DNA of 64,000 bases. Source: Marivita sp. GX14005. Lineage in GTDB: Bacteria; Pseudomonadota; Alphaproteobacteria; Rhodobacterales; Rhodobacteraceae. The translations under genes were made by a program, and so were the position numbers. The stretch covers positions 744,001 through 808,000 of the forward strand of contig NZ_JAMCCQ010000001.1 in the NCBI RefSeq assembly GCF_023370775.1. Direction: 5' to 3'. Below, piece by piece: positions 1 to 64,000 of the stretch; positions within the stretch are counted from its first letter, which is position 1, and every line of letters begins with the position of its first letter. The notes beneath the pieces are model-generated. The model had not been told where the DNA came from. It did not search any database and saw only the letters and a list, made by a program, of their open reading frames with translations.

Positions 1-306
1 AGCCTGATCGAGTTCGAGGGGCTGACGCCGCAAATGGTCGAAGTGCTGGCGAAGGATGGCGTGAAGACGCTTGAGGATTTCGCCACCTGCGCGGATTGGG
101 AACTGGCCGGCGGCTGGACGACCGAAGGCGGCGAGCGCGTCAAGGATGACGGCTTGCTCGAGCCGTTCGATATGTCGCTGGAAGAGGCGCAGCATCTGGT
201 GATGACCGCGCGGGTCCTACTCGGTTGGGTCGATCCGACCGAACTCGAAGAAGAGGCGGATGAAGCCGACGGGGCCGAAGACCCCGAGACTGCGGAATCG
301 GCCTGA
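1..306 (+). CDS. nusA: Transcription termination/antitermination factor NusA, C-terminal part (5' end outside window)
   Basis: The reading frame is open from base 1 and gives 101 residues ending at TGA 304-306, so only the C-terminal end of the protein is present. The visible part looks like the helix-hairpin-helix repeat found at the C-terminus of alphaproteobacterial NusA (LTPQMVEVLAKDGVKTLEDF, then a stretch on a degenerate second repeat), followed by a strongly acidic Glu/Asp/Ala-rich tail. NusA binds RNA polymerase and nascent RNA and modulates pausing and termination. The identification depends mainly on this tail plus its position directly upstream of ylxR and infB, which is the standard bacterial order; 26 bases separate it from ylxR. 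Confidence 0.85.
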   Translation, partial: SLIEFEGLTPQMVEVLAKDGVKTLEDFATCADWELAGGWTTEGGERVKDDGLLEPFDMSLEEAQHLVMTARVLLGWVDPTELEEEADEADGAEDPETAESA

Positions 307-332
307 ACCGGCGTTTGAACGAGGACACCCCC

Positions 333-980
333 ATGACACGTGGCGGAAAAGACAAGGACAGGGCAGCCGGCCCCGAGCGCAAGTGCATTGCGACGGGGCA
401 GGTGCGCCCGAAGGCCGAGCTTATCCGCTTTGTCGTGGGGCCGGACGGTCAGCTTTGCCCCGATCTCGCGGGTAAGCTGCCCGGCAAGGGTATTTGGGTC
501 ACATCCACGCGCGCGGCTCTTGAAACGGCCGTTAAAAAGAACATCTTTGCCAGAGCCGCACGACAGCAGCTTTCGGTGCCGGGCACCCTTGTCGCCGATG
601 TGGAACGGCAGCTTGCACGGCGTGTCGTGGATTTGATAAGCCTCAGCCGGAAGTCGGGTCTCGCGGTCTCGGGCTATGAGAAGGTCAAGAGCGAACTGGC
701 AAAGGAAAACGCCGAAGTGCTCTTGCAGGCCGACGACGGATCGGCCCGCGGCAAATCGAAACTCAGCACTCCGCATTTCGGCAGCTATATCGGTTGGCTG
801 ACCGCGGATGAGCTGGGAATGGCCTTCGGGCGACAAACTGTGATTCACGCCGCGCTTGGTGCTGGTGGACTCACGCAACGTGTTGTAGAGGAGGCCCAAA
901 GATTGAAGGGCTTTCGCATCGGAACGTCTGATGCATTGGCAGCGGCAGGGGCCGCTGGGAAGGAAAATAGAGCTAAATGA
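333..980 (+). CDS. ylxR: YlxR (DUF448) RNA-binding protein fused to an L7Ae-like domain
   Basis: 215 residues. Residues about 14-90 are a YlxR/DUF448 domain ([20 protein letters not shown], later LPGKGIWV), and about 100-195 resemble the L7Ae/YbxF fold ([20 protein letters not shown]). YlxR proteins are nucleoid- or RNA-associated and are encoded between nusA and infB in most bacteria; the two-domain form is usual in alphaproteobacteria. I chose the ATG at 333 because GAGG at 321-324 sits about 8 bases upstream; an in-frame TTG at 315 would add six residues. The stop overlaps the infB start as ATGA, indicating translational coupling in a nusA-ylxR-infB operon. Confidence 0.9.
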
Positions 981-3460
981 GCGATAACGACGGCAAAAAG
1001 ACTTTGGGTTTGCGCGGCGGTCCCCGCTCCGGGAACGTAAAGCAAAGCTTCAGCCACGGACGCACGAAGAATGTCGTGGTGGAAACCAAGCGCAAGCGCG
1101 TTGTGGTGCCTAAACCCGGCGCGTCGAAACCATCGTCGAGCGGTTCCTCCGGCTCGGGATCCGCCGCTGGTGGCAGCAAGCGTCCGGCCGGGATCTCCGA
1201 TGCGGAGATGGAACGCCGTCTGAAGGCGCTTCAGGCCGCGAAAGCGCGCGAGAGCGAGGAAGCCGCGCAGCGCGAGGCCGAGGAGAAAGCGCGCGCCGAA
1301 GAGCGTGAGCGCCTGCGTGCCGAAAAGGAGCAGAAGGAGCGCGAACAGCGCGAGGCCGAGGAAGCCTTGCGCCGCAAGGCCGAGGACGAAGAGCGCAAGG
1401 CTCGCGAAGCCGCAGAAGCTGCCAAGCAGGCCGCTGCCGCTCCGTCGGAGCCGCAGACAGCGCGCCAGCCGTCCGGCGGGCCGAAACCGTCACAGACCCC
1501 GTCGCGCAAATCCGACCGGGAGCGCGAAGGTGGCGGACGCCGCAAGACCGAGGATGGCGGTCGTCGTTCCGGCAAGCTGACGCTAAACCAGGCGTTGGGC
1601 GGCGGCGGCGGTCGTCAGAAGTCCATGGCCGCGATGAAGCGCAAGCAGGAGCGCGCGCGTCAGAAGGCGATGGGCGGCAGCCAGCCGCGCGAGAAGATCG
1701 TGCGCGATGTGAAGCTGCCCGAAGCGATCACTGTGGCGGAGCTCGCGAATCGCATGGCCGAACGGGTTGCCGACGTTGTCAAGGCGCTGATGACCAACGG
1801 CATCATGGCGACGCAGAACCAATCCATCGACGCCGATACCGCGGAACTCATCATCGAGGAATTCGGTCACAAGGTCACGCGCGTTTCGGATGCGGACGTG
1901 GAGGATGTGATTGCCGAGGTGGAGGATGCGGAAGAGGATCTCAAGCCGCGCGCGCCGGTCATCACGATCATGGGCCATGTCGACCACGGCAAGACCTCGC
2001 TTCTCGATGCGATCCGCGAAGCCAATGTGACCTCCGGCGAAGCAGGTGGCATCACGCAGCATATCGGCGCTTACCAGGTGAAATCGAAGGACGGGTCGGT
2101 TCTGACCTTCCTCGACACGCCGGGCCACGCCGCCTTTACCTCGATGCGTTCGCGCGGGGCGCAGGTGACGGATATCGTCGTTCTCGTGGTTGCGGCAGAC
2201 GATGCCGTGATGCCGCAGACGGTCGAGGCGATCAACCACGCCAAGGCGGCGAAGGTTCCGATGATCGTCGCGATCAACAAGATCGACAAGCCGGCGGCGA
2301 ACCCCACCAAGGTGCGCACCGATCTGTTGCAGCACGAGGTTGTCGTCGAACAGATGTCCGGTGATGTGCAGGATGTCGAAGTGTCCGCAGTCTCCGGCCA
2401 GGGACTGCCGGAACTGCTCGAGGCGATCGCGCTTCAGGCTGAAATCCTGGAGTTGAAAGCCAACCCCGATCGCGCGGCGCAAGGCGCGGTGATCGAGGCG
2501 CAGCTCGATGTCGGGCGCGGCCCGGTCGCAACCGTTCTGGTTCAGAACGGCACGCTGCGTCAGGGCGATATCTTCGTCGTGGGCGAGCAATACGGCAAGG
2601 TGCGCGCGCTCATCAACGATCAAGGCGAGCGCGTCATGGAAGCCGGGCCGTCGGTGCCGGTCGAAGTGCTCGGCCTCAATGGCACGCCCGAAGCGGGTGA
2701 CGTTCTGAACGTGACCGAAACCGAAGCGCAGGCGCGCGAGATCGCGCAGTATCGCGCCAATCTCGCCAAGGAAAAGCGCGCCGCCGCTGGTGCCGCCACG
2801 TCGCTCGAACAGCTGATGCAAAAGGCCAAAGAGGACGAAAACGTCTCCGAACTGCCAATCCTGGTGAAGGCCGATGTGCAGGGCTCCGCCGAAGCGATCG
2901 TTCAGGCGATGGAGAAGATCGGCAACGAGGAGGTGCGTGTTCGCGTGCTTCACTCGGGCGTCGGTGCGATCACCGAAACCGATATCGGACTTGCCGAAGC
3001 CTCGGGTGCTCCGGTCATCGGGTTCAACGTGCGGGCCAATGCGTCGGCGCGGAACACGGCGAACCAGAAGGGCGTCGAGATCCGCTATTACAGCATCATT
3101 TACGATCTTGTCGATGATGTGAAAAAGGCCGCCTCCGGCTTGCTCAGCAATGAGATCAAGGAGAACTTCATCGGCTATGCCGAGATCAAGGATGTCTTCA
3201 AGGTGTCCAATGTTGGCAAGGTTGCCGGTTGTCTCGTCACCGAAGGTATCGCGCGTCGCAGCGCAGGCGTGCGGCTTCTGCGCGACAACGTGGTGATCCA
3301 CGAAGGCACGCTGAAGACGCTCAAGCGCTTCAAGGATGAGGTTGCCGAGGTGCAATCGGGTCAGGAATGCGGTATGGCCTTCGAAAACTACGAAGACATC
3401 CGCGTCGGCGACGTGATCGAGATTTTCGAGCGCGAGGAGGTCGAGCGCGAGCTCGACTGA
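977..3460 (+). CDS. infB: Translation initiation factor IF-2
   Basis: 827 residues. IF-2 is the GTPase that places fMet-tRNA on the 30S subunit and promotes subunit joining. The first 220 residues are a long, highly charged Lys/Arg/Glu/Ala-rich region likely to be helical, as is common in alphaproteobacterial IF-2. The GTPase signatures are all intact: G1 GHVDHGKT at 333-340, DTPGH at 380-384 and NKID at 434-437. The C-terminal half carries the domain II barrel and the fMet-tRNA-binding domain. The start ATG overlaps the ylxR stop, with AAGGAAAA just upstream as ribosome-binding site. It is the last gene of the operon and is followed by a strong hairpin terminator. Confidence 0.98.
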
Positions 3461-3482
3461 TCCCGCAGCACGATACGCGTAG

Positions 3483-3515
3483 AAAAAGGGGCGGCCAAAC
3501 GGCTGCCCCTTTTTT
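3483..3515. terminator. Bidirectional intrinsic terminator between infB and a small minus-strand gene
   Basis: A near-perfect 14-bp stem (3483-3496 with 3501-3514, one G-U pair) closes on the loop AAAC. The stem begins with five A and ends with a T run at 3510-3515, so it has the form of a Rho-independent terminator read in either direction. It lies 22 bases after the infB stop and 11 bases beyond the stop of the convergent 44-residue gene. Confidence 0.9.
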
Positions 3516-3526
3516 CCGTGACTGGT

Positions 3527-3661
3527 TTAAGCCGCTTTCAGAACGGGCGCGCCGGTGAAAATCCGATCTCCAACGCGGATCGCGATGCGGCCGTCCGGCA
3601 AGGTCTTTTCGAGAACCCCCTGAACAGACATGCAACTTCCGATGACGATTGTTTTCAACAT
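3527..3661 (-). CDS. Small conserved-looking protein of unknown function (44 residues)
   Basis: A short open frame starts at ATG 3661 and stops at TAA 3527-3529, encoding 44 residues that begin MLKTIVIGSC and end GAPVLKAA. A strong ribosome-binding site (GGGGGAG) lies 6-7 bases before the ATG, and the stop is 11 bases before the shared terminator hairpin, so the gene has a complete expression unit. The middle (LPDGRIAIRVGDRIFTG) looks like a small beta-barrel with alternating hydrophobic positions, but I do not recognise the family and assign no function. It contains two Cys/Met-rich positions near the N-terminus and no membrane segment. It is too short for common ORF length filters. Confidence 0.7.
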   Translation of the reverse strand: MLKTIVIGSCMSVQGVLEKTLPDGRIAIRVGDRIFTGAPVLKAA

Positions 3662-3746
3662 GCCAAATCTCCCCCAAGGCCTGACGCCGCTTAGATAGAG
3701 CGCGGTTTGGCCCTGTTCCAGAAAAAACGCTAGTTTTGCGTTTTTG

Positions 3747-4145
3747 TCACAGCCAATCGCGGAGGATGGGGATCAGCGGAATATCAGCGGGGGGCATGGG
3801 ATAATCCCGAAGTTGATTGGCACGTACCCATTTGAGCGCCTGCCCCTCCTTCGACATCGGTGTGCCGTTCCATTTGCGGCAGGCGAAAAGCGGCATCAGC
3901 AGGTGAAAGTTCTCATAGGCATGGGAGGCGAAGGTCAGCGGCGCGAGGCAGCTTTGCCATGTGTCGATGCCGATTTCCTCATGCAGCTCCCGGATCAGCG
4001 CCGCTTCCGGCGTTTCCCCCGGTTCGACCTTGCCGCCCGGAAATTCCCACAGCCCGGCCATCGCCTTTCCCTCAGGACGTTGGGTCAGGAGGATGCGGCC
4101 GTCGGGATCGATCAGCGCAACTGCCGAAACAAAAACGATCTTCAT
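3747..4145 (-). CDS. mutT: MutT-type Nudix hydrolase (8-oxo-dGTP diphosphatase)
   Basis: 132 residues. A complete Nudix box is present: G38, E44, R52-E53, E56-E57 and G59 (pattern GX5EX7REUXEEXGU). The segment WEFPGGKVEPGE is typical of MutT, which hydrolyses 8-oxo-dGTP and prevents its misincorporation. The size matches the family. It is the last gene of a minus-strand group, starting 4 bases after argJ stops; argJ-mutT adjacency is common in Rhodobacterales. Substrate specificity within the Nudix family cannot be proved from sequence alone, but length, context and motif all favour MutT. Confidence 0.9.
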   Translation of the reverse strand: MKIVFVSAVALIDPDGRILLTQRPEGKAMAGLWEFPGGKVEPGETPEAALIRELHEEIGIDTWQSCLAPLTFASHAYENFHLLMPLFACRKWNGTPMSKEGQALKWVRANQLRDYPMPPADIPLIPILRDWL

Positions 4146-4149
4146 GCGC

Positions 4150-5379
4150 TCAGGACCGGTAATCGGCGTTGATCGCGATATAGCCGTGCGTCAGATCGCA
4201 GGTCCAGATCGTCGCGGCGCCATCACCTAGCCCCAGATCGACAGTAATTTCGATTTCCTGCGCCTTCATGACCGCGGCGCCTTGTTCTTCGCGGTAATCG
4301 GGATGCACCCAGCCCTTCTCGGCAACCTTCACATCGCCGAAGCAGATCGACAGCCGGTCGCGATCCGCCGCTGCGCCGGATTTGCCGACTGCCATGACGA
4401 TCCGGCCCCAGTTCGGATCCTCGCCCGCGATGGCGGTCTTGACCAAGGGAGAGTTGGCGATAGACAGCGCATGTGTCTTGGCATCGGCATCGTTCTGCGC
4501 GCCGGTGACGTGAACGGTTACGAATTTCGTCGCCCCCTCCCCGTCGCGCACGACCTGATGCGCCAGACCGCGCATGACACGATGCAATGCGTCCTCGAAG
4601 GCTCGGTTATCGGGCGCAACAGAAACGCCGGATGCGCCCGTCGCCGCGACCAGAAGCGTGTCGGAGGTGGAGGTATCGCTATCGACGGTGATGCAGTTGA
4701 ACGTCTTTTCGTTCAGGCGAGAAACCATTGCCTGCAGATCGCCCTGCGCGACCTTCGCATCGGTAAAAATATAAACGAGCATCGTCGCCATGTCCGGCGC
4801 GATCATGCCCGAACCCTTGGCGATCCCGGCAATGGAAACCGGACCGTCCGACAGATCGACCGTTGCCGCAGCACCCTTAGCGAACGTATCCGTCGTCATG
4901 ATGGCCTTGGCCGCATCGGGCAGCGCATGTTCCTTGGCCCCGGCAACCAGTTCGCCGATCCTCGCGTTGATCCGGTCATGCGGCAACCGTTCGCCGATCA
5001 CGCCGGTCGCGCTGGTGAAGATGCGGCTGCTGGGCAAGCCGGTGGCTGCTGCCACAGCATCGCACACCGCCTTCACCGATGCGTCACCGGCCTGCCCGGT
5101 GAAGGCATTGGAATTGCCGGAATTGACGAGGATCGCCGCGCCCGCCTCCGTCGCCTTGCCGATCTTCGCTTGACAGTCGAGCACATTGGCCGAGCGCGTG
5201 GCGGATTTGGTGAAAACGCCTGCCACACTCGTTCCGGGATCGAGCAAAGCCAGCATCACATCCGTTCGCTCCGCGTATTTCACGCCTGCGGCGGCAGTGG
5301 CGAAACGCGCGCCCTTGATGACGGGCATGTCCAGAAACCGCTCGGGCGCGAGGGGAGAGACGGATGTGATCTTGGCCAT
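4150..5379 (-). CDS. argJ: Bifunctional ornithine acetyltransferase / N-acetylglutamate synthase
   Basis: 409 residues, the normal length. ArgJ transfers acetyl from N-acetylornithine to glutamate in the cyclic arginine pathway and may also use acetyl-CoA. The self-cleavage site that creates the alpha and beta subunits is visible as A198-T199-M200 in GMIAPDMATML, with Thr199 the expected nucleophile. The N-terminal segment with VNSGNSNAFTG is characteristic of the family. The start at 5379 lies 4 bases after the parvulin stop, and mutT follows 4 bases after its own stop, so the three genes are probably one transcript. Confidence 0.96.
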   Translation of the reverse strand: MAKITSVSPLAPERFLDMPVIKGARFATAAAGVKYAERTDVMLALLDPGTSVAGVFTKSATRSANVLDCQAKIGKATEAGAAILVNSGNSNAFTGQAGDASVKAVCDAVAAATGLPSSRIFTSATGVIGERLPHDRINARIGELVAGAKEHALPDAAKAIMTTDTFAKGAAATVDLSDGPVSIAGIAKGSGMIAPDMATMLVYIFTDAKVAQGDLQAMVSRLNEKTFNCITVDSDTSTSDTLLVAATGASGVSVAPDNRAFEDALHRVMRGLAHQVVRDGEGATKFVTVHVTGAQNDADAKTHALSIANSPLVKTAIAGEDPNWGRIVMAVGKSGAAADRDRLSICFGDVKVAEKGWVHPDYREEQGAAVMKAQEIEITVDLGLGDGAATIWTCDLTHGYIAINADYRS

Positions 5380-5383
5380 GGTG

Positions 5384-6235
5384 TCAGTCTTCCAACAGAT
5401 CGAGATCGCTCAGAACGGAGGTGTCCACATCCTCTTTCGATGTGCGGGTCACTTCGGCTTGCTGCACCAGCTCATCGATCCGCTGCGCAACCGCCTGCTG
5501 ACTCAGCTGGCTTTCGATCTCGGCGCGCACGGCATCGAGTTCGGGCGCTTCCTTGTTGCGCTTCTCATTCAGACGCGCGACATGCCAGCCGAATTGAGAC
5601 TTGATGGGGTCGGAGATTTCCCCGACTTCGAGCGCTTCGACCGCCTCCTGGAATTCCGGCACCATCATGCCGGGGCCGAACCAACCGAGTTCGCCGCCAT
5701 TGGGGCCGGACGGGCCGGTCGATTTCTCTTGCGCGAGTTCGGCGAAATCGGCGCCGGCCTCAAGCTCCTCGACAATCGCTTTCGCCTCATCCTCGGTTTC
5801 GACAAGGATATGCGACGCGTTGAATTCCTCGGTCGGCTCACCGTTGAGATAGGTCTCGTCATAGAGCGCCTGAACGGCCTCGTCCGAAACCGCCTCCCCG
5901 ACGATCTCCTCGACCGTCAGAGCCGCGCGGAGCGCCCGGCGCTCATTGTCCAGCGCAAGTGCGATACGCGCGCCGTCCTCTTCCTGCGCTTGTTGGCTCA
6001 GCACGGTCTGTTGCACGATCTGGTCGAGGATACCGTCCCAGAGAACCTCATCAGGAAGCTGGCGATACTGCTCGGGCAGGCCCGCGCGGATCATCAGCAT
6101 GTGGCCGAGCGTGATTTCCGTGCCGTTGATGGTCGCCACGACGCTATCGGCGGTCAGGCTGTCCTGAGCATGGGCCGGCAGCGCCAGCATCAGCGCAACC
6201 GCGCCTGCGGACAATTTCGTGAAGAGTTTCGACAT
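5384..6235 (-). CDS. Periplasmic parvulin-type peptidyl-prolyl cis-trans isomerase
   Basis: 283 residues. The first 23 form a signal peptide (hydrophobic core AVALMLALPAHA, cleavage expected after AHA). A SurA/PrsA-like N-terminal helical region precedes a parvulin rotamase domain at about 135-230, seen in the blocks NASHILVETEDEAKAI and GGELGWFGPGMMVPEF. Such proteins assist folding of exported and outer-membrane proteins. The gene has an AGGAGG ribosome-binding site 8 bases before the ATG and is divergent from secA, so an export ATPase and a periplasmic chaperone share one promoter region. Only one rotamase domain is present, unlike the two of E. coli SurA. Confidence 0.92.
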   Translation of the reverse strand: MSKLFTKLSAGAVALMLALPAHAQDSLTADSVVATINGTEITLGHMLMIRAGLPEQYRQLPDEVLWDGILDQIVQQTVLSQQAQEEDGARIALALDNERRALRAALTVEEIVGEAVSDEAVQALYDETYLNGEPTEEFNASHILVETEDEAKAIVEELEAGADFAELAQEKSTGPSGPNGGELGWFGPGMMVPEFQEAVEALEVGEISDPIKSQFGWHVARLNEKRNKEAPELDAVRAEIESQLSQQAVAQRIDELVQQAEVTRTSKEDVDTSVLSDLDLLED

Positions 6236-6274
6236 CGCTCTTTCCTCCTGTGACGCCCGCCGCGGCAGGTGCCG

Positions 6275-6303
6275 TTGACACTGTATTTCACGGACCTTAC
6301 ATC
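6275..6303 (+). promoter_or_regulatory. Possible promoter for secA
   Basis: A perfect -35 hexamer TTGACA (6275-6280) is followed after 17 bases by TACATC (6298-6303), which matches the -10 consensus only in part. The position, about 105 bases before the chosen secA start in a divergent intergenic region, is suitable. This is a visual match with no expression evidence. Confidence 0.35.
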
Positions 6304-6410
6304 GCCTGCAGGCTGAGTGTGGCCAGTCGTTCCCCCCGTGTCATATGGGCAGTGTGCGAAACGGGCAAGCAGATGCCGCACACGAAGACGTCAAAGCGGA
6401 AAGAGAGAGC

Positions 6411-9101
<2,691 letters not shown>

Positions 9102-9205
9102 GGATCGTGCCATAAAAGCGGCGCAAAACCATCAAACGGCTGCCCTAGACGCACCCGAATCGGATGGCAGAACACCTGGTGCAGGTCATGCATCGGGAGT
9201 CCGCC

Positions 9206-10171
9206 ATGAAGCGCAAAATCTCAACGCTCGTCGCCGCAGGATCGGTCGCCGTCGCGCTCGGTATCGGTGCGGCCATGCAATATCTGCCATTCCCCGCACC
9301 GAAAAACGACGTAATCGTGACGGACGCGATGGTGTCGGACATGCAGGATGTCTCCTCGACGCCGAAAGCGCCGCTCCCCGTCGATGCGGCGCCGGAGGCA
9401 AAGCTGCCAAGCGCAGTTGTTAACAACGCAGCGCTGAAGGAACCGGCGCCGGACATTGAACTGCCCAGCACCCCCGCGGAGACCGGCTTCACCTGCGACG
9501 CGGAACTGACGGCAACGCCTGCCGCCGGGGCGATGCTTTCGGTCTTGCTGACTGCCCCCTGCCACGGCAGCGAACGCGTCACGCTTCATCACAACGGTCT
9601 CATGGTGACCGAAGTCATGCAGCCCGACGGGACATTGTCACTCGACCTTCCAGCGCTGGCCGAAAACGCGCTGGTGATCGCCTCTTTCCCCGATGGCTCG
9701 GGCGCGGTCGCACATGCTGAAGTGTCCTCCGTGCCGTTCTATGACCGTATCGTCCTGCAATGGCGCGGCGATGCCGGGTTGCAGCTTCATGCGCGTGAAT
9801 TCGATGCGGCTTATTTCAGCGACGGTCATATCTGGATGGGTGCCAATGCCGATCCGAAGCGTGCAGCACGCGGTGAAGGAGGCTTTCTCACGCGCATAGG
9901 TCAACCGGATGTCCCCGACGCCCTGCTGGCCGAGATCTACACTTTTCCGGCCGGCATGACCTCCACATTCGGAACCGTCGCAATCACGGTCGAGGCAGAA
10001 ATCCAGCCCTCGAATTGCGATCGGGTGATCGAAGCGCAGACACTTGAAATCCGGAATGGCCGCGATCTCAGATCGAAGGAGTTGACCATCGACGTGCCGG
10101 GCTGCGACAGCGTGGGTGACTTCTTGCTGTTGAAAAACGTCGTCGAAGACCTGACAATCGCCGCAAGATAA
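9206..10171 (+). CDS. Membrane-anchored or exported protein of unknown function
   Basis: 321 residues from ATG 9206, which has GGGAG about 7 bases upstream; an earlier in-frame ATG at 9164 adds 14 residues and lacks a ribosome-binding site. Residues 5-28 form a hydrophobic signal or anchor segment (TLVAAGSVAVALGIGAAMQY). The rest is soluble and contains four cysteines (in FTCDAEL, TAPCHGS, SNCDRV, PGCDSV), which would suit two periplasmic disulfides. I do not recognise a domain. Proteins at this position after secA are annotated in some Rhodobacterales simply as translocase, but nothing in the sequence supports an export-motor function. It may be co-transcribed with the OmpA fusion 24 bases downstream. 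Confidence 0.8.
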   Translation: MKRKISTLVAAGSVAVALGIGAAMQYLPFPAPKNDVIVTDAMVSDMQDVSSTPKAPLPVDAAPEAKLPSAVVNNAALKEPAPDIELPSTPAETGFTCDAELTATPAAGAMLSVLLTAPCHGSERVTLHHNGLMVTEVMQPDGTLSLDLPALAENALVIASFPDGSGAVAHAEVSSVPFYDRIVLQWRGDAGLQLHAREFDAAYFSDGHIWMGANADPKRAARGEGGFLTRIGQPDVPDALLAEIYTFPAGMTSTFGTVAITVEAEIQPSNCDRVIEAQTLEIRNGRDLRSKELTIDVPGCDSVGDFLLLKNVVEDLTIAAR

Positions 10172-10195
10172 ACGGGCGGTCAAAAGGCACAATCC

Positions 10196-11755
10196 ATGAG
10201 ACATTTGCGTGCGGCTTTTTGGGCCGCACTAATCTTGCTCGCCACCGCCCTTGCGGCGCAGGCGCAGGATGTGACCCTGCGCTCGCGCGACGGCGCGATA
10301 GAGCTTTCGGGCACGCTTCTCGGGTTCGACGGGGAATTTTACCGCGTCCAGACGCGGTATGGCGAATTGACGGTGGATGGGTCCGGCGTTGCCTGTGACG
10401 GCCCCGGTTGTCCGTCACTCACGGACTTCGTGGCCGAAATCTCGATCTCGGGATCGATCACGGTAGGCGATGTTCTGCTGCCCGCCCTTGTCGAAGGTTT
10501 CGCGCTGCAAGACGGGTATTCGGCGGAACGTGTCAACGAAGGGGCACGGCGGTTCAGCTATATCCTGAGGCAACCGGAAAGCGGCACCATTGCCGCGCGA
10601 TTTCATTTTCGGCTGACGAGCACCGACGAAGGCTTTGCCGATCTTCTGGCGGACGAAGCCGATCTGGTCATGGCGCTGCGTGAAATCAGGCCAGAGGAAG
10701 TAAACCTGGCAAAGCAAGCCGGTCTCGGCACGCTCGACGATGCAAAACGCAGTCGCATCCTTGCGCTCGACGCGATGACGGCGATCGTCGCGCCGACCAA
10801 TCCGGTTTCCGCTATCTCGATGAACGAATTGTCGCGCGTGCTGGCCGGAGAAATCGACAACTGGCGCGAACTCGGCGGCCCCGATGCACCGATCTCTGTT
10901 CATTTGCTGCATCCCCGATCCGGCATCGCACAGGCCATCGACGACAGGCTGTTGCGACCGGCCTCGCGCACGCTTCGCCCGGATGTTGTGCGGCACGAAA
11001 CGAACCGCCTTCTTTCCCGCTCCGTCATGCGCGATCCGCTCGGGATCGGTATCGTCAGCCATTCGGAGGTCGGCAACGCTCGACCGCTGGCGCTGAATGG
11101 CTCATGCGGGTTCACGCTCACCGCCGATCGGCTGACGATCAAGACCGAGGATTATCCCCTGACTGCGCCGATGTTTCTTTATGTGCCGGCGCGGCGCTTG
11201 CCCAAACTTGCACGCGATTTCCTTGCCTATCTGCGCTCGGGGCCGGCTCAGATCATTGCGCGGCGCGCGGGGTTTGTGGATCAGGCGCCGGAGGAGGTCG
11301 AGATCAACGCTCAGGGGGATCGGTTCGCAAACGCAATCCGCGTTGCGGCGGGCGAGCCCGGTCTTGCCCGGCTCAAGCGGATGGTCGACATCTTGACGCC
11401 ATTGCGGCGATTGACGACCTCGTTCAGGTTCGAACCCGGCGCCACACGCCTTGACGCGCAGTCCCGCTCCAACCTCCAGCAACTCGCCCGCGCGATCGAA
11501 GCGGGCATTTACGATGGGCGTCAGCTTGTGTTCATCGGATTCTCCGACGGGCGTGGCGCGGCCGAGCTGAACGCCCGAATCGCGAAGCAGAGGGCGCTTG
11601 CCGTCAAACAGGCCGTCGAAGCGTCGGTGGCAAAAACCCATCTTGAGCATGTCAGTCTTTCGACCGACGCATTCGGGGAGGCGATGCCGATGGCTTGCGA
11701 CGATACCGGTTGGGGCCGGCAGGTCAATCGAAGGGTCGAAGTATGGGTCCGTTAA
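10196..11755 (+). CDS. Periplasmic protein: phosphate-binding-like (PstS-like) domain fused to an OmpA domain
   Basis: 519 residues. A signal peptide (residues 1-23, ending AAQAQ) precedes a small N-terminal module (about 25-75), then a type-2 periplasmic-binding-like domain of the PstS family (about 85-350; ALDAMTAIVAPTNPVSAIS is a recognisable block). Residues about 400-519 form an OmpA C-terminal peptidoglycan-binding domain (FEPGATRLDAQSR, later FIGFSDGRGAAELNARIAKQ and NRRVEVW). The protein would bind a ligand while held to peptidoglycan; the ligand is unknown, and no transporter genes are adjacent. The gene overlaps the convergent radC stop by 4 bases. Confidence 0.85.
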   Translation: MRHLRAAFWAALILLATALAAQAQDVTLRSRDGAIELSGTLLGFDGEFYRVQTRYGELTVDGSGVACDGPGCPSLTDFVAEISISGSITVGDVLLPALVEGFALQDGYSAERVNEGARRFSYILRQPESGTIAARFHFRLTSTDEGFADLLADEADLVMALREIRPEEVNLAKQAGLGTLDDAKRSRILALDAMTAIVAPTNPVSAISMNELSRVLAGEIDNWRELGGPDAPISVHLLHPRSGIAQAIDDRLLRPASRTLRPDVVRHETNRLLSRSVMRDPLGIGIVSHSEVGNARPLALNGSCGFTLTADRLTIKTEDYPLTAPMFLYVPARRLPKLARDFLAYLRSGPAQIIARRAGFVDQAPEEVEINAQGDRFANAIRVAAGEPGLARLKRMVDILTPLRRLTTSFRFEPGATRLDAQSRSNLQQLARAIEAGIYDGRQLVFIGFSDGRGAAELNARIAKQRALAVKQAVEASVAKTHLEHVSLSTDAFGEAMPMACDDTGWGRQVNRRVEVWVR

Positions 11756-12492
11756 ATCAATCCCTCTGCACGAAAACTCGTTTCTCGCGATTTTCCGACG
11801 ATGAGATGATCGTGCACGGTAATCCCAACCGCCCCGCAGGCGCGCAGGATATTTTGCGTCATGTCGATATCCGCTGTCGATGGTGTCGGATCGCCGGAGG
11901 GATGATTGTGAACGAGGATCAACGCAGAAGCATTTAGATCGAGCGCGCGTTTTATCACTTCGCGCGGATAGACGGGAACATGATCGACGGTTCCCCGACC
12001 CTGCATCTCATCGGCGATCAGCACGTTCTTACGATCCAGAAAGAGGATGCGGAATTGTTCGGTCTCCCGATGCGCCATACTCACGCGGCAATAGTCCAGA
12101 AGAGCATCCCAGCTTGAGATTACTTGCCGCCGCAGAACGCGGGCCTGAGACAAGCGATGCGCCGCCGCCTCCACCAGTTTGAGATCGAGCGCGACCTCGT
12201 GACCGATCCCCTCGACCTCCTTGAGCCGATCGATAGGGGCGGAGATGGTGCGGTTGAAATCGCCGAATGTGTCGATCAGCCGATAGGCCGCAGGCTTCAC
12301 ATCGCCATTGCGGATCGTTCGGAACAGCAGCAGTTCCAGCATTTCATAATCCGGCAGAGGATCCGCCCCGCCGACAAGGAACCGTTCGCGCAGGCGTTTA
12401 CGATGACCGGCGATATAGGATGGCTGCCGCGCCTTCACCGGCGCGGGCGCCGGAGCTTCGAACAGGGAGGGTTGCACCGCGTTGCTAGACAT
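11752..12492 (-). CDS. radC: RadC family JAMM/MPN+ domain protein
   Basis: 246 residues. The C-terminal domain carries the metal-binding JAMM motif HxH-x10-D as H195, H197 and D208 in HNHPSGDPTPSTAD; the N-terminal part has the helix-hairpin-helix segment typical of RadC (VEGIGHEVALDLK). Despite the name, a role in repair is not established; the family is linked to DNA uptake and repair contexts. I chose ATG 12492 over an in-frame TTG at 12522. The ATG has no clear Shine-Dalgarno, and a CtrA-like box lies only 24 bases upstream, which would fit a leaderless or very short-leader mRNA. Confidence 0.93.
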   Translation of the reverse strand: MSSNAVQPSLFEAPAPAPVKARQPSYIAGHRKRLRERFLVGGADPLPDYEMLELLLFRTIRNGDVKPAAYRLIDTFGDFNRTISAPIDRLKEVEGIGHEVALDLKLVEAAAHRLSQARVLRRQVISSWDALLDYCRVSMAHRETEQFRILFLDRKNVLIADEMQGRGTVDHVPVYPREVIKRALDLNASALILVHNHPSGDPTPSTADIDMTQNILRACGAVGITVHDHLIVGKSRETSFRAEGLI

Positions 12493-12515
12493 GCCGCCAT
12501 ATTGGCAGTAAGCGC

Positions 12516-12530
12516 TTAACAAAAGGCTAA
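12516..12530 (-). promoter_or_regulatory. CtrA-like binding box upstream of radC
   Basis: On the radC strand the sequence is TTAG-N7-TTAA, one base from the CtrA consensus TTAA-N7-TTAA. It sits 24-38 bases before the radC ATG, where it would overlap a -35 region, with CAATAT about 10-15 bases before the ATG as a candidate -10. CtrA control of competence-type genes is known in Rhodobacterales; application here is inference. Confidence 0.4.
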
Positions 12531-12553
12531 GGGCCGCGCAAAAACCGCGGCCC
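12531..12553 (-). terminator. Hairpin terminator after dnaJ
   Basis: A perfect 8-bp inverted repeat (12531-12538 with 12546-12553, GGGCCGCG arms) closes on a 7-base loop a few bases after the dnaJ stop. On the dnaJ strand it is followed by a moderately U-rich stretch (TTAGCCTTTTG). The tail overlaps the CtrA-like box of radC, so termination of dnaKJ and initiation at radC use the same 40 bases. Confidence 0.55.
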
Positions 12554-12558
12554 CGTAG

Positions 12559-13698
12559 TCAGCCTTTCATCGAATCCCAAAACCCCTTGACGGATTTGAA
12601 GAAACTTTTGGATTCGGGGTTATTGTCCTCGCTTAGATCCTCGAACTCGCGTAGCAGCTCTTTCTGCCGCGATGTGAGGTTCACGGGCGTCTCGACGGCC
12701 AGTTCGATGAACATATCGCCCTGCCCCTGCCCGCGAAGCGCCGGCATGCCCTTGCTGCGCAGGCGCATTTGACGGCCCGACTGGCTTCCAGCGGGAATCG
12801 ACACGCGACTGCGCCCGCCATCGATCGTTGGCACTTCGATCGTACCCCCAAGCGCGGCGACGGTCATCGACACAGGAACGCGGCAGTGCAGATGCACTCC
12901 GTCACGTTCGAACAATTTGTGCGGGGCGACATCGATGAAAATGTAAAGATCGCCCGGAGGTCCGCCGCGCAGGCCCGCCTCCCCCTCGCCGGCAAGCCGG
13001 ATACGGGTGCCGGTTTCCACGCCTTTGGGAATGTTCACCGACAGCGCGCGCTCCTTCTGAACGCGGCCGGCGCCGGCGCAATTCTTGCACGGGTTCTTGA
13101 TCGTCTGGCCAAGCCCCGAACAGGTTGGACATGTGCGCTCAACGGTGAAGAACCCCTGTGTTGCGCGCACCTTTCCCATGCCGGAGCAAGTGGGGCAGGT
13201 CGTCGGTTCCGCCCCGCCTTCCGCGCCGGAGCCGGAACAGGCATCGCATTGCACCGAAGTGGGCACCTGTATGGTTTTCTGCAAACCACCAAAGGCGTCT
13301 TCAAGCGTGACGCGCAGATTATAGCGCAGATCAGCGCCCCGCGCCGCACGTTGGCGCCCGGCGCCGCGGCCGCCGCCCATGAAATCGCCGAACAGATCGT
13401 CAAATACGTCCGAAAACGCCGACGCGAAATCGCCATGCCCGCCTGCGCCAGGACGCCCGCCGCCCATCCCGCCCTCGAACGCGGCATGACCGTATCGGTC
13501 ATAGGCTGCCTTCTTGTCGGGATCTTTCAGAACCTCATGCGCCTCATTAGCTTCCTTGAACTGCGCTTCCGCATCGGGATTGCTCCCGTTTCGGTCTGGA
13601 TGAAGCTCTTTCGCCTTTCGCCGATACGCTTTCTTGATTTCCTCGGCCGAGGCGCCCTTCGATAGGCCGAGCACATCGTAATAATCACGTTTGGCCAT
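12559..13698 (-). CDS. dnaJ: Chaperone DnaJ
   Basis: 379 residues, full-length type I Hsp40. The J domain has HPD at 33-35, followed by a Gly/Phe-rich linker, four CxxCxGxG zinc repeats ([32 protein letters not shown]) and the C-terminal substrate-binding domains. DnaJ delivers unfolded clients to DnaK and stimulates its ATPase. The start at 13698 is set by AAGGAGG ending 5 bases upstream; the preceding TTG is too close to that site. It follows dnaK by 79 bases that contain a stable hairpin. Confidence 0.98.
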
Positions 13699-13726
13699 CA
13701 AGCCCTCCTTGTCGCGGAACGCAAGA

Positions 13727-13751
13727 GGCCGGCCCGGTATCCGGTCCGGCC
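13727..13751 (-). other. Hairpin in the dnaK-dnaJ intergenic mRNA
   Basis: Arms GGCCGG/CCGGCC (13727-13732, 13746-13751) and CCGG/CCGG (13734-13737, 13741-13744) form a 10-bp stem with one mismatch and a 3-base loop. No T run follows, so it is not a simple terminator; it could protect or process the dnaK message and so adjust the dnaK:dnaJ ratio. Confidence 0.5.
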
Positions 13752-13777
13752 CCTTGATCGGTTCCGTTCAACAAGCG

Positions 13778-15706
13778 TCAAGCGCGCTTGTCGTCGTCGA
13801 GATCCTCAAAATCGGCGTCGACGATGCTGTCGTCATCGTCGTTCGATCCTTCCGGCGCATCGGCGGACGGCGCTTCGGGTTCGCCCTCATCCTGCTGCGA
13901 CTTGTAGATCGCCTCCCCGAGCTTCATCGCCGCTTCGGTGACGTTCTGGATGCCCGACCGGATCTTCTCGGCCGTGGCTTTGTCGTCTTCCAGATCGTCC
14001 TTCAGCGCGGCAACGGCAAGTTCGATCGCCTCGACAGTCGTCGGATCGACCTTGTCGCCGTGATCTTCGAGCGATTTCTCCGTCGAATGGATCAGGCTTT
14101 CCGCCTGGTTGCGGGCCTCGACCAGTTCGCGGCGCTTCTTGTCGGATTCCGCATTGGCCTCGGCTTCCTGAACCATCTTCTCGATATCCTCGTCGGACAG
14201 ACCGCCGGACGCCTGGATCGTGATGTTCTGCTCCTTGCCGGTGCCCTTGTCCTTGGCCGACACGGACACGATGCCGTTGGCATCGATGTCGAAGGTCACC
14301 TCGATCTGCGGCATGCCGCGCGGTGCGGGGGGGATATCCTCAAGATTGAACTGACCGAGCATCTTGTTGTCGGTCGCCATCTCGCGCTCACCCTGGAAGA
14401 CCCGGATCGTCACGGCGTTCTGGTTGTCCTCGGCGGTCGAGAAGATCTGGCTCTTCTTCGTCGGGATCGTGGTGTTGCGATCGATCAGGCGGGTGAACAC
14501 ACCGCCCAAGGTTTCGATCCCGAGCGACAGCGGCGTCACGTCGAGCAAAACCACGTCCTTCACATCGCCTTGCAGAACACCTGCCTGAATGGCGGCGCCC
14601 ATGGCGACGACCTCATCGGGGTTCACACCCTTGTGCGGCTCCTTGCCGAAGAACTTGGTCACTTCCTCGAACACCTTGGGCATCCGCGTCATGCCGCCGA
14701 CAAGGACGACCTCGTCGATATCGTCGGTCTTGAGCCCGGCATCCTTGAGCGCGGCCTGGCACGGCTTGATCGATGCCTTGATCAGATCGCCGACGAGGCT
14801 CTCCAGCTTGGCGCGGGTCAGCTTCATGACGAGGTGCAGCGGCTGCCCGGTTTTCCCGTCCATCGAGATGAACGGCTGGTTAATTTCCGTCTGACTGGAA
14901 CTGGAAAGCTCGATCTTCGCCTTTTCCGCCGCTTCCTTGAGACGCTGCAGCGCCATCTTGTCCTTCGTCAGATCGACGCCGTTCTCTTTCTTGAACTCTT
15001 CGGCGAGGTAGTTGACGATGCGCATGTCGAAATCTTCACCGCCGAGGAAGGTATCGCCATTGGTGGATTTCACTTCGAACAGGCCGTCGTCGATCTCAAG
15101 AATGGTCACGTCGAACGTGCCGCCGCCAAGGTCGTAGACGGCGATCGTCTTGCTGTCTTTCTTGTCGAGGCCATAGGCAAGCGCCGCAGCGGTCGGTTCG
15201 TTGATGATCCGCAGCACTTCAAGCCCGGCGATCTTGCCGGCGTCTTTCGTGGCTTGCCGCTGAGCATCGTTGAAATAGGCGGGCACGGTGATGACGGCCT
15301 GTGTCACCTCTTCGCCCAGATAGCTCTCTGCGGTTTCCTTCATCTTTTGCAGGATGAAGGCGGAGAGCTGCGAGGGAGAGTATTTCTCACCCTTGGCGCG
15401 CACCCATGCGTCGCCATTGCCGCCGTCGATCACCTCGAACGGCATGTTCTTGCGGTCCTTGGCGAGATCGGGATCGTCGTTGCGACGGCCGATCAGGCGC
15501 TTGACGCCGAAGACGGTGTTTTCGGGGTTTGTGACAGCCTGCCGCTTCGCGGGCTGGCCGACGAGACGTTCATCATCGGTAAAGGCGACGATGGAGGGTG
15601 TTGTGCGTGCACCTTCGGAGTTTTCGATCACGCGCGGTTGCGATCCATCCATGATCGCGACGCAGCTGTTGGTCGTTCCGAGGTCAATACCAATCACTTT
15701 GGCCAT
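13778..15706 (-). CDS. dnaK: Chaperone DnaK (Hsp70)
   Basis: 642 residues from ATG 15706, which matches the conserved N-terminus [19 protein letters not shown] and has AAGGGAT about 8 bases upstream; an earlier in-frame start would add eight unsupported residues. The ATPase domain covers about 1-385 (phosphate-1 loop DLGTTNS at 8-14; [10 protein letters not shown] further on), then the substrate-binding domain and helical lid, ending in an Asp/Glu-rich tail. DnaK is the central ATP-dependent folding chaperone and works with DnaJ encoded just downstream. A heat-shock-type promoter lies 113-142 bases upstream. Confidence 0.98.
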
Positions 15707-15818
15707 GTTTTCGATCCCTTCTATTTCCAAGGCGATATCGCGAGACGATGACCCGTTCCGGCATCCCGCCCCGCATTCCGATTTGCCGAAGCCAACTGTC
15801 TTCAGCAGGTCCGCAGGG

Positions 15819-15848
15819 TATATAAGGAGGCATCCCTACGCCTGCAAG
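15819..15848 (-). promoter_or_regulatory. RpoH (sigma-32)-type heat-shock promoter for dnaK-dnaJ
   Basis: On the minus strand CTTG (15845-15848) is followed after 18 bases by CTTATATA (15819-15826). This fits the alphaproteobacterial RpoH pattern CTTG-N17/18-CYTATNT in all defined positions. The predicted leader to the dnaK ATG is about 105 bases. The match is by eye. Confidence 0.65.
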
Positions 15849-15918
15849 CGTCGCTGCTATCCGGAATTTCTGAAAATTCGGTATGTTTTTCACGCTGCCG
15901 GGCCGTTAGATCCGAAGA

Positions 15919-16521
15919 ATGACCATTCTCCGCGTTCGGGATTTCGAAATTCATTCCGGCTACCTGCCTGCAGATGCGCAATCGGCACTGGTGGACGAAA
16001 TCCGCGCCTGCCTTGCGCAAGCGCCGCTGGTGCGCCCGACGACGCCGCGCGGCAAGCAGATGTCGGTCAGGATGAGCGCCGCCGGTGACTATGGCTGGAT
16101 CAGCGATGCGACCGGCTATCGCTATGAGGATCGGCACCCCTCGGGCGCCGCATGGCCGCCCATTCCCGAACCGCTGCTGAAGCTTTGGCGCGATCTTGTT
16201 CCGGGCGCACGAGCGCCGCAATGCTGTCTCATCAACTGGTATGACGAGAGCGCGAAAATGGGGCTGCATCAGGACAAGGACGAAGCCGATCTTACGCAGC
16301 CGGTCCTGTCCGTGTCGCTTGGCGACGATGCGCTGTTCCGCATGGGCAACGTCACACGCGGCGGGAAGACCGAATCGATCTGGCTTTGCTCAGGCGATGT
16401 GGTGGTGATGCAGGGCGAGGCGCGCCGCGCCTATCACGGCATCGACAGGGTGCGCCCCGGAAGCTCCACTCTGCTGCCGAAGGGCGGGCGCATCAACCTG
16501 ACGCTTCGTGTCGTGACGTGA
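15919..16521 (+). CDS. alkB: AlkB-type 2-oxoglutarate/Fe(II) DNA repair dioxygenase
   Basis: 200 residues. The iron ligands are H117 and D119 (GLHQDKD) and H173 (AYHGIDR); the 2-oxoglutarate-binding RxxxxxR is R191 and R197 (RINLTLR). AlkB oxidatively removes 1-methyladenine and 3-methylcytosine lesions from DNA. Length matches E. coli AlkB. It is divergent from dnaK and ends one base before the convergent ABC permease gene, so there is no space for a terminator between the two. No Ada box or other adaptive-response signal is visible upstream. Confidence 0.95.
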   Translation: MTILRVRDFEIHSGYLPADAQSALVDEIRACLAQAPLVRPTTPRGKQMSVRMSAAGDYGWISDATGYRYEDRHPSGAAWPPIPEPLLKLWRDLVPGARAPQCCLINWYDESAKMGLHQDKDEADLTQPVLSVSLGDDALFRMGNVTRGGKTESIWLCSGDVVVMQGEARRAYHGIDRVRPGSSTLLPKGGRINLTLRVVT

Positions 16522-17352
16522 TCAGCGTCGCGCTGACCACGACGCCGAGGCGTGTTTGCGGGTGTAGAATTCTCCCATCAACCCGATCATCAGCATCACG
16601 AGCGACAGGTAGACCACATATTCCCAATTGCTGTTTCGCGGGACGTAATTGATGAAGGCAAAGCCGCGTGCCTGATCGATGGTATGAAAGAGCGGGTTCC
16701 AGTCGAACATCGACACCATGAATGCGGGCAAGGAATTGGCCACGAACATCTTGCCCGAGGCGATCATGTTAGCTCGCTTGTAAAGCGTGGCGAGCGTGCC
16801 GGTGAAGCCGGGAAACCACGGCTTCAGCGCCAGAAAAACCAGACCGATCGCACCGCCCGAGAACCACGAGAGCAGCAACATTCCAAGCACCGGGACGGGC
16901 TCGACGATCTCCGTCAGCACATAGGGATTCATCGCGACATCATAGATGAAAAGGATCAGGATCATCGCCAGAACCTGAATATAGAGCGTCGAGATCATCG
17001 CGGATGCAATGGAGATGAATGTGTTCATCGGCGCATGCTGCATCATCGGACTGGCCGGCCCTTCGCTGCCGAACACCGCGCCGACCGCCTTGTTGTGAGT
17101 CATGAACATGAAGATCCCGGTCAACAGGAAAATCACGAAATCTCCCCTGAGCGCGAGACCTTTCAGGCCCATGACCGAAAACATGACGTAGAAGAACAGC
17201 ACGAACATCAGCGATTGAAACACGCTGATCGCGATCGACATGAAGGCGTTTCCATGCGTCTTGCGAATGGATCTGACCGTGTTGTGGTAGATCAACTCGG
17301 CAATATTGACAGCCGAGGAAACCCGGTTTGTCGGGACCGTTTTCTGAAACAC
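16522..17352 (-). CDS. ABC-2 type transporter permease, polysaccharide-export (KpsM/RfbA-like) family
   Basis: 276 residues with about six hydrophobic segments (for example AISVFQSLMFVLFFYVMFSV, LAMILILFIYDVAM, VVYLSLVMLMIGLMGEFYTR), the layout of an ABC-2 permease. The sequence HTIDQARGFAF and the terminal YTRKHASASWSARR resemble capsule/O-antigen exporters. No ATPase subunit is adjacent; the only ABC-2-like ATPases in the window are lptB and the gene at 43777, and neither is an obvious KpsT. Its place directly upstream of, and divergent from, a glycosyltransferase/sulfotransferase cluster suggests a role in glycan export, by inference. Confidence 0.8.
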   Translation of the reverse strand: MFQKTVPTNRVSSAVNIAELIYHNTVRSIRKTHGNAFMSIAISVFQSLMFVLFFYVMFSVMGLKGLALRGDFVIFLLTGIFMFMTHNKAVGAVFGSEGPASPMMQHAPMNTFISIASAMISTLYIQVLAMILILFIYDVAMNPYVLTEIVEPVPVLGMLLLSWFSGGAIGLVFLALKPWFPGFTGTLATLYKRANMIASGKMFVANSLPAFMVSMFDWNPLFHTIDQARGFAFINYVPRNSNWEYVVYLSLVMLMIGLMGEFYTRKHASASWSARR

Positions 17353-17456
17353 TGCTCTTCGCCTTCGCCTCGCTCCGCAAATTCGGCGTCAGTTGCCCTG
17401 ACTTTTATTGCGGATAATCGTTAAGCCGACGATAAGAGGAACAGATTTTCAAATCA

Positions 17457-18275
17457 ATGAAGCCGGGGCGGAACACCGTGGATTATGATGCACTGATGCA
17501 AGTGATGCGCCGTCTGGCGCTCAAGGCGGGCGACGAGATCATGAAGGTCTACCAGACCGACGATCTCGATGTGCGCTCCAAATCCGACGCAAGCCCGGTG
17601 ACCGAAGCGGACGAAGCCGCGGACACGCTGATCTCCGCGGGGCTCCGCGCCGCGTTTCCGGACGTCGCGCTGGTGACCGAGGAGCAATCGGACACGCATG
17701 ATCTCGATGTGCGCGACTTCCTGATCGTCGATCCGCTGGACGGCACGAAGGAGTTCATCCACCGTCGCGGTGATTTCACCGTCAATATCGCGCTTGTCGA
17801 AGGCGGGATGCCGGTACGGGGAGTCGTCTATGCGCCGGCGAAGAACCGCCTTTTCTATACGCTCGCGAATGGGCAAAGCGTCGAGGAAACCGGCCCGTTC
17901 GAGAAGGAAACCGTAGGCGAACAGACCGCCATTCACGTCTCGTCACCCGACGAGGAGGCTTTGATGGTCGTGGCGTCCAAATCGCATCGCGATCAGGCGA
18001 CAGACGATTATATCCGCCGCTATGACGTGAAAGACAGCCGCAGCGCCGGATCATCGCTGAAATTCTGCCTCGTCGCCACCGGAGAGGCCGATTTCTATCC
18101 GCGCCTTGGCCGCACCATGGAATGGGACACCGCCGCCGGGCATGCCGTCCTGAGCGGCGCGGGTGGGCAGGTTCTTCGGCTCGACGATCTGACGCCGCTG
18201 GCCTATGGCAAGCCCGGCTTCGCCAATCCGTTTTTCGTCGCGACCGCACCGGGCATCGATCTTTCGCCTGTCTGA
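17457..18275 (+). CDS. cysQ: 3'(2'),5'-bisphosphate nucleotidase CysQ
   Basis: 272 residues. It belongs to the lithium-sensitive inositol-monophosphatase-like superfamily: metal ligands E75/E76 (VTEEQ) and the DPLDGT motif at 92-97. CysQ converts PAP, the by-product of PAPS-dependent sulfotransfer or sulfate reduction, to AMP. A GTG at 17478 (giving VDYDALMQVMRR) is an equally plausible start, since neither has a good ribosome-binding site. It stands first in a plus-strand run of glycan genes (next start 6 bases after its stop), and a sulfotransferase closes that run, which fits PAP removal. Inositol monophosphatase activity cannot be excluded. Confidence 0.88.
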   Translation: MKPGRNTVDYDALMQVMRRLALKAGDEIMKVYQTDDLDVRSKSDASPVTEADEAADTLISAGLRAAFPDVALVTEEQSDTHDLDVRDFLIVDPLDGTKEFIHRRGDFTVNIALVEGGMPVRGVVYAPAKNRLFYTLANGQSVEETGPFEKETVGEQTAIHVSSPDEEALMVVASKSHRDQATDDYIRRYDVKDSRSAGSSLKFCLVATGEADFYPRLGRTMEWDTAAGHAVLSGAGGQVLRLDDLTPLAYGKPGFANPFFVATAPGIDLSPV

Positions 18276-18281
18276 GCGCAG

Positions 18282-19526
18282 ATGCTCCCCCTGCCGGTCA
18301 GCATCATCGTCGTCAGCCGCGACCGATCGCAGTTCCTGAAAAGGTGCCTGAAGGCGCTATCGCAGCTGGACCATCCGCTGTTCGAGATCGTCGTCGTCGC
18401 CTGCGCGGAAGGTGCGGAGGTCGCGCGCGTCGCGGATCTACGCTGCGGGCGGAAAGTCATTCCCTTCGAACGCGCCAACATCTCCGAAGCGCGCAACGAA
18501 GGCATCGCCCACGCGGCTGGCGATATCATCGCCCTTATCGACGATGACGCGGTGCCGGAGCCGACCTGGCTCTCGCATCTCAGCGAAGTGTTTGCGGATA
18601 AGGCCGTCGCGCAGGCGGGCGGCACCACTTTGAGGCGCAACGGAATTTCGATCCAGCACGCCGCGTTGCTGGTCGATCCGGCCGGGCGCAGCATTGCGGC
18701 GCCGACCACCGGGGCGGAACCGCAAGTGGTGCGCGGTCATGGCGATTTCCGTCCGCGCCTCTGCGGCACCAATATGGCGTTCCGCCGCGACGTCCTGCTT
18801 CGGCACAACGGCTTCGATCCACGCTTCGCCTTCTACCTTGAAGAAACCGACCTGACGCTGCGCATCTCGAAAGGCGGCGGAAAGACGCTCCATGTGCCGA
18901 AGGCAATCGTGCATCACGCCACCGGGCCGAGCCGGTTCAGAGCGCCCGACCGAACCCCGCGCAGGCTTTACGAGATCGGCGCTTCCTCTGCACTTTTCCA
19001 TGCCAAACACACCGCGCCGGACGAACGCGACCACGCGCGAGCCGCATTGATGGGCGAAAGGCGCGGCTGGCTGCTTAAACACATGCAACGGGGAACGCTC
19101 ACGCCGGACGATGTCCACCGCCTGATGCGTGACTTGCAGCGCGGCTATGCAAACCCGATCCCGCCCCCGCGGCTGCCGCACTTTGCGCCGCCGCCCGAAA
19201 CCCCCATCGTGCCGGTGCAGCCCATGACCGGCGAGGACATTTACCTGACTGTAGACTCCGGACGCCGCCGCCCCAGTCTTTGCAAGGCACGCGATTTGGT
19301 GCGGCAGGGGCACAGGGTCACGGTCTTTGATTTTTCGCCGAACGCGCGCTATCATCGCGTCACATTCAATGACGAAGGCTTTTGGCATCATATTGGCGGC
19401 ATATTCGGCCGGGAGGTTCGCACCGAACCGCTTTTTCAGCTTGCGGGACGGCAAGACAGGATCAATCGCACCTTGCGGCGGTTGGCCGGCATCCGCTCGA
19501 AAACCGCTTTGATCGGCAGGAGTTAG
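18282..19526 (+). CDS. Glycosyltransferase, GT2 family
   Basis: 414 residues. A GT-A fold domain covers about 1-250: start PVSIIVVSRDRSQFLKRCL, metal-binding D87-D88-D89 in IDDDAVPEP, and later LEETDLTLRI, a typical GT2 acidic motif. The last 150 residues contain a Pro-rich linker (about 285-310) and a small C-terminal part I do not recognise. It probably adds a sugar to a surface polysaccharide; donor and acceptor are unknown. It starts 6 bases after cysQ and is followed by 112 non-coding bases before galU. Confidence 0.88.
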   Translation: MLPLPVSIIVVSRDRSQFLKRCLKALSQLDHPLFEIVVVACAEGAEVARVADLRCGRKVIPFERANISEARNEGIAHAAGDIIALIDDDAVPEPTWLSHLSEVFADKAVAQAGGTTLRRNGISIQHAALLVDPAGRSIAAPTTGAEPQVVRGHGDFRPRLCGTNMAFRRDVLLRHNGFDPRFAFYLEETDLTLRISKGGGKTLHVPKAIVHHATGPSRFRAPDRTPRRLYEIGASSALFHAKHTAPDERDHARAALMGERRGWLLKHMQRGTLTPDDVHRLMRDLQRGYANPIPPPRLPHFAPPPETPIVPVQPMTGEDIYLTVDSGRRRPSLCKARDLVRQGHRVTVFDFSPNARYHRVTFNDEGFWHHIGGIFGREVRTEPLFQLAGRQDRINRTLRRLAGIRSKTALIGRS

Positions 19527-19638
19527 CAACCCTTTTTTGAAATAAAGCAGTTTCTACAGAGTTATGTCATACACGTTTCGGAATTCCTGTGGCATACCAA
19601 GAGACGCGCAGTAAGCCGCAGCAACAAGGATCCGCCCC

Positions 19639-20529
19639 ATGCGCAGAAAAGTCACCAAAGCAGTTTTTCCAGTCGCTGGCCTCGGCACCCGATTTCTTCC
19701 CGCAACGAAATCCGTTCCCAAGGAGATCATGACGCTGGTGGATCGCCCGCTGGTTCAATACGCCATTGATGAGGCGCGCGCCGCGGGGATCAAGGAATTC
19801 ATCTTCATCACGTCACGCGGCAAGGGCGCGCTTGAAGATTACTTCGATCAGTCGCCCCTGCTGGAACAGGAACTGCGTAAGAAGGGCAAGGACAAGATCC
19901 TCGAGGATCTGAAATCGACCAACATGGAAAGCGGAGCCATCGCCTATATGCGCCAGCACAAGGCGCTCGGGCTGGGTCACGCGGTATGGTGTGCGCGGCG
20001 CCTGATCGGGGATGAGCCCTTTGCGGTAATGCTGCCGGACGACGTGATATCGGCTGAAAAACCTTGCTTGCAACAAATGGTGGAAGCTTACGAGGAAACC
20101 GGCGGCAATATCGTCGCCGCGATGGAAGTTCCGCGCGAGAAAACGTCGAGCTACGGGATACTCGACGTGCAAGACGATATGGGCGCACTCGTGTCGGTGA
20201 AGGGAATGATTGAAAAACCTTCATCCGACGAAGCGCCGTCCAACCTTGCTGTCATCGGACGATACATCCTGCATCCGAGCGTCTTGAAGAACCTTAACAA
20301 GATCAAGACAGGCGCGGGCGGAGAAATTCAGTTGACCGATGCCATCGCACAGGAAATCGACGGAACGGGTGTTTACGGCTATCGCTTTCGCGGCCAACGG
20401 TTCGATTGCGGCTCCAAAGCTGGGTTCCTGCAAGCAACTGTCGCCTTCGGCCTCGCGCGCGACGATCTGAAGGACGACCTGCGCGCCTTCCTGGGCTCCG
20501 TGATGCAGATCGGCAACGCCGCAGAGTAG
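19639..20529 (+). CDS. galU: UTP-glucose-1-phosphate uridylyltransferase
   Basis: 296 residues, normal for bacterial GalU. The nucleotide-binding signature GLGTRFLPATKSVPKEIMTL is near the N-terminus, with the conserved GLGHAVWCAR and FDCGSKAGFL blocks later. The enzyme makes UDP-glucose, the precursor of UDP-galactose and many surface glycans. The 112 bases upstream probably hold its own promoter, although I see no convincing hexamer pair. galE begins 4 bases after the stop, so the two enzymes are likely coupled. Confidence 0.96.
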   Translation: MRRKVTKAVFPVAGLGTRFLPATKSVPKEIMTLVDRPLVQYAIDEARAAGIKEFIFITSRGKGALEDYFDQSPLLEQELRKKGKDKILEDLKSTNMESGAIAYMRQHKALGLGHAVWCARRLIGDEPFAVMLPDDVISAEKPCLQQMVEAYEETGGNIVAAMEVPREKTSSYGILDVQDDMGALVSVKGMIEKPSSDEAPSNLAVIGRYILHPSVLKNLNKIKTGAGGEIQLTDAIAQEIDGTGVYGYRFRGQRFDCGSKAGFLQATVAFGLARDDLKDDLRAFLGSVMQIGNAAE

Positions 20530-20533
20530 CAGG

Positions 20534-21514
20534 ATGAAGATTCTCGTCACCGGCGGCGCAGGCTATATCGGCTCGCACGCGTGCAAGGCGCTGGCCCGCG
20601 CCGGGTTCACGCCCGTGACATTAGACAACCTGTCGACCGGCTGGAAAGACGCCGTGAAGTTCGGCCCCTTGGTCGAGGGCGACCTGTCGCGCCGCGCCGA
20701 TATTGACCGCGCTTTTGCAGAGCATGATCCGAAAGCCGTCCTTCATTTCGCCGCTGTGAGCCGGGTCGATGAGGCCATGCGCGATCCCGCGCTCTACTGG
20801 CGCAACAACGTGCTTGGCTCGCTCAATCTCGTCGAAGCCGCGCTGGCGCATGGGTGCCGCGACATCGTCTTTTCCTCAACCTGCGCCACCTATGGCGATC
20901 AGGACAACGTGCTGCTTGATGAAACGACGCCGCAGCGCCCGATCAACGCCTATGGCGCGTCGAAAGCGGCCATCGAAATCATGCTGCGCGACTTCGAAGC
21001 CGCGCATGGGCTGCGCCATGTGATCTTTCGCTATTTCAACGTCGCCGGAGCCGATCCGGATGCAGAAATCGGCGAGTTCCACCGCCCCGAAACGCATCTC
21101 ATCCCCATCGTGCTCGATGCCGTGGCGGGAAAGAGGGAGGCCATCACCGTATTCGGAACGGACTACCCGACACCGGACGGAACCTGTATCCGCGACTATG
21201 TGCATGTCTCCGATCTGATCGACGCGCATATCCTCGGCTTGCGCTGGTTGCTCGATGGCAAGCCGAGCCGTGATTTCAATCTCGGCACGGGCGACGGTTT
21301 TTCCGTGCGCGAGGTGATCGACGCCGCGCGCCGCGTCACCAATCGCGATGTTCCGACCAACATCGGAGAACGCCGCGCCGGGGATGCCGTCAAGCTCGTT
21401 TCCGGCTCCTCCCGCGCGCGCGAAGAACTCGGCTGGGCTGCCACGCGATCGACCATGCCGAAGATGATCGAGGACGCCTGGCGCTGGCATCAAGTTGCCG
21501 ACTACCGTCAATAG
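20534..21514 (+). CDS. galE: UDP-glucose 4-epimerase
   Basis: 326 residues, an extended short-chain dehydrogenase. The NAD-binding GxxGxxG is G7, G10, G13 (TGGAGYIGS), and the catalytic YxxxK is Y140/K144 (YGASK). GalE interconverts UDP-glucose and UDP-galactose. It takes UDP-glucose from GalU, encoded just upstream, and supplies galactose for the cluster glycosyltransferases. Its 3' end overlaps the next gene by 20 bases. Activity on N-acetylated sugars cannot be ruled out from the sequence. Confidence 0.95.
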   Translation: MKILVTGGAGYIGSHACKALARAGFTPVTLDNLSTGWKDAVKFGPLVEGDLSRRADIDRAFAEHDPKAVLHFAAVSRVDEAMRDPALYWRNNVLGSLNLVEAALAHGCRDIVFSSTCATYGDQDNVLLDETTPQRPINAYGASKAAIEIMLRDFEAAHGLRHVIFRYFNVAGADPDAEIGEFHRPETHLIPIVLDAVAGKREAITVFGTDYPTPDGTCIRDYVHVSDLIDAHILGLRWLLDGKPSRDFNLGTGDGFSVREVIDAARRVTNRDVPTNIGERRAGDAVKLVSGSSRAREELGWAATRSTMPKMIEDAWRWHQVADYRQ

Positions 21515-22703
21515 CCCCGCGCCCGCGCACCTGCTCGACGTCACCCGCACCGTCAGCCGTGCGCACCTGCACCCGACAGGCATAGACCGGATCGAACGCG
21601 CCTACCTCGCGCATCTTGCGCAATGTCCTACTCCGCTATTGGGGCTTCTGCGAACACCGCTCGGCTATCTGCTGCTTGACCGCCAAGGCTGCGCGGATCT
21701 GCATGCGCATTGCGCCCGGCGGCGATGGACATGCGGCGACGCGATCTCTCGCGTCATGCGCCGCACCAATCCGGGGCGCGGCGCCACGGAAGCCGGATTG
21801 CGCCGCATCGCTGTCGATCGCGCCACGCCGCCCGGTCTTGGCGGGATGCTGCGCCGCCATCTGCCGGAAGGCACCGTCTACTTCAATATCGGGCAAACCA
21901 ACTTTACCGACAGGGTGATCGGCGCCGCCCAAAGCGCGCGACTGCGCATCGTTCCCTATCTGCATGACACGATCCCCCTCGATCTCCCCGAAACGCAGAC
22001 GCCGAAGTCACGCCGCAAGTTCGAAAACCTGCTCGACCGCGCCGATAAAAACGCCGATCTGGTTCTGTGCAATTCGCAGGCGACGAAGCGATCCCTGCTC
22101 CGGCATACCGGTCTCGCGCCTTCCAGGATCGAAGTTCTCCTGCCCGGCCTGCCGGACATGACCATCGGCACCGCGCCGGGCGGCCCTTGGTCGGACCGGC
22201 CCTACTTCGTGACCATCGGCACGATAGAGCCGCGCAAGAATATCGGCTTTCTGCTCGATCTCTGGCGTGATTTCGACGGCACGGATGCGCCGCAACTTCT
22301 GATCTGCGGAAAGCGCGGCTGGCTCAGCGAAGAGGTTTTTGCACGGCTCGATAGTGCCGCAAACGTGCATGAACTGCCCAGCTTGCCCGATCCGCAGCTC
22401 TGGGCGCTTCTCGAACAGGCGAATGGCCTGCTGTTTCCGAGCCGCGCCGAAGGGTTCGGATACCCGGCCATTGAAGCTGCGCATCTGAATGTGCCGCTGA
22501 TCTGCAACCCTTTGCCCGCATTTGAAGAGGTGCTTGGCCAATACCCTATTTACGCGGCGGAATCAGACAGCTACGCTTGGCGCAATAAAATCGAGCAACT
22601 GGCGCAAGCACGTCGGGGCCAAAGCGGTGAGCAGAACGAAAAGCGGCGTTTCCGGGCGCCCGAATGGCAGGCACATTTCAACCGGCTGTTTACCCTTCTT
22701 TGA
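21495..22703 (+). CDS. Glycosyltransferase, GT4 (GT-B fold) family
   Basis: 402 residues starting with a TTG inside galE. The C-terminal half is a GT4 domain: FVTIGTIEPRKNIGFLLDLW, then PSRAEGFGYPAIEAAHLNVP with the retaining GT-B E(x7)E motif. The N-terminal half (DVTRTVSRAHLHPTGIDRIE) resembles mannosyl- or fucosyltransferase-type enzymes of exopolysaccharide loci. The product is probably a retaining sugar transferase acting on a lipid-linked intermediate. The 20-base overlap with galE indicates coupling; the non-ATG start is therefore credible. Confidence 0.87.
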   Translation: MPTTVNSPAPAHLLDVTRTVSRAHLHPTGIDRIERAYLAHLAQCPTPLLGLLRTPLGYLLLDRQGCADLHAHCARRRWTCGDAISRVMRRTNPGRGATEAGLRRIAVDRATPPGLGGMLRRHLPEGTVYFNIGQTNFTDRVIGAAQSARLRIVPYLHDTIPLDLPETQTPKSRRKFENLLDRADKNADLVLCNSQATKRSLLRHTGLAPSRIEVLLPGLPDMTIGTAPGGPWSDRPYFVTIGTIEPRKNIGFLLDLWRDFDGTDAPQLLICGKRGWLSEEVFARLDSAANVHELPSLPDPQLWALLEQANGLLFPSRAEGFGYPAIEAAHLNVPLICNPLPAFEEVLGQYPIYAAESDSYAWRNKIEQLAQARRGQSGEQNEKRRFRAPEWQAHFNRLFTLL

Positions 22704-22744
22704 TACCCATGCGGCTTGTGACCGATAAGAAAGAACGCTGACCC

Positions 22745-23755
22745 TTGGGTGTGGTTCAACGATATGGCCTGAGACTTCAGCGCAAACGCTGGAGGATTCG
22801 CGCGTTTCGCAAACGTCGCGAACTCAAGCCGGTATTCAACCGCACCGATCAAATCCGCCGCAACGACATCCTTTTGTTCTGCACCTTTCGGAACGAAGGC
22901 GTCCGCCTGCCATATTTCCTGAAATACTACCGCGACATGGGCGTGTCGCATTTTATCTTCGTCGACAATGACAGCACGGACGGCAGCGCCGAATTGCTCG
23001 CGGATCAACCGGATGTTTCGGTCTGGCACAGCCGCAAGAGCTACAAGCGCTCGCGCTTCGGTATGGATTGGATCAACTGGCTACTGCGCAAATACGGCCA
23101 CGGCCATTGGTGCCTCACCGTCGATCCCGACGAATTCTTCGTCTACCCGTTTTGCGACACCCGCCCCCTGCCCGCGCTCACCGATTGGCTGGAGGCGTCC
23201 TCGATCCGGTCCTTCAGTGCGATGCTGCTGGATATGTATCCCAAGGGGCGCATTGATGCCGTGCCGTATCAGGCCGGGCAGAACCCTCTCGATATCGCAT
23301 GCTGGTTCGATTCCGGAAACTACACGCTCAAGCGCAATCACCTGCTCGGCAACCTGTGGATTCAGGGCGGCGTGCGGTCGCGCGTGTTCTTTGCCGACCG
23401 GCCGGAAGCGGCCCCGGCGCTCAACAAGATCCCGCTGGTCAGGTGGGACAAGCGCTATGTCTATGCCAGCTCGACTCATATGCTCCTGCCGCGCGGGCTC
23501 AATTACGTCTATGACGAATGGGGCGGCGAAAAAGCCTCCGGCGCGCTGTTGCACACCAAGTTCCTAAGCACCTTCAACGAGAAGGCGATGGAAGAGCTGA
23601 AGCGCCGCGAGCATTACGCCGGCAGCCAGGAATACGTCGCCTATGCGAGCGCACTGCGCGACAACCCCGAGCTTTGGTGCAAGTTCTCGGAAAAATACAT
23701 CAACTGGCGGCAGCTCGAAATTCTCGGCCTCATGTCGATGGGCAACTGGGCATGA
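22745..23755 (+). CDS. Glycosyltransferase-like protein (GT2/GT92-like)
   Basis: 336 residues. After a very basic N-terminus, residues about 45-150 hold a GT-A core: LLFCTFRNEGVRLPYFLKYY, FVDNDSTDGS and VDPDEFFV (an Asp-X-Asp-like metal site). This pattern is typical of the Glyco_tranf_2_4/GT92 group found in Rhodobacterales glycan loci. Start is TTG 22745 with GTG 22751 as alternative; neither has a strong ribosome-binding site, so the N-terminus is uncertain by a few residues. The stop overlaps the next gene by ATGA. Confidence 0.85.
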   Translation: MGVVQRYGLRLQRKRWRIRAFRKRRELKPVFNRTDQIRRNDILLFCTFRNEGVRLPYFLKYYRDMGVSHFIFVDNDSTDGSAELLADQPDVSVWHSRKSYKRSRFGMDWINWLLRKYGHGHWCLTVDPDEFFVYPFCDTRPLPALTDWLEASSIRSFSAMLLDMYPKGRIDAVPYQAGQNPLDIACWFDSGNYTLKRNHLLGNLWIQGGVRSRVFFADRPEAAPALNKIPLVRWDKRYVYASSTHMLLPRGLNYVYDEWGGEKASGALLHTKFLSTFNEKAMEELKRREHYAGSQEYVAYASALRDNPELWCKFSEKYINWRQLEILGLMSMGNWA

Positions 23756-25455
23756 GCGTCGGCATCGTCATGCTCGCGCATACCGCGCTGCACCGGGCCG
23801 AACAGGTCGCGCGGCAATGGACAAAAGCGGGATGTCCCGTGGTGATCCATGTCGATAAGGATGTGCCGAACGCGCGCTACCGGATTTTCACCTCGCGCCT
23901 GTCGGACGATCCGCTGATCCGCTTTTCGCGCCGCCATCGCTGCGAATGGGGCACATGGGGGCTGGTCGCCGCCAGTCAGGATGCGAGCGAAATGATGCTG
24001 GCGGAGTTCGAGGATGTCAGCCATGTTTATCTCACCTCCGGGTCCTGCCTTCCGCTGCGCCCCGTTCAGGAACTGATCGACTACCTCAAGGCCCGCCCCA
24101 GAACCGACCATATCGAAAGCGCCACGACCGCCGATGTGCCCTGGACGGTCGGCGGCCTCGACGAGGAACGCTTCACCATGCGGTTCCCGTTCTCCTGGCG
24201 CAAGAGCCGGTATCTGTTCGACCGATTCGTCGAATTTCAGCGCAAGATCGGATATCGCCGCAAGATCCCGGACGGGCTCGTGCCGCATATGGGCAGCCAA
24301 TGGTGGTGCCTCACGAGGCGAACCCTCGCTTCCATCCTCGGCGATCCGAAGCGCAGGCAATATGATCGCTATTTCCGCCATGTCTGGATCCCCGATGAAA
24401 GCTATTTCCAGACGCTCGCGCGGCTCTATTCGACCAATATCGTTAGCCGCTCCCTGACCCTGTCGAAGTTCGATTTTCAGGGCAAACCGCATATTTTCTA
24501 CGACGACCACCTGCAACTTCTGCGCCGGTCCGACTGCTTTGTCGCCCGCAAGATCTGGCACAACGCGGACCGGCTCTACGACACGTTCCTGAACCCGAAA
24601 CCCGGAGAGGTGAGCCTGCAGGAACCCAATCCCGGCAAGATCGATCGCATCTTCGCCAAGGCGGTGGACCGGCGCACACGCGGGCGGCCAGGGCTCTATA
24701 TGCAAAGCCGGTTTCCGAACGAGGATTGGGAAAACGGCGTGACGGCGGCGAAATACTCCGTCTTTCAGGGCTTCACCGAACTTTTCACCGATTTCGAGCC
24801 GTGGCTTGCGCAAATCACGGGCGCGCGGGTTCATGGTCATCTCTTCGCACCGGACCGCGCACATTTCGCCGAGGGCCAGTCCGTGATGAACGGCGCGCTG
24901 TCCGATAGCGCCACGCTGCGCGATTACGATCCCAAGATGTTCCTGACCAACCTGCTCTGGAACACGCGCGGGGAATGCCAGTGTTTCCAGCTTGGGCCGC
25001 GCAGCACGCGGCACGTCATCTGGGACATCGCCAAGGATCCGAATGCGCAGGTTTCCGTCATCAGCGGAGCATGGGCGATCCCGCTTTTCCAATCCAACCG
25101 CACCTTTGCGGATCTGAGACGCGAAGCCGCGCAATTGCAGAAGATTGAAACCGAAATGCTCGATGCGCTGCGCTCGCCCTACTCGAAATGTCGCAAACGC
25201 ATTTGGACCATGGCCGAATTCATCGAAAGCCCGATGGAGGCGATACAGGTCATTATAGATGAAATCGGGCTAGAGCCGCGCCGCCGGTTGACCGAGGCTC
25301 CAAACATTGTCGATCTCACCGGCTTCGGCCAGTTCCTGCAGAATCTCAAGAACCAGGGGATGCACCCCTATCTCATGGGCGATTTCCCCGCCGATCCGAT
25401 TGCCCCATCCGCTGCGCGCAATCCGGCCCCGACACGCCCCTATCTGGTGAAATAA
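23752..25455 (+). CDS. GT14-like (beta-1,6-N-acetylglucosaminyl/xylosyl-transferase-like) protein with a C-terminal DUF5928-type region
   Basis: 567 residues. The first 290 match the core-2/I-branching GT14 type: start VGIVMLAHTALHRAEQVARQ, then HVYLTSGSCLPLRP, GSQWWCLTRR and WIPDESYF with D215-E216. These are the same blocks as in the gene at 45126-46703, so the two are paralogues. The last 270 residues (from about GVTAAKYSVFQGFTELF) form a separate domain that I believe is the DUF5928 region of Rhodobacterales proteins; its function is unknown. ATGA coupling to the gene before and a 3-base gap to the sulfotransferase after make a tight three-gene unit. Confidence 0.8.
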   Translation: MSVGIVMLAHTALHRAEQVARQWTKAGCPVVIHVDKDVPNARYRIFTSRLSDDPLIRFSRRHRCEWGTWGLVAASQDASEMMLAEFEDVSHVYLTSGSCLPLRPVQELIDYLKARPRTDHIESATTADVPWTVGGLDEERFTMRFPFSWRKSRYLFDRFVEFQRKIGYRRKIPDGLVPHMGSQWWCLTRRTLASILGDPKRRQYDRYFRHVWIPDESYFQTLARLYSTNIVSRSLTLSKFDFQGKPHIFYDDHLQLLRRSDCFVARKIWHNADRLYDTFLNPKPGEVSLQEPNPGKIDRIFAKAVDRRTRGRPGLYMQSRFPNEDWENGVTAAKYSVFQGFTELFTDFEPWLAQITGARVHGHLFAPDRAHFAEGQSVMNGALSDSATLRDYDPKMFLTNLLWNTRGECQCFQLGPRSTRHVIWDIAKDPNAQVSVISGAWAIPLFQSNRTFADLRREAAQLQKIETEMLDALRSPYSKCRKRIWTMAEFIESPMEAIQVIIDEIGLEPRRRLTEAPNIVDLTGFGQFLQNLKNQGMHPYLMGDFPADPIAPSAARNPAPTRPYLVK

Positions 25456-25458
25456 GCC

Positions 25459-26880
25459 ATGCAGGGCGGTTTCGATCATTTCGTGATCTTTGCCGGAATG
25501 AGAACGGGCTCGAACCTGCTTGAGGATTATCTTAACCGGATCGACGGCATCACCTCGCATGGAGAGGCGTTCAATCCCAATTTCATCGGCTATCCCAACA
25601 GCACCGAGATTCTCGGCGTCACTCATCGCGCCCGCGAAGACCGCCCCGAGAAGCTGCTGAAGGCCATTCGAACGCGAAGCGATGGCTTGGGCGGGTTCCG
25701 CTTCTTCCACGATCACGACCCGCGCATCCTGCCCGCGCTTCTGGCCGATCCGCGCTGCGCCAAGATCGTCCTGACGCGCAATCCGGTGGACAGCTATGTG
25801 AGCCTGCAGATCGCGCGCGCGACGGATCAGTGGAAACTGACCGATGTCAAAAACCGCAAGACGGCGACCGCGCAGTTCGATGCGGTCGAGTTCGAACGGC
25901 ATTTCGGGGAGGTTCAGGCCTTCCAACTCGAGATTCTGCGCGCGCTGCAGGTGACGGGCCAAACCGCCTTTTACATCGGCTACGACGATCTGAACGATCC
26001 CGAGATCCTGAGCGGTCTGGCAAGCTGGTTGGGTGTTCCCACCCCGCCCGAGCGTTTCGAGAGCAAGCTCAAGCCGCAGAACCCGCAAAGCCTGCGCGAG
26101 AAGGTCGAAAATTTCGATCAGATGGAAAGCGCCTTGCGCAACTTCGATCGTTTCGATCTGTCGAGAACCCCGAATTTCGAGCCGCGGCGCGGCCCGGTCG
26201 TGCCGTCTTACGTGACCCACCCGTCATACCCGCTCCTCTTCATGCCCATGCGCTCTGGCCCCGAAGCGGCTGTAACGGACTGGATGGCGCAGCTCGGCGG
26301 CGGCGAGCTCGTAACTCGGCACAACCAGAAAACGCTCCGCGCGTGGATGAGCGAGCACCCCGGCCACCGCCGCTTTACCGTCTTGCGGCATCCCGTGGCA
26401 CGTGTCCACGCCGCCTTTTGCGACAAGATAGTGAACACCGGGCCGGGAAGCTTCGCAAAAATCCGCAACCAACTGGCGCGCTTTCACTGCATCCCTTTAC
26501 CTGACGCGTCGATGCAGGACTCCGTGACCTACAAACAGGCGTTCAAGGATTTCCTGCGCTTTCTGCGGCTCAACCTTAACGGCCAGACAAGCATTCGTGT
26601 TGATGCGCATTGGGCGAGCCAGACTGCAGTGCTTCAAGGCATGTCGGAATTCTGCCTCCCCGATCACCTGTTTCGCGAGGCCGACTTGCCCGACGCGCTA
26701 CCGGCCTTGGCAATGCAACTCGGCATCTCGGATGCGCCGATTTTAGAGCAGACGGATCCCCACGGCAGCACCCTATCGGCGATTTACGATGACGAGATCG
26801 AAACGCTCTGTCGCGACGCCTATTCGCGCGATTACATGATGTTCGGATTTTCGGACTGGCCGGACGCTCGCCCGGCCTGA
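25459..26880 (+). CDS. Tandem-domain sulfotransferase (Stf0/NodH-like), second domain degenerate
   Basis: 473 residues, about twice a single sulfotransferase. Domain 1 (about 5-240) has the 5'-phosphosulfate loop MRTGSN at 14-19 and the 3'-phosphate motif RNPVDSYVS at 107-115. Domain 2 (about 255-473) repeats the plan: FMPMRSG at 261-267 and RHPVARVHAAF at 310-320, but the Ser expected 8 residues after the Arg is Ala318 and the phosphate loop is altered. Domain 1 should transfer sulfate from PAPS, probably to a sugar made by the upstream enzymes; domain 2 may bind the acceptor. CysQ in the same cluster would remove PAP. Confidence 0.8.
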   Translation: MQGGFDHFVIFAGMRTGSNLLEDYLNRIDGITSHGEAFNPNFIGYPNSTEILGVTHRAREDRPEKLLKAIRTRSDGLGGFRFFHDHDPRILPALLADPRCAKIVLTRNPVDSYVSLQIARATDQWKLTDVKNRKTATAQFDAVEFERHFGEVQAFQLEILRALQVTGQTAFYIGYDDLNDPEILSGLASWLGVPTPPERFESKLKPQNPQSLREKVENFDQMESALRNFDRFDLSRTPNFEPRRGPVVPSYVTHPSYPLLFMPMRSGPEAAVTDWMAQLGGGELVTRHNQKTLRAWMSEHPGHRRFTVLRHPVARVHAAFCDKIVNTGPGSFAKIRNQLARFHCIPLPDASMQDSVTYKQAFKDFLRFLRLNLNGQTSIRVDAHWASQTAVLQGMSEFCLPDHLFREADLPDALPALAMQLGISDAPILEQTDPHGSTLSAIYDDEIETLCRDAYSRDYMMFGFSDWPDARPA

Positions 26881-26886
26881 GAGCCG

Positions 26887-27348
26887 TCACGCGGCGAGGG
26901 TCGCGCCCTCGGTAATGATCGTATGGAGCGTCGCCGGATCGGGATTGGCCCGCAGCTTGGTGCAGAATTCCGGGTCTCGCAATGTCCGCGACACGAGCGC
27001 CAGCGCCTTGAGGTGTTCGACCCCGGCATCTTCGGGGGCGAAAAGCGCAAAAACGATATCCACGGGCTGGCGATCGACCGAATTGAAATCGATCGGCTTT
27101 TCCAGCAGCATGAAAACGCCCACCACCGAGCCGACGCAATCGAGCCGCGCATGCGGCAGGGCAACGCCATGGCCCACCCCCGTGGGCCCAAGGTTTTCAC
27201 GCTCCATGAGCGCATCGACCGACCGATCCGCCGGGATGCCGTAGGCACTCTCGGCGATATCGGCGATGTCATGCATCAGACGTTTCTTGCTCGACGTCGA
27301 AGACACGGCCTTCACGGCCCGTGGATTCAGAAGTTCTGCAAATTTCAT
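26887..27348 (-). CDS. ptsN: Nitrogen-related PTS enzyme IIA (EIIA-Ntr)
   Basis: 153 residues. The phosphorylation site is H66 in GVALPHARLD, and the segment FALFAPEDAGVEHLKALALVSRTL matches EIIA-Ntr. PtsN is phosphorylated by NPr and signals nitrogen, carbon or potassium status rather than transporting sugar. It follows hpf by 39 bases on the same strand, the usual order downstream of the lpt genes. rpoN, often found between lptB and hpf in other proteobacteria, is absent here. Its stop faces the stop of the sulfotransferase 6 bases away. Confidence 0.95.
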   Translation of the reverse strand: MKFAELLNPRAVKAVSSTSSKKRLMHDIADIAESAYGIPADRSVDALMERENLGPTGVGHGVALPHARLDCVGSVVGVFMLLEKPIDFNSVDRQPVDIVFALFAPEDAGVEHLKALALVSRTLRDPEFCTKLRANPDPATLHTIITEGATLAA

Positions 27349-27387
27349 GTGCTGCTCGCGTTATGGACCAACGTCGCCGCAACTCGT

Positions 27388-27951
27388 TTACGGATCGATC
27401 CAGCCGATGTTGCCATCATCCCGGCGATATACGACGTTCACCCCGTCCTTCTTGTCATTGCGGAACACGAGGACGGGAAGTCCTGCCAGTTCCATCTGCA
27501 TCACCGCTTCACCGACTGTCAGCGATGGAATCTGTGTCTCCATCTCCGCGACGATGATCGGTTGAAGCGTATCGGGCTCATCTTCCTGCGTATCGATTTC
27601 GCTCGCGAGGATATAAGCGGACGCGCCCATGAGTTCAACCGGTTCGGTGCGATCCTTGTGATGGTCTTTCAGCCGGCGCTTGTAGCGCCGCAACTGCTTG
27701 TCCATCTTCTCGCAGCACCCATCGAAAGCGGCATAGATTTCAACGGCATGAGCCTTCGCGGTCGCGTTCAGGCCTGTGGAGAGATGAACCACCGTCTCGC
27801 AGACGAATTCATGCGCGCTCTTGGAAAAGACGACGGTGGCATCCGTCGGCCGCCCGGCATATTTGCCGAGCATGGCTTCCAACTCGGTCTTTACATGGGT
27901 CTGAAGCGCTTCGCCGATATCGATCTGTTTGCCGGTGATCTGGTAACGCAT
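27388..27951 (-). CDS. hpf: Long-form ribosome hibernation promoting factor
   Basis: 187 residues. Residues 1-100 are the HPF/YfiA ribosome-binding domain (MRYQITGKQIDIGEALQTHV) and the C-terminal domain at about 125-187 is the long-HPF dimerisation module (PIIVAEMETQIPSLTVGEAV, LVFRNDKKDGVNVVYRRDDG). Long HPF forms 100S ribosome dimers in stationary phase. AAAGGA precedes the ATG by about 8 bases. A leader of roughly 165 bases and a TTGACA-containing promoter lie upstream, so hpf can be expressed apart from lptB. Confidence 0.95.
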   Translation of the reverse strand: MRYQITGKQIDIGEALQTHVKTELEAMLGKYAGRPTDATVVFSKSAHEFVCETVVHLSTGLNATAKAHAVEIYAAFDGCCEKMDKQLRRYKRRLKDHHKDRTEPVELMGASAYILASEIDTQEDEPDTLQPIIVAEMETQIPSLTVGEAVMQMELAGLPVLVFRNDKKDGVNVVYRRDDGNIGWIDP

Positions 27952-28121
27952 GGGATTTCCTTTGTTATTGTCTCATCTCTGCACGATGGCCGCGCCGATG
28001 GTATCGGCACGGTCTACAGGGGCAAAGGGGATTTGGCGCCTTGGGCAGGGGATTCGGTCGCTCGGCCGCAATTGCGGAACATCTGTGACGTGACCATCTG
28101 AGTCTCCAAACGCCATGCCCC

Positions 28122-28150
28122 ATTTCAATCCCGAAGGAGGCAACTGTCAA
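28122..28150 (-). promoter_or_regulatory. Possible promoter for hpf-ptsN
   Basis: On the minus strand a perfect TTGACA (28145-28150) is followed after exactly 17 bases by TGAAAT (28122-28127), four of six matches to the -10 consensus. It directly follows the hairpin that ends lptB, which supports a separate transcription unit for hpf and ptsN. Confidence 0.45.
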
Positions 28151-28185
28151 TCGGCTGAAACCGGTATCGGGAGCGATTCAGCCGA
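28151..28185 (-). terminator. Hairpin overlapping the lptB stop
   Basis: A perfect 9-bp inverted repeat (TCGGCTGAA at 28151-28159, TTCAGCCGA at 28177-28185) with a 17-base loop includes the lptB stop codon. No U run follows on the minus strand; the next bases are the TTGACA of the candidate hpf promoter. It may weaken read-through or stabilise the lpt mRNA 3' end. Confidence 0.45.
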
Positions 28186-28930
28186 TACGGAAACTGTCAC
28201 CAAGGTAAACGCGGCGCACATTCTCGTTGCGCACCACCTCGTCGGGCGATCCCGACATGAGAACCTTTCCATCATGCAGGATATAGGCGCGATCCACGAT
28301 TTCCAGCGTTTCGCGGACGTTGTGATCGGTGATGAGAACCCCGATCCCACGCGTCTTCAGATCGGCAACCAGATGCCGGATATCGCCGACGCTGATCGGA
28401 TCGACCCCAGCGAAAGGCTCGTCGAGCAAAAGGTATTTCGGATCCGAGGCCAGGCAGCGCGCGATCTCCACCCGCCGCCGCTCGCCCCCCGAAAGCGCAA
28501 GAGCCGGGGCGCGGCGCAAATGTTCGATGGAAAACTCGCCGAGCAGCTCCTCCAACCTCTCGCGCCGGCGCAGTCTGTCGGGCTGACTGATATCAAGGAT
28601 CGCGGCGATATTGTCCTCCACGCTTAGCCCGCGAAAGATCGACATCTCCTGCGGAAGATACCCGATCCCGAGCCGCGCGCGGCGATACATCGGCAGGTAG
28701 GTAACATCCTCTCCGTCAATCAGAACCTGCCCGCCTTCGGGGTTCACCAGCCCCGCGATAGCGTAGAACGATGTCGTCTTGCCGCTCCCGTTCGGGCCGA
28801 GCAGGGCCACAACTTCGCCGCGCTGCACTTCGAGCGTCACGTCGCGGATCACCACGCGTTTCTTGTAGCTCTTGCGCAATTGCCGCACGACAAGCCCGCT
28901 ATCGCCCTCGGTGACAACAAGCTCCGGCAT
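28178..28930 (-). CDS. lptB: Lipopolysaccharide export ATPase LptB
   Basis: 250 residues. Walker A GPNGSGKT is at 45-52, the ABC signature is [16 protein letters not shown], and Walker B ends [10 protein letters not shown]. LptB powers LPS extraction from the inner membrane with LptF/LptG, which are not in this window. I use ATG 28930, with GGAGAGGAG about 4 bases upstream, in preference to the GTG one codon earlier; the start overlaps the lptA stop. The lptC-lptA-lptB order on the minus strand is standard and makes the family assignment secure among similar branched-chain-type ATPases. Confidence 0.95.
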
Positions 28931-29412
28931 CACTCCTCTCCCTGAAAGACGGTGCGCACACGGCCGGTCATCTGCGCCGTTCCCGCCTCGAGATCGACAT
29001 CCATCTCGTCGGAGACGAGGGTATTGGCTCCCTGCGTGAGCAAGACGCTGCCGCGCATCTCGATCGTGCCGCGATTGACGTGATAATCGGCCCGCTCCGC
29101 CTCGGCGGCCTGGTCGCCATTGACCAAAGTGACACCGCCGGTTGCCTCCAGCCGCTCCACGCCTGTCTGCCCCTCGGTGTAGAAGACGAGAACCCGCGGC
29201 GCCGATAGCCGCATCTCACCCTGGCCGATCACCACGTTGCCCGTGAAAAGCGCAGAGCCGTCGTTCTGCGAAACGGACAGGGACTCGGCGCTCACCTCGA
29301 CAGGCAAGGACGTATCCTGCTGCACGGTGCCGAACGCGACCTCGGTGCCTTGCGCTGCTGCGGCACTTCCGAGGCCGAACATCCAAACTACACTCAAGAC
29401 ACGGAACATCAT
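28930..29412 (-). CDS. lptA: Lipopolysaccharide transport periplasmic protein LptA
   Basis: 160 residues with a signal peptide of about 20 ([17 protein letters not shown]). The rest is an OstA-like beta-jellyroll ([20 protein letters not shown] is the most typical block). LptA forms the periplasmic bridge that carries LPS to LptDE. It begins with ATGATG, overlapping the lptC stop, and its stop overlaps the lptB start, so the three genes are translationally coupled. Confidence 0.9.
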
Positions 29413-29999
29413 TCTGCCTCTGCTTCCTGCGGCACATATACCAGCTTTACGCCATCCGTGAACAGCAACTCGATCTCGTCCGTCTCGCCCGCCGGCTGCA
29501 CACGGAGCTTTCCCGCCGACAGCGTCAGCCCCGGCCCATCGGCATCGACTGGCGCGCCGCTCTCGATCTCGATCCGGTCAAGCGCGGCGTTCAACACCTC
29601 GGTCCGCACCGTGTAGCCGGAACTGCTCTCAAGCGTCACGCCGCCGCTCAAATTGACCGCCTCTTCGCCCTCGAGCTGCCCGCTGGCGGCATCCAGAACG
29701 ATCCGGTTGCCGTCCCCGATCTTGACCACCGCACGCAAATCATCGGCGATCACCCCCTCCTCGCCATTGCCGCCCCGCGCCCGTCGCGCGGCAAGTGTCA
29801 GCGCGTGGCCCGCTTCCGTCGTTCCTGCATAGAAGGGCCGGCCCACCTGTTCGCGGTCGGTCGGATCGGTTCCATCCGACAGGAGCGGAACGGTCGTCAC
29901 CGGATCGGGGCCGCGCGAATAAAGGAACACGGTGGACAAAAGAACCAGCGCGCCCAGCGGCAGAAGGATTTTCAGCCAGGCGATGAAGCGCGAATACAT
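29409..29999 (-). CDS. lptC: LPS export system protein LptC
   Basis: 196 residues from ATG 29999, which has AAAGGA about 8 bases upstream. One transmembrane helix at about 6-24 (IAWLKILLPLGALVLLSTVF) anchors a periplasmic beta-jellyroll domain of the LptC/DUF1239 family. LptC links the LptBFG transporter to LptA. Sequence conservation in this family is low; the anchor topology and position before lptA and lptB carry the identification. It starts 13 bases after the RNase D stop. Confidence 0.88.
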   Translation of the reverse strand: MYSRFIAWLKILLPLGALVLLSTVFLYSRGPDPVTTVPLLSDGTDPTDREQVGRPFYAGTTEAGHALTLAARRARGGNGEEGVIADDLRAVVKIGDGNRIVLDAASGQLEGEEAVNLSGGVTLESSSGYTVRTEVLNAALDRIEIESGAPVDADGPGLTLSAGKLRVQPAGETDEIELLFTDGVKLVYVPQEAEAE

Positions 30000-30012
30000 G
30001 GTCCCGTCCTTT

Positions 30013-30627
30013 TCAGGAGTGGGCGAATATATCGGTATCCGGCCATCCCATGAGATCGAGTTTCGCACGTGTAGGCAGGAAATCGAAACAAGTCTGCGCA
30101 AGCTCCGCGCGATCTTCGCGCACCAGCATGTCCTGCAACGCATCGCGCAGCTTATGCAGGTAAAGCACGTCCGAGGCCGCATAATCTATCTGCGCCTGGC
30201 TCAGCGTTTGCGCACCCCAATCGCTCGATTGTTGCTGCTTGGAAATGTCGATGTTCAGCAACTCCTGCAACAGCGCCTTGAGCCCGTGCCGATCCGTATA
30301 GGTCCGCACCAATCGGCTGGCGATCTTGGTACAGTAGACCGGCGCGGTCAGCACGCCGAAGCTGTGATAAAGCGCCGCGATATCGAACCGGCCGAAATGA
30401 AACAGCTTCAACACGTTCGGATCCGCAAGCATCCGTTCGAGGTTCGGCGCGCTTTGCTGGCCCTTCTCGATCTGCACCAGATGCGCCCTGCCGTCGCCGC
30501 CAGAAAGCTGCACCACGCAAAGCCGGTCACGATGCGGACGCAGCCCCATCGTTTCGCAATCGATCGCCACCTCGGAGCCGAGATCGAGATCGTCGGGAAG
30601 GTCGCGCGCGTAGACCGAATGGGACAT
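30013..30627 (-). CDS. rnd: Ribonuclease D-like 3'-5' exonuclease (short form)
   Basis: 204 residues. The DEDDy exonuclease residues are visible: D23 and E25 in AIDCETMG, an Asp in FHFGRFDIAAL, and the Tyr/Asp pair in YAASDVLYL. RNase D trims tRNA and other structured RNA 3' ends. The protein lacks the HRDC domains of E. coli RNase D, which is usual for the short alphaproteobacterial form. It leads the minus-strand lptC-lptA-lptB group; upstream lies a long non-coding region. Confidence 0.9.
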   Translation of the reverse strand: MSHSVYARDLPDDLDLGSEVAIDCETMGLRPHRDRLCVVQLSGGDGRAHLVQIEKGQQSAPNLERMLADPNVLKLFHFGRFDIAALYHSFGVLTAPVYCTKIASRLVRTYTDRHGLKALLQELLNIDISKQQQSSDWGAQTLSQAQIDYAASDVLYLHKLRDALQDMLVREDRAELAQTCFDFLPTRAKLDLMGWPDTDIFAHS

Positions 30628-31506
30628 GAGAAAACCTCGGAATAAGACCCCCTGCAGATAGACCGTCCCCGAATGTGGCGCAACCTGTCCAAGATCGCCT
30701 TACTTGGGCCCGATTCTCAAATTCGAAGTTTGATTCGGGCGAGATTACGGCAAACCCGTGGTTGGCATGGTCCAATTTCCGCCATTATTGTTTCAATATG
30801 TTACAATTTGTGATCCGGCTAAAATGACCGGCCTTTTATCCCCGCGACGTGGGTCCGAGGCTCGCGGGACGCCTCCGGCGCTCCGATTATGTCGACAGTT
30901 CCCGAACAACATAGGTCCACTTTGATTATGAAGAACTGTCAACAATTCCGACACAATAACCGGATACGGGCTGAAATGGTGCGATCTGGCGTTGAATAAT
31001 GCGAACAATTCGATGAATGTTAAGCGATAACACCTGAGGCGGCAAACAAACCGCTAATTTGACGGCCTCGAGATATCACAGTTTCTATCCAATCGATCGC
31101 GCCGGCCTACGGCATCGGCGAAGGATTGCGCACGTTTCGGAAATGGCCGCCCTAAGCCTTGGCTGGCTCTGCGAGCGCAACCTTCGGTAGCTTTCGCCGG
31201 TCCGAAATACCCCTAAAGTTACAGCCGGCGCCGCAAAGTTGACCTAATTGAGGCGCCCCGCCATATACTCAAGAGAAAGCGCAGGCCACAATCCTGCCGT
31301 TTTTTGCAATACGCACTTGGGGGTTGGTGCACACTGTTGGGAGTTGCGTAACGATCGTCTGCTGAAGTCTGCCGAACCAGCTTGAAACAGTCGAACCATC
31401 GGACAGCAGTCCAACGGTCGCGCGCCTGAAACAATTCGGGCACGCCAAGGTTTCTTGCGCTCGAAAGACAAGCGGCGCGCTGCGCGACATGGCCAGAGAG
31501 GTGACT
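30628..31506. other. Long intergenic region (about 880 bp) without a convincing gene
   Basis: The region is clearly richer in A+T than its flanks, especially 30700-31060. Short open frames exist but none has a ribosome-binding site or recognisable sequence. Visible structures: an 8-bp inverted repeat GACAGTTC/GAACTGTC (30894-30901, 30933-30940); a GCAGG/CCTGC hairpin followed by six T (31281-31305), terminator-like in the plus direction; and TTGACC-N19-TATACT (31239-31269), a weak promoter candidate reading toward the sugar transferase. It must contain the promoters of both divergent neighbours and may encode a regulatory RNA. Confidence 0.5.
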
Positions 31507-32196
31507 ATGACGCTACAGTTTCGCCAGCCACTGCCGGGCGCCAATCTAGAGGCGCTCGTTCACACCGCCTTCGCCCGTTCGGAACCGAAATGCGTCTATC
31601 GCGATCACGTCAAGCGTCTGATGGACATCGCGCTTGTGCTCTGCGCCGCCATCCCGGTTCTTGTTGTTCTCATGATATGCGCCGCGCTGGTGGCCCTTGA
31701 CGGCGGCTCGCCCTTCTACACGCAGCGGCGGGTCGGACGGTTCGGCACATCGTTCAGGATGTGGAAACTGCGCAGCATGGTTCCTGATGCGGATGACGCG
31801 CTCCGCAAGCACCTGGCCGCAGATCCCGAAGCGCGGGCCGAATGGGACCGCACGCAGAAGCTGCGCAACGATCCGCGCATCACGCGGATTGGCCAGTTTC
31901 TGCGCAAGACATCCATCGATGAACTGCCGCAGCTCTGGAATGTGCTGAAAGGCGATATGTCCCTTGTCGGTCCGCGCCCGATGATGGTCGAGCAGCGGGC
32001 GATCTATCCCGGCTCCGCCTATTACGCGCTGCGCCCCGGTGTGACCGGCCTCTGGCAAATCTCGGTCCGCAACGAGAGCAGCTTTGCCGAACGGGCGCAA
32101 TATGATGCCGAATATCTCGGCAAGGTGACGTTGCTGGCAGACCTGTCCATCATGTGGAAAACGCTTAGCGTGGTGGCCAAAGGCACCGGCTGCTGA
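31507..32196 (+). CDS. ExoY/WbaP-type undecaprenyl-phosphate sugar phosphotransferase
   Basis: 229 residues from ATG 31507, preceded by AGAGAGG at a suitable distance; ATG 31489 would add six residues. One membrane segment near residue 40-65 (DIALVLCAAIPVLVVLMICA) is followed by the catalytic domain with WKLRSMV, SIDELPQLWNVLKGDMSLVG and PGVTGLWQIS, all diagnostic of the bacterial sugar transferase family. Such enzymes start exopolysaccharide or O-antigen units by moving galactose- or glucose-1-phosphate to undecaprenyl phosphate. Standing alone after a long leader, it could be the initiating enzyme for the 18-27 kb cluster. Confidence 0.92.
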   Translation: MTLQFRQPLPGANLEALVHTAFARSEPKCVYRDHVKRLMDIALVLCAAIPVLVVLMICAALVALDGGSPFYTQRRVGRFGTSFRMWKLRSMVPDADDALRKHLAADPEARAEWDRTQKLRNDPRITRIGQFLRKTSIDELPQLWNVLKGDMSLVGPRPMMVEQRAIYPGSAYYALRPGVTGLWQISVRNESSFAERAQYDAEYLGKVTLLADLSIMWKTLSVVAKGTGC

Positions 32197-32751
32197 TCAC
32201 CCTGCGCGGCTAACCTCCACCGCACGCCGCAACGCGGCCATCAGCCCGTCGAGTGCCTTGGCGTTGATCTCGTTCGTCAGGCCGCCATTTCCGTCCCATT
32301 GCTTCGCCGTCGCCGCGACAAGCACCTCCGGCCCAGGCACCATCAGCGGCCTGAACGGCAGCAAGCACAGGCGCACCATGTTCTGCGCCCTCTCGCCGCC
32401 CGCACGCCCGGCGGTTGCCGACATCACCGCAACTGGCTTGTTGGCCCATGGTGCGCCCTCCGTGCGGCTGACCCAATCGAGCGCATTTTTCAGCACGCCG
32501 GAAATGCCCTTGTTGTATTCCGGCGTCGCCACGATCACCGCATCGGCTGCGGCGATCTGATCTGCGAGGCGCTGAACCTCCGGCGGAATGCCCGACACCT
32601 CTTCGAGATCGCCGTCATATAGCGGAAGGCGCAGATCGGCTTCGGTGAACTCGGCCTCTCCGAAACGACGGGCCGCTTCCCGCAGGAGCAGACGATTGGT
32701 GGATGCCTTGCGCAGGGAGCCGCACAGGCCGAGCAGTTTGAAATCACTCAT
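32197..32751 (-). CDS. NAD(P)H-dependent FMN reductase (flavodoxin-like fold)
   Basis: 184 residues from ATG 32751, with AGAGG about 7 bases upstream. The flavin-phosphate loop GSLRKASTN is near the N-terminus and the family motif PEYNKGISGVLKNALDWVSR follows in the middle. These enzymes reduce flavins or quinones using NAD(P)H and are linked to redox stress or chromate/azo reduction; the natural substrate is unknown. Its stop is immediately adjacent to that of the convergent sugar transferase. Confidence 0.9.
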   Translation of the reverse strand: MSDFKLLGLCGSLRKASTNRLLLREAARRFGEAEFTEADLRLPLYDGDLEEVSGIPPEVQRLADQIAAADAVIVATPEYNKGISGVLKNALDWVSRTEGAPWANKPVAVMSATAGRAGGERAQNMVRLCLLPFRPLMVPGPEVLVAATAKQWDGNGGLTNEINAKALDGLMAALRRAVEVSRAG

Positions 32752-32824
32752 TCGCAAACCTCTATTGGATCATCGTCGCACTACTTGAGTTTCGCCTTCC
32801 GTTCGGCAAGCCCGTCCCGCATTG

Positions 32825-32850
32825 AAAAACCCGCGCCTCTCGGCGCGGGC
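32825..32850 (-). terminator. Intrinsic terminator of the OmpA lipoprotein gene
   Basis: On the minus strand a perfect 8-bp stem CCCGCGCC/GGCGCGGG (32842-32849 with 32830-32837) with loop GAGA is followed by TTTTT (32829-32825). It starts 27 bases after the stop codon of the OmpA gene. Confidence 0.9.
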
Positions 32851-32875
32851 TGTCATTTTCCCTGTGATCCGGGCG

Positions 32876-33535
32876 TCAGGCGCTTGGAAGGATCACGATC
32901 TCGACGCGGCGGTTCTGCGCGCGCCCCTCGGGCGTCAGGTTGCTTGCGACGGGCTGATCCTCACCGCGGCCGATGGCGCGGATGCGGGAGGACGACACGC
33001 CCTCGCTCATCAGAATGCTGGCAACCGATTGCGCGCGGCGCTGCGACAGGCCCTGGTTATAGCTGGCCTCGCCGGTATTGTCCGTATGGCCGAGAACCTG
33101 AACCGTTGTGTTCGGATAGGCCAGCAGGTTCTGACCGACCGTGCGCAGATCGCGCTGAAGATCGGGGCGCAGCGATGCGCTGTCCGTCGCGAACAGAATA
33201 TCCTGCGGCATGGTCACGATCAGGCGGTCGCCGGTATTGCGGATGGTGACGTTGTCATTGCCGATCTGCGCGCGCAGATCCGCTTCCTGCTTGTCGAGCT
33301 GGTTGCCGATCAACGCACCGCTACCGCCACCGATCACGGCGCCAAGGGCGGCGTTGCGGCGGCGTTCCTCGGGGTCGTTCCCCATCAATGCGCCGATCGT
33401 GGCGCCCGCACCGGCGCCGATCAAGGCGCCCGATTTCGTCTGACGACGCGGATCGTTCGGATCGGTGCATGCGGTGAGCGCGATCAGCGCCGCGCTGCTG
33501 AGAAGCAGGGTCGATTTGGCTCGAATTTGCATCAT
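32876..33535 (-). CDS. OmpA-family outer-membrane lipoprotein (YiaD-like)
   Basis: 219 residues from ATG 33535 (AGAGG 9 bases upstream). The signal peptide ends with a lipobox (LTAC), so the mature protein is lipid-anchored. A glycine-zipper segment (SGALIGAGAGATIGALMG and GAVIGGGSGALIG) comes next, then an OmpA domain at about 105-219 with HTDNTGEASYNQGLSQRRAQ and NRRVEI. It would tie the outer membrane to peptidoglycan. The gene is monocistronic with its own terminator. Confidence 0.93.
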   Translation of the reverse strand: MMQIRAKSTLLLSSAALIALTACTDPNDPRRQTKSGALIGAGAGATIGALMGNDPEERRRNAALGAVIGGGSGALIGNQLDKQEADLRAQIGNDNVTIRNTGDRLIVTMPQDILFATDSASLRPDLQRDLRTVGQNLLAYPNTTVQVLGHTDNTGEASYNQGLSQRRAQSVASILMSEGVSSSRIRAIGRGEDQPVASNLTPEGRAQNRRVEIVILPSA

Positions 33536-33656
33536 GTTTTGTGCCTCTTGATAGAAGCCCCGTGCAGTCGGGGACGAGCGGACCATATCTGGCAAGGCGC
33601 GGCTTCGAAACAATTATCCGGGAAAAATCGGCATCTTTCCGCCCAGCCCTGTAACA

Positions 33657-34544
33657 TCAGCCCTCCGCATCCGCCCGCGCCGCCTCCCAGGCGAGGATGC
33701 CGCGTTTGACCGGAAGACCCCAGTGATACCCGCCAAGCCCCCCGGATTTCCGCAGCGCACGGTGGCACGGGATCAGAAAGCTGATCGGGTTGCGCCCGAC
33801 CGCCGTGCCAACCGCACGCACCGCACGCGGATGGCCGATAGACGCCGCGATCTCCGAGTAGCTGGTGACATGCCCGGACGGCACTCGCATCAGCGCCTCC
33901 CAGACCTTGATCTGGAACGGCGCGCCGATGAGGTAAAGCGGCGTCGGCTCCGTCGGCTCGGCTGCACCGAAGGCCGGCAAGACCCAGCCGCGAAGCCGTT
34001 CCGGTGCCTCGACGTAACGCGCCTTCGGCCAGCGCGATGTCAGATCATGCCAGGCGTGACGCTCGCCCGTTTCGGCAAAAAGCCCGATGCCGCAAAGCCC
34101 TCTTTCGGTTCCCATGACGAGCGCCGGGCCGAAGGGGCTGTCGAACCGGCCCCAGAAAATCGTCAGCCCGTCGCCCTTGCGTGCAAACTCGCCGGGGCTC
34201 ATCGCCTCCCATCTCAGGAACAGATCATGCAAACGCCCGCTGCCTGAAAGGCCCGTCGCATGAGCGGTTTGCAAAATCGTGAAACGGTTTTGCAAAAGCG
34301 TCTTCGCATGGCCGAGTGTCAGATATTGCTGATACCGTTTCGGACTGACACCGACCCAGCGGGAAAACACACGTTGGAAATGCGCGGGGCTCATATTCAT
34401 TCGCGCGGCAAGCTCATCGAGCGATAGGGCTGCCTCATGCGCATCGATCACATCGAGCGCGCGGCGCATGACATTGAAATGATAGCCTTGGTCGATCTCG
34501 GTTTCGATCTGCATTTGTCGTGCCTCTTGAATGGCCTCATACAT
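33657..34544 (-). CDS. Ada-like protein: AraC-type DNA-binding domain fused to O6-alkylguanine-DNA methyltransferase, lacking the N-terminal Ada domain
   Basis: 295 residues from ATG 34544 (AAGGGA about 7 bases upstream). Residues 20-120 are an AraC-family helix-turn-helix pair (LDELAARMNMSPAHFQRVFS). Residues 125-295 are the methyltransferase, with the acceptor C260 in the IPCHRAL motif. It removes O6-alkylguanine damage. The zinc-Cys domain that lets E. coli Ada sense methylphosphotriesters is missing, so self-activation of the E. coli type is unlikely. It is divergent from nth, giving a small repair pair. Confidence 0.92.
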   Translation of the reverse strand: MYEAIQEARQMQIETEIDQGYHFNVMRRALDVIDAHEAALSLDELAARMNMSPAHFQRVFSRWVGVSPKRYQQYLTLGHAKTLLQNRFTILQTAHATGLSGSGRLHDLFLRWEAMSPGEFARKGDGLTIFWGRFDSPFGPALVMGTERGLCGIGLFAETGERHAWHDLTSRWPKARYVEAPERLRGWVLPAFGAAEPTEPTPLYLIGAPFQIKVWEALMRVPSGHVTSYSEIAASIGHPRAVRAVGTAVGRNPISFLIPCHRALRKSGGLGGYHWGLPVKRGILAWEAARADAEG

Positions 34545-34630
34545 ACCCGATCCCTTCGGACCGAAGCGACCCGAAACCTGCGTCAAGGTCTTTGCTTGCT
34601 CCTCGTGCGTGCAAGCGGCATATCGCGTGT

Positions 34631-35275
34631 ATGGCCAGGCAACTCGACTATCATACCATTCGCGAGATTTTCACGCGCTTTCAGGAGGCCGATCCCGAAC
34701 CCAAGGGCGAGCTCGATCACGTAAACGCCTATACGCTCGTCGTCGCCGTCGCGCTGTCGGCGCAGGCGACCGATGCGGGGGTGAACAAGGCCACCAAAGC
34801 GCTTTTCGAGATCGCCGATACGCCGCAGAAGATGCTGGACCTCGGCGAAGACGGCGTGATCGAGCATATCAAGACCATCGGCCTATACCGCAACAAGGCG
34901 AAAAACGTCATCAAGCTGAGCCGGATGCTCGTCGAGGAGTATGGCGGAGAGGTGCCCAATTCCCGCGCCGCGCTGGAGAGCCTGCCGGGGGTGGGCCGCA
35001 AGACGGCGAATGTCGTGCTGAACATGTGGTGGCACTATCCCGCGCAGGCTGTCGACACGCATATCTACCGCGTCGGCAACCGCACCGGGATTTGTCCGGG
35101 CAAGGACGTGGTCGCCGTCGAACGCGCGATCGAGGATCATATTCCGGTCGATTTTCAGCAACACGCCCATCACTGGCTGATCCTGCACGGGCGTTACACC
35201 TGCGTTGCACGCAAGCCGAAATGCCCGGCCTGCCTGATCCGCGATCTTTGCCAATTCGAGGACAAGACCCAATGA
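34631..35275 (+). CDS. nth: Endonuclease III (bifunctional DNA glycosylase/AP lyase)
   Basis: 214 residues from ATG 34631. The helix-hairpin-helix LPGVGRKTAN contains the catalytic K124, and D142 (VDTHIY) is the second catalytic residue. The [4Fe-4S] ligands C191, C198, C201 and C207 have the exact C-X6-C-X2-C-X5-C spacing. Nth removes oxidised pyrimidines in base excision repair. The stop overlaps the start of the sugar-kinase gene (ATGA). The N-terminus matches the family; an upstream in-frame start lacks support. Confidence 0.97.
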   Translation: MARQLDYHTIREIFTRFQEADPEPKGELDHVNAYTLVVAVALSAQATDAGVNKATKALFEIADTPQKMLDLGEDGVIEHIKTIGLYRNKAKNVIKLSRMLVEEYGGEVPNSRAALESLPGVGRKTANVVLNMWWHYPAQAVDTHIYRVGNRTGICPGKDVVAVERAIEDHIPVDFQQHAHHWLILHGRYTCVARKPKCPACLIRDLCQFEDKTQ

Positions 35276-36264
35276 ACAAGAAATATCAGGTTGTCGGCAT
35301 CGGCAACGCTGTCGTCGATGTGATCGCGCGTGCGGAGGACACGTTCCTTGACCTCATGGGCATCCAGAAGGGCATCATGCAGCTCGTCGAACGCGAACGC
35401 GGCGAAACGCTTTATGCCGCGATGGAAGAGCGCACCCAGACGCCGGGCGGCTCCGTGGCAAACACCTTGGCCGGGCTTGGCAATCTTGGTTTGCGTACGG
35501 GTTTCATCGGGCGTGTGCATGACGATGCTTTGGGCCGGTTCTATGCGCAGGCGATGGAGGAGGACGGCACGGATTTCGTCAATGCCCCCGTGCCGGGAGG
35601 CGAATTGCCGACCTCACGCTCAATGATCTTCGTCAGCCCGGACGGGGAACGGTCGATGAACACCTATCTTGGCATTTCCGCCGAACTCGGCCCCGATGAC
35701 GTTTCCGAGGACGTTGCGGCCGAGGCGGAAGTGGTCTTTCTCGAAGGATATCTTTTCGACAAGGACAAGGGCAAGAACGCCTTTATCCGAACCGCCCGCA
35801 CCTGCCGCGCGGCTGGAGGCAAGACGGGTATCGCCATCTCCGACCCGTTCTGCGTGGAACGGCATCGCGAGGATTTCCTGAACCTTATCGAGAAAGAAAT
35901 GGATTTCGTCATCGGCAACGAGGCCGAGATCATGTCGCTCTACCGCAATGACGATCTCGAAGCGGATCTCGAAGCCGTCTCGGCCGTCTGCCCACTCGTT
36001 ATCTGCACCCGGTCCGGTGACGGGGTGAGCATCATTCAGAACGGCGTTCGCACCGATATTCCGGTGACGAGGATCACGCCCGTCGACGCCACCGGCGCCG
36101 GCGATCAATTCGCGGCCGGTTTCCTATACGGCCTCGCCACCGGCCGCGACATGCAAACGTGCGGACGCATGGGATGCATTGCTGCGACCGAGGTGATTTC
36201 CCATATCGGCCCCCGCCCCGAAAAGGATCTCCGGGCGCTCTTCCGACAGGCCGAATTGATATAG
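35272..36264 (+). CDS. PfkB-family carbohydrate kinase, probable adenosine kinase
   Basis: 330 residues. The N-terminus YQVVGIGNAVVDVIARAEDTF and the C-terminal PfkB signature DATGAGDQFAAGFLYG, with the catalytic Asp in GAGD, define the ribokinase fold. GGSVANTLAGLGNLG is the typical sugar-contacting glycine motif. Relatives in Rhodobacterales are annotated as adenosine kinase, so adenosine salvage is the best guess, though another nucleoside or sugar is possible. The gene is translationally coupled to nth by an ATGA overlap, with GAGGAC as ribosome-binding site. Confidence 0.85.
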   Translation: MNKKYQVVGIGNAVVDVIARAEDTFLDLMGIQKGIMQLVERERGETLYAAMEERTQTPGGSVANTLAGLGNLGLRTGFIGRVHDDALGRFYAQAMEEDGTDFVNAPVPGGELPTSRSMIFVSPDGERSMNTYLGISAELGPDDVSEDVAAEAEVVFLEGYLFDKDKGKNAFIRTARTCRAAGGKTGIAISDPFCVERHREDFLNLIEKEMDFVIGNEAEIMSLYRNDDLEADLEAVSAVCPLVICTRSGDGVSIIQNGVRTDIPVTRITPVDATGAGDQFAAGFLYGLATGRDMQTCGRMGCIAATEVISHIGPRPEKDLRALFRQAELI

Positions 36265-36271
36265 AGTAAAT

Positions 36272-36328
36272 TTAAAAAGCCCCATCGCACGACCGGCGAG
36301 AGGGGACAGCGCCAGTGAGCGATGGGGC
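36272..36328 (-). terminator. Terminator of the CsbD-like gene
   Basis: A perfect 10-bp inverted repeat, GCCCCATCGC at 36279-36288 and GCGATGGGGC at 36319-36328, with a 30-base loop, is followed on the minus strand by TTTTTAAATTT. It lies about 80 bases after the csbD stop. The long loop is unusual but can fold internally (GGCG/CGCC). Confidence 0.65.
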
Positions 36329-36409
36329 CGATTGACAGGTCTGAAGGGGAGGGAAACAGACCGTCAATCTTTTTGTCGGGCCGCTCCGTGCAAGGCGGCC
36401 GCGATGATT

Positions 36410-36607
36410 TTATTGCTCGCGAAGGAACTGGTTCACCTCTTCCCTCGCCTCTTCCTTGCTTTTGCCGTATTTGGCCTGAATCTTGCCCTCCAGCGCCTCG
36501 CGGTCGCCGTTCACTTCGGCAAGCTCATCATCGGTCAACTCACCCCATTTGGCTTTGACGTTGCCGGTCATCTGTTTCCAGTTACCTTCGACTTGATCCC
36601 AATTCAT
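36410..36607 (-). CDS. CsbD-family stress response protein
   Basis: 65 residues, entirely of the CsbD type: MNWDQVEGNWKQMTGNVKAK, then WGELTDDELAEVNGDREALEG. These small, highly charged soluble proteins accumulate under general stress or in stationary phase; their biochemical role is unknown. The gene is single, with its own terminator, and 278 bases separate its start from the divergent yihY gene. I see no clear general-stress sigma promoter there. Confidence 0.93.
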   Translation of the reverse strand: MNWDQVEGNWKQMTGNVKAKWGELTDDELAEVNGDREALEGKIQAKYGKSKEEAREEVNQFLREQ

Positions 36608-36885
36608 GGCTGTCGTCCTTTCCGTGTTGCTGTTTCCGGGGGCATGAAGTTACGCCCCATCTACCGTCCGTTGCGGATGGCTCGATGAAACAACACGCCT
36701 TCTTCGCGAATGTTCCTCGCGTGCGTCAAGAATTTCACGCTCGGCGCGATGATCGGAACCCGGGGGCGGTGAACGCGTTGAAAATTGCAGGGAAAACGCG
36801 CAGCGAATGCGCGGCTCGAAACGATATCCGGCCTCGCATCATGCCGTTGTCCCGCGAATGACGCGAAACAGAACGAGGTTTTTTC

Positions 36886-37833
36886 ATGGCGCGCGGCCGA
36901 TCAGCAGAGTCTCCCACCGATATCCCAAGTTCCGGCTGGAAGGACGTCGCCTTGCGCGTCAAGGACAATATCGGAACGGATCGTATCGGCCTCATTGCCG
37001 CCGGCATCGCGTTTTACGGCCTTCTGGCACTCTTCCCGGCGATCACCGCGCTGCTTGCCATCAGCGGGCTCGTTGTCGAGCCGACAGAGGTGGTCAACAT
37101 GCTTGAACGCCTGTCCGGTCTGATGCCGGAACAAGCGCTGACCATCATCATGGATCAAGCAACGAAGGTGGCCGGTTCGCAAACCGGCGGTTTGGGCCTT
37201 GCCGCCATCCTGGGTATCCTCATCGCCGTCTATTCGGCATCCAAGGGCATGGGCAGCCTGATCCAGGGTGTCAACGTCGCCTATGGAGAGGAGGAAACGC
37301 GCGGTTTCGTCAAGCTCAAGCTCATTACCATCGCCTTGACGCTGTTCCTTCTCGCGGGAATGGTCGTGGCGTTGGTCGCCACCATCGCCCTGCCCGTCGC
37401 ATTGGAGTTTCTCAATATCGGCGGCGCGCTCGGCGGATTTCTAACCGTCGCGCTGATCGGGCTGCTTTTCGTAATGACCATGCTTGGCCTTGCCGTGATC
37501 TACCGCTACGGCCCGTCCCGCGACGAGCCGCAATGGCAGTGGGCGTCGGTCGGTGCGGTGCTCGCTTGTGTCGCTTGGCTGATCGCGTCGGCCGGCTTCG
37601 CGTTCTACGTCGCCAACTTCGGTTCTTACAACGAAAGTTTCGGCGCGTTGGCCGGCGTTGTCGTCCTGCTGATGTGGTTCTGGATCTCGGCCTATGTCAT
37701 CCTGATTGGGGCCGAAGTGAATGCCGAGATGGAGGCGCAGACCCGCGAGGACACCACGCAAGGCGCCGAGAAACCGATGGGCGAGCGCGATGCCGTCAAG
37801 GCCGATTATCTCGGCGAGGCCGCTGGAAAATGA
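36886..37833 (+). CDS. YihY/BrkB-family inner-membrane protein
   Basis: 315 residues with about six membrane helices. The N-terminal segment LIAAGIAFYGLLALFPAITA, the middle YSASKGMGSLIQGVNVAYGE and the C-terminal MWFWISAYVILIGAEVNAEM are hallmarks of the family, which was once misnamed ribonuclease BN. Function is unsettled; transport of a small molecule has been proposed. The last 30 residues are a charged cytoplasmic tail. Its stop overlaps the next start (ATGA). Confidence 0.92.
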   Translation: MARGRSAESPTDIPSSGWKDVALRVKDNIGTDRIGLIAAGIAFYGLLALFPAITALLAISGLVVEPTEVVNMLERLSGLMPEQALTIIMDQATKVAGSQTGGLGLAAILGILIAVYSASKGMGSLIQGVNVAYGEEETRGFVKLKLITIALTLFLLAGMVVALVATIALPVALEFLNIGGALGGFLTVALIGLLFVMTMLGLAVIYRYGPSRDEPQWQWASVGAVLACVAWLIASAGFAFYVANFGSYNESFGALAGVVVLLMWFWISAYVILIGAEVNAEMEAQTREDTTQGAEKPMGERDAVKADYLGEAAGK

Positions 37834-38813
37834 TCTGGGAGACCATCCTGTCCGCATTTCTCTGGCTTGTAGGGGGCGCCGTTCTGATCGCCACGCTCCT
37901 GCCGCTGACAAACAGCGTCCGCTGGTGGATCCGCATGTGGGATTTCCCGCGCCTCCACCTTGCAGCGCTTGCGTTGGCGGTATTGCTCTTGGGTTTTGCC
38001 TTTGCCGTGCCGTTCTATCCGGTTTTGATGGCATTGATGGCGGGCGTATTGGCCTACCAGGCCGTCCTGATCTTTCCCTACACACCACTTGCGCGAACGG
38101 AGATGGCCAAGAAGACCGCGCCGCCCGACACGTCGGAAGTCCGGCTCTTGGCCGCGAATGTGCAGATGGGCAACGATAGATACGACGACCTCGCCCATAT
38201 CATCGAACGCGAGAATCCCGATGCCGTTCTGCTCATGGAAACCGATCAGGATTGGGCCGATGGGTTGCACGACACGCTCGCCCGCTACGATACGATCAAG
38301 GCGCATGTCTCGGACAACTATTATGGTATGATCTTTGCCACTCGGCTCAAGGCGCTGGATTGCGATTTCATCTGGCCACATGGTGATGACACACCGGCGC
38401 TCAAGGCGCTTCTCGCTGACAACGAAGGCACCTATTTCAACTTTATCGGCCTGCACCCGCGCCCACCCGTTCCCGGCAACACGACGAAAGTGCGCGACCG
38501 GCAAATTCGGAAGGCTGCCGAGATGACGGCATCAGCCGAACGGCCGACTGTCTGCATGGGCGATTTCAACGATGTCGCATGGTCCTGGACAACGCAGCGG
38601 TTCAAGCATTACGGAAATTTCCTCGAACCCCGCGTCGGGCGTGGCATGGTGTCCAGCTTTCATACGAAATCGCGTCTTTTGCGCCTTCCGATTGACCAGC
38701 TGTTTTTGACCGAGAACGTCAATCTTGTTTCGTTCGGCAGGCTCGAAAGCTTCGGCTCGGATCATTTTCCGATTCAGACAAGCGTCTTTTTCGATCCGTC
38801 GCCGGGCACCTAA
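37830..38813 (+). CDS. Membrane-anchored endonuclease/exonuclease/phosphatase-family protein
   Basis: 327 residues. Two or three hydrophobic helices at about 5-82 precede an EEP catalytic domain with the segments LAANVQMGNDRYDDLAHII, LLMETDQDW, CMGDFNDVAWSW and GSDHFPI, which supply the expected Asn, Glu, Asp/Asn and Asp/His active-site residues. The substrate could be a phospholipid, nucleic acid or sugar phosphate on the outer face of the membrane; sequence alone does not decide. It is coupled to yihY and overlaps the convergent DUF421 gene by 4 bases. Confidence 0.88.
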   Translation: MIWETILSAFLWLVGGAVLIATLLPLTNSVRWWIRMWDFPRLHLAALALAVLLLGFAFAVPFYPVLMALMAGVLAYQAVLIFPYTPLARTEMAKKTAPPDTSEVRLLAANVQMGNDRYDDLAHIIERENPDAVLLMETDQDWADGLHDTLARYDTIKAHVSDNYYGMIFATRLKALDCDFIWPHGDDTPALKALLADNEGTYFNFIGLHPRPPVPGNTTKVRDRQIRKAAEMTASAERPTVCMGDFNDVAWSWTTQRFKHYGNFLEPRVGRGMVSSFHTKSRLLRLPIDQLFLTENVNLVSFGRLESFGSDHFPIQTSVFFDPSPGT

Positions 38814-39340
38814 CGTTTAGACTGCGTTGGATCTTCCAAGCCCGTAAAAAGCCTTTCATCAACATGCTCGCCATGCAGCACGGTGACATTGCCCGTCGTT
38901 TCAAGGACCACGGCCCGCACCTGGGATAGATCGAGCGCGTTGGCTTCGCGCAGCTTGGCGATGAGATCTTCCTCCGACACGCGCGTGCGGCGCAGCATGT
39001 CGTGCAGGATCACGCCGTCCTTCATCAGCAGCACAGGCGTGTTCTGCACCAGCTCGTCGAACCGGTCCGACCGCTGCCGGATCTGCGCGACCGTGTATTG
39101 AACCGCAAAGAGCGATGCCATCGCTGCCATTGTCTGAAACAGCTCCACCCAGGCGTTCGATTGCGACGCGCCGGCCAAAAGCGAACCCATCGCCACCGTC
39201 ATCACGAAGTCGAAATTCGTCATTTTCGAAAAGGATCGGAGCCCGACGATCCGCACCAGAAGGATGATCCAGAAAAGCCCGATGGCGCTGAGCAGCAACC
39301 CCTTGGCAATCGCGTCGAGCATATCGTGGTCGAAAAACAT
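38810..39340 (-). CDS. DUF421 (YetF-like) membrane protein
   Basis: 176 residues from ATG 39340 (GAGGGAA 5-6 bases upstream). Three membrane helices at about 5-95 carry the family blocks LLVRIVGLRSFSKMTNFDFV and MGSLLAGASQS; a soluble DUF421 domain follows (VLLMKDGVILHDMLRRTRVS). No biochemical function is established for this family. It lies 8 bases after the DUF998 gene and is probably co-transcribed with it. Confidence 0.88.
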   Translation of the reverse strand: MFFDHDMLDAIAKGLLLSAIGLFWIILLVRIVGLRSFSKMTNFDFVMTVAMGSLLAGASQSNAWVELFQTMAAMASLFAVQYTVAQIRQRSDRFDELVQNTPVLLMKDGVILHDMLRRTRVSEEDLIAKLREANALDLSQVRAVVLETTGNVTVLHGEHVDERLFTGLEDPTQSKR

Positions 39341-39348
39341 CGCTTCCC

Positions 39349-39969
39349 TCAGCCGATCCTGCGCGCCACGGAAATCATCATGGATGCGAAAGTCGTCACC
39401 CAAAGCAGCGTAATCACGCCCAGCCCACGCTCATAGGCCCCGTCATATTCCGTCGGCAGAATGAAGAACACCGGCGCGCCGAGTATCCACAAGACCGCGC
39501 AAAGCCGCGTAACCTTCGCGTAGCCATTCCCGATCAGCGCCATGCCGCGCGCCATCACGACGAACAACACCGCAAAGAGAAAGCCCAGCGCGTAGACAAG
39601 ATAACTGTGGATCACGATGCCGTCACGGTCACTATCGCCATATTCATTGCGCGCGCCGATCACCACCACGATGGCGGCGAGCAGAGCGAGACACAGGATC
39701 CCGATGTTCCACCTCGTACCATCCGTATGATGGTGCGCGGCCCCGATGGCGCAGGCCATGAGTGCGGCCGCATATCCGTAAAGCGCGAAATCCTGGATGA
39801 TCTCGTATGGTCCGGCGGCCAGATCGCTGACGGTATCGGCGACCCAGTCATGCCCCGGCACGACGATCCCGCCGATGATATTGCCGAGAATCAGCGCCAG
39901 AGATCCCGCGAGCGCAGTCGTCCCCGTGGCCATGAGAAGATGCGCGCTGGCCTTGGCTGGCGGTGTCAT
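39349..39969 (-). CDS. DUF998 membrane protein
   Basis: 206 residues with six predicted membrane helices. The block VPGHDWVADTVSDLAAGPYE after the first helix is typical of DUF998 proteins, whose role is unknown. The second half has FAVLFVVMARGMALIGNG and ends in basic residues. The gene is separated from polA by 83 bases on the same strand and from DUF421 by 8 bases. Confidence 0.8.
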   Translation of the reverse strand: MTPPAKASAHLLMATGTTALAGSLALILGNIIGGIVVPGHDWVADTVSDLAAGPYEIIQDFALYGYAAALMACAIGAAHHHTDGTRWNIGILCLALLAAIVVVIGARNEYGDSDRDGIVIHSYLVYALGFLFAVLFVVMARGMALIGNGYAKVTRLCAVLWILGAPVFFILPTEYDGAYERGLGVITLLWVTTFASMMISVARRIG

Positions 39970-40052
39970 CGCGTTCCGTCCCTCCGATTTCGGTCCCGGG
40001 AAAAACGCGCTACTCCAGATTTGGTTGCGGCACCGTTCAGTTCCGGTTCGGC

Positions 40053-42857
40053 CTAATGCGCCTCCGCCCAGTTGCGCCCCTGCCCGGCATCCGCGACCAG
40101 CGGCACGTCGAGCTTCACCACCGGGTCCGCTGCGCCTTCCATGACCTGCCGCGCGACCGCGATCAACTCATCCTCCGCGCCTTGGTCGACCTCGAACAGC
40201 AGCTCGTCATGCACCTGCAGAAGCATCCGCGCCGGCAAGCCGGCGATAGCATCCGGCATCCGCACCATGGCGCGCCGAATGATGTCCGCCGCCGTGCCCT
40301 GAATCGGCGCATTGATCGCCGCGCGTTTGGCGAATCCGGCGCGCGGCCCCTTCGCGCCGATCTCCGGCGTATGGATCACCCGCCCGAACAGCGTCTCGAC
40401 GCGGTTGTGTTTCTTGGCGAAGGCAGTGGTCTCATCCATGTAGGCGCGGATGCCGGGGAAGCGTTCGAAATAGCGGTCAATGAAGCCCTGCGCATCGGCA
40501 CGCGGGATGCGCAGGTTGCGCGCAAGACCGAAGCCGCTGATACCGTAGATCACCCCGAAATTGATCGCCTTGGCCTGCCGCCGCACATCCGGCGTCATCT
40601 CCTCCATCGGCACGCCGAACATCTCCGACGCGGTGGCGGCGTGAATGTCCTGCCCCTCGCGGAACGCCTCCTTCAAAGCGGCAATATCGGCGATATGCGC
40701 AAGGATGCGCAGCTCGATCTGGCTGTAATCAAGCGCCACCAGCGTCTTGCCTTCTTCGGCAACGAACGCCTCCCGGATGCGGCGGCCTTCTTCGCTGCGG
40801 ATCGGGATGTTCTGCAGGTTGGGATCTGTCGAGGCCAGACGCCCGGTATTGGCCCCGGCGATGGAATAGCAGGTGTGAACGCGGCCCGTTTCGGGATTGA
40901 TGTGGTCTTGCAGCGCGTCGGTATAGGTCGATTTCAGCTTGGACAGTTGCCGCCAGTCCAATACCCGGCGCGGCAGTTCGTGCTCGGTCGCCAGATCCTC
41001 CAGCACATCCGCACCGGTGGCATAAGCCCCCGTCTTGCCCCGCTTGCCGCCCTCGAGGCTCATCTCGTCGAACAGGATCTCCCCAAGCTGCTTGGGAGAG
41101 CCGACATTGAATTTGCGCCCTGCCAAGGCATAGATCTCGTCCTCCAGCCCTGCCATTTTCTGACTGAACGCGTTGGACATGCGCGAGAGCGTGTCGCGAT
41201 CCACCTTGATTCCACTCCGCTCCATCTGCGCGAGAACCGGAACCAACGGCCGCTCCATCCGCTCGTAAACGCGCGTGACCCGCACGCGGTGCAACTGCGG
41301 CTTGAAGGTCAGCCAAAGCCGCAGCGTCACCTCCGCATCCTCAGCGGCGTAGCGCGTTGCCTTGTCGATGGGAACGCGGTCGAACGTGATCTGGCTCTTG
41401 CCGGAGCCGAGAAGTTCCTTGATCGGAATACAGGTGTGGCCAAGATAGCGCTCGGCCAGCGTGTCCATGCCATGCCCATGCAGCCCCGCGTTCATCGCAT
41501 AGGACATCAGCATCGTGTCGTCGATCGGCGCCAGATCGATGCCGTAGCGCGACATGATCTTGGCGTCGTATTTCATGTTCTGCCCGATCTTGAGCACCGC
41601 CGGATCCTCCAGCAGCGACTTGAGCGCGGCCAGCGCCGCCTCCATGCCGATCTGCCCGTCTGCCAGCGCGTCCGAGCCGAACAGCCCCTCGCCCCCTTCG
41701 GCCTTATGCGCCAAAGGCACGTAGCAAGCCCGCCCCGGCGTGATGCAAAGCGAGATACCGACGAGATCCGCCGTCATGTCGTTCAGCCCGGTTGTCTCGG
41801 TGTCGAAAGCGACATGCCCGATCTCGCGCGCCTCAGCGATCCATGCGTTCAGCGCGTCCAGATCGCGGACGCATTCATAGCCCTCGGGATCCATCTCCGG
41901 AAGCTCGGGCGCATCCGCCTCGGGCGGGTTGGCCCCTTCGGGCGTGGTGTCTGGGATCACCGGAGGCTCTACCTCCAGCGCCTCGGCAATGCGCTTGGAC
42001 AGGGTGCGGAACTCCATCTCGCTCAGAAAGGTCAGCAGCTTGTCGGGATCGGGCTCGCGCACCTCCAGATCGTCCAGCGTGAAATCCAGCGGCGTATTGC
42101 AGTCGAGCAGCACCAGCTTCTTGCTGAGCTCGATCTGCTCGCGCTTGTCGATCAGGGTCTGCCGGCGCTTGGGCTGCTTGATGGTATCGGCCTGATCGAG
42201 TAGCGCCTCGAGCGAGCCGTATTCATTGATGAGCAGGGCCGCCGTCTTTACCCCGATCCCCGGCGCGCCGGGCACGTTGTCGATGCTGTCCCCGGCCAGG
42301 GCCTGCACATCGACCACCCGGTCAGGCCAGACGCCGAATTTCTCGAACACGCCATCGCGGTCGATCCGGCGGTTCTTCATCGCGTCCAGCATCTCGACCC
42401 CATCGCCGACAAGCTGCATCAGATCCTTATCCGACGAAATGATCGTCACCCGCCCGCCCGCATCGCGCGCCTGGCAGGCCAGCGTGGCGATGATATCGTC
42501 CGCCTCGAACCCCTCCATCTCCTCGCAGGCGATATTGAAGGCTTCGGTGGCGCGGCGGGTCAGAGGGATCTGGGGGCGCAGATCCTCGGGCATGGCGTCG
42601 CGATTTGCCTTGTATTGGTCATACATCTCGTTGCGAAACGTGTGGCTGCCCTTGTCGAAGATCACCGCGACATGGGTCGGCGCATCGGGGCCGTGATTCC
42701 CCTCGACATATTTTTGCAGCATGTTGCAGAAACCCGAAACCGCCCCGATGGGCAGCCCGTCGGACTTTCGCGTCAGCGGCGGCAGCGCGTGATAGGCCCG
42801 GAAGATGAAGGCCGATCCGTCGATCAGATGAAGGTGATGTCCCTTGCCGAATGTCAT
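40053..42857 (-). CDS. polA: DNA polymerase I
   Basis: 934 residues from ATG 42857, where MTFGKGHHLHLIDGSAFIF matches the family start; an open frame continues upstream without support. Domains in order: 5'-nuclease (1-300), 3'-5' exonuclease (about 330-530) and polymerase (about 545-934). The proofreading residues in VAFDTETTGLND are present, so this exonuclease should be active. Polymerase motif A is DYSQIELR at 710-717 and motif C is H883-D884-E885. Pol I removes RNA primers and fills repair gaps. The gene is single and divergent from a small exported protein. Confidence 0.98.
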   Translation of the reverse strand: MTFGKGHHLHLIDGSAFIFRAYHALPPLTRKSDGLPIGAVSGFCNMLQKYVEGNHGPDAPTHVAVIFDKGSHTFRNEMYDQYKANRDAMPEDLRPQIPLTRRATEAFNIACEEMEGFEADDIIATLACQARDAGGRVTIISSDKDLMQLVGDGVEMLDAMKNRRIDRDGVFEKFGVWPDRVVDVQALAGDSIDNVPGAPGIGVKTAALLINEYGSLEALLDQADTIKQPKRRQTLIDKREQIELSKKLVLLDCNTPLDFTLDDLEVREPDPDKLLTFLSEMEFRTLSKRIAEALEVEPPVIPDTTPEGANPPEADAPELPEMDPEGYECVRDLDALNAWIAEAREIGHVAFDTETTGLNDMTADLVGISLCITPGRACYVPLAHKAEGGEGLFGSDALADGQIGMEAALAALKSLLEDPAVLKIGQNMKYDAKIMSRYGIDLAPIDDTMLMSYAMNAGLHGHGMDTLAERYLGHTCIPIKELLGSGKSQITFDRVPIDKATRYAAEDAEVTLRLWLTFKPQLHRVRVTRVYERMERPLVPVLAQMERSGIKVDRDTLSRMSNAFSQKMAGLEDEIYALAGRKFNVGSPKQLGEILFDEMSLEGGKRGKTGAYATGADVLEDLATEHELPRRVLDWRQLSKLKSTYTDALQDHINPETGRVHTCYSIAGANTGRLASTDPNLQNIPIRSEEGRRIREAFVAEEGKTLVALDYSQIELRILAHIADIAALKEAFREGQDIHAATASEMFGVPMEEMTPDVRRQAKAINFGVIYGISGFGLARNLRIPRADAQGFIDRYFERFPGIRAYMDETTAFAKKHNRVETLFGRVIHTPEIGAKGPRAGFAKRAAINAPIQGTAADIIRRAMVRMPDAIAGLPARMLLQVHDELLFEVDQGAEDELIAVARQVMEGAADPVVKLDVPLVADAGQGRNWAEAH

Positions 42858-43010
42858 GTCGCGCCCCCTGTTGCGTCTGCGCAGATGTGCCATGGTCCGC
42901 CCTCGGGTTCCAGCAATAAGCATGGGCGGTTTCCCGCACAGGGCGCGCTGCACGCGCTTGTCAGGCCGTTCGGTCGCGGTAACATATCCGTGCAAGCGCA
43001 AAGGTGCACG

Positions 43011-43517
43011 ATGATCCGTATTCCCGCTGCAATTGCCGTGACGCTTTGCGCCTCTCAAGCCGGCGCACAAGGCAATTTCGACGGCTTCGGCCTGAACAAA
43101 GAGCCGAAATCAACCTTGCCGGCTTGCGAAAACATCCCCTACGACAAGGCAAACTGCGTGCGTGCGCTGGCCTGTCTGGGCACGGAAGGCGTGTATTTCG
43201 ACGGGCAGGCGCACGGCTGGGACACGGGCATCGTCATCGGCCATCTGGACGACGGAACGTCCTGCACCGGGCAATGGGTCGCCGGCGGACCCACCACACC
43301 GGGCCGGGCCGTTCTGACCTGCGAAAACGGTGTGCGGGCCAACGTGATCTACCATACACAGGACAATGAAACCGGCACGGTGATCGGCAGCGGCTTCGAC
43401 AATCTTGACCGGGAAATCACCGTCTGGTCAGGCGAAAACGTGCTGCAATTCCTGACGGATGAGAACGATGCCACCCCGGCGCTGCCCTGCGGCCCGGCGC
43501 CCATCCCGATCAGCTGA
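43011..43517 (+). CDS. Small exported protein of unknown function
   Basis: 168 residues from ATG 43011, with a signal peptide of about 19 (AAIAVTLCASQAGAQ). The mature part contains seven cysteines, including LPACENI, KANCVRALACLG and TSCTGQW, so it is probably disulfide-stabilised in the periplasm. It contains repeated short Gly/Asp turns and no recognisable catalytic motif. No neighbour suggests its role; it is convergent with the zinc-finger gene, with a 3-base gap. Confidence 0.78.
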   Translation: MIRIPAAIAVTLCASQAGAQGNFDGFGLNKEPKSTLPACENIPYDKANCVRALACLGTEGVYFDGQAHGWDTGIVIGHLDDGTSCTGQWVAGGPTTPGRAVLTCENGVRANVIYHTQDNETGTVIGSGFDNLDREITVWSGENVLQFLTDENDATPALPCGPAPIPIS

Positions 43518-43520
43518 AGC

Positions 43521-43700
43521 TCAGACCTTGCCCTCGAAATCGCGATGCACATATTTCGCGTCGCAATAGCCGCACTCGACCCAGCCGGTGTCGACCGGGA
43601 TCTGCAACCACACGCGCGGATGGCCCAGCGCCCCTTCGCCGCCGTCGCAGGCGATGCGATAGCTGTCGACGATCTTGGTTTCAGGCACTTGCGTTGTCAT
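43521..43700 (-). CDS. Zinc-finger (CHCC, NDUFS6-like) small protein
   Basis: 59 residues from ATG 43700. The metal ligands C18, H27, C43 and C46 have the zf-CHCC spacing (C-X8-H-X15-C-X2-C) seen in the NDUFS6/13-kDa accessory subunit of mitochondrial complex I and its alphaproteobacterial homologues. It may be an accessory factor of NADH dehydrogenase; the link to complex I is known for the eukaryotic family and inferred here. The longer open frame upstream has no family support. Confidence 0.88.
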
Positions 43701-43776
43701 CGGCTGCGTTCCCTTCGCTCGGGTTTTCCCATATGGGCGGTTTAGGACGACAGCGGCACAGGAGCAAGGGATCGCA

Positions 43777-44694
43777 ATGACACAGGACGCCATTCGCATC
43801 GAAGGTCTGCGCAAAACCTACAAGGGCGGCAAGGAAGCCCTCAAAGGGGTCGATCTGACCGTGCCGCGCGGATCCGTCTTCGGCCTGCTCGGCCCCAATG
43901 GCGCGGGCAAATCCACCCTCATCAACATCCTTGCCGGGCTGGTGACGAAAACCGCCGGGAAGGTCACGATCCAGGGCTGGGATCAGGACGTGAACCCGCG
44001 CCAGTCCCGCGCGGCCATCGGCGTGATGCCCCAGGAATTGAACCTCGATCCGTTCTTCACGCCGCGCGGCGCGCTGGAAGTGCAGGCGGGGCTTTACGGC
44101 GTGCCGAAATCCGAACGGCGCTCGGACGAAATTCTCGAAATGATCGGCCTGACCGACAAGGCCGAAGCCTATGCCCGCACACTGTCGGGCGGGATGCGGC
44201 GGCGGCTCTTGCTGGGCAAGGCGCTGGTCCATTCACCGCGCGTTCTGGTGCTCGACGAGCCGACCGCCGGGGTCGATATCGAACTGCGCCAGATGCTTTG
44301 GGAAAACGTGCGCAAGCTGAACCGCGAGCGCGGCATGACGATCATCCTGACAACGCATTACCTCGAAGAGGCCGAACAGATGTGCGACGAGATCGCGATC
44401 ATCAATCACGGCGAAGTGGCCGCGCGCGACAGCACGCGCAACCTGCTGGGCCAGCTCGACGCGAAGACATTGGTGATCCAGCCGGAAACCGCCATAGGCC
44501 GCTTGCCGCAGGTTCCCGGCATCAGCGCCACCGAACGCGAGGACGGCACGCTCGCCCTGACCTACCGCGCGCGGCAAACCTCGGCAGAGGATGTGCTTGC
44601 CATGCTGCGCGAGAACGGCGTGCGCATCCGCGACGTGCGCACCGAACAGGCCGATCTGGAGGACGTGTTCCTGTCCCTCACGCGCTCGGCCTGA
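43777..44694 (+). CDS. ABC transporter ATP-binding protein (YadG/DrrA-like), no adjacent permease
   Basis: 305 residues from ATG 43777 (GCAAGGG upstream). Walker [10 protein letters not shown] is at 39-47, the signature is [15 protein letters not shown], and [19 protein letters not shown] is Walker B and D-loop. A C-terminal regulatory part of about 75 residues follows. It belongs to the ATPases that partner ABC-2 permeases (lipid, drug or polysaccharide export). No permease flanks it, which is odd for this family; the only ABC-2 permease in the window is 26 kb away at 16522. Confidence 0.9.
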
Positions 44695-44703
44695 TCGGCG
44701 CGA

Positions 44704-44725
44704 AAAGCGTTTTCGAAAACGCTTT
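44704..44725. terminator. Perfect 22-bp palindrome between convergent genes
   Basis: The sequence is an uninterrupted palindrome with half-site AAAGCGTTTTC. It stands between the stops of the ABC ATPase and HIT genes and could fold as a bidirectional hairpin terminator, or be a dispersed extragenic repeat. Two copies of GGGCCTTC follow within 20 bases. Confidence 0.6.
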
Positions 44726-44745
44726 GAAGGGCCTTCGAGGGGCCT

Positions 44746-45114
44746 TCACCCCTTGGCCAGCATCCGGCCCAGATTGCGCCCGCCAAGCACATGCACATGC
44801 AGATGCGGCACTTCCTGCACGCCCGCCCGCCCGGCGTTCGAGATGACGCGATAGCCACCCTCCTGCACACCTTCGGCCTTGCAAACCTCGCCGATCACCC
44901 GCGTGAAATCGACGATCTCGGCATCGCTCGCCTCAAGCGCGAAATGGTCGTAGCAGACATACGGCCCCTTGGGGATCACCAGCACATGCACCGGCGCCTG
45001 CGCGCTGATATCGCGAAAGGCCAGCGTGTGCTCGGTCTCCATCACCGTGTCGTTCGGGATCTCGCCGCGCAGGATCTTGGCGAAGATGTTCTGATCGTCG
45101 TATTCATAGCTCAT
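44746..45114 (-). CDS. HIT-family nucleotide-binding hydrolase (HinT-like)
   Basis: 122 residues from ATG 45114, with GAGGAGG 7 bases upstream. The histidine triad is H104, H106 and H108 in HLHVHVLGG, close to the C-terminus as expected. HinT proteins hydrolyse adenosine phosphoramidates and aminoacyl-adenylates. The gene begins 11 bases after the stop of the GT14-like gene on the same strand and may be carried on its transcript, though the strong ribosome-binding site allows separate translation. Confidence 0.94.
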   Translation of the reverse strand: MSYEYDDQNIFAKILRGEIPNDTVMETEHTLAFRDISAQAPVHVLVIPKGPYVCYDHFALEASDAEIVDFTRVIGEVCKAEGVQEGGYRVISNAGRAGVQEVPHLHVHVLGGRNLGRMLAKG

Positions 45115-45125
45115 GGCGTGCCTCC

Positions 45126-46703
45126 TCAATCGGCAAAAAGGTGGTCCGTTCGTGCAAGCTCTAGCGCCTGATCGGGCGGGATCGACAGGAAAGACGCCAG
45201 CGATACCGCGTTCACCTCGGGGCTGTCCTCCTCCCGGATGCGCTGGTGGTTCTCGAATTCGGCGTCGCGGATATGATCGCTCTCATGCACGATATCGTTG
45301 CGGATCGTCGGCAAGAGCCGCTCCAGCGTCTCGCGCGGCGTGCGCTCCCCGGCAAGCCCGACGCGCATGGCGTGTCCGATCAGGTAATCGTCGGTGAAGG
45401 TGCAATTGATCTCCAGAAGCCGCGTCGAGGCACGATCGCGGCAGAAATCCTCCAGCAGATCGAGGTTGCCGGGATCCATGCACACCACCATCCGGTCCGA
45501 TTCGTAATAATCGAACAGCATCCGCATCAATGACCGCCGGTGCCGGTGCCGCTTGGCAAGCGTGCTCTGGATGCCGCCCATATCGGGCAATTCGGTGTTT
45601 TCCTCGTTGAACAGGTATTCGATGCAAGGAATGTTCGTCTGCTGCTTGATCCGCGCGACGAGCCGCTTGGCGACGTGCCATTTCTTGCACACCACGATCA
45701 GCAATTCACGTTCGCGGCCAAGCGTGCTTTCCTTCTCCCAGAACCGCGCGGCGAACCGTCGGCCGATCCGGCCCTTGCCGGTCAGGAACTTGTAGAGCGA
45801 GCGGCCCTCGTTCGAGATCTCGAAATTGACCCCGCGCGCGGAATAAAGCGAGCCAAGCCGTTCCTTCAGATCGAGCGCCTCGGGGCTGATCTTGCGGGCG
45901 AACAGGAAATCCTGGCTGAGCAGCAGATCGAAATGATCGTTGTAGAACGTGACCGGCATCCCGTAATCGGAGAACATCAGGAAGGTCAGCGTCCGGCATT
46001 CGATCTCCGCCTCGGGCACGAGATGGCGCACCAAGGTCTGAAAGAACGTCTCGTCCGGAATCCAGGTGGTCGAGAAGAACCGTTTCACATCGGGCCGCGC
46101 CCGGACGAAATCGAGGATCGCCTCGACCGTATGGCGGCGCAGGCACCACCACTGGCTGCCGATCTGGATATCGATATCCTGCGGGATCTTCCGCGCCAGC
46201 TTGAGCCGTTTCTGCAATTCCAGGCTCTTGTAGAAGACCCATTTCGCATTGCGTTCGTTGAACAAGTGGCGGTAGATCAGCCGCTCTTCCTTCAGCCCCG
46301 TTTTGATCCAGTCCGACGCGAAGAAATCGAAGCTTTCGATGAAATCCACATCGTTACGGTCGAGGAAATCATGCGCGTATTCGGCGGTCTTGATCGCCTG
46401 ACAATCCCCCGAAAGCATGTAGAAATGCGTGGCATGGGGAAAAGCGGCGACCGCGGCCTCGACGGCATAGAGCGTCGCCTGCACCAAAGACCATTCGCCC
46501 CAGCCGCATTTGACGCGCTTTTTGGCGAAGGTGACATTGGGATTGTCGCCCAGCGCGGTGTGGATCGTTTTATAGGCCGCCGCACTGGCGCGGGCGTCGA
46601 AATGAATGGCGATGTAATCGCCCACCGCCGTCAGGCTGAGCGCCTGCCGGATGATCGCGTCAGGATCCTTGTGGCATAGCAATATGAAGGCAATTTTTGC
46701 CAT
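45126..46703 (-). CDS. GT14-like glycosyltransferase, second paralogue, with unknown C-terminal domain
   Basis: 525 residues. The N-terminal 290 match the enzyme at 23752-25455 block by block: IAFILLCHKDPDAIIRQAL, FYMLSGDCQAIKTAEYA, GSQWWCLRRH (182-191) and WIPDETFFQTL with D217-E218. The family includes core-2 GlcNAc-transferases and protein xylosyltransferases. The last 230 residues differ from the first paralogue and contain ELLIVVCKKWHVAKRLVARI and VVCMDPGNLDLLEDFCRD; I cannot assign this part. It is divergent from a sulfotransferase gene, repeating the GT14/sulfotransferase pairing. Confidence 0.82.
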   Translation of the reverse strand: MAKIAFILLCHKDPDAIIRQALSLTAVGDYIAIHFDARASAAAYKTIHTALGDNPNVTFAKKRVKCGWGEWSLVQATLYAVEAAVAAFPHATHFYMLSGDCQAIKTAEYAHDFLDRNDVDFIESFDFFASDWIKTGLKEERLIYRHLFNERNAKWVFYKSLELQKRLKLARKIPQDIDIQIGSQWWCLRRHTVEAILDFVRARPDVKRFFSTTWIPDETFFQTLVRHLVPEAEIECRTLTFLMFSDYGMPVTFYNDHFDLLLSQDFLFARKISPEALDLKERLGSLYSARGVNFEISNEGRSLYKFLTGKGRIGRRFAARFWEKESTLGRERELLIVVCKKWHVAKRLVARIKQQTNIPCIEYLFNEENTELPDMGGIQSTLAKRHRHRRSLMRMLFDYYESDRMVVCMDPGNLDLLEDFCRDRASTRLLEINCTFTDDYLIGHAMRVGLAGERTPRETLERLLPTIRNDIVHESDHIRDAEFENHQRIREEDSPEVNAVSLASFLSIPPDQALELARTDHLFAD

Positions 46704-46730
46704 TCAGCCCGTCATCTGCCCTTGTTTTTG

Positions 46731-46747
46731 TCTCACTGTCAGTGTGA
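46731..46747. promoter_or_regulatory. Dyad-symmetric operator candidate in a divergent promoter region
   Basis: TC-T-CACTG-T-CAGTG-T-GA is a 17-bp near-perfect inverted repeat with a central T and two flanking T:T mismatches. It lies 28 bases upstream of the GT14-like start and about 100 bases before the sulfotransferase start, in the AT-rich gap between them, so a dimeric regulator bound there could control both genes. Confidence 0.4.
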
Positions 46748-46844
46748 TACGACGCATCATCCATTGAATAAACTCCATTTCTTTGATTTTTTATTTACGT
46801 TACCGGGCGACAAGACCCCGGAACATGTCTGGAGGCGGCAGAAA

Positions 46845-47663
46845 ATGGGATTCCCCGGCACTTGGATGACCGAGAGCGAGAGCATGGTCTATCGCGTGGT
46901 GCCGAAATGCGCCTGCTCGACCATCGGCCAGATCATGTTTTACTCCGACCATGGCGCTTTTTTCGACGGCGATATCCACGATGCGCAAAACGGGCTGCAC
47001 AAATGGGCGCTCGATCACAGCAAGGACCCGATTACGAGCCGGATACAGGCGCAGGACACCTATGCCTTCACCTGTGTGCGCAACCCCTATACCCGCATCC
47101 TGAGCTCGTTCTTCGACAAGATCTGCGGTATCCAGCGCAACGGCAAACGCTATCGCGGCAATCTCGTGCCGCTGCTCATCCAGAAATACGGCATCGAGGT
47201 CGGCGGCCCTGACGGCAAGCAGGAATTTGACCAGATCAAGAGCTTCCGCCGCTTCCTGCTTTTCGCGCGCGATACCATCCGCTGGCGCCGCCCGATGGAG
47301 CCTGACATTCATTGGTCGGCCATGTCGGGCCATATCAGCACCTTCATCGTGAATGGCGGGCGCTACGATCACATCTTCTGGACCGAGAAATTCAATGACG
47401 GGATGGCCGAGGTTCTGAAAAAGGCGGAAACGAAACATCCGATCGATCTGGCAGAAATCCCGCGTTTCAACGAAAGCGAAGGGCATGGCCCGAAACGCGC
47501 CCACCCGGTCGAGGATTATTTCGACGATCTGTCGATGCATCTCGTCTACGAAATCTACAAACGTGATTTCGAGTTGTTCAAATACGATTTCGAAAACCCC
47601 GGCAACAAGATGCCCGTGGGAGAGATCGATCTTGCCGAGGTTCACGCCAAACTGGGAGACTAG
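46845..47663 (+). CDS. Sulfotransferase family 2-like protein (carbohydrate sulfotransferase type)
   Basis: 272 residues from ATG 46845, with GGAGG 9 bases upstream; a longer frame from TTG 46722 has no ribosome-binding site. The 5'-phosphosulfate loop is PKCACST at 20-26 and the 3'-phosphate motif is R79-N-P-Y-T-R84 with S87. Both PAPS-contact motifs are intact, in contrast to domain 2 of the tandem enzyme. The family includes heparan and chondroitin sulfotransferases. Divergence from a GT14-like enzyme suggests the acceptor is that enzyme's glycan. Confidence 0.88.
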   Translation: MGFPGTWMTESESMVYRVVPKCACSTIGQIMFYSDHGAFFDGDIHDAQNGLHKWALDHSKDPITSRIQAQDTYAFTCVRNPYTRILSSFFDKICGIQRNGKRYRGNLVPLLIQKYGIEVGGPDGKQEFDQIKSFRRFLLFARDTIRWRRPMEPDIHWSAMSGHISTFIVNGGRYDHIFWTEKFNDGMAEVLKKAETKHPIDLAEIPRFNESEGHGPKRAHPVEDYFDDLSMHLVYEIYKRDFELFKYDFENPGNKMPVGEIDLAEVHAKLGD

Positions 47664-47683
47664 CGCGGGTTCGGCCTGTCGCG

Positions 47684-47712
47684 CTTGGGGGCTTTGCCCC
47701 CAAACCCCCAAG
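47684..47712 (+). repeat. Extragenic element with two mutually exclusive hairpins
   Basis: TTGGGGGC/GCCCCCAA (47685-47692, 47696-47703) gives an 8-bp stem with a 3-base loop; CTTGGGGG/CCCCCAAG (47684-47691, 47705-47712) gives an alternative 8-bp stem. The sequence is followed by ATATTTA. Elements of this look are common between genes in Rhodobacterales, in my recollection. It lies 20 bases after the sulfotransferase stop and probably ends that transcript. Confidence 0.55.
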
Positions 47713-47747
47713 ATATTTATGAAACGAAGAAGGAAGGCGCGGCGCTT

Positions 47748-48347
47748 TTAATCCAGCAACTCGCCGGATGGAATGATCGGAAAGAACGTACCGCCCGACC
47801 AGACGCCGAACCATCCGTCGTGATGCGCGCCAATCTCGACCAAACGATAGAAGCTCTTGCGATCGATCAATGCCTCCAGATCGGCGCGGATCAGCACGTA
47901 AGGTGAAGGCTCGCCTGTGTCCGGATCGCGTTCGACACGGATCGGGTTGTCCGCGCAGGCGATCGCGGTGTCGCCGACATTGGTGGTGAATGTCAGAACC
48001 TGGCCTTCGCCCTGACCCGCGACTTCGAAATCGGTGGCGACGAAGGGCGCATCGTCTACGGTGATGCCGACTTTCTCAACCGGGGTGACAAGAAAATAAT
48101 CGTCCCCATCCTTGCGCAGCACCGACGCGAACAGCTTGACCAGCGCGGCGCGGCCGATGGGCGTGCCGAGATAGAACCACGTCCCGTCCCGCGCGATGCG
48201 CATGTCCAGATCGCCGCAGAACGGCGGATCCCACAAATGGACCGGCGGCAGCTTCTTGCCGCTTTCGGTCTGCGCTGCGCGGACGGACGCGGCGATGCTG
48301 TCGGCAGATGGATTTACACGATCTTGTGCGCTCATTGCTTTTGCCAT
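47748..48347 (-). CDS. DUF1285 protein
   Basis: 199 residues. The blocks LPPVHLWDPPFCGDLDMRIARD, GTWFYLGTPIGR and DDYFLVTPVEKVGITVDDAP are typical of DUF1285, a soluble beta-rich family of unknown function. It is divergent from the MoxR operon start (59 bases apart), a neighbourhood I recall for many alphaproteobacteria, so a functional link with the MoxR system is possible. A second in-frame ATG at 48335 would remove four residues. Confidence 0.88.
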   Translation of the reverse strand: MAKAMSAQDRVNPSADSIAASVRAAQTESGKKLPPVHLWDPPFCGDLDMRIARDGTWFYLGTPIGRAALVKLFASVLRKDGDDYFLVTPVEKVGITVDDAPFVATDFEVAGQGEGQVLTFTTNVGDTAIACADNPIRVERDPDTGEPSPYVLIRADLEALIDRKSFYRLVEIGAHHDGWFGVWSGGTFFPIIPSGELLD

Positions 48348-48406
48348 TTCTCCGCTGCACGTTACACTTTGCGCAATGCCCCCACAGGTTTCAAGGGAGA
48401 GACATC

Positions 48407-49414
48407 ATGGCCGCATCCGAAGACCTCGTCGCGGAAATCGAGGCGCTGGAAAGAAAGCTGGCCGAGGCGCGCCAAGCGATCACCCGCAGGTTCATCGGCC
48501 AGGAGCGCGTGGTCGAGCTTGTTCTGTCGGCGCTGCTGTGCGGCGGTCACGGGCTGCTGATCGGTCTGCCCGGCCTTGGCAAGACACGTTTGGTCGAAAC
48601 GGTGTCTACCGTCATGGGCCTCGATGGCAACCGCGTGCAGTTCACGCCCGATCTGATGCCGGCCGATATCCTCGGCTCCGAAGTGCTGGAGACCGGGGCC
48701 GATGGCAGCCGGGCGTTCAAGTTCATTCCCGGCCCGATTTTCTGTCAGCTTCTGATGGCCGACGAGATCAACCGCGCCAGCCCGCGCACGCAATCGGCGC
48801 TCTTGCAGGCGATGCAGGAAAAGGAGGTCACTGTCGCGGGCGAAACCCGGAGGCTAGACGCGCCGTTCCATGTGCTCGCCACGCAGAACCCCATCGAACA
48901 GGAGGGCACCTACCCGCTGCCCGAGGCGCAGCTTGACCGCTTCCTCGTTCAGATCGACGTCGCCTACCCGGATCGGCAGACCGAACGCGATATCCTGATC
49001 GCCACCACCGGCGCGGAGGAGGCCGAAGCCTATCAGGTTTTCACCGCCGAAGACCTGATCGGCGCGCAGCGCCTGCTTCGGCGGATGCCGGTCGGCGACG
49101 CGGTGGTCGAGATGATCCTCGATCTGGTCCGCGCCTTCCGCCCCGACGATCCGGGCGCCAGCCAGCGCGTGCGCGATCTTGTCGCCTGGGGCCCCGGCCC
49201 CCGCGCGGCGCAGGCGCTCATGCTGACGGTGCGCGCCCGCGCGCTGCTCGAAGGGCGGCTCGCCCCGGCGCCCGAAGACGTGCTGAACATGGCGCGTCCG
49301 GTTCTGACCCATCGCATGGCGCTCGGCTTCTCGGCCCGCGCGCGCGGCGAGGAGCTTGGCGCCCTGATCGACGAGATCGCCGCCGGCACGATCCTGCCCG
49401 AGGCTGCGGCGTGA
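48407..49414 (+). CDS. MoxR-family AAA+ ATPase
   Basis: 335 residues from ATG 48407 (AGGGAGA upstream). Walker A GLPGLGKT is at 53-60; ADEINRASPRTQSALLQAMQ contains Walker B and the following MoxR signature, and ATQNPIEQEGTYPLPEAQLD is the sensor region. MoxR ATPases remodel or activate partners that carry von Willebrand A domains. It heads a tightly overlapping operon (GTGA junction to the DUF58 gene), whose products are its likely partners. Confidence 0.95.
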   Translation: MAASEDLVAEIEALERKLAEARQAITRRFIGQERVVELVLSALLCGGHGLLIGLPGLGKTRLVETVSTVMGLDGNRVQFTPDLMPADILGSEVLETGADGSRAFKFIPGPIFCQLLMADEINRASPRTQSALLQAMQEKEVTVAGETRRLDAPFHVLATQNPIEQEGTYPLPEAQLDRFLVQIDVAYPDRQTERDILIATTGAEEAEAYQVFTAEDLIGAQRLLRRMPVGDAVVEMILDLVRAFRPDDPGASQRVRDLVAWGPGPRAAQALMLTVRARALLEGRLAPAPEDVLNMARPVLTHRMALGFSARARGEELGALIDEIAAGTILPEAAA

Positions 49415-50283
49415 CAGAACTTGCCGCCCTGCGCCAACAGTCCGAAGCGGAAGCCGCGCGGCTTCCGGCGCTGCTTGCGCGGGCGGAACATCTGGCGGGG
49501 ACCGTCCTTCTGGGCGAACATGGCCGCCGCCGCGCCGGGCTTGGCGATGATTTCTGGCAATATCGCCCGATGCAGCCGGGCGACACCCTGCGCGACGTCG
49601 ATTGGCGCCGCTCTGCGCGCAGCGATGCGCAATATGTACGCCAGCTGGAATGGCAGATCGCGCAAAGCATCATGCTCTGGGTCGACCGGGGCGCGTCGAT
49701 GCGGTTCTCCTCGAGCCGCGATCTGCCCACCAAGGCCATGCGTGCGCGCATCCTCGCGCTGGCCAGCGCCATCCTGCTCGTCCGGGGCGGCGAGCGGGTC
49801 GGACTGACCGGCTCCGATCTGCCGCCGCGGCGCGGGCGGGCGCAGATCGCCCGGCTTGCCGAAACCCTTTCCACCGACGAGGCGCAGGATTACGCCGCGC
49901 CCGACATGCGTGGCATGGTCGCGCAATCGCGGTCCATCTTCCTGTCGGATTTCCTCGGCGATCCCGCTCCGGTCGAACAGGCGTTGACCGATGCCGCGGA
50001 TCGCGGCGTGCGGGGCGTTCTGGTTCAGGTGCTCGACCCGTCCGAGGAGAGCTTTCCCTTCGACGGGCGCACCATCTTCGAAAGCATCGGCGGCGGGCTT
50101 CGGCACGAAACCCTGAAAGCCGGGGATCTGCGCATCCGCTACCTCGACCGGCTGACGAAACGTAAGGAGCGGCTGGAGCGGCTCGCCCGGCTGACCGGCT
50201 GGCAATATATGTGCCACCATACCGACAGCAGCGCACAATCTGCGCTTCTCTGGATTTATCGCGCAATGGACGGAGGCCGCTGA
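49411..50283 (+). CDS. DUF58 protein (MoxR partner, degenerate VWA-like)
   Basis: 290 residues beginning with GTG that overlaps the moxR stop. The DUF58 core is DFWQYRPMQPGDTLRDVDWR followed by ARSDAQYVRQLE. A VWA-like strand ends VDRGAS (D92-x-G94-x-S96), where a functional metal site would read DxSxS, so metal binding is probably weakened. No membrane helices are present, unlike many DUF58 proteins. It is coupled to the next gene by TGATG. Confidence 0.92.
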   Translation: MTELAALRQQSEAEAARLPALLARAEHLAGTVLLGEHGRRRAGLGDDFWQYRPMQPGDTLRDVDWRRSARSDAQYVRQLEWQIAQSIMLWVDRGASMRFSSSRDLPTKAMRARILALASAILLVRGGERVGLTGSDLPPRRGRAQIARLAETLSTDEAQDYAAPDMRGMVAQSRSIFLSDFLGDPAPVEQALTDAADRGVRGVLVQVLDPSEESFPFDGRTIFESIGGGLRHETLKAGDLRIRYLDRLTKRKERLERLARLTGWQYMCHHTDSSAQSALLWIYRAMDGGR

Positions 50284-53072
50284 TGGCGCTTTTCGGCCCG
50301 ATAGGTTTCGCGGCGCCGTGGCTGCTTCTGGCGCTTCTGGCGCTGCCGATCCTCTGGCTGATCCTGCGCGCCGTGCCGCCCGCGCCGGTCAAGCGGCTCT
50401 TTCCCGGCGTGGTCCTGCTTCTGGGCCTCAAGGACGATGAGCAGGTCAGCGACCGCACACCGTGGTGGCTCTTGCTGCTTCGGATGCTGGCCGTTGCCGC
50501 GCTCATCATCGGGCTGGCCGGCCCGATCCTGAACCCCGAACCGGAGGATACCGCGCGCAGCGACGCGCCGCTTCTGGTCTTGATGGACGGGTCCTGGGCC
50601 AGTGCCGCCAGCTGGCGCGCGCGGATGCAGGCGCTGGACGGTCTGCTGGCCGACGCGGCGCGCGAGGATCGGCGGGTTGCTCTGATGAAGCTGACCGCAC
50701 CGGAACCCGCGGTGTTCCAATCGGCGGAGGATCTGCGCGCCCGCCTTGCCGGCATATCCCCCGAGCCGTGGACGCCTGACACGGACATGACCGCCCAAGC
50801 CTCGGCACTGATGCCAGAAGGCAACTTCGACACCTATTGGCTGTCTGACGGGCTGGGCCGCGATAGCAGAAAGAGTTTGACCGACACGATTGCCCAACGC
50901 GGCACCCTGACCGTGTTCGAGACGAACCAGACGCTTCTTGGCCTGACGCCAGCGACGTTCGAGGATGGCAACATCGCGCTGACCGCGCTTCGCACCGAAC
51001 CCGGCGCGGAACGAGAGGTCACGATCCTCGCGCAGGGCCGCGATCCGGCGGGCAATCCCGCCATTCTGGCGCGCGCGAGCGCGACCTTCGCCGCCGATGC
51101 CACCAGCGCGGAGACCGCCCTTTCCCTGCCTGCCGAACTGCGCGCCCGGATCGAGCGGTTCGAGATCGAGGGCGAACGTAGCGCCGGGGCCACGACGCTC
51201 CCCGACGACAGCCTGCGCCGCCGCGAGGTCGCCCTGATCGCCGGTCGCGACGACCGCGAGGGGCTGCAACTTCTTTCGCCCGTGCACTATCTGCAAAAGG
51301 CGCTTGAGCCGAGCGCCGATCTGCTGTCGGGCACGTTGATGGACGTGATCCCGGCCAACCCCGATGTGATCGCGCTCGCCGATGTCGCAACGCTCGGCAT
51401 GGCCGAACAGGATGCGCTGACGGACTGGCTCGAAGGCGGCGGGCTACTGCTGCGCTTCGCCGGGCCGCGCCTTGCCGCAAGCGATGTCAGCCGCGAGGCC
51501 GAAGACCCGCTGATGCCCGTGCGTCTGCGCGCCGGCGGACGCAGCGTCGGGGGCGCGATGAGTTGGGGCGAGCCGAAATCGCTGGCCCCCTTCCCGGAGG
51601 ACAGCCCGTTTTTCGGACTGCCCGTTCCGCCGGATGTGACTGTCTCCGCGCAGGTGATGGCGCAGCCCGATCCGGCGCTGGCCGAACGGGTGATCGCGCA
51701 GCTCAGCGACGGCACACCGCTGGTGACGCGCAAAACGGTCGGACAGGGGCAAATCGTGCTTTTCCACGTCACGGCCAACGCCGAATGGTCCACGCTCCCC
51801 CTATCGGGGCTGTTCGTGCAGATGCTCGAACGACTGGCCGTCGCCGCGGGCGGAGCGGATCAGCCAAGCGCCGATGATCTGGCCGGGACGGTCTGGCAAC
51901 CGACGCTCGTTCTCGACGCCTTCGGCGCGGTGAGCGATGGCAGCAAGCTTCCCGGCGTGCCCGGCGAAACGCTTGCCAGCGCCGAGCTTGGCCCCGATCT
52001 GCGGCCCGGCATCTATCAATCGGACGACCGCGCAATGGCGCGAAACATCCTGCGCACGGGCGACACGCTCGCGCCCGCGACATGGCCCGCCGATATCACC
52101 GTCGAAGGCCTGACACGGCCCGAGGAAACACCGCTGGCCGGGTGGCTCCTGGCTGCGTCTTTACTCATGCTCGCCGCAGATATCGTCGCGTCGCTTCTGC
52201 TGTCCGGCCGCTTGTCCGGCGCGCGCGCCGGCACGGCGGCAACCCTCGCGCTGGCGCTTGTGATCGCACCGCCACCCGCGCAGGCGCAGGCGCAGGCGCA
52301 GGAGACACCGCAAAGCGATGCTTTCGCACTCGCCACCACCAGCGAAGTCACCTTCGGCCATGTCGTCACCGGCAATGCCGAGATAGACCGCGTCGCGCAG
52401 GCCGGTCTGCGTGGATTATCCGAAACGCTGTTCTTCCGCACTTCGGTCGAGCCGGCCGAGCCGGTTGCGGTCAACCTCGAAACCGATGAACTGGCGTTCT
52501 TCCCGTTCCTTTACTGGCCGATCACCCCCGATCAGCCGACCCCCTCCGACGAGGCCTATGCCAAGCTGAACACCTATCTGCGCTCCGGCGGGATGATCCT
52601 GTTCGACACGCGCGATGCCGATATCGCGGGCTTCGGCGCATCGAGCCCCAACGGCCGCAAGCTGCAAGAGCTTGCCGCTCCGCTCGACATTCCGCCGCTG
52701 GAACCGATCCCCGAGGATCATGTCCTTACCCGCACCTTCTACCTGCTGCAGGATTTTCCGGGCCGCTACGCGGGACGCGACGTCTGGGTCGAAGCCGCGC
52801 CGCCGGATGCAGAGCAGGTCGAGGGGATGCCCTTCCGCAACCTCAACGACAACGTGACGCCGGTGGTGATCGGCGGCAACGATTGGGCCGCCGCCTGGGC
52901 GATGGACGAGCGTGGAAACCCGCTCTATCCGGTCGGGCGCGGCTATCCGGGTGAACGCCAGCGCGAAATCGCATATCGGTTCGGCGTGAACCTCGTGATG
53001 CATGTGCTGACCGGCAATTACAAATCCGATCAGGTCCACGTGCCTGCGCTTCTGGACAGATTGGGCAACTGA
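50283..53072 (+). CDS. Large membrane protein with BatA-like N-terminus and DUF4159 C-terminus
   Basis: 929 residues. Two membrane helices at about 12-30 and 60-82 start a BatA-type N-terminal region; a VWA-like segment follows with D102-G-S104-W-A106, one Ser short of a complete DxSxS motif, and LSDGLG further on. A glutamine-amidotransferase-like fold (about 300-560) and another helix near 625-645 come next. The C-terminal 210 residues, after a signal-like segment (LALVIAPPPAQAQAQ), are DUF4159 (YLRSGGMILFDTRDAD). The order suggests an inner-membrane scaffold with a periplasmic C-terminus acting with MoxR. Confidence 0.88.
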   Translation: MALFGPIGFAAPWLLLALLALPILWLILRAVPPAPVKRLFPGVVLLLGLKDDEQVSDRTPWWLLLLRMLAVAALIIGLAGPILNPEPEDTARSDAPLLVLMDGSWASAASWRARMQALDGLLADAAREDRRVALMKLTAPEPAVFQSAEDLRARLAGISPEPWTPDTDMTAQASALMPEGNFDTYWLSDGLGRDSRKSLTDTIAQRGTLTVFETNQTLLGLTPATFEDGNIALTALRTEPGAEREVTILAQGRDPAGNPAILARASATFAADATSAETALSLPAELRARIERFEIEGERSAGATTLPDDSLRRREVALIAGRDDREGLQLLSPVHYLQKALEPSADLLSGTLMDVIPANPDVIALADVATLGMAEQDALTDWLEGGGLLLRFAGPRLAASDVSREAEDPLMPVRLRAGGRSVGGAMSWGEPKSLAPFPEDSPFFGLPVPPDVTVSAQVMAQPDPALAERVIAQLSDGTPLVTRKTVGQGQIVLFHVTANAEWSTLPLSGLFVQMLERLAVAAGGADQPSADDLAGTVWQPTLVLDAFGAVSDGSKLPGVPGETLASAELGPDLRPGIYQSDDRAMARNILRTGDTLAPATWPADITVEGLTRPEETPLAGWLLAASLLMLAADIVASLLLSGRLSGARAGTAATLALALVIAPPPAQAQAQAQETPQSDAFALATTSEVTFGHVVTGNAEIDRVAQAGLRGLSETLFFRTSVEPAEPVAVNLETDELAFFPFLYWPITPDQPTPSDEAYAKLNTYLRSGGMILFDTRDADIAGFGASSPNGRKLQELAAPLDIPPLEPIPEDHVLTRTFYLLQDFPGRYAGRDVWVEAAPPDAEQVEGMPFRNLNDNVTPVVIGGNDWAAAWAMDERGNPLYPVGRGYPGERQREIAYRFGVNLVMHVLTGNYKSDQVHVPALLDRLGN

Positions 53073-55114
53073 TGGCTGGCAGCATCGTCTTCGACCCGCT
53101 TTTGCCCTGGCCCGTGATTATCGCGCTGGCCGCCTTGTCCGCGCTGGGTGTCGCACTGGCGCTTTGGCGCGGATTGCAGGGCTGGGCCTTGCGCGCGCTC
53201 GCCGCGCTGGTGGTGCTGGCGGCTCTGGCGCAACCCTCCTACCAGATCGAGGATCGCGCGCCGCTCTCCGATATCGTGCTGATCGTCGAAGACAAGAGCG
53301 CCAGCCAATCGCTCGGAGAACGCCTGAGCGTGACGCAAAACGCCGCAGACACGCTTGCCGCCGATATCGCCGCGCGTCCCAATACCGAGGTCCGCCGGAT
53401 CGAGGTCGGCGATGGCGAGGCCGATACCGGCACGCTGCTCATGTCGGCCCTGTCCGATGCCTTGGCCGAGGAGCCGCGCGGGCGCATCGCGGGGATGTTC
53501 CTGCTGTCGGATGGCCGTCTGCACGATCTCGAACGCACGCCCGATCTGCCCGCCCCGCTGCACCTTCTGCTGACCGGCAAGGAAACCGACTGGGACCGCC
53601 GCCTGATCGTAAAAAACGCCCCGGCCTTCGCCATCCTGGGAGAGCCTGTCACCCTCACCTTGCGCGTGGAAGACGAAGGCGCCGCCCCCGGCGCGACGCA
53701 GACCGTCATCGACATTTCCGTCGACGGCGCCGAACCGCAGCGCTTCGACATGCCCATCGGACAGGATATCGACCTCCCCATCACCCTGCCGCATGGCGGG
53801 CTGAACGTGATCCAGTTCACCGTGCCCGAAGCCGAGGCCGAACTGACCGACCGCAACAACACCGCGCTTGTGCAGATCAACGGCGTGCGCGACCGGTTGC
53901 GCGTTCTGCTTGTCAGTGGCGAGCCGCACGCCGGCGGGCGCACATGGCGCAACCTGCTGAAATCCGACAGCTCTGTCGATCTGGTGCATTTCACCATCCT
54001 GCGTCCGCCCGAGAAACAGGACGGCGTGCCGGTTACCGAGCTGTCGCTAATCGCCTTCCCCACGCGCGAGCTTTTCCTGGAAAAGATCGAGGATTTCGAT
54101 CTCATTATCTTCGACCGCTACAAGCGCCGCGGCATCCTGCCGGCGATCTATCTCGACAACGTGCGCAATTATGTCGAACAGGGCGGCGCGGTGCTGGTGG
54201 CTGCAGGGCCGGATTTCGCCAGCGCCGACAGCATCTATCGCTCTCCCCTGTCCGAAGTGCTGCCCGCCGAACCCACCGCCCGCGTGATCGACAACGGCTA
54301 CCGCCCCGCGATCACCGATCTGGGCGAACGCCATCCCGTCACGTCCGGCCTTCAGGGCAGCGACGATTGGGGGCGCTGGCTCCGGCAGGTCGAAGTCGAT
54401 CCGAAGGAGGGCGATGTCGTCATGTCCGGCATCGACGACAAACCGCTGCTCATTCTGAACCGCGTCGGGGAAGGGCGCGTCGCGCTTCTGGCCTCCGATC
54501 AGGCCTGGCTCTGGTCGCGCGGATACGAGGGCGGCGGTCCGCAGCTCGATCTGCTGCGCCGGCTGGCTCACTGGATGATGAAGGAGCCCGAGCTCGAAGA
54601 AGAGGCTCTATGGGCCGAGCCCACCGGTCAGACCATGCGCATCATCCGCCGCACGCTTGAGGAAACCGTAGGCCCGGTGACGATCACGCGCCCGGACGGC
54701 ACGGAAGAGGAGATCACGCTGAACGAGGTCTCCCCCGGCCGGTTCGAGGCGCTTTACACCGGACCCGAAATCGGCCTCTACCGCCTTGCCGAAGGCGATC
54801 AAACCGCCGTGGTCGGCCTGGGCCCCGCCGCGCCGCGCGAGTTCGAACAGACCATCGCCAGTGGCACCGCACTGGAGCCGGCCATTGACAGCACTCGCGG
54901 CGGTGTGCGGCGGCTCGAAAACGGGGTGCCGTCGATCCGCAGCGTCGGGATGGGCCGCCCCGCCGCCGGTCGCGGCTGGCTCGGGATCACCCCGCGTGAA
55001 GCTTTCGAAACGATGGATGTGACACAGACGCCGCTGCTGCCGGGTTGGCTTGTGCTGCTGATAACGGCGGTTCTGATCCTTGGCGCATGGCTGCGCGAAG
55101 GGCGGCGCACATAG
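53072..55114 (+). CDS. Membrane protein with cryptic VWA domain and amidotransferase-like region (MoxR cluster)
   Basis: 680 residues. Helices at about 13-31 and 38-53, and one near the C-terminus (LVLLITAVLILGAWL), frame a large periplasmic part. D74-K-S76-A-S78 is a complete DxSxS metal-site motif and FLLSDGRLHD supplies the second VWA motif, so this is the one protein of the operon with an apparently intact site. The central part resembles class-I glutamine amidotransferase-like folds without a clear catalytic Cys. It overlaps the previous gene (TGATG) and is the last gene of the operon. Confidence 0.85.
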   Translation: MAGSIVFDPLLPWPVIIALAALSALGVALALWRGLQGWALRALAALVVLAALAQPSYQIEDRAPLSDIVLIVEDKSASQSLGERLSVTQNAADTLAADIAARPNTEVRRIEVGDGEADTGTLLMSALSDALAEEPRGRIAGMFLLSDGRLHDLERTPDLPAPLHLLLTGKETDWDRRLIVKNAPAFAILGEPVTLTLRVEDEGAAPGATQTVIDISVDGAEPQRFDMPIGQDIDLPITLPHGGLNVIQFTVPEAEAELTDRNNTALVQINGVRDRLRVLLVSGEPHAGGRTWRNLLKSDSSVDLVHFTILRPPEKQDGVPVTELSLIAFPTRELFLEKIEDFDLIIFDRYKRRGILPAIYLDNVRNYVEQGGAVLVAAGPDFASADSIYRSPLSEVLPAEPTARVIDNGYRPAITDLGERHPVTSGLQGSDDWGRWLRQVEVDPKEGDVVMSGIDDKPLLILNRVGEGRVALLASDQAWLWSRGYEGGGPQLDLLRRLAHWMMKEPELEEEALWAEPTGQTMRIIRRTLEETVGPVTITRPDGTEEEITLNEVSPGRFEALYTGPEIGLYRLAEGDQTAVVGLGPAAPREFEQTIASGTALEPAIDSTRGGVRRLENGVPSIRSVGMGRPAAGRGWLGITPREAFETMDVTQTPLLPGWLVLLITAVLILGAWLREGRRT

Positions 55115-55135
55115 CGCCGCCCCCTTGTCCGTCTG

Positions 55136-56707
55136 TCAGACGAGGTAATCGGTATCCACCACACCGACCAGCGGCATCAGGAAGTCGCCGCTTTCGGCAT
55201 CGGTCGCGTCGGCGAAGAAGCCGTTGATCGTCGAAACCGAGTCCGCGATGCTCGACGCACTGCCATTGAACCCCGCAAGCGCCTGCTGCGCTTCCGATAC
55301 ATCCGTCAGGCCGAGCGTGGCGGCATAGAGCGCGCCAAGATCGGTCTTGGCGTCGAGGTAATCCTCGTCCTGCTCCTTCTGATCCTTGAACGCATCCGAC
55401 GCGCCGTCAGGGGCATCCGCATCCACGCCTTCCAGCAACTCATAGACGAAAGTATCGCGGCCGATTGCACCATCGTCGAGAACGCCGGTCCAGAAGTCGA
55501 GCCCATCGGCATCGGCATTGCGGCCAAGGACGTTGAAATAGATTTGCTCGACGAAATCGGTGGTGGAGATGTCATCGACATAACGATCATCGAATTCCGA
55601 CTGCTCTTCGAAGAGCGACGCCATCTCCTTGAGGGTCGTGCCATTCTGGTAGGCCGTTGCCCAGAAGTTCAGCCCGACCGCATCCGGCGCCCGGTTGAAA
55701 TAGCCGATATAGAGCTCGATGATATCCTCGAGCGCATCGTCATCGATCCCTGCACCGCCGGTCAGTTGTTCGATGTTGAACGGCGCGTCGCTGTCTGAGA
55801 AATCCAGCGCCTCGATCGCGACAAGACCGTCGGTTCCGTCGCCATCGTCCCGGCGGTCGGTCAACGTGATACCGTCTTCCGCGACAGCGAGCGTGTAGCT
55901 GTTTTGCGGGCCGGAATGAACGCTGGTATCGAACCCGTCGCCGCCATCGATCAGATCGCTGCCTGCCTTGCCTTCGATCCGGTCATCCCCGGCCAGCCCG
56001 CGAATGATATCGGCCCCTTCCGTTCCGACCAGATCATCGTCACCGGCGGTGCCTTCGATCGTCTCACCGGCGATTGTGACTGTTTCATTGTCGGCGCTTT
56101 TGACAACCCGGTTGTCCTGATCGTCGTCGGTATAGCTTACCTGAACGGAGATTTCCGCGCCGAGGTCATCGTCGGTGAGCGTATAGGTGTTGCCGGTTGC
56201 GCCGTCGATCTCGGCCCCGTCGCGGAGCCATTGGACGTCGAAGGTGATGTCGTCGGAATCGTCCGCATCGGGCAGTTTCGAGAAATTCACGGTGAGGTCG
56301 TTGCCAACGGCAAAGGTGCCATCGATCAGATCGGCAGTCGGCCCTGCGAAATCGAGCATGGCAAGCTCCGGCTGGTCGAAATCGACGCCCCCGGTCGAGC
56401 CGGTGAACTCCTGCACCTCAATGCGGCCATCGGACAGCAGGTCGAACTCATAGGAGAGGATTTCATCGCCAACCGCGACAGGCACGCTCAACCGGCCGCT
56501 TACGGTGGTTTCGATGACATCATCGACGCGCGTCGAATTTGTGCTGAACGATCCGGATTCGCCCAGATCCAGATCTTCGAGAGCCGCGCCTTCCGCGAGA
56601 ATTTTCGAATCGAACGAGAATTCGAGACCGGTTTCGGATGCTTCCGTCGCGGTGACGACCAGCTCAGCCTCATCTCCGTCTCGAACAAGGGTCAGTTTTA
56701 CAGCCAT
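55136..56707 (-). CDS. Secreted RTX-type calcium-binding protein with DUF4214 domain
   Basis: 523 residues, very acidic, no N-terminal signal peptide. Residues 140-212 resemble an Ig-like repeat with SYTDDDQ, 219-261 are three or four RTX nonapeptides (GTAGDDDLV, GLAGDDRIEG, GGDGFDT), and 322-425 contain DUF4214 with two similar halves (YIGYFNRAPDAVGLNFW and YFNVLGRNADADGLDFW). RTX repeats and lack of a signal peptide point to type I secretion from a C-terminal signal; no transporter is near. DUF4214 is found in surface and secreted proteins, function unknown. The upstream region holds a CtrA-type box. Confidence 0.88.
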   Translation of the reverse strand: MAVKLTLVRDGDEAELVVTATEASETGLEFSFDSKILAEGAALEDLDLGESGSFSTNSTRVDDVIETTVSGRLSVPVAVGDEILSYEFDLLSDGRIEVQEFTGSTGGVDFDQPELAMLDFAGPTADLIDGTFAVGNDLTVNFSKLPDADDSDDITFDVQWLRDGAEIDGATGNTYTLTDDDLGAEISVQVSYTDDDQDNRVVKSADNETVTIAGETIEGTAGDDDLVGTEGADIIRGLAGDDRIEGKAGSDLIDGGDGFDTSVHSGPQNSYTLAVAEDGITLTDRRDDGDGTDGLVAIEALDFSDSDAPFNIEQLTGGAGIDDDALEDIIELYIGYFNRAPDAVGLNFWATAYQNGTTLKEMASLFEEQSEFDDRYVDDISTTDFVEQIYFNVLGRNADADGLDFWTGVLDDGAIGRDTFVYELLEGVDADAPDGASDAFKDQKEQDEDYLDAKTDLGALYAATLGLTDVSEAQQALAGFNGSASSIADSVSTINGFFADATDAESGDFLMPLVGVVDTDYLV

Positions 56708-56895
56708 GATCCTACCTTTCCAATTTTACGCGCAGTATTGCCGAGCACCGGCGCAACCGCGTTGAACAGAGATATTTAAAAGCCCGAGGGATGGAAGGGG
56801 CGTAACGGTTGGCACAGCGGAATCTAACCGAATTCTAATCTTCTCGAATAACCTGTAGCTTTGGCGTATCTTTTCGCGTTTAAAAAATACATTTG

Positions 56896-56910
56896 TTAAC
56901 AGATGGTTAA
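56896..56910 (-). promoter_or_regulatory. Perfect CtrA-type box (TTAA-N7-TTAA)
   Basis: On the RTX-gene strand the sequence is TTAACCATCTGTTAA followed by C, which matches TTAA-N7-TTAAC exactly and includes TTAACCAT. It lies 189 bases upstream of the start codon. CtrA is the alphaproteobacterial cell-cycle regulator that in Rhodobacterales controls motility and gene-transfer-agent traits. Binding here is predicted, not shown. Confidence 0.6.
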
Positions 56911-56967
56911 TAGGTCCGAAGCGGACACAATGTTTCGCGCGCGAAACAATAGGTCCGGGGCGGACCT
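56909..56967. repeat. Two direct repeats flanking an 18-bp palindrome
   Basis: AATAGGTCCGAAGCGGAC and AATAGGTCCGGGGCGGAC (56909-56926 and 56948-56965) differ by two bases and each is itself an inverted repeat (GTCCG-N3-CGGAC). Between them is a perfect palindrome TGTTTCGCGCGCGAAACA (56931-56948). Its outer halves equal those of the ParB site parS (TGTTTC/GAAACA) but the centre is six bases instead of four. Confidence 0.7.
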
Positions 56968-56990
56968 AATCAAGAAGCCGCCTATATACG

Positions 56991-57017
56991 AAAAAAGCCG
57001 GCAATCCCTCGCCGGCT
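56991..57017 (-). terminator. Intrinsic terminator of the dsbA-like gene
   Basis: On the minus strand the 7-bp stem AGCCGGC/GCCGGCT (57017-57011 with 57002-56996) closes on an 8-base loop and is followed by TTTTTT (56996-56991). It is 42 bases after the stop codon of the DsbA-like gene. Confidence 0.9.
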
Positions 57018-57058
57018 CCCGTCTTGCGCATCAATTCCCGGTGATTGACCGGAACAAC

Positions 57059-57679
57059 TCAATTGGACAATTGTTCGTCCAGGATTTCCTGGAATTCCGA
57101 ATAGCCCATATTGGAATAGGTCTCGCCATCTATCACGAATGACGGCGTTGCAGTGATATTATGCTCTTCGGCATTGGCCTGATACCATTCGACCAGCGAA
57201 CGCGCCTTTTCGCCGTCGCTCAGGCAGGCTTCGAGCGTGTCGTTCTCGATCCCGGCGATCCGCCCGATCTTGCGCAGAGCTTCCGCGATCTCGGCTTCCG
57301 AACCGGCACGGGTCCAGTCGCTTTGCTGATCGTAGATCATATCGGTGATGCCGAAGAACTTTTCCTCCCCGCCACAGCGCGCGACAAGCGAACCCCAAAG
57401 CGAATAGCGGTCGAAATACACCTCGCGATAAGTGAACTTCACCTTCCCGGTCTCGATGTAGTCCTTCCTTAACTCTTCGAAAACGGTATCATGAAACGTC
57501 GCGCAATGCGGGCAGGTATAGGAAGCGTATTCGATGATCTCGACCGGTGCATCTTCTGCGCCGATGGTCATTTCCTGCACCGCCACATCGCCCGCCTCTT
57601 CCGTTTCCTGGGCAAGAACGGCGCTGCCGCCGATCAGTGCGGCAGTCGCGAAGGCGATGGTCATCAAGCGTTGTTTCAT
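57059..57679 (-). CDS. Periplasmic DsbA-family thiol-disulfide oxidoreductase
   Basis: 206 residues from ATG 57679, with GAAGGG about 7 bases upstream; ATG 57694 would add five residues. A signal peptide of about 23 (TIAFATAALIGGSAVLAQ) precedes a thioredoxin fold with the CPHC active site at 56-59 and cis-Pro region ITATPSFVIDG. It oxidises or isomerises disulfides in exported proteins. A third Cys pair (ARCGGEE, EACLSD) is also present. It follows the dciA gene by 32 bases and is probably co-transcribed with it. Confidence 0.93.
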   Translation of the reverse strand: MKQRLMTIAFATAALIGGSAVLAQETEEAGDVAVQEMTIGAEDAPVEIIEYASYTCPHCATFHDTVFEELRKDYIETGKVKFTYREVYFDRYSLWGSLVARCGGEEKFFGITDMIYDQQSDWTRAGSEAEIAEALRKIGRIAGIENDTLEACLSDGEKARSLVEWYQANAEEHNITATPSFVIDGETYSNMGYSEFQEILDEQLSN

Positions 57680-57711
57680 TGCGAAACCCTTCATTCTGTT
57701 AAAACGACCCG

Positions 57712-58224
57712 TCAGGTCCGATGTTGCGTTCTGGAATAGACATTGCCCGCCAGACGTTCCAGCGCCGCGCGCAATCCCTCATCCTCTACCCCGCGCGCCG
57801 TATCCCGGGCCTGCGGCGTGATATCGGGCGTCCGCTCGGGCGGGGGAGCCTTGGGACGATGCTGAAAGCTCGCCTGTCCTTCCGAGAACCCGGTCGCGGC
57901 GGTTTGCGTGATGCGGATCGCCGAGATCGCGTGATAGCCATAGACCGCGTTCACCTTCTCGCGCAGGGCTTCCTTCTGCATCTCGAGCATCGGCGCATTC
58001 GCACCCGTGGTCAGCAAGGTCAGCGTCGCGCCAAGCCCGCCGCGGCCATAGCGCACCTCGACCGGGCGGCTGATCGCCGCGATGTCCGGCCCGGCGATTT
58101 CCTCCCAATGGGTGAGCAGCCGCGACTGCGCGAAGCCCCGCGATTCGGACGTCTTGCGGATCTGCGTCTGAAGCAGGCTCGACGTGCTTTTGAACCCTTT
58201 TGTCTGACCCGTGCGCGGTCGCAT
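57712..58224 (-). CDS. DciA-like protein (DUF721), probable replicative helicase loader
   Basis: 170 residues from ATG 58224 (AGGGAGT upstream). Residues 15-100 form the DUF721/DciA domain (SRLLTHWEEIAGPDIAAISR, LTLLTTGANAPMLEMQKEAL); a Pro-rich, variable C-terminal part follows. DciA loads DnaB helicase in most bacteria that lack DnaC. The assignment to DciA rests on the domain. It is divergent from mutY with 61 bases between. Confidence 0.85.
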   Translation of the reverse strand: MRPRTGQTKGFKSTSSLLQTQIRKTSESRGFAQSRLLTHWEEIAGPDIAAISRPVEVRYGRGGLGATLTLLTTGANAPMLEMQKEALREKVNAVYGYHAISAIRITQTAATGFSEGQASFQHRPKAPPPERTPDITPQARDTARGVEDEGLRAALERLAGNVYSRTQHRT

Positions 58225-58285
58225 GTTTGACTCCCTGTCCTGAAGACTATTCTAGTGCCGCGAGCCCGGAGCAACCAGCCTTGAA

Positions 58286-59362
58286 ATGACAGCCCCGATC
58301 AAAGCCCCGTCAGCCCCTTGTGAGCAGCCTGACCCTGTCGCGCTGCTCGACTGGTATGACCGCCACGCCCGCGCGCTGCCTTGGCGCATCGGACCGGATG
58401 CGCGCCGCGCCGGGATGCGGCCCGATCCCTATCGGGTGTGGCTGTCCGAGATCATGTTGCAGCAAACCACCGTCGCGGCAGTGAAAAGCTATTTCGAGGC
58501 GTTCACGTCCCGCTGGCCCACCGTCCGCGATCTCGCCGGGGCCGAGGATGCCGACGTTATGGCCGCCTGGGCGGGGCTGGGCTATTACGCCCGCGCGCGC
58601 AACCTGCTGAAATGCGCGCGGGCGGTGCGGGACGATCATGGCGGCGTGTTTCCCGACACTTATGACGGGCTTATCGCGCTGCCGGGGATCGGGCCTTACA
58701 CCGCCGCTGCGATTGCCTCCATCGCGTTCGACCGACCCGAGACGATCCTCGATGGCAATGTCGAACGCGTGATGGCGCGGGTTCATGACGAACACACGCC
58801 CCTGCCCGCTGCGAAACCTCTTCTGATGGGCTATGCCAGCGCGCTCACGCCCATGGAGCGCCCCGGCTGCTATGCGCAAGCGGTGATGGATCTGGGCGCG
58901 ACGATCTGCACGCCGCGCAACCCGGCCTGCGGACTTTGCCCCTGGAGGCAGGCTTGCGCGGCCTGGGCGGCGGGAACGGCGAAGGACTTACCAAAGAAGA
59001 CGCCGAAAAAACGCAAACCGACACGGTTCGGCATTGCCTATCTGGCTCGCCGCGTGGACGGGGCCTGGCTTCTGGAACAGCGACCCGACAGCGGGCTTCT
59101 GGGTGGCATGCTCGGCTGGCCCGGCAGCGAGTGGGGCGACGACCCGCAGGACGCCCCGCCGATCCGCGCCGAATGGCGCACCCTGCCGGCCGAAGCGCGG
59201 CACACGTTTACGCATTTTCACCTGCGTCTGACGGTCAAGACCGCGCTTGTGCCGATGGAGCGCGAACCGGAAAGCGGAGCGTTCATCAGCGCGGATGCGT
59301 TCGACGCGGGCAATCTGCCGACGGTGATGCGCAAGGCCTATGACCTCTTGACCAAAGGTTGA
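58286..59362 (+). CDS. mutY: A/G-specific adenine glycosylase MutY
   Basis: 358 residues. Catalytic E55 (SEIMLQQTTV) and D156 (LDGNVERV), the helix-hairpin-helix LPGIGPYTAAAI, and the [4Fe-4S] ligands C208, C215, C218 and C224 are all intact. The C-terminal 110 residues are the Nudix-like domain that recognises 8-oxoguanine. MutY removes adenine mispaired with 8-oxoG and works with MutT, encoded at 3.7 kb. The insertion between the HhH core and the C-terminal domain is basic (KKTPKKRKPTR). Confidence 0.96.
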   Translation: MTAPIKAPSAPCEQPDPVALLDWYDRHARALPWRIGPDARRAGMRPDPYRVWLSEIMLQQTTVAAVKSYFEAFTSRWPTVRDLAGAEDADVMAAWAGLGYYARARNLLKCARAVRDDHGGVFPDTYDGLIALPGIGPYTAAAIASIAFDRPETILDGNVERVMARVHDEHTPLPAAKPLLMGYASALTPMERPGCYAQAVMDLGATICTPRNPACGLCPWRQACAAWAAGTAKDLPKKTPKKRKPTRFGIAYLARRVDGAWLLEQRPDSGLLGGMLGWPGSEWGDDPQDAPPIRAEWRTLPAEARHTFTHFHLRLTVKTALVPMEREPESGAFISADAFDAGNLPTVMRKAYDLLTKG

Positions 59363-59425
59363 GCTTGGCGAAGCCGCATCGCGGCTGCTAATCTGCTGGT
59401 ATCCGCCCGAACCGGACGTTTCGTC

Positions 59426-60562
59426 ATGGCCGACAGTACAGCTCCCCCCACCCGCCTTCCGCTGCGCGCCGCGCTGCCCTTCTGGCTTTCGCTGCTGATG
59501 ATCCCGCTCGTCTTCGCCGCAGCGACGCTGGGCGGCCTTTGGGTTCTGGTCCCCATGCTGTCGACATGGGGCGTATTCGCGACGCTGGATGCGGCGCTTG
59601 GGCTGGATACCGATAATCTCGACCCGCAAACCCGCGACAGCGCGCTGTTCTGGCACAGGCTCATCACCCTGATCTGGGCGCCGCTGCAATTCGCGATGAT
59701 CTTCGGGCTGGTCTGGTATATTCCGCGCACAGATCACCTTGGTCCGCTGGAAATTTACTTCGTCACCATCGGGATGGGCGTTCTGTCAGGCACCATCGGG
59801 ATCGTCTATGCGCATGAACTCATGCACCAGCGCAACAAATGGGAGCGCTGGCTGGGCGATCTGCTGATGGCGATGGCGCTTTACGGGCATTTCCGTTCGG
59901 AACATCTCCTGGTGCACCACCGTCATGTCGGCACGCCGCGCGATCCGGTGACGGCGCGCTATAACGAAAGCTTCTGGCGGTTTTATCCGCGCGTGCTGAA
60001 ATCCTGCCTTGTCTCGTCGTTTCGCGCCGAACGGGACATGCTGGCGCGCAAGGGGCTGCCGTGGTGGCACCGGCGCAACCCGTTCTGGCGCTATGGCGCG
60101 CTGCAAGCAGCGTTCGTGCTTCTGGCCTTCGCGATTGGCGGATGGCTCGGGGTGCTGATCTTCGTGCTTCAGGCGGCCTCGGCGATCTTCCAGCTGGAAC
60201 TGGTCAATTACGTCGAACATTACGGGCTGACGCGGAAATACCTGGGCGGCGGCAAATACGAGCACGTCAAACCGCGCCATAGCTGGAACGCATCGCACAA
60301 GGCGTCGAACTGGATATTGATCAACCTGCAACGCCATTCCGATCACCACTACAAGCCCGACCGCCGATTTCCGCTGTTGCAGGCCCATTCGGAGGAAGAT
60401 GCCCCGCAATTGCCCTATGGCTACCCGGTGATGACGTTTTTCGCGCTTTTTCCGCGCAAATGGCGGGCGATGATGAACCCGCGCGTGCGGGCTTGGCGCA
60501 AGCGCTACTATCCCGAAATCGAGGATTGGTGCGATTACAACAAGGCCCGCCACCCGGTCTGA
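59426..60562 (+). CDS. alkB: Alkane 1-monooxygenase-like membrane di-iron hydroxylase
   Basis: 378 residues with six hydrophobic helices. The histidine motifs of integral-membrane hydroxylases are HELMH at 130-134, EHLLVHHRHVGTP at 159-171, NYVEHYGLTR at 261-270 and LQRHSDHH at 301-308; only the Gly of the usual EHxxGHH box is changed (to Val). It would hydroxylate medium-chain alkanes or another hydrophobic substrate with electrons from rubredoxin. No rubredoxin is in the window, but a reductase-like flavoprotein is encoded 0.6 kb downstream. Confidence 0.9.
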   Translation: MADSTAPPTRLPLRAALPFWLSLLMIPLVFAAATLGGLWVLVPMLSTWGVFATLDAALGLDTDNLDPQTRDSALFWHRLITLIWAPLQFAMIFGLVWYIPRTDHLGPLEIYFVTIGMGVLSGTIGIVYAHELMHQRNKWERWLGDLLMAMALYGHFRSEHLLVHHRHVGTPRDPVTARYNESFWRFYPRVLKSCLVSSFRAERDMLARKGLPWWHRRNPFWRYGALQAAFVLLAFAIGGWLGVLIFVLQAASAIFQLELVNYVEHYGLTRKYLGGGKYEHVKPRHSWNASHKASNWILINLQRHSDHHYKPDRRFPLLQAHSEEDAPQLPYGYPVMTFFALFPRKWRAMMNPRVRAWRKRYYPEIEDWCDYNKARHPV

Positions 60563-60584
60563 GCGGCGGGCCCGAACGCAGGCT

Positions 60585-61073
60585 TTACAGCTCTTTCAGC
60601 AGCGACTCGCCGGCGGATACTTCGCAGACGCCCGGCCCTTCCTCGACATGCAGCACCTTGACCTTGCCGCCTTCGACGAGCATCGCATAGCGCTTGGACC
60701 GCGCGATAAGACCCGCTGGCGGCGCGTCAAACTCCATGCCGATGGATTTGGTGAACGCGCTTTGCGGATCGCCCAGCATGGTAATGCCGGCGTCATTGGC
60801 CCCGGTCGCCTCGCCCCAGGCCTGCATCACGAAGGGATCGTTGACCGAAACGCAGATGATCTCGTCCACGCCCTTTTCGGCGAACTGATCCCTGGTGCGC
60901 ACGAAACTGGGCACATGCGCGCTATGGCAGGTGGGGGTGAACGCGCCGGGAACGGCAAAGATCACCAGCTTTCGCCCCTTGGAATGCTGCGCGAGCGAGA
61001 CCTCTTCGGGGCCGTCCTTGCCCAGTTTTACCAGTGTCGCGTCCGGGAGCGTGTCGCCCGTGGAAATTGCCAT
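60585..61073 (-). CDS. Peroxiredoxin, Prx5 type
   Basis: 162 residues from ATG 61073, where MAISTGDTLPDATLVKLG matches the family; AAGGA lies upstream. The peroxidatic Cys is C49 in VPGAFTPTCHSAHVP, and C150 (GPGVCEV) could resolve it. Prx5 enzymes reduce peroxides with glutathione/glutaredoxin or thioredoxin. It is convergent with the hydroxylase gene and divergent from the flavoprotein gene. Confidence 0.94.
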   Translation of the reverse strand: MAISTGDTLPDATLVKLGKDGPEEVSLAQHSKGRKLVIFAVPGAFTPTCHSAHVPSFVRTRDQFAEKGVDEIICVSVNDPFVMQAWGEATGANDAGITMLGDPQSAFTKSIGMEFDAPPAGLIARSKRYAMLVEGGKVKVLHVEEGPGVCEVSAGESLLKEL

Positions 61074-61168
61074 GATGGTGTCCTTCCTGTGGAATTGCAT
61101 TTTCGTTGCTACGGCATATAGGGTTCGCGGCAACGACACCAATATCATAATTCGGCAGAGGAGCGCGC

Positions 61169-62380
61169 ATGGGTCACGTCATCGTTGTGGGGGCCGGTCA
61201 GGCCGGGGCATCGGCTGTCGCGCGGCTCAGGGCCAAGGGGTATGAGGGGCGGATCACCCTGATCGGGGAAGAGCCGTTCCCGCCCTACCAGCGCCCGCCG
61301 CTGTCCAAGGCCTATCTCTTGGGCGAAATGGATCGCGAACGGCTCTATCTGCGGCCCGAGAGTTACTATGCCGATAACGGGATCGATCTGCGCCTGGGCA
61401 ATGCGGTGACGGCGATCGACCCCAAGGCGAAAACGGTGACGGTGGGCGGCGATGTGCTGCGCTATGACGATCTGATCCTCGCGACCGGATCGCAGCCGCG
61501 CCGCCTGCCCGCTGCGATTGGTGGCGATCTGGAGGCTGTGCTTGCGGTGCGCGGTTTGCAGGACGTTGACGCCATGGCACCGCGTTTTGTGAACGGCGCG
61601 CGCGTGCTGATCGTCGGCGGCGGCTATATCGGGCTTGAGGCGGCTGCGGTTGCCGCCAAGCGCGGGCTGGACGTGACGCTGGTCGAAGTTGCGGGGCGTA
61701 TCCTGCAACGCGTCGCGGCGCCGGAGACTTCGGACTATTTCCGCGAACTGCACAAGGCGCATGGTGTGGACATTCGCGAAGGCGTCGGGCTGGATCATCT
61801 GGCCGGAGAAGGCGGCACCGTCACGGGCGCGGTGCTGAACGATGGCAGCACGCTTGACGTGGATTTCGTCATTATGGGCATCGGCATCCTGCCGAATGTC
61901 GCCTTGGCCGAAAGCGCAGGTCTGACCATCGAGAACGGGATCGAGACGGATGCGCAGGGGCGCACATCCGATCCGCATATCTGGGCGGCGGGCGATTGCG
62001 CGTCCTTCCCGTGGCGAGGGCAGCAATTGCGTCTGGAAAGCGTGGGCAACGCGATTGATCAGGCGGAATGCGTGGCCGACAACATCATGGGCGCGGGGCG
62101 CGATTACGATGCGAAACCGTGGTTCTGGTCGGACCAGTATGACGTAAAGCTGCAGATCGCCGGGCTGAACATGGGCCACGACCGCGTTGTCGTGCGCGAG
62201 GGCGAGGGCGCCACGGCCTCGCACTGGTATTACGGGGACGGTCGGCTGCTCGCCATCGACGCGATGAACGATCCGCGCGCCTATATGGTGGGCAAGCGGC
62301 TGATCGAGGCGGGGCGCAGCGCCGATCCTGAATTGGTTGCCGATCCGCAAAGCGAGTTAAAGGCGCTGCTCAAGGCGTGA
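61169..62380 (+). CDS. FAD-dependent NAD(P)H:ferredoxin/rubredoxin reductase-like flavoprotein
   Basis: 403 residues. The FAD-binding GxGxxG is near the N-terminus (VVGAGQAGASAV), the NAD-binding one in the middle (IVGGGYIGLEAA), and the second FAD motif is IWAAGDCASFP. YQRPPLSKAYLLG is typical of putidaredoxin/terpredoxin/rubredoxin reductases. Its partner carrier is not in the window. Position near the membrane hydroxylase suggests, but does not prove, that it supplies electrons to it. It overlaps rsmD by GTGA. Confidence 0.92.
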   Translation: MGHVIVVGAGQAGASAVARLRAKGYEGRITLIGEEPFPPYQRPPLSKAYLLGEMDRERLYLRPESYYADNGIDLRLGNAVTAIDPKAKTVTVGGDVLRYDDLILATGSQPRRLPAAIGGDLEAVLAVRGLQDVDAMAPRFVNGARVLIVGGGYIGLEAAAVAAKRGLDVTLVEVAGRILQRVAAPETSDYFRELHKAHGVDIREGVGLDHLAGEGGTVTGAVLNDGSTLDVDFVIMGIGILPNVALAESAGLTIENGIETDAQGRTSDPHIWAAGDCASFPWRGQQLRLESVGNAIDQAECVADNIMGAGRDYDAKPWFWSDQYDVKLQIAGLNMGHDRVVVREGEGATASHWYYGDGRLLAIDAMNDPRAYMVGKRLIEAGRSADPELVADPQSELKALLKA

Positions 62381-62940
62381 GGATCATCGCGGGCAAATGG
62401 CGCGGGCATTCCTTGGCGAGCGTCGGCAAGGGCGATGCGGCGGCGCATTTGCGCCCCACTTCGGACCGCGTGCGCGAGAGCCTGTTCAACATGCTGGGCG
62501 GCGGGCGGTTCGGCGCGCCTTTTGATGGCGCGCGCGTGCTCGACCTGTTCGCCGGCACCGGCGCTCTGGGGCTGGAGGCCATGTCGCGCGGGGCGCAGAC
62601 GGCGGTGTTCGTCGATGACGGGCGCAAGGCGCTCGGTTTGATCCGCGCCAATATCGCGGCTTTGGGCTGTTCGGAGTGCCGCGTGATCGCGCGCGATGCG
62701 ACCCGGTTGCCGCGCTGCGAGAAGGAGCGGGCGACGCTCGTGTTCCTCGATCCGCCCTATGGCAAGGGGTTGGGCGCAAGGGCGCTTTCCGCGGCGGTCG
62801 CGGGGGCATGGCTTGCGCCCGAGGCGCTTGTCGTCTGGGAGGAAAGCGCGGCTCAGCTTGCCCCGGAAGAGTTCACGCGGCTCGACGCCCGGCGCTATGG
62901 CGACACGCATGTGACGGTGCTGCGCTTCGACGGCGCGTGA
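62377..62940 (+). CDS. rsmD: 16S rRNA (guanine-966-N2)-methyltransferase RsmD
   Basis: 187 residues starting with GTG inside the preceding stop. The beginning RIIAGKWRGHSLA, the SAM-binding loop VLDLFAGTGALGLEAMSRG and the catalytic DPPYGKG are diagnostic. RsmD methylates G966 of 16S rRNA in the assembled 30S subunit. The coupling to a flavoprotein gene has no clear functional meaning and is probably positional. Confidence 0.95.
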   Translation: MRIIAGKWRGHSLASVGKGDAAAHLRPTSDRVRESLFNMLGGGRFGAPFDGARVLDLFAGTGALGLEAMSRGAQTAVFVDDGRKALGLIRANIAALGCSECRVIARDATRLPRCEKERATLVFLDPPYGKGLGARALSAAVAGAWLAPEALVVWEESAAQLAPEEFTRLDARRYGDTHVTVLRFDGA

Positions 62941-63009
62941 TTCGCGATTGCCGCGAGGCTTTGCGGTATGTTATTCGCATCTTTGAATTTATCTCTGGGA
63001 GGAGACATC

Positions 63010-63975
63010 ATGCTGCTGCGCCCGACACGTCGCACCTTTTTGAAAACCGCGGCCGCGATGCCGGCATTCGCCCTGCCCGGTGCGCAGGCGTTTGCCAGTC
63101 TGGGCGCGCCTGAAGGCACCAACGCGGGGCATTTCCGCTTTACGCTGGGCGAGGCGAAGATCACGGTTGTCTCTGACGGCTATCTGGGGCTTTCGGTTGA
63201 AGGGCTGGGCGTCAATGCGCCCGACGACGAGGTGCAGGCGTTTCTGGCGAAGCACTACCTTTCGACCGAAACGAATTATTCGCACACAAACCACATCCAT
63301 ATCGAGATCGGCGACGCGCGCGTTCTGGTCGATGTCGGATCGGGCAACCGGTTCCTCGATACGGCGGGGCGGGTCTGGCAGAACATGGAAGCGGCGGGGC
63401 TCGATCCTTCGACGATCACGCATGTCGTCATCACCCACGCACATCCCGACCATATCTGGGGCATCCGCGACGATTTCGACGAGGCGATCCTGCCGGATGC
63501 AGAATACTTCATCGGCGAGACCGAAAAGACTTACTGGACGCAGGACGGGCTTGCCAGCCAGGTGCCTGCCGAGATGCAGCAATTCGTCGTCGGCGCGCAG
63601 AACTCGCTGAACGTAGACGGGGCCGAATGGCAGCTCGTGCAGGACGGCACCGAGATCGCGCCGGGCGTGCGGGTGATCGACACGCCGGGGCACACGCCGG
63701 GGCATATGTCGGTCGTGGTGGAAAGCGGGGGGCAGCAGCTTATCGCGCTGGGCGATGCGATGACCCATGCCTATACGAATTTCGCGCACCCCGGCTGGTA
63801 TAACGAGTTCGACATGGACGGCGACCAGACCGTCGCCACACGCAAGCGGCTGCTAGACATGGCGGCGGCGGACGGGATGGCGGTTTTGGGCTATCACTTC
63901 CCCTTCCCCGGTGTCGGCCATGTCATGCGCGAAGGCGAGGATTACAGCTTCGTTCCGGCGCTCTGGAAATTCTAG
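63010..63975 (+). CDS. Tat-exported metallo-beta-lactamase-fold hydrolase
   Basis: 321 residues from ATG 63010, with GGGAGGAG 7 bases upstream. A Tat signal is present (RPTRRTFLKTAAAMPAFALP), so the protein is exported folded. The metal motif HxHxDH is H143, H145, D147 and H148 (THAHPDHIWG), and DTPGHTPGHMSVVV and LGDAMTH supply further ligands. The family is broad; related exported proteins hydrolyse lactones, phosphotriesters or sulfate esters. No neighbour suggests a substrate. Confidence 0.9.
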   Translation: MLLRPTRRTFLKTAAAMPAFALPGAQAFASLGAPEGTNAGHFRFTLGEAKITVVSDGYLGLSVEGLGVNAPDDEVQAFLAKHYLSTETNYSHTNHIHIEIGDARVLVDVGSGNRFLDTAGRVWQNMEAAGLDPSTITHVVITHAHPDHIWGIRDDFDEAILPDAEYFIGETEKTYWTQDGLASQVPAEMQQFVVGAQNSLNVDGAEWQLVQDGTEIAPGVRVIDTPGHTPGHMSVVVESGGQQLIALGDAMTHAYTNFAHPGWYNEFDMDGDQTVATRKRLLDMAAADGMAVLGYHFPFPGVGHVMREGEDYSFVPALWKF

Positions 63976-64000
63976 GCTTCAGTCACGCGGCGCGGCGGCA

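Follow-up and report, generated by a model that had tools for sequence, protein, structure and literature searches.

A putative locus for assembly, sulfation and Kps-type export of a surface glycan in Rhodobacteraceae

Described Systems for Capsule Sulfation and Export

A sulfated capsule cluster has been described in Vibrio sp. KMM 8419, for which the structure of the sulfated capsular polysaccharide was also determined (PMC11641403). As presented in the main text of that study, the cluster has nucleotide-sugar genes, glycosyltransferases, KpsMTE-type ABC export, PAPS supply and sulfotransferases in common with the system considered here. It differs in holding second copies of cysC, cysN and cysD, whereas PAPS synthesis is encoded elsewhere in the present case, and in the glycosyltransferases named for it (GT2, GT61, GT4, and GT1+GT4), whereas a GT14-DUF5927 enzyme is central here. 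Moreover, cysQ, which goes unmentioned in that main text, lies within the present cluster. In Kps systems, as outlined in PMC11041684, ABC-transporter-dependent capsule export relies on KpsMT-KpsE. Relatives of KpsM, KpsT, KpsE, KpsS, and KpsC are shared with that scheme but are dispersed here, with a KpsM-like protein at the glycan locus, KpsT-KpsE apart from it, and KpsS-KpsC at a third site. The RcGTA capsule-receptor cluster of Rhodobacter capsulatus, which comprises rcc01081-01086 and lspL1 together with the export genes wzc, wzb, and wza, was considered as the same system and rejected, being set apart by the genes named in that account (PMC10218006). A literature search for the present gene set found no paper on it.

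The locus was analyzed in a stretch of 64,000 nucleotides from Marivita sp. GX14005, hereafter the window. We lean slightly towards the view that it directs the assembly and sulfation of a surface glycan, exported by a Kps-type ABC transporter, and that it has been inherited vertically in Rhodobacteraceae.

Organization of the Locus

Every gene of the set named in an earlier note on this DNA is present in the window, as judged by open reading frames and family profile matches. On the minus strand (16522..17352), a KpsM-like ABC exporter membrane subunit of 276 aa is encoded. It is divergent from cysQ (17457..18275, plus strand), the gene for the 3'(2'),5'-bisphosphate nucleotidase that removes PAP, whose proposed identity was upheld by TIGR01331 (265 bits, cut-off 228.8). 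Downstream on the plus strand lie genes for a family 2 glycosyltransferase of 414 aa (18282..19526; PF13641, E 8.4e-21; PF00535, E 3e-16), the UTP-glucose-1-phosphate uridylyltransferase GalU (19639..20529; TIGR01099, 342.5 bits, cut-off 326.8), the UDP-glucose 4-epimerase GalE (20534..21514; TIGR01179, 405.3 bits, cut-off 262.3), a family 4 glycosyltransferase of 402 aa (21495..22703; PF00534, E 4.7e-14; PF13692, E 1.5e-12), and a PF13704 family 2 glycosyltransferase of 336 aa with a TTG start (22745..23755; E 1.6e-35). These are followed by the GT14-like glycosyltransferase (23752..25455) and the two-domain sulfotransferase (25459..26880), both on the plus strand.

The earlier note had described these genes, permease included, as mostly chained by overlaps. 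The permease gene, on the opposite strand, lies outside the plus-strand chain, and overlaps occur at only two of the seven plus-strand joints (-20 and -4), the others being four gaps of 3-41 bases and one of 112. The start of the GT14 gene was placed at 23752, in an ATGA overlap with the PF13704 glycosyltransferase gene, where relatives begin at the equivalent position; a longer frame from 23518 was discarded as over-extended. Likewise, a plus-strand frame at 16552-17424 was rejected as the permease, having no family match and running antisense to the true gene. Just downstream of the block, lptB, lptA, and rnd are found on the opposite strand, as a separate conserved block.

Conservation and Co-occurrence

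DUF5927 was found in 204 of the 248 genomes of the window's family (82%); a search of 385 genomes from the class revealed it in no other family. Both GT14-DUF5927 and the sulfotransferase were matched in 200 of the 248 family genomes and neither in 39, the remaining 9 being discordant, so that the co-occurrence of the two genes suggested earlier as a check was indeed observed. In the closest 80 of 588 confirmed loci, the PF13704 glycosyltransferase, GT14, and the sulfotransferase are together without exception (80/80); galE was detected in 63 of these 80, some of these loci being cut by contig ends, and 17 of the 80 have no GT4 but a second PF13704 copy. GT14 and the sulfotransferase are also present in 15 of 20 loci taken from divergent or discordant genomes, as neighbors in all 15. 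The block is thus kept by most sampled roseobacter-family genomes, and its clustering exceeds chance. The co-occurrence is mostly that of a fixed chromosomal block passed on by vertical descent, and association statistics therefore overstate independence.

The discordant cases are asymmetric. No full-length sulfotransferase without GT14-DUF5927 was found in any of the 248 family genomes; the five sulfotransferase-only genomes have weak or truncated matches, e.g., a match stopping at a contig end in G133 and one truncated beside IS genes in G148. GT14 without an adjacent sulfotransferase does occur, in G057, G171, G178, and G074. Such an asymmetry would be predicted for a sulfotransferase that works on the product of GT14. 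The persistence of GT14 without the sulfotransferase in G057, G171, and G178 can also be taken to mean that the sulfotransferase works outside the pathway, on a glycolipid, protein tyrosine, or a small molecule, its position being a matter of frozen gene order. The synteny of the whole block with unrelated genes would agree with this, as would a tyrosylprotein sulfotransferase among the fold matches. We regard such a role as rather improbable, given that the spacing between GT14 and the sulfotransferase is short (median 6 bases; at most 20 in 70 of 77), that the block is retained even where ptsN/hpf is missing despite at least 4 kb of following sequence, as in 6 loci out of 73 (L051, L056, L080, L095, L096, and L111), and that a second GT14-sulfotransferase pair exists.

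The Two-Domain Sulfotransferase and PAPS Supply

The sulfotransferase has 473 aa and consists of a NodH/Stf0-like N half and a degenerate Sulfotransfer_2-like C half. NodH (9vki) matches the N half with an E of 1.6e-18, and PF03567 matches the C half with an E of 5.4e-8. With the AF2 model of the two-domain protein (pLDDT 87.5), the best Foldseek match is Stf0 (1tex; E 7.5e-5, probability 1.00), and 3-OST/NDST are among the others. In 19 of 19 diverse sequences, of which the other 18 are 28-54% identical to that of the window, the N half keeps MR[TS]GSN, GE, R107, and S115; we take MR[TS]GSN and R107/S115 to be the 5'- and 3'-PAPS motifs, respectively. In the C half, neither the P-loop nor the 3' serine remains. 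Hence the tandem sulfotransferase of the earlier note does have two domains, with the PAPS motifs and GE kept in the N half only. The fold and the PAPS motifs of the N half are those of the NodH/Stf0 carbohydrate sulfotransferases, from which the locus protein differs in its fusion to the degenerate half. The latter is related to the sulfotransferase found beside GT14-DUF5928 (hhalign 97.5). The degeneracy of the C half and of DUF5927 could be read as a sign that the locus makes an unsulfated glycan and that the sulfotransferase-like protein has another role; conservation of the N-half motifs in all 19 sequences, at the divergence given above, makes this very improbable.

Regarding the sulfate donor, the genome encodes a PAPS-making Sat-CysC fusion (1039.7 bits, cut-off 669). 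The one CysH found in it carries CC and CxxC cysteines, presumably the APS-reductase pattern, in which case PAPS would be left free for sulfotransfer.

The GT14-DUF5927 Enzyme

In the GT14-like protein, residues 1-265 form the glycosyltransferase (PF02485, 65.2 bits, cut-off 23.4) and residues 266-567 the C-terminal DUF5927 (PF19349, 513.9 bits). Each of 23 diverse members matches PF02485 with an E of at most 0.1, and Glu216 is invariant in all 23. A glutamate is described as the catalytic base of GT14 enzymes (PMC7185993). By homology, Glu216 would be this base, since it falls in the stretch aligned to the PAES of XT1, in a match that is weak (E 0.013 for the whole sequence, 0.17 for the stretch). 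The enzyme thus shares PF02485 and a weak XT1 match over the catalytic-Glu region with known GT14 members (core-2/I-branching enzymes and protein xylosyltransferases), but adds DUF5927, here related to sulfotransferases. The likeness to animal proteoglycans would be one of GT14 kinship only. In these searches DUF5927 was strong only in Rhodobacteraceae, with weak traces in Shinella, and a literature search found no paper on the domain.

The relationship of DUF5927 to the sulfotransferase was examined by profile comparison. With shallow alignments no match was obtained, and the positive control, N against C half of the sulfotransferase, failed as well (3.3); the comparison was then repeated with divergent members. 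DUF5927 aligned to the N half with an hhalign probability of 93.8 (E 1.7e-7, 139 columns), against 0.2 for an unrelated control. An earlier comparison had given 91.2, and 78.8 with query and template swapped, with reversed profiles at 0.3-0.4 and 60 column shuffles scoring at most 18.3 against 49.7. Even with the deeper alignments the N-versus-C-half control failed (7.6), DUF5927 scored 0.3 against the C half, and it reached 0.4 against the DUF5928-linked sulfotransferase. Searched by itself against PDB sequences, DUF5927 matched no sulfotransferase. The AF2 model has a mean pLDDT of 58, and the fold search gave no match at E of at most 0.001, with siroheme synthase in the top rows and tyrosylprotein sulfotransferase 3ap3 ranking 25th (E 0.09). 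The [RK][ST]G[ST] PAPS loop is absent from DUF5927 in 23 of 23 sequences, HGE stands at the equivalent place in L199 only, and an Arg near the 3' position is found in 5 of 23. Because it aligns to the NodH-like half yet has no PAPS loop, DUF5927 looks like a dead or worn sulfotransferase-fold domain, some of the tests being negative. Such a link would give DUF5927 a first, testable role.

Export and the Proposed Pathway

The permease falls below the cut-offs of Pfam ABC2_membrane (E 0.043) and NCBIfam VexB (E 2.6e-5), while a profile of 27 relatives matches the solved KpsM 8tsh with an E of 3.3e-6. It is divergent to cysQ in all 69 relatives having both. Relatives of KpsT, KpsE, KpsS, and KpsC are encoded elsewhere in the genome; Capsule_synth and ABC_tran exceed the Pfam cut-offs in them, the NCBIfam matches (VexB, VexC, BexC/CtrB/KpsE, and KpsS) are all below theirs, and the KpsC-like protein has none. 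Within stretches of 9-14 kb around KpsT-KpsE, no match to the permease profile was found in 17 of 17 loci, i.e., the window's own genome and 16 sampled relatives. Strong KpsE matches occur in 201 of the 204 genomes with DUF5927 versus 11 of the 44 without. A PF03567 sulfotransferase of 313 aa also adjoins KpsT-KpsE in the window's genome. It was rejected as family-wide support, only 31 of 248 genomes, its own included, having a match (best other, G042, E 7e-23, 28% identity), and is treated as accessory.

These Kps relatives bear on whether the glycan is instead a lipopolysaccharide, core or O-chain, modified by the glycosyltransferases and the sulfotransferase. Rhizobial lipopolysaccharide sulfation is a precedent, the solved protein related in sequence bears the name 'LPS sulfotransferase NodH', and lptB, lptA, and rnd are close by, though in their separate block. 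Against this, 225 of 248 genomes have a KpsE match with an E of 0.001 or lower, among them every one of the 204 that carry DUF5927; KpsS/KpsC are present in the window's genome, and the short KpsT (219 aa) leaves no room for the O-antigen-binding C-terminal domain that Wzt carries. A lipopolysaccharide therefore seems unlikely, although it deserves some weight.

For the favored Kps-exported glycan, the following pathway can be proposed. GalU and GalE, whose families are clear, would supply UDP-Glc and UDP-Gal. The GT2, GT4, and PF13704 glycosyltransferases may assemble the chain, possibly with a KpsS/KpsC Kdo-lipid as its anchor. GT14 would then add a further sugar, perhaps a branch, acting before the sulfotransferase, whose N half would use PAPS to sulfate either that sugar or the one next to it, with CysQ, of the PAP-removing family, clearing PAP. 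DUF5927 and the C half of the sulfotransferase, as worn domains, probably serve in acceptor binding or in coupling the adjacent enzymes. The KpsM-like permease would export the product, presumably paired with the separately encoded KpsT-KpsE. The interpretation in the earlier note is supported in part, by co-occurrence, PAPS motifs, CysQ, Sat-CysC, and Kps relatives; the rest, namely sulfation, linkage, and export of the glycan, we infer.

Roseobacters are abundant marine bacteria living on algae and in biofilms. If the DUF5927 carriers (204 of 248) do make a sulfated surface glycan, this would bear on attachment, on phage and gene-transfer-agent receptors, and on marine sulfated-polysaccharide cycling.

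A Second GT14 and the Shinella Plasmids

In 19 of 20 genomes, G001 being the exception, a second GT14, which carries DUF5928, has another sulfotransferase as its neighbor, a recurrence that favors the pathway proposed above. Compared directly with the two sulfotransferase profiles, DUF5928 gave 0.8 and 0.14; it links only to DUF5927 (hhalign 92). It is conceivable, if doubtful, that the two Rhodobacteraceae GT14s, each with its own sulfotransferase, use their dead domains to present the acceptor in a sugar-then-sulfate relay, yielding a sulfated envelope glycan in most roseobacter-family bacteria. As a further recurrence, GT14 adjoins a PF13704 glycosyltransferase on two Shinella plasmids, and a sulfotransferase is located about 5-6 kb away.

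Organization and conservation of the locus

The glycan locus is real and family-wide, and its product is probably a sulfated surface glycan, probably Kps-exported. In the window, a KpsM-like permease gene (16522-17352, minus strand) is divergent from eight plus-strand genes encoding, in order, CysQ, a GT2 glycosyltransferase, GalU, GalE, a GT4 glycosyltransferase, a PF13704 glycosyltransferase, GT14-DUF5927 (23752-25455) and a two-domain sulfotransferase (25459-26880). CysQ, GalU and GalE all score above NCBIfam cut-offs, and the block lies between dnaK/alkB and minus-strand ptsN-hpf-lptB-lptA. The plus-strand intergenic spacings are 6, 112, 4, -20, 41, -4 and 3 bases, so an operon is plausible, but the earlier description of genes mostly chained by overlaps is overstated, overlaps being found at only two of the seven joints (-20 and -4). 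Antisense to dnaK, a 686-aa ORF (13691-15751, plus strand) matches Pfam NAD-GH (E 6.5e-178), the opposite strand matching Hsp70 (E 4.5e-274); we take this to be the known antisense-dnaK artefact of the NAD-GH family.

The genome is 3.45 Mb in size, and its closest genus-named relatives by GT14 identity (88-90%) are Marivita. A contig scan confirmed at least 588 loci, the closest 80 of which (GT14 identity 71-91%) were kept. The PF13704 glycosyltransferase, GT14 and sulfotransferase genes are contiguous in all 80, with a median GT14-to-sulfotransferase spacing of 6 bases; 70 of the 77 pairs measured are no more than 20 bases apart. The flanking genes are kept in most loci (ptsN 72/80, dnaK 56/80, some counts being limited by contig ends); the block is therefore vertically inherited. 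Sequence extends at least 4 kb past the sulfotransferase in 73 loci; six of these (L051, L056, L080, L095, L096, L111) have neither ptsN nor hpf in that stretch, yet keep all three genes. L045 carries an inverted ptsN-rnd block. Seventeen of the 80 loci (L059, L067-L070, L080-L082, L084-L086, L090, L096, L098, L100, L102, L111) show two PF13704 copies and no GT4, which may mark different glycan structures.

Literature searches on sulfotransferases, GT14, capsules and sulfated polysaccharides in roseobacters found no paper describing this gene set, as judged by titles and abstract starts among the matches listed; the set may already be in print, since most subscription journals lay outside the searches.

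Co-occurrence of GT14-DUF5927 and the sulfotransferase

DUF5927 (PF19349) is present in 204 of 248 sampled Rhodobacteraceae genomes and absent from all 14 control genomes; across 385 genomes of the class it occurs in five, all from this family. The sulfotransferase profile matches 205 of the 248. Both are found in 200 genomes, DUF5927 alone in four (G057, G074, G178, G236), the sulfotransferase alone in five (G068, G133, G148, G176, G214) and neither in 39 (Fisher p 2e-35, genomes being counted as independent despite kinship).

Regarding the sulfotransferase-only genomes, the matches are weak or short in G068 (E 2e-4), G176 (E 2e-11) and G214 (E 1e-3), the gene is cut by a contig end in G133, and only the C half is left in G148, following genes of IS21/IS3 type (IstB E 4e-77, integrase core E 3e-25). 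In the latter genome (L204:4300-10779), recombinase, integrase-core and IstB genes occupy the expected place of GT14 and the sulfotransferase N half. GT14 without an adjacent sulfotransferase is found in G057, G074, G171 and G178. G171 is scored as having both only via a weak match (E 5e-12) on a contig other than that of its GT14, which directly abuts ptsN; in G074 and G178, scoring more candidates gives weak matches away from GT14 (E 8e-15 and 2e-4). Since no complete sulfotransferase without GT14-DUF5927 is seen in the 248 genomes, whereas GT14 does occur without its neighbor, dependence of the sulfotransferase on the GT14 product is suggested, though not proven. Twenty loci of divergent or discordant genomes comprise 15 with both genes (adjacent in 15/15), three with GT14 alone and two with a sulfotransferase remnant alone.

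The two-domain sulfotransferase and sulfate donor supply

The AlphaFold2 model of the sulfotransferase (mean pLDDT 87.5) has Stf0 as its top Foldseek match in the PDB (E 7.5e-5), followed by a bacterial sulfotransferase, TPST2, heparan sulfate 3-O-sulfotransferases and NDST. By sequence profile, the N half is related to NodH (9vki, E 1.6e-18). Across 19 diverse sequences, the N half keeps MR[TS]GSN, GE and R...S, and the P-loop and 3' serine are absent from the C half, which is akin to the Sulfotransfer_2 protein adjoining GT14-DUF5928, a second GT14 type (hhalign 97.5, E 6e-12).

The single APS-kinase match in the genome is part of a 628-aa Sat-CysC fusion (NF004040, 1039.7 bits, cut-off 669), and the single PAPS_reduct match is a CysH with CC and CxxC cysteines, a pattern that marks APS reductases. 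This CysH is above the cut-offs of NF002537 and TIGR00434, both named phosphoadenylyl-sulfate reductase, and below those of TIGR02055 (APS reductase, 169 bits) and TIGR02057 (PAPS reductase, 150 bits), so that family models leave the choice unsettled. If CysH is an APS reductase, cysteine synthesis would not draw on PAPS, which would leave sulfotransfer as the main use of PAPS.

The GT14 domain and DUF5927

The window GT14 is above the PF02485 cut-off, and its best solved relative is xylosyltransferase 1, a weak match (E 0.013 for the whole sequence, 0.17 for the stretch). Glu216, invariant in 23/23 sequences, lies within the stretch weakly aligned to PAES of XT1; the catalytic base of GT14 enzymes is a glutamate (PMC7185993).

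The GT14-DUF5927 protein is poorly modeled (mean pLDDT 58), with no confident fold match for DUF5927. From profile comparison, DUF5927 may be kin to the sulfotransferase N half, a new reading of this domain. An alignment of 22 DUF5927 members, which share 23-69% identity with the window's copy, gives an end-to-end match to that half (probability 93.8, E 1.7e-7, 139 columns), an unrelated PF13704 glycosyltransferase scoring 0.2 as control. An earlier comparison gave 91.2, or 78.8 with query and template exchanged; reversed profiles gave 0.3-0.4, and the best of 60 column shuffles scored 18.3 versus 49.7. By eye, with neighboring helices merged, the predicted strands (E) and helices (H) of DUF5927 (E335-339, H348-356, E359-363, H387-403, E410-413, H420-427, E432-438, H442-474, E481-486, H487-505) parallel in order those of the N half (E7-12, H18-27, E31-33, H56-73, E77-82, H91-96, E100-106, H109-166, E171-174, H181-190). 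The PAPS loop is absent from DUF5927 in 23/23 sequences, HGE is at the equivalent position in L199 only, and an arginine is near the 3' position in five of the 23. Shallow alignments, a sequence search of the PDB and Pfam give DUF5927 no sulfotransferase match, and single-profile matches are weak; the N half against the C half, intended as positive control, scored just 7.6. A term search found no literature on DUF5927, most subscription journals being outside its scope.

Exporter genes

A 27-sequence permease profile hits KpsM (8tsh, E 3.3e-6), from the KpsMT-KpsE structures (PMC11041684). KpsS and KpsC relatives are found at 490-495 kb of contig C1, and contig C4 carries KpsT (219 aa) and KpsE (525 aa) as a pair. 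With this profile, no KpsM-like gene is found near the pair, nor in the 9-14 kb around KpsE in 16/16 chosen relatives. KpsE (E up to 0.001) is found in 225 of the 248 genomes, including 204/204 with DUF5927; taking E below 1e-60 as a strong match, the figures are 201/204 genomes with DUF5927 versus 11/44 without. This conservation points to pairing of the window permease with the C4 KpsT-KpsE, inferred only, since contig C10 (L213, 33 kb), perhaps a plasmid, carries glycosyltransferases and a second KpsM/KpsT/KpsE-like set. C10 also carries a ParB-like gene (below cut-off). Upstream of KpsT-KpsE on C4 lies a further sulfotransferase (PF03567; L212:7532-8473), with otherwise weak matches only among the 248 genomes.

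A second GT14-sulfotransferase pairing

The GT14 profile also matches a paralogue in many of 26 genomes searched. On a Paracoccus plasmid, this paralogue is annotated DUF5928 and adjoins a "sulfotransferase family protein" (Sulfotransfer_2). The paralogue is matched in 21 genomes, of which 20 were compared (L286-L305; G236, a partial match, omitted), a non-random set of divergent or discordant genomes in which the setting of the pair is largely syntenic too: Sulfotransfer_2 is divergently adjacent to GT14-DUF5928 in 19/20 (missing in G001), and a HIT-family gene follows GT14-DUF5928 in 17/20. DUF5928 matches DUF5927 (hhalign 92); compared directly with both sulfotransferase profiles, it shows no link (0.8 and 0.14). 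On each of two Shinella plasmids, a GT14 whose similarity to DUF5927 is weak and below cut-off (E 1e-4 and 2e-5) immediately precedes a PF13704 glycosyltransferase, and a Sulfotransfer_3 protein is encoded some 5-6 kb away. Association of GT14 with sulfotransferases is thus seen in two or more distinct chromosomal settings.
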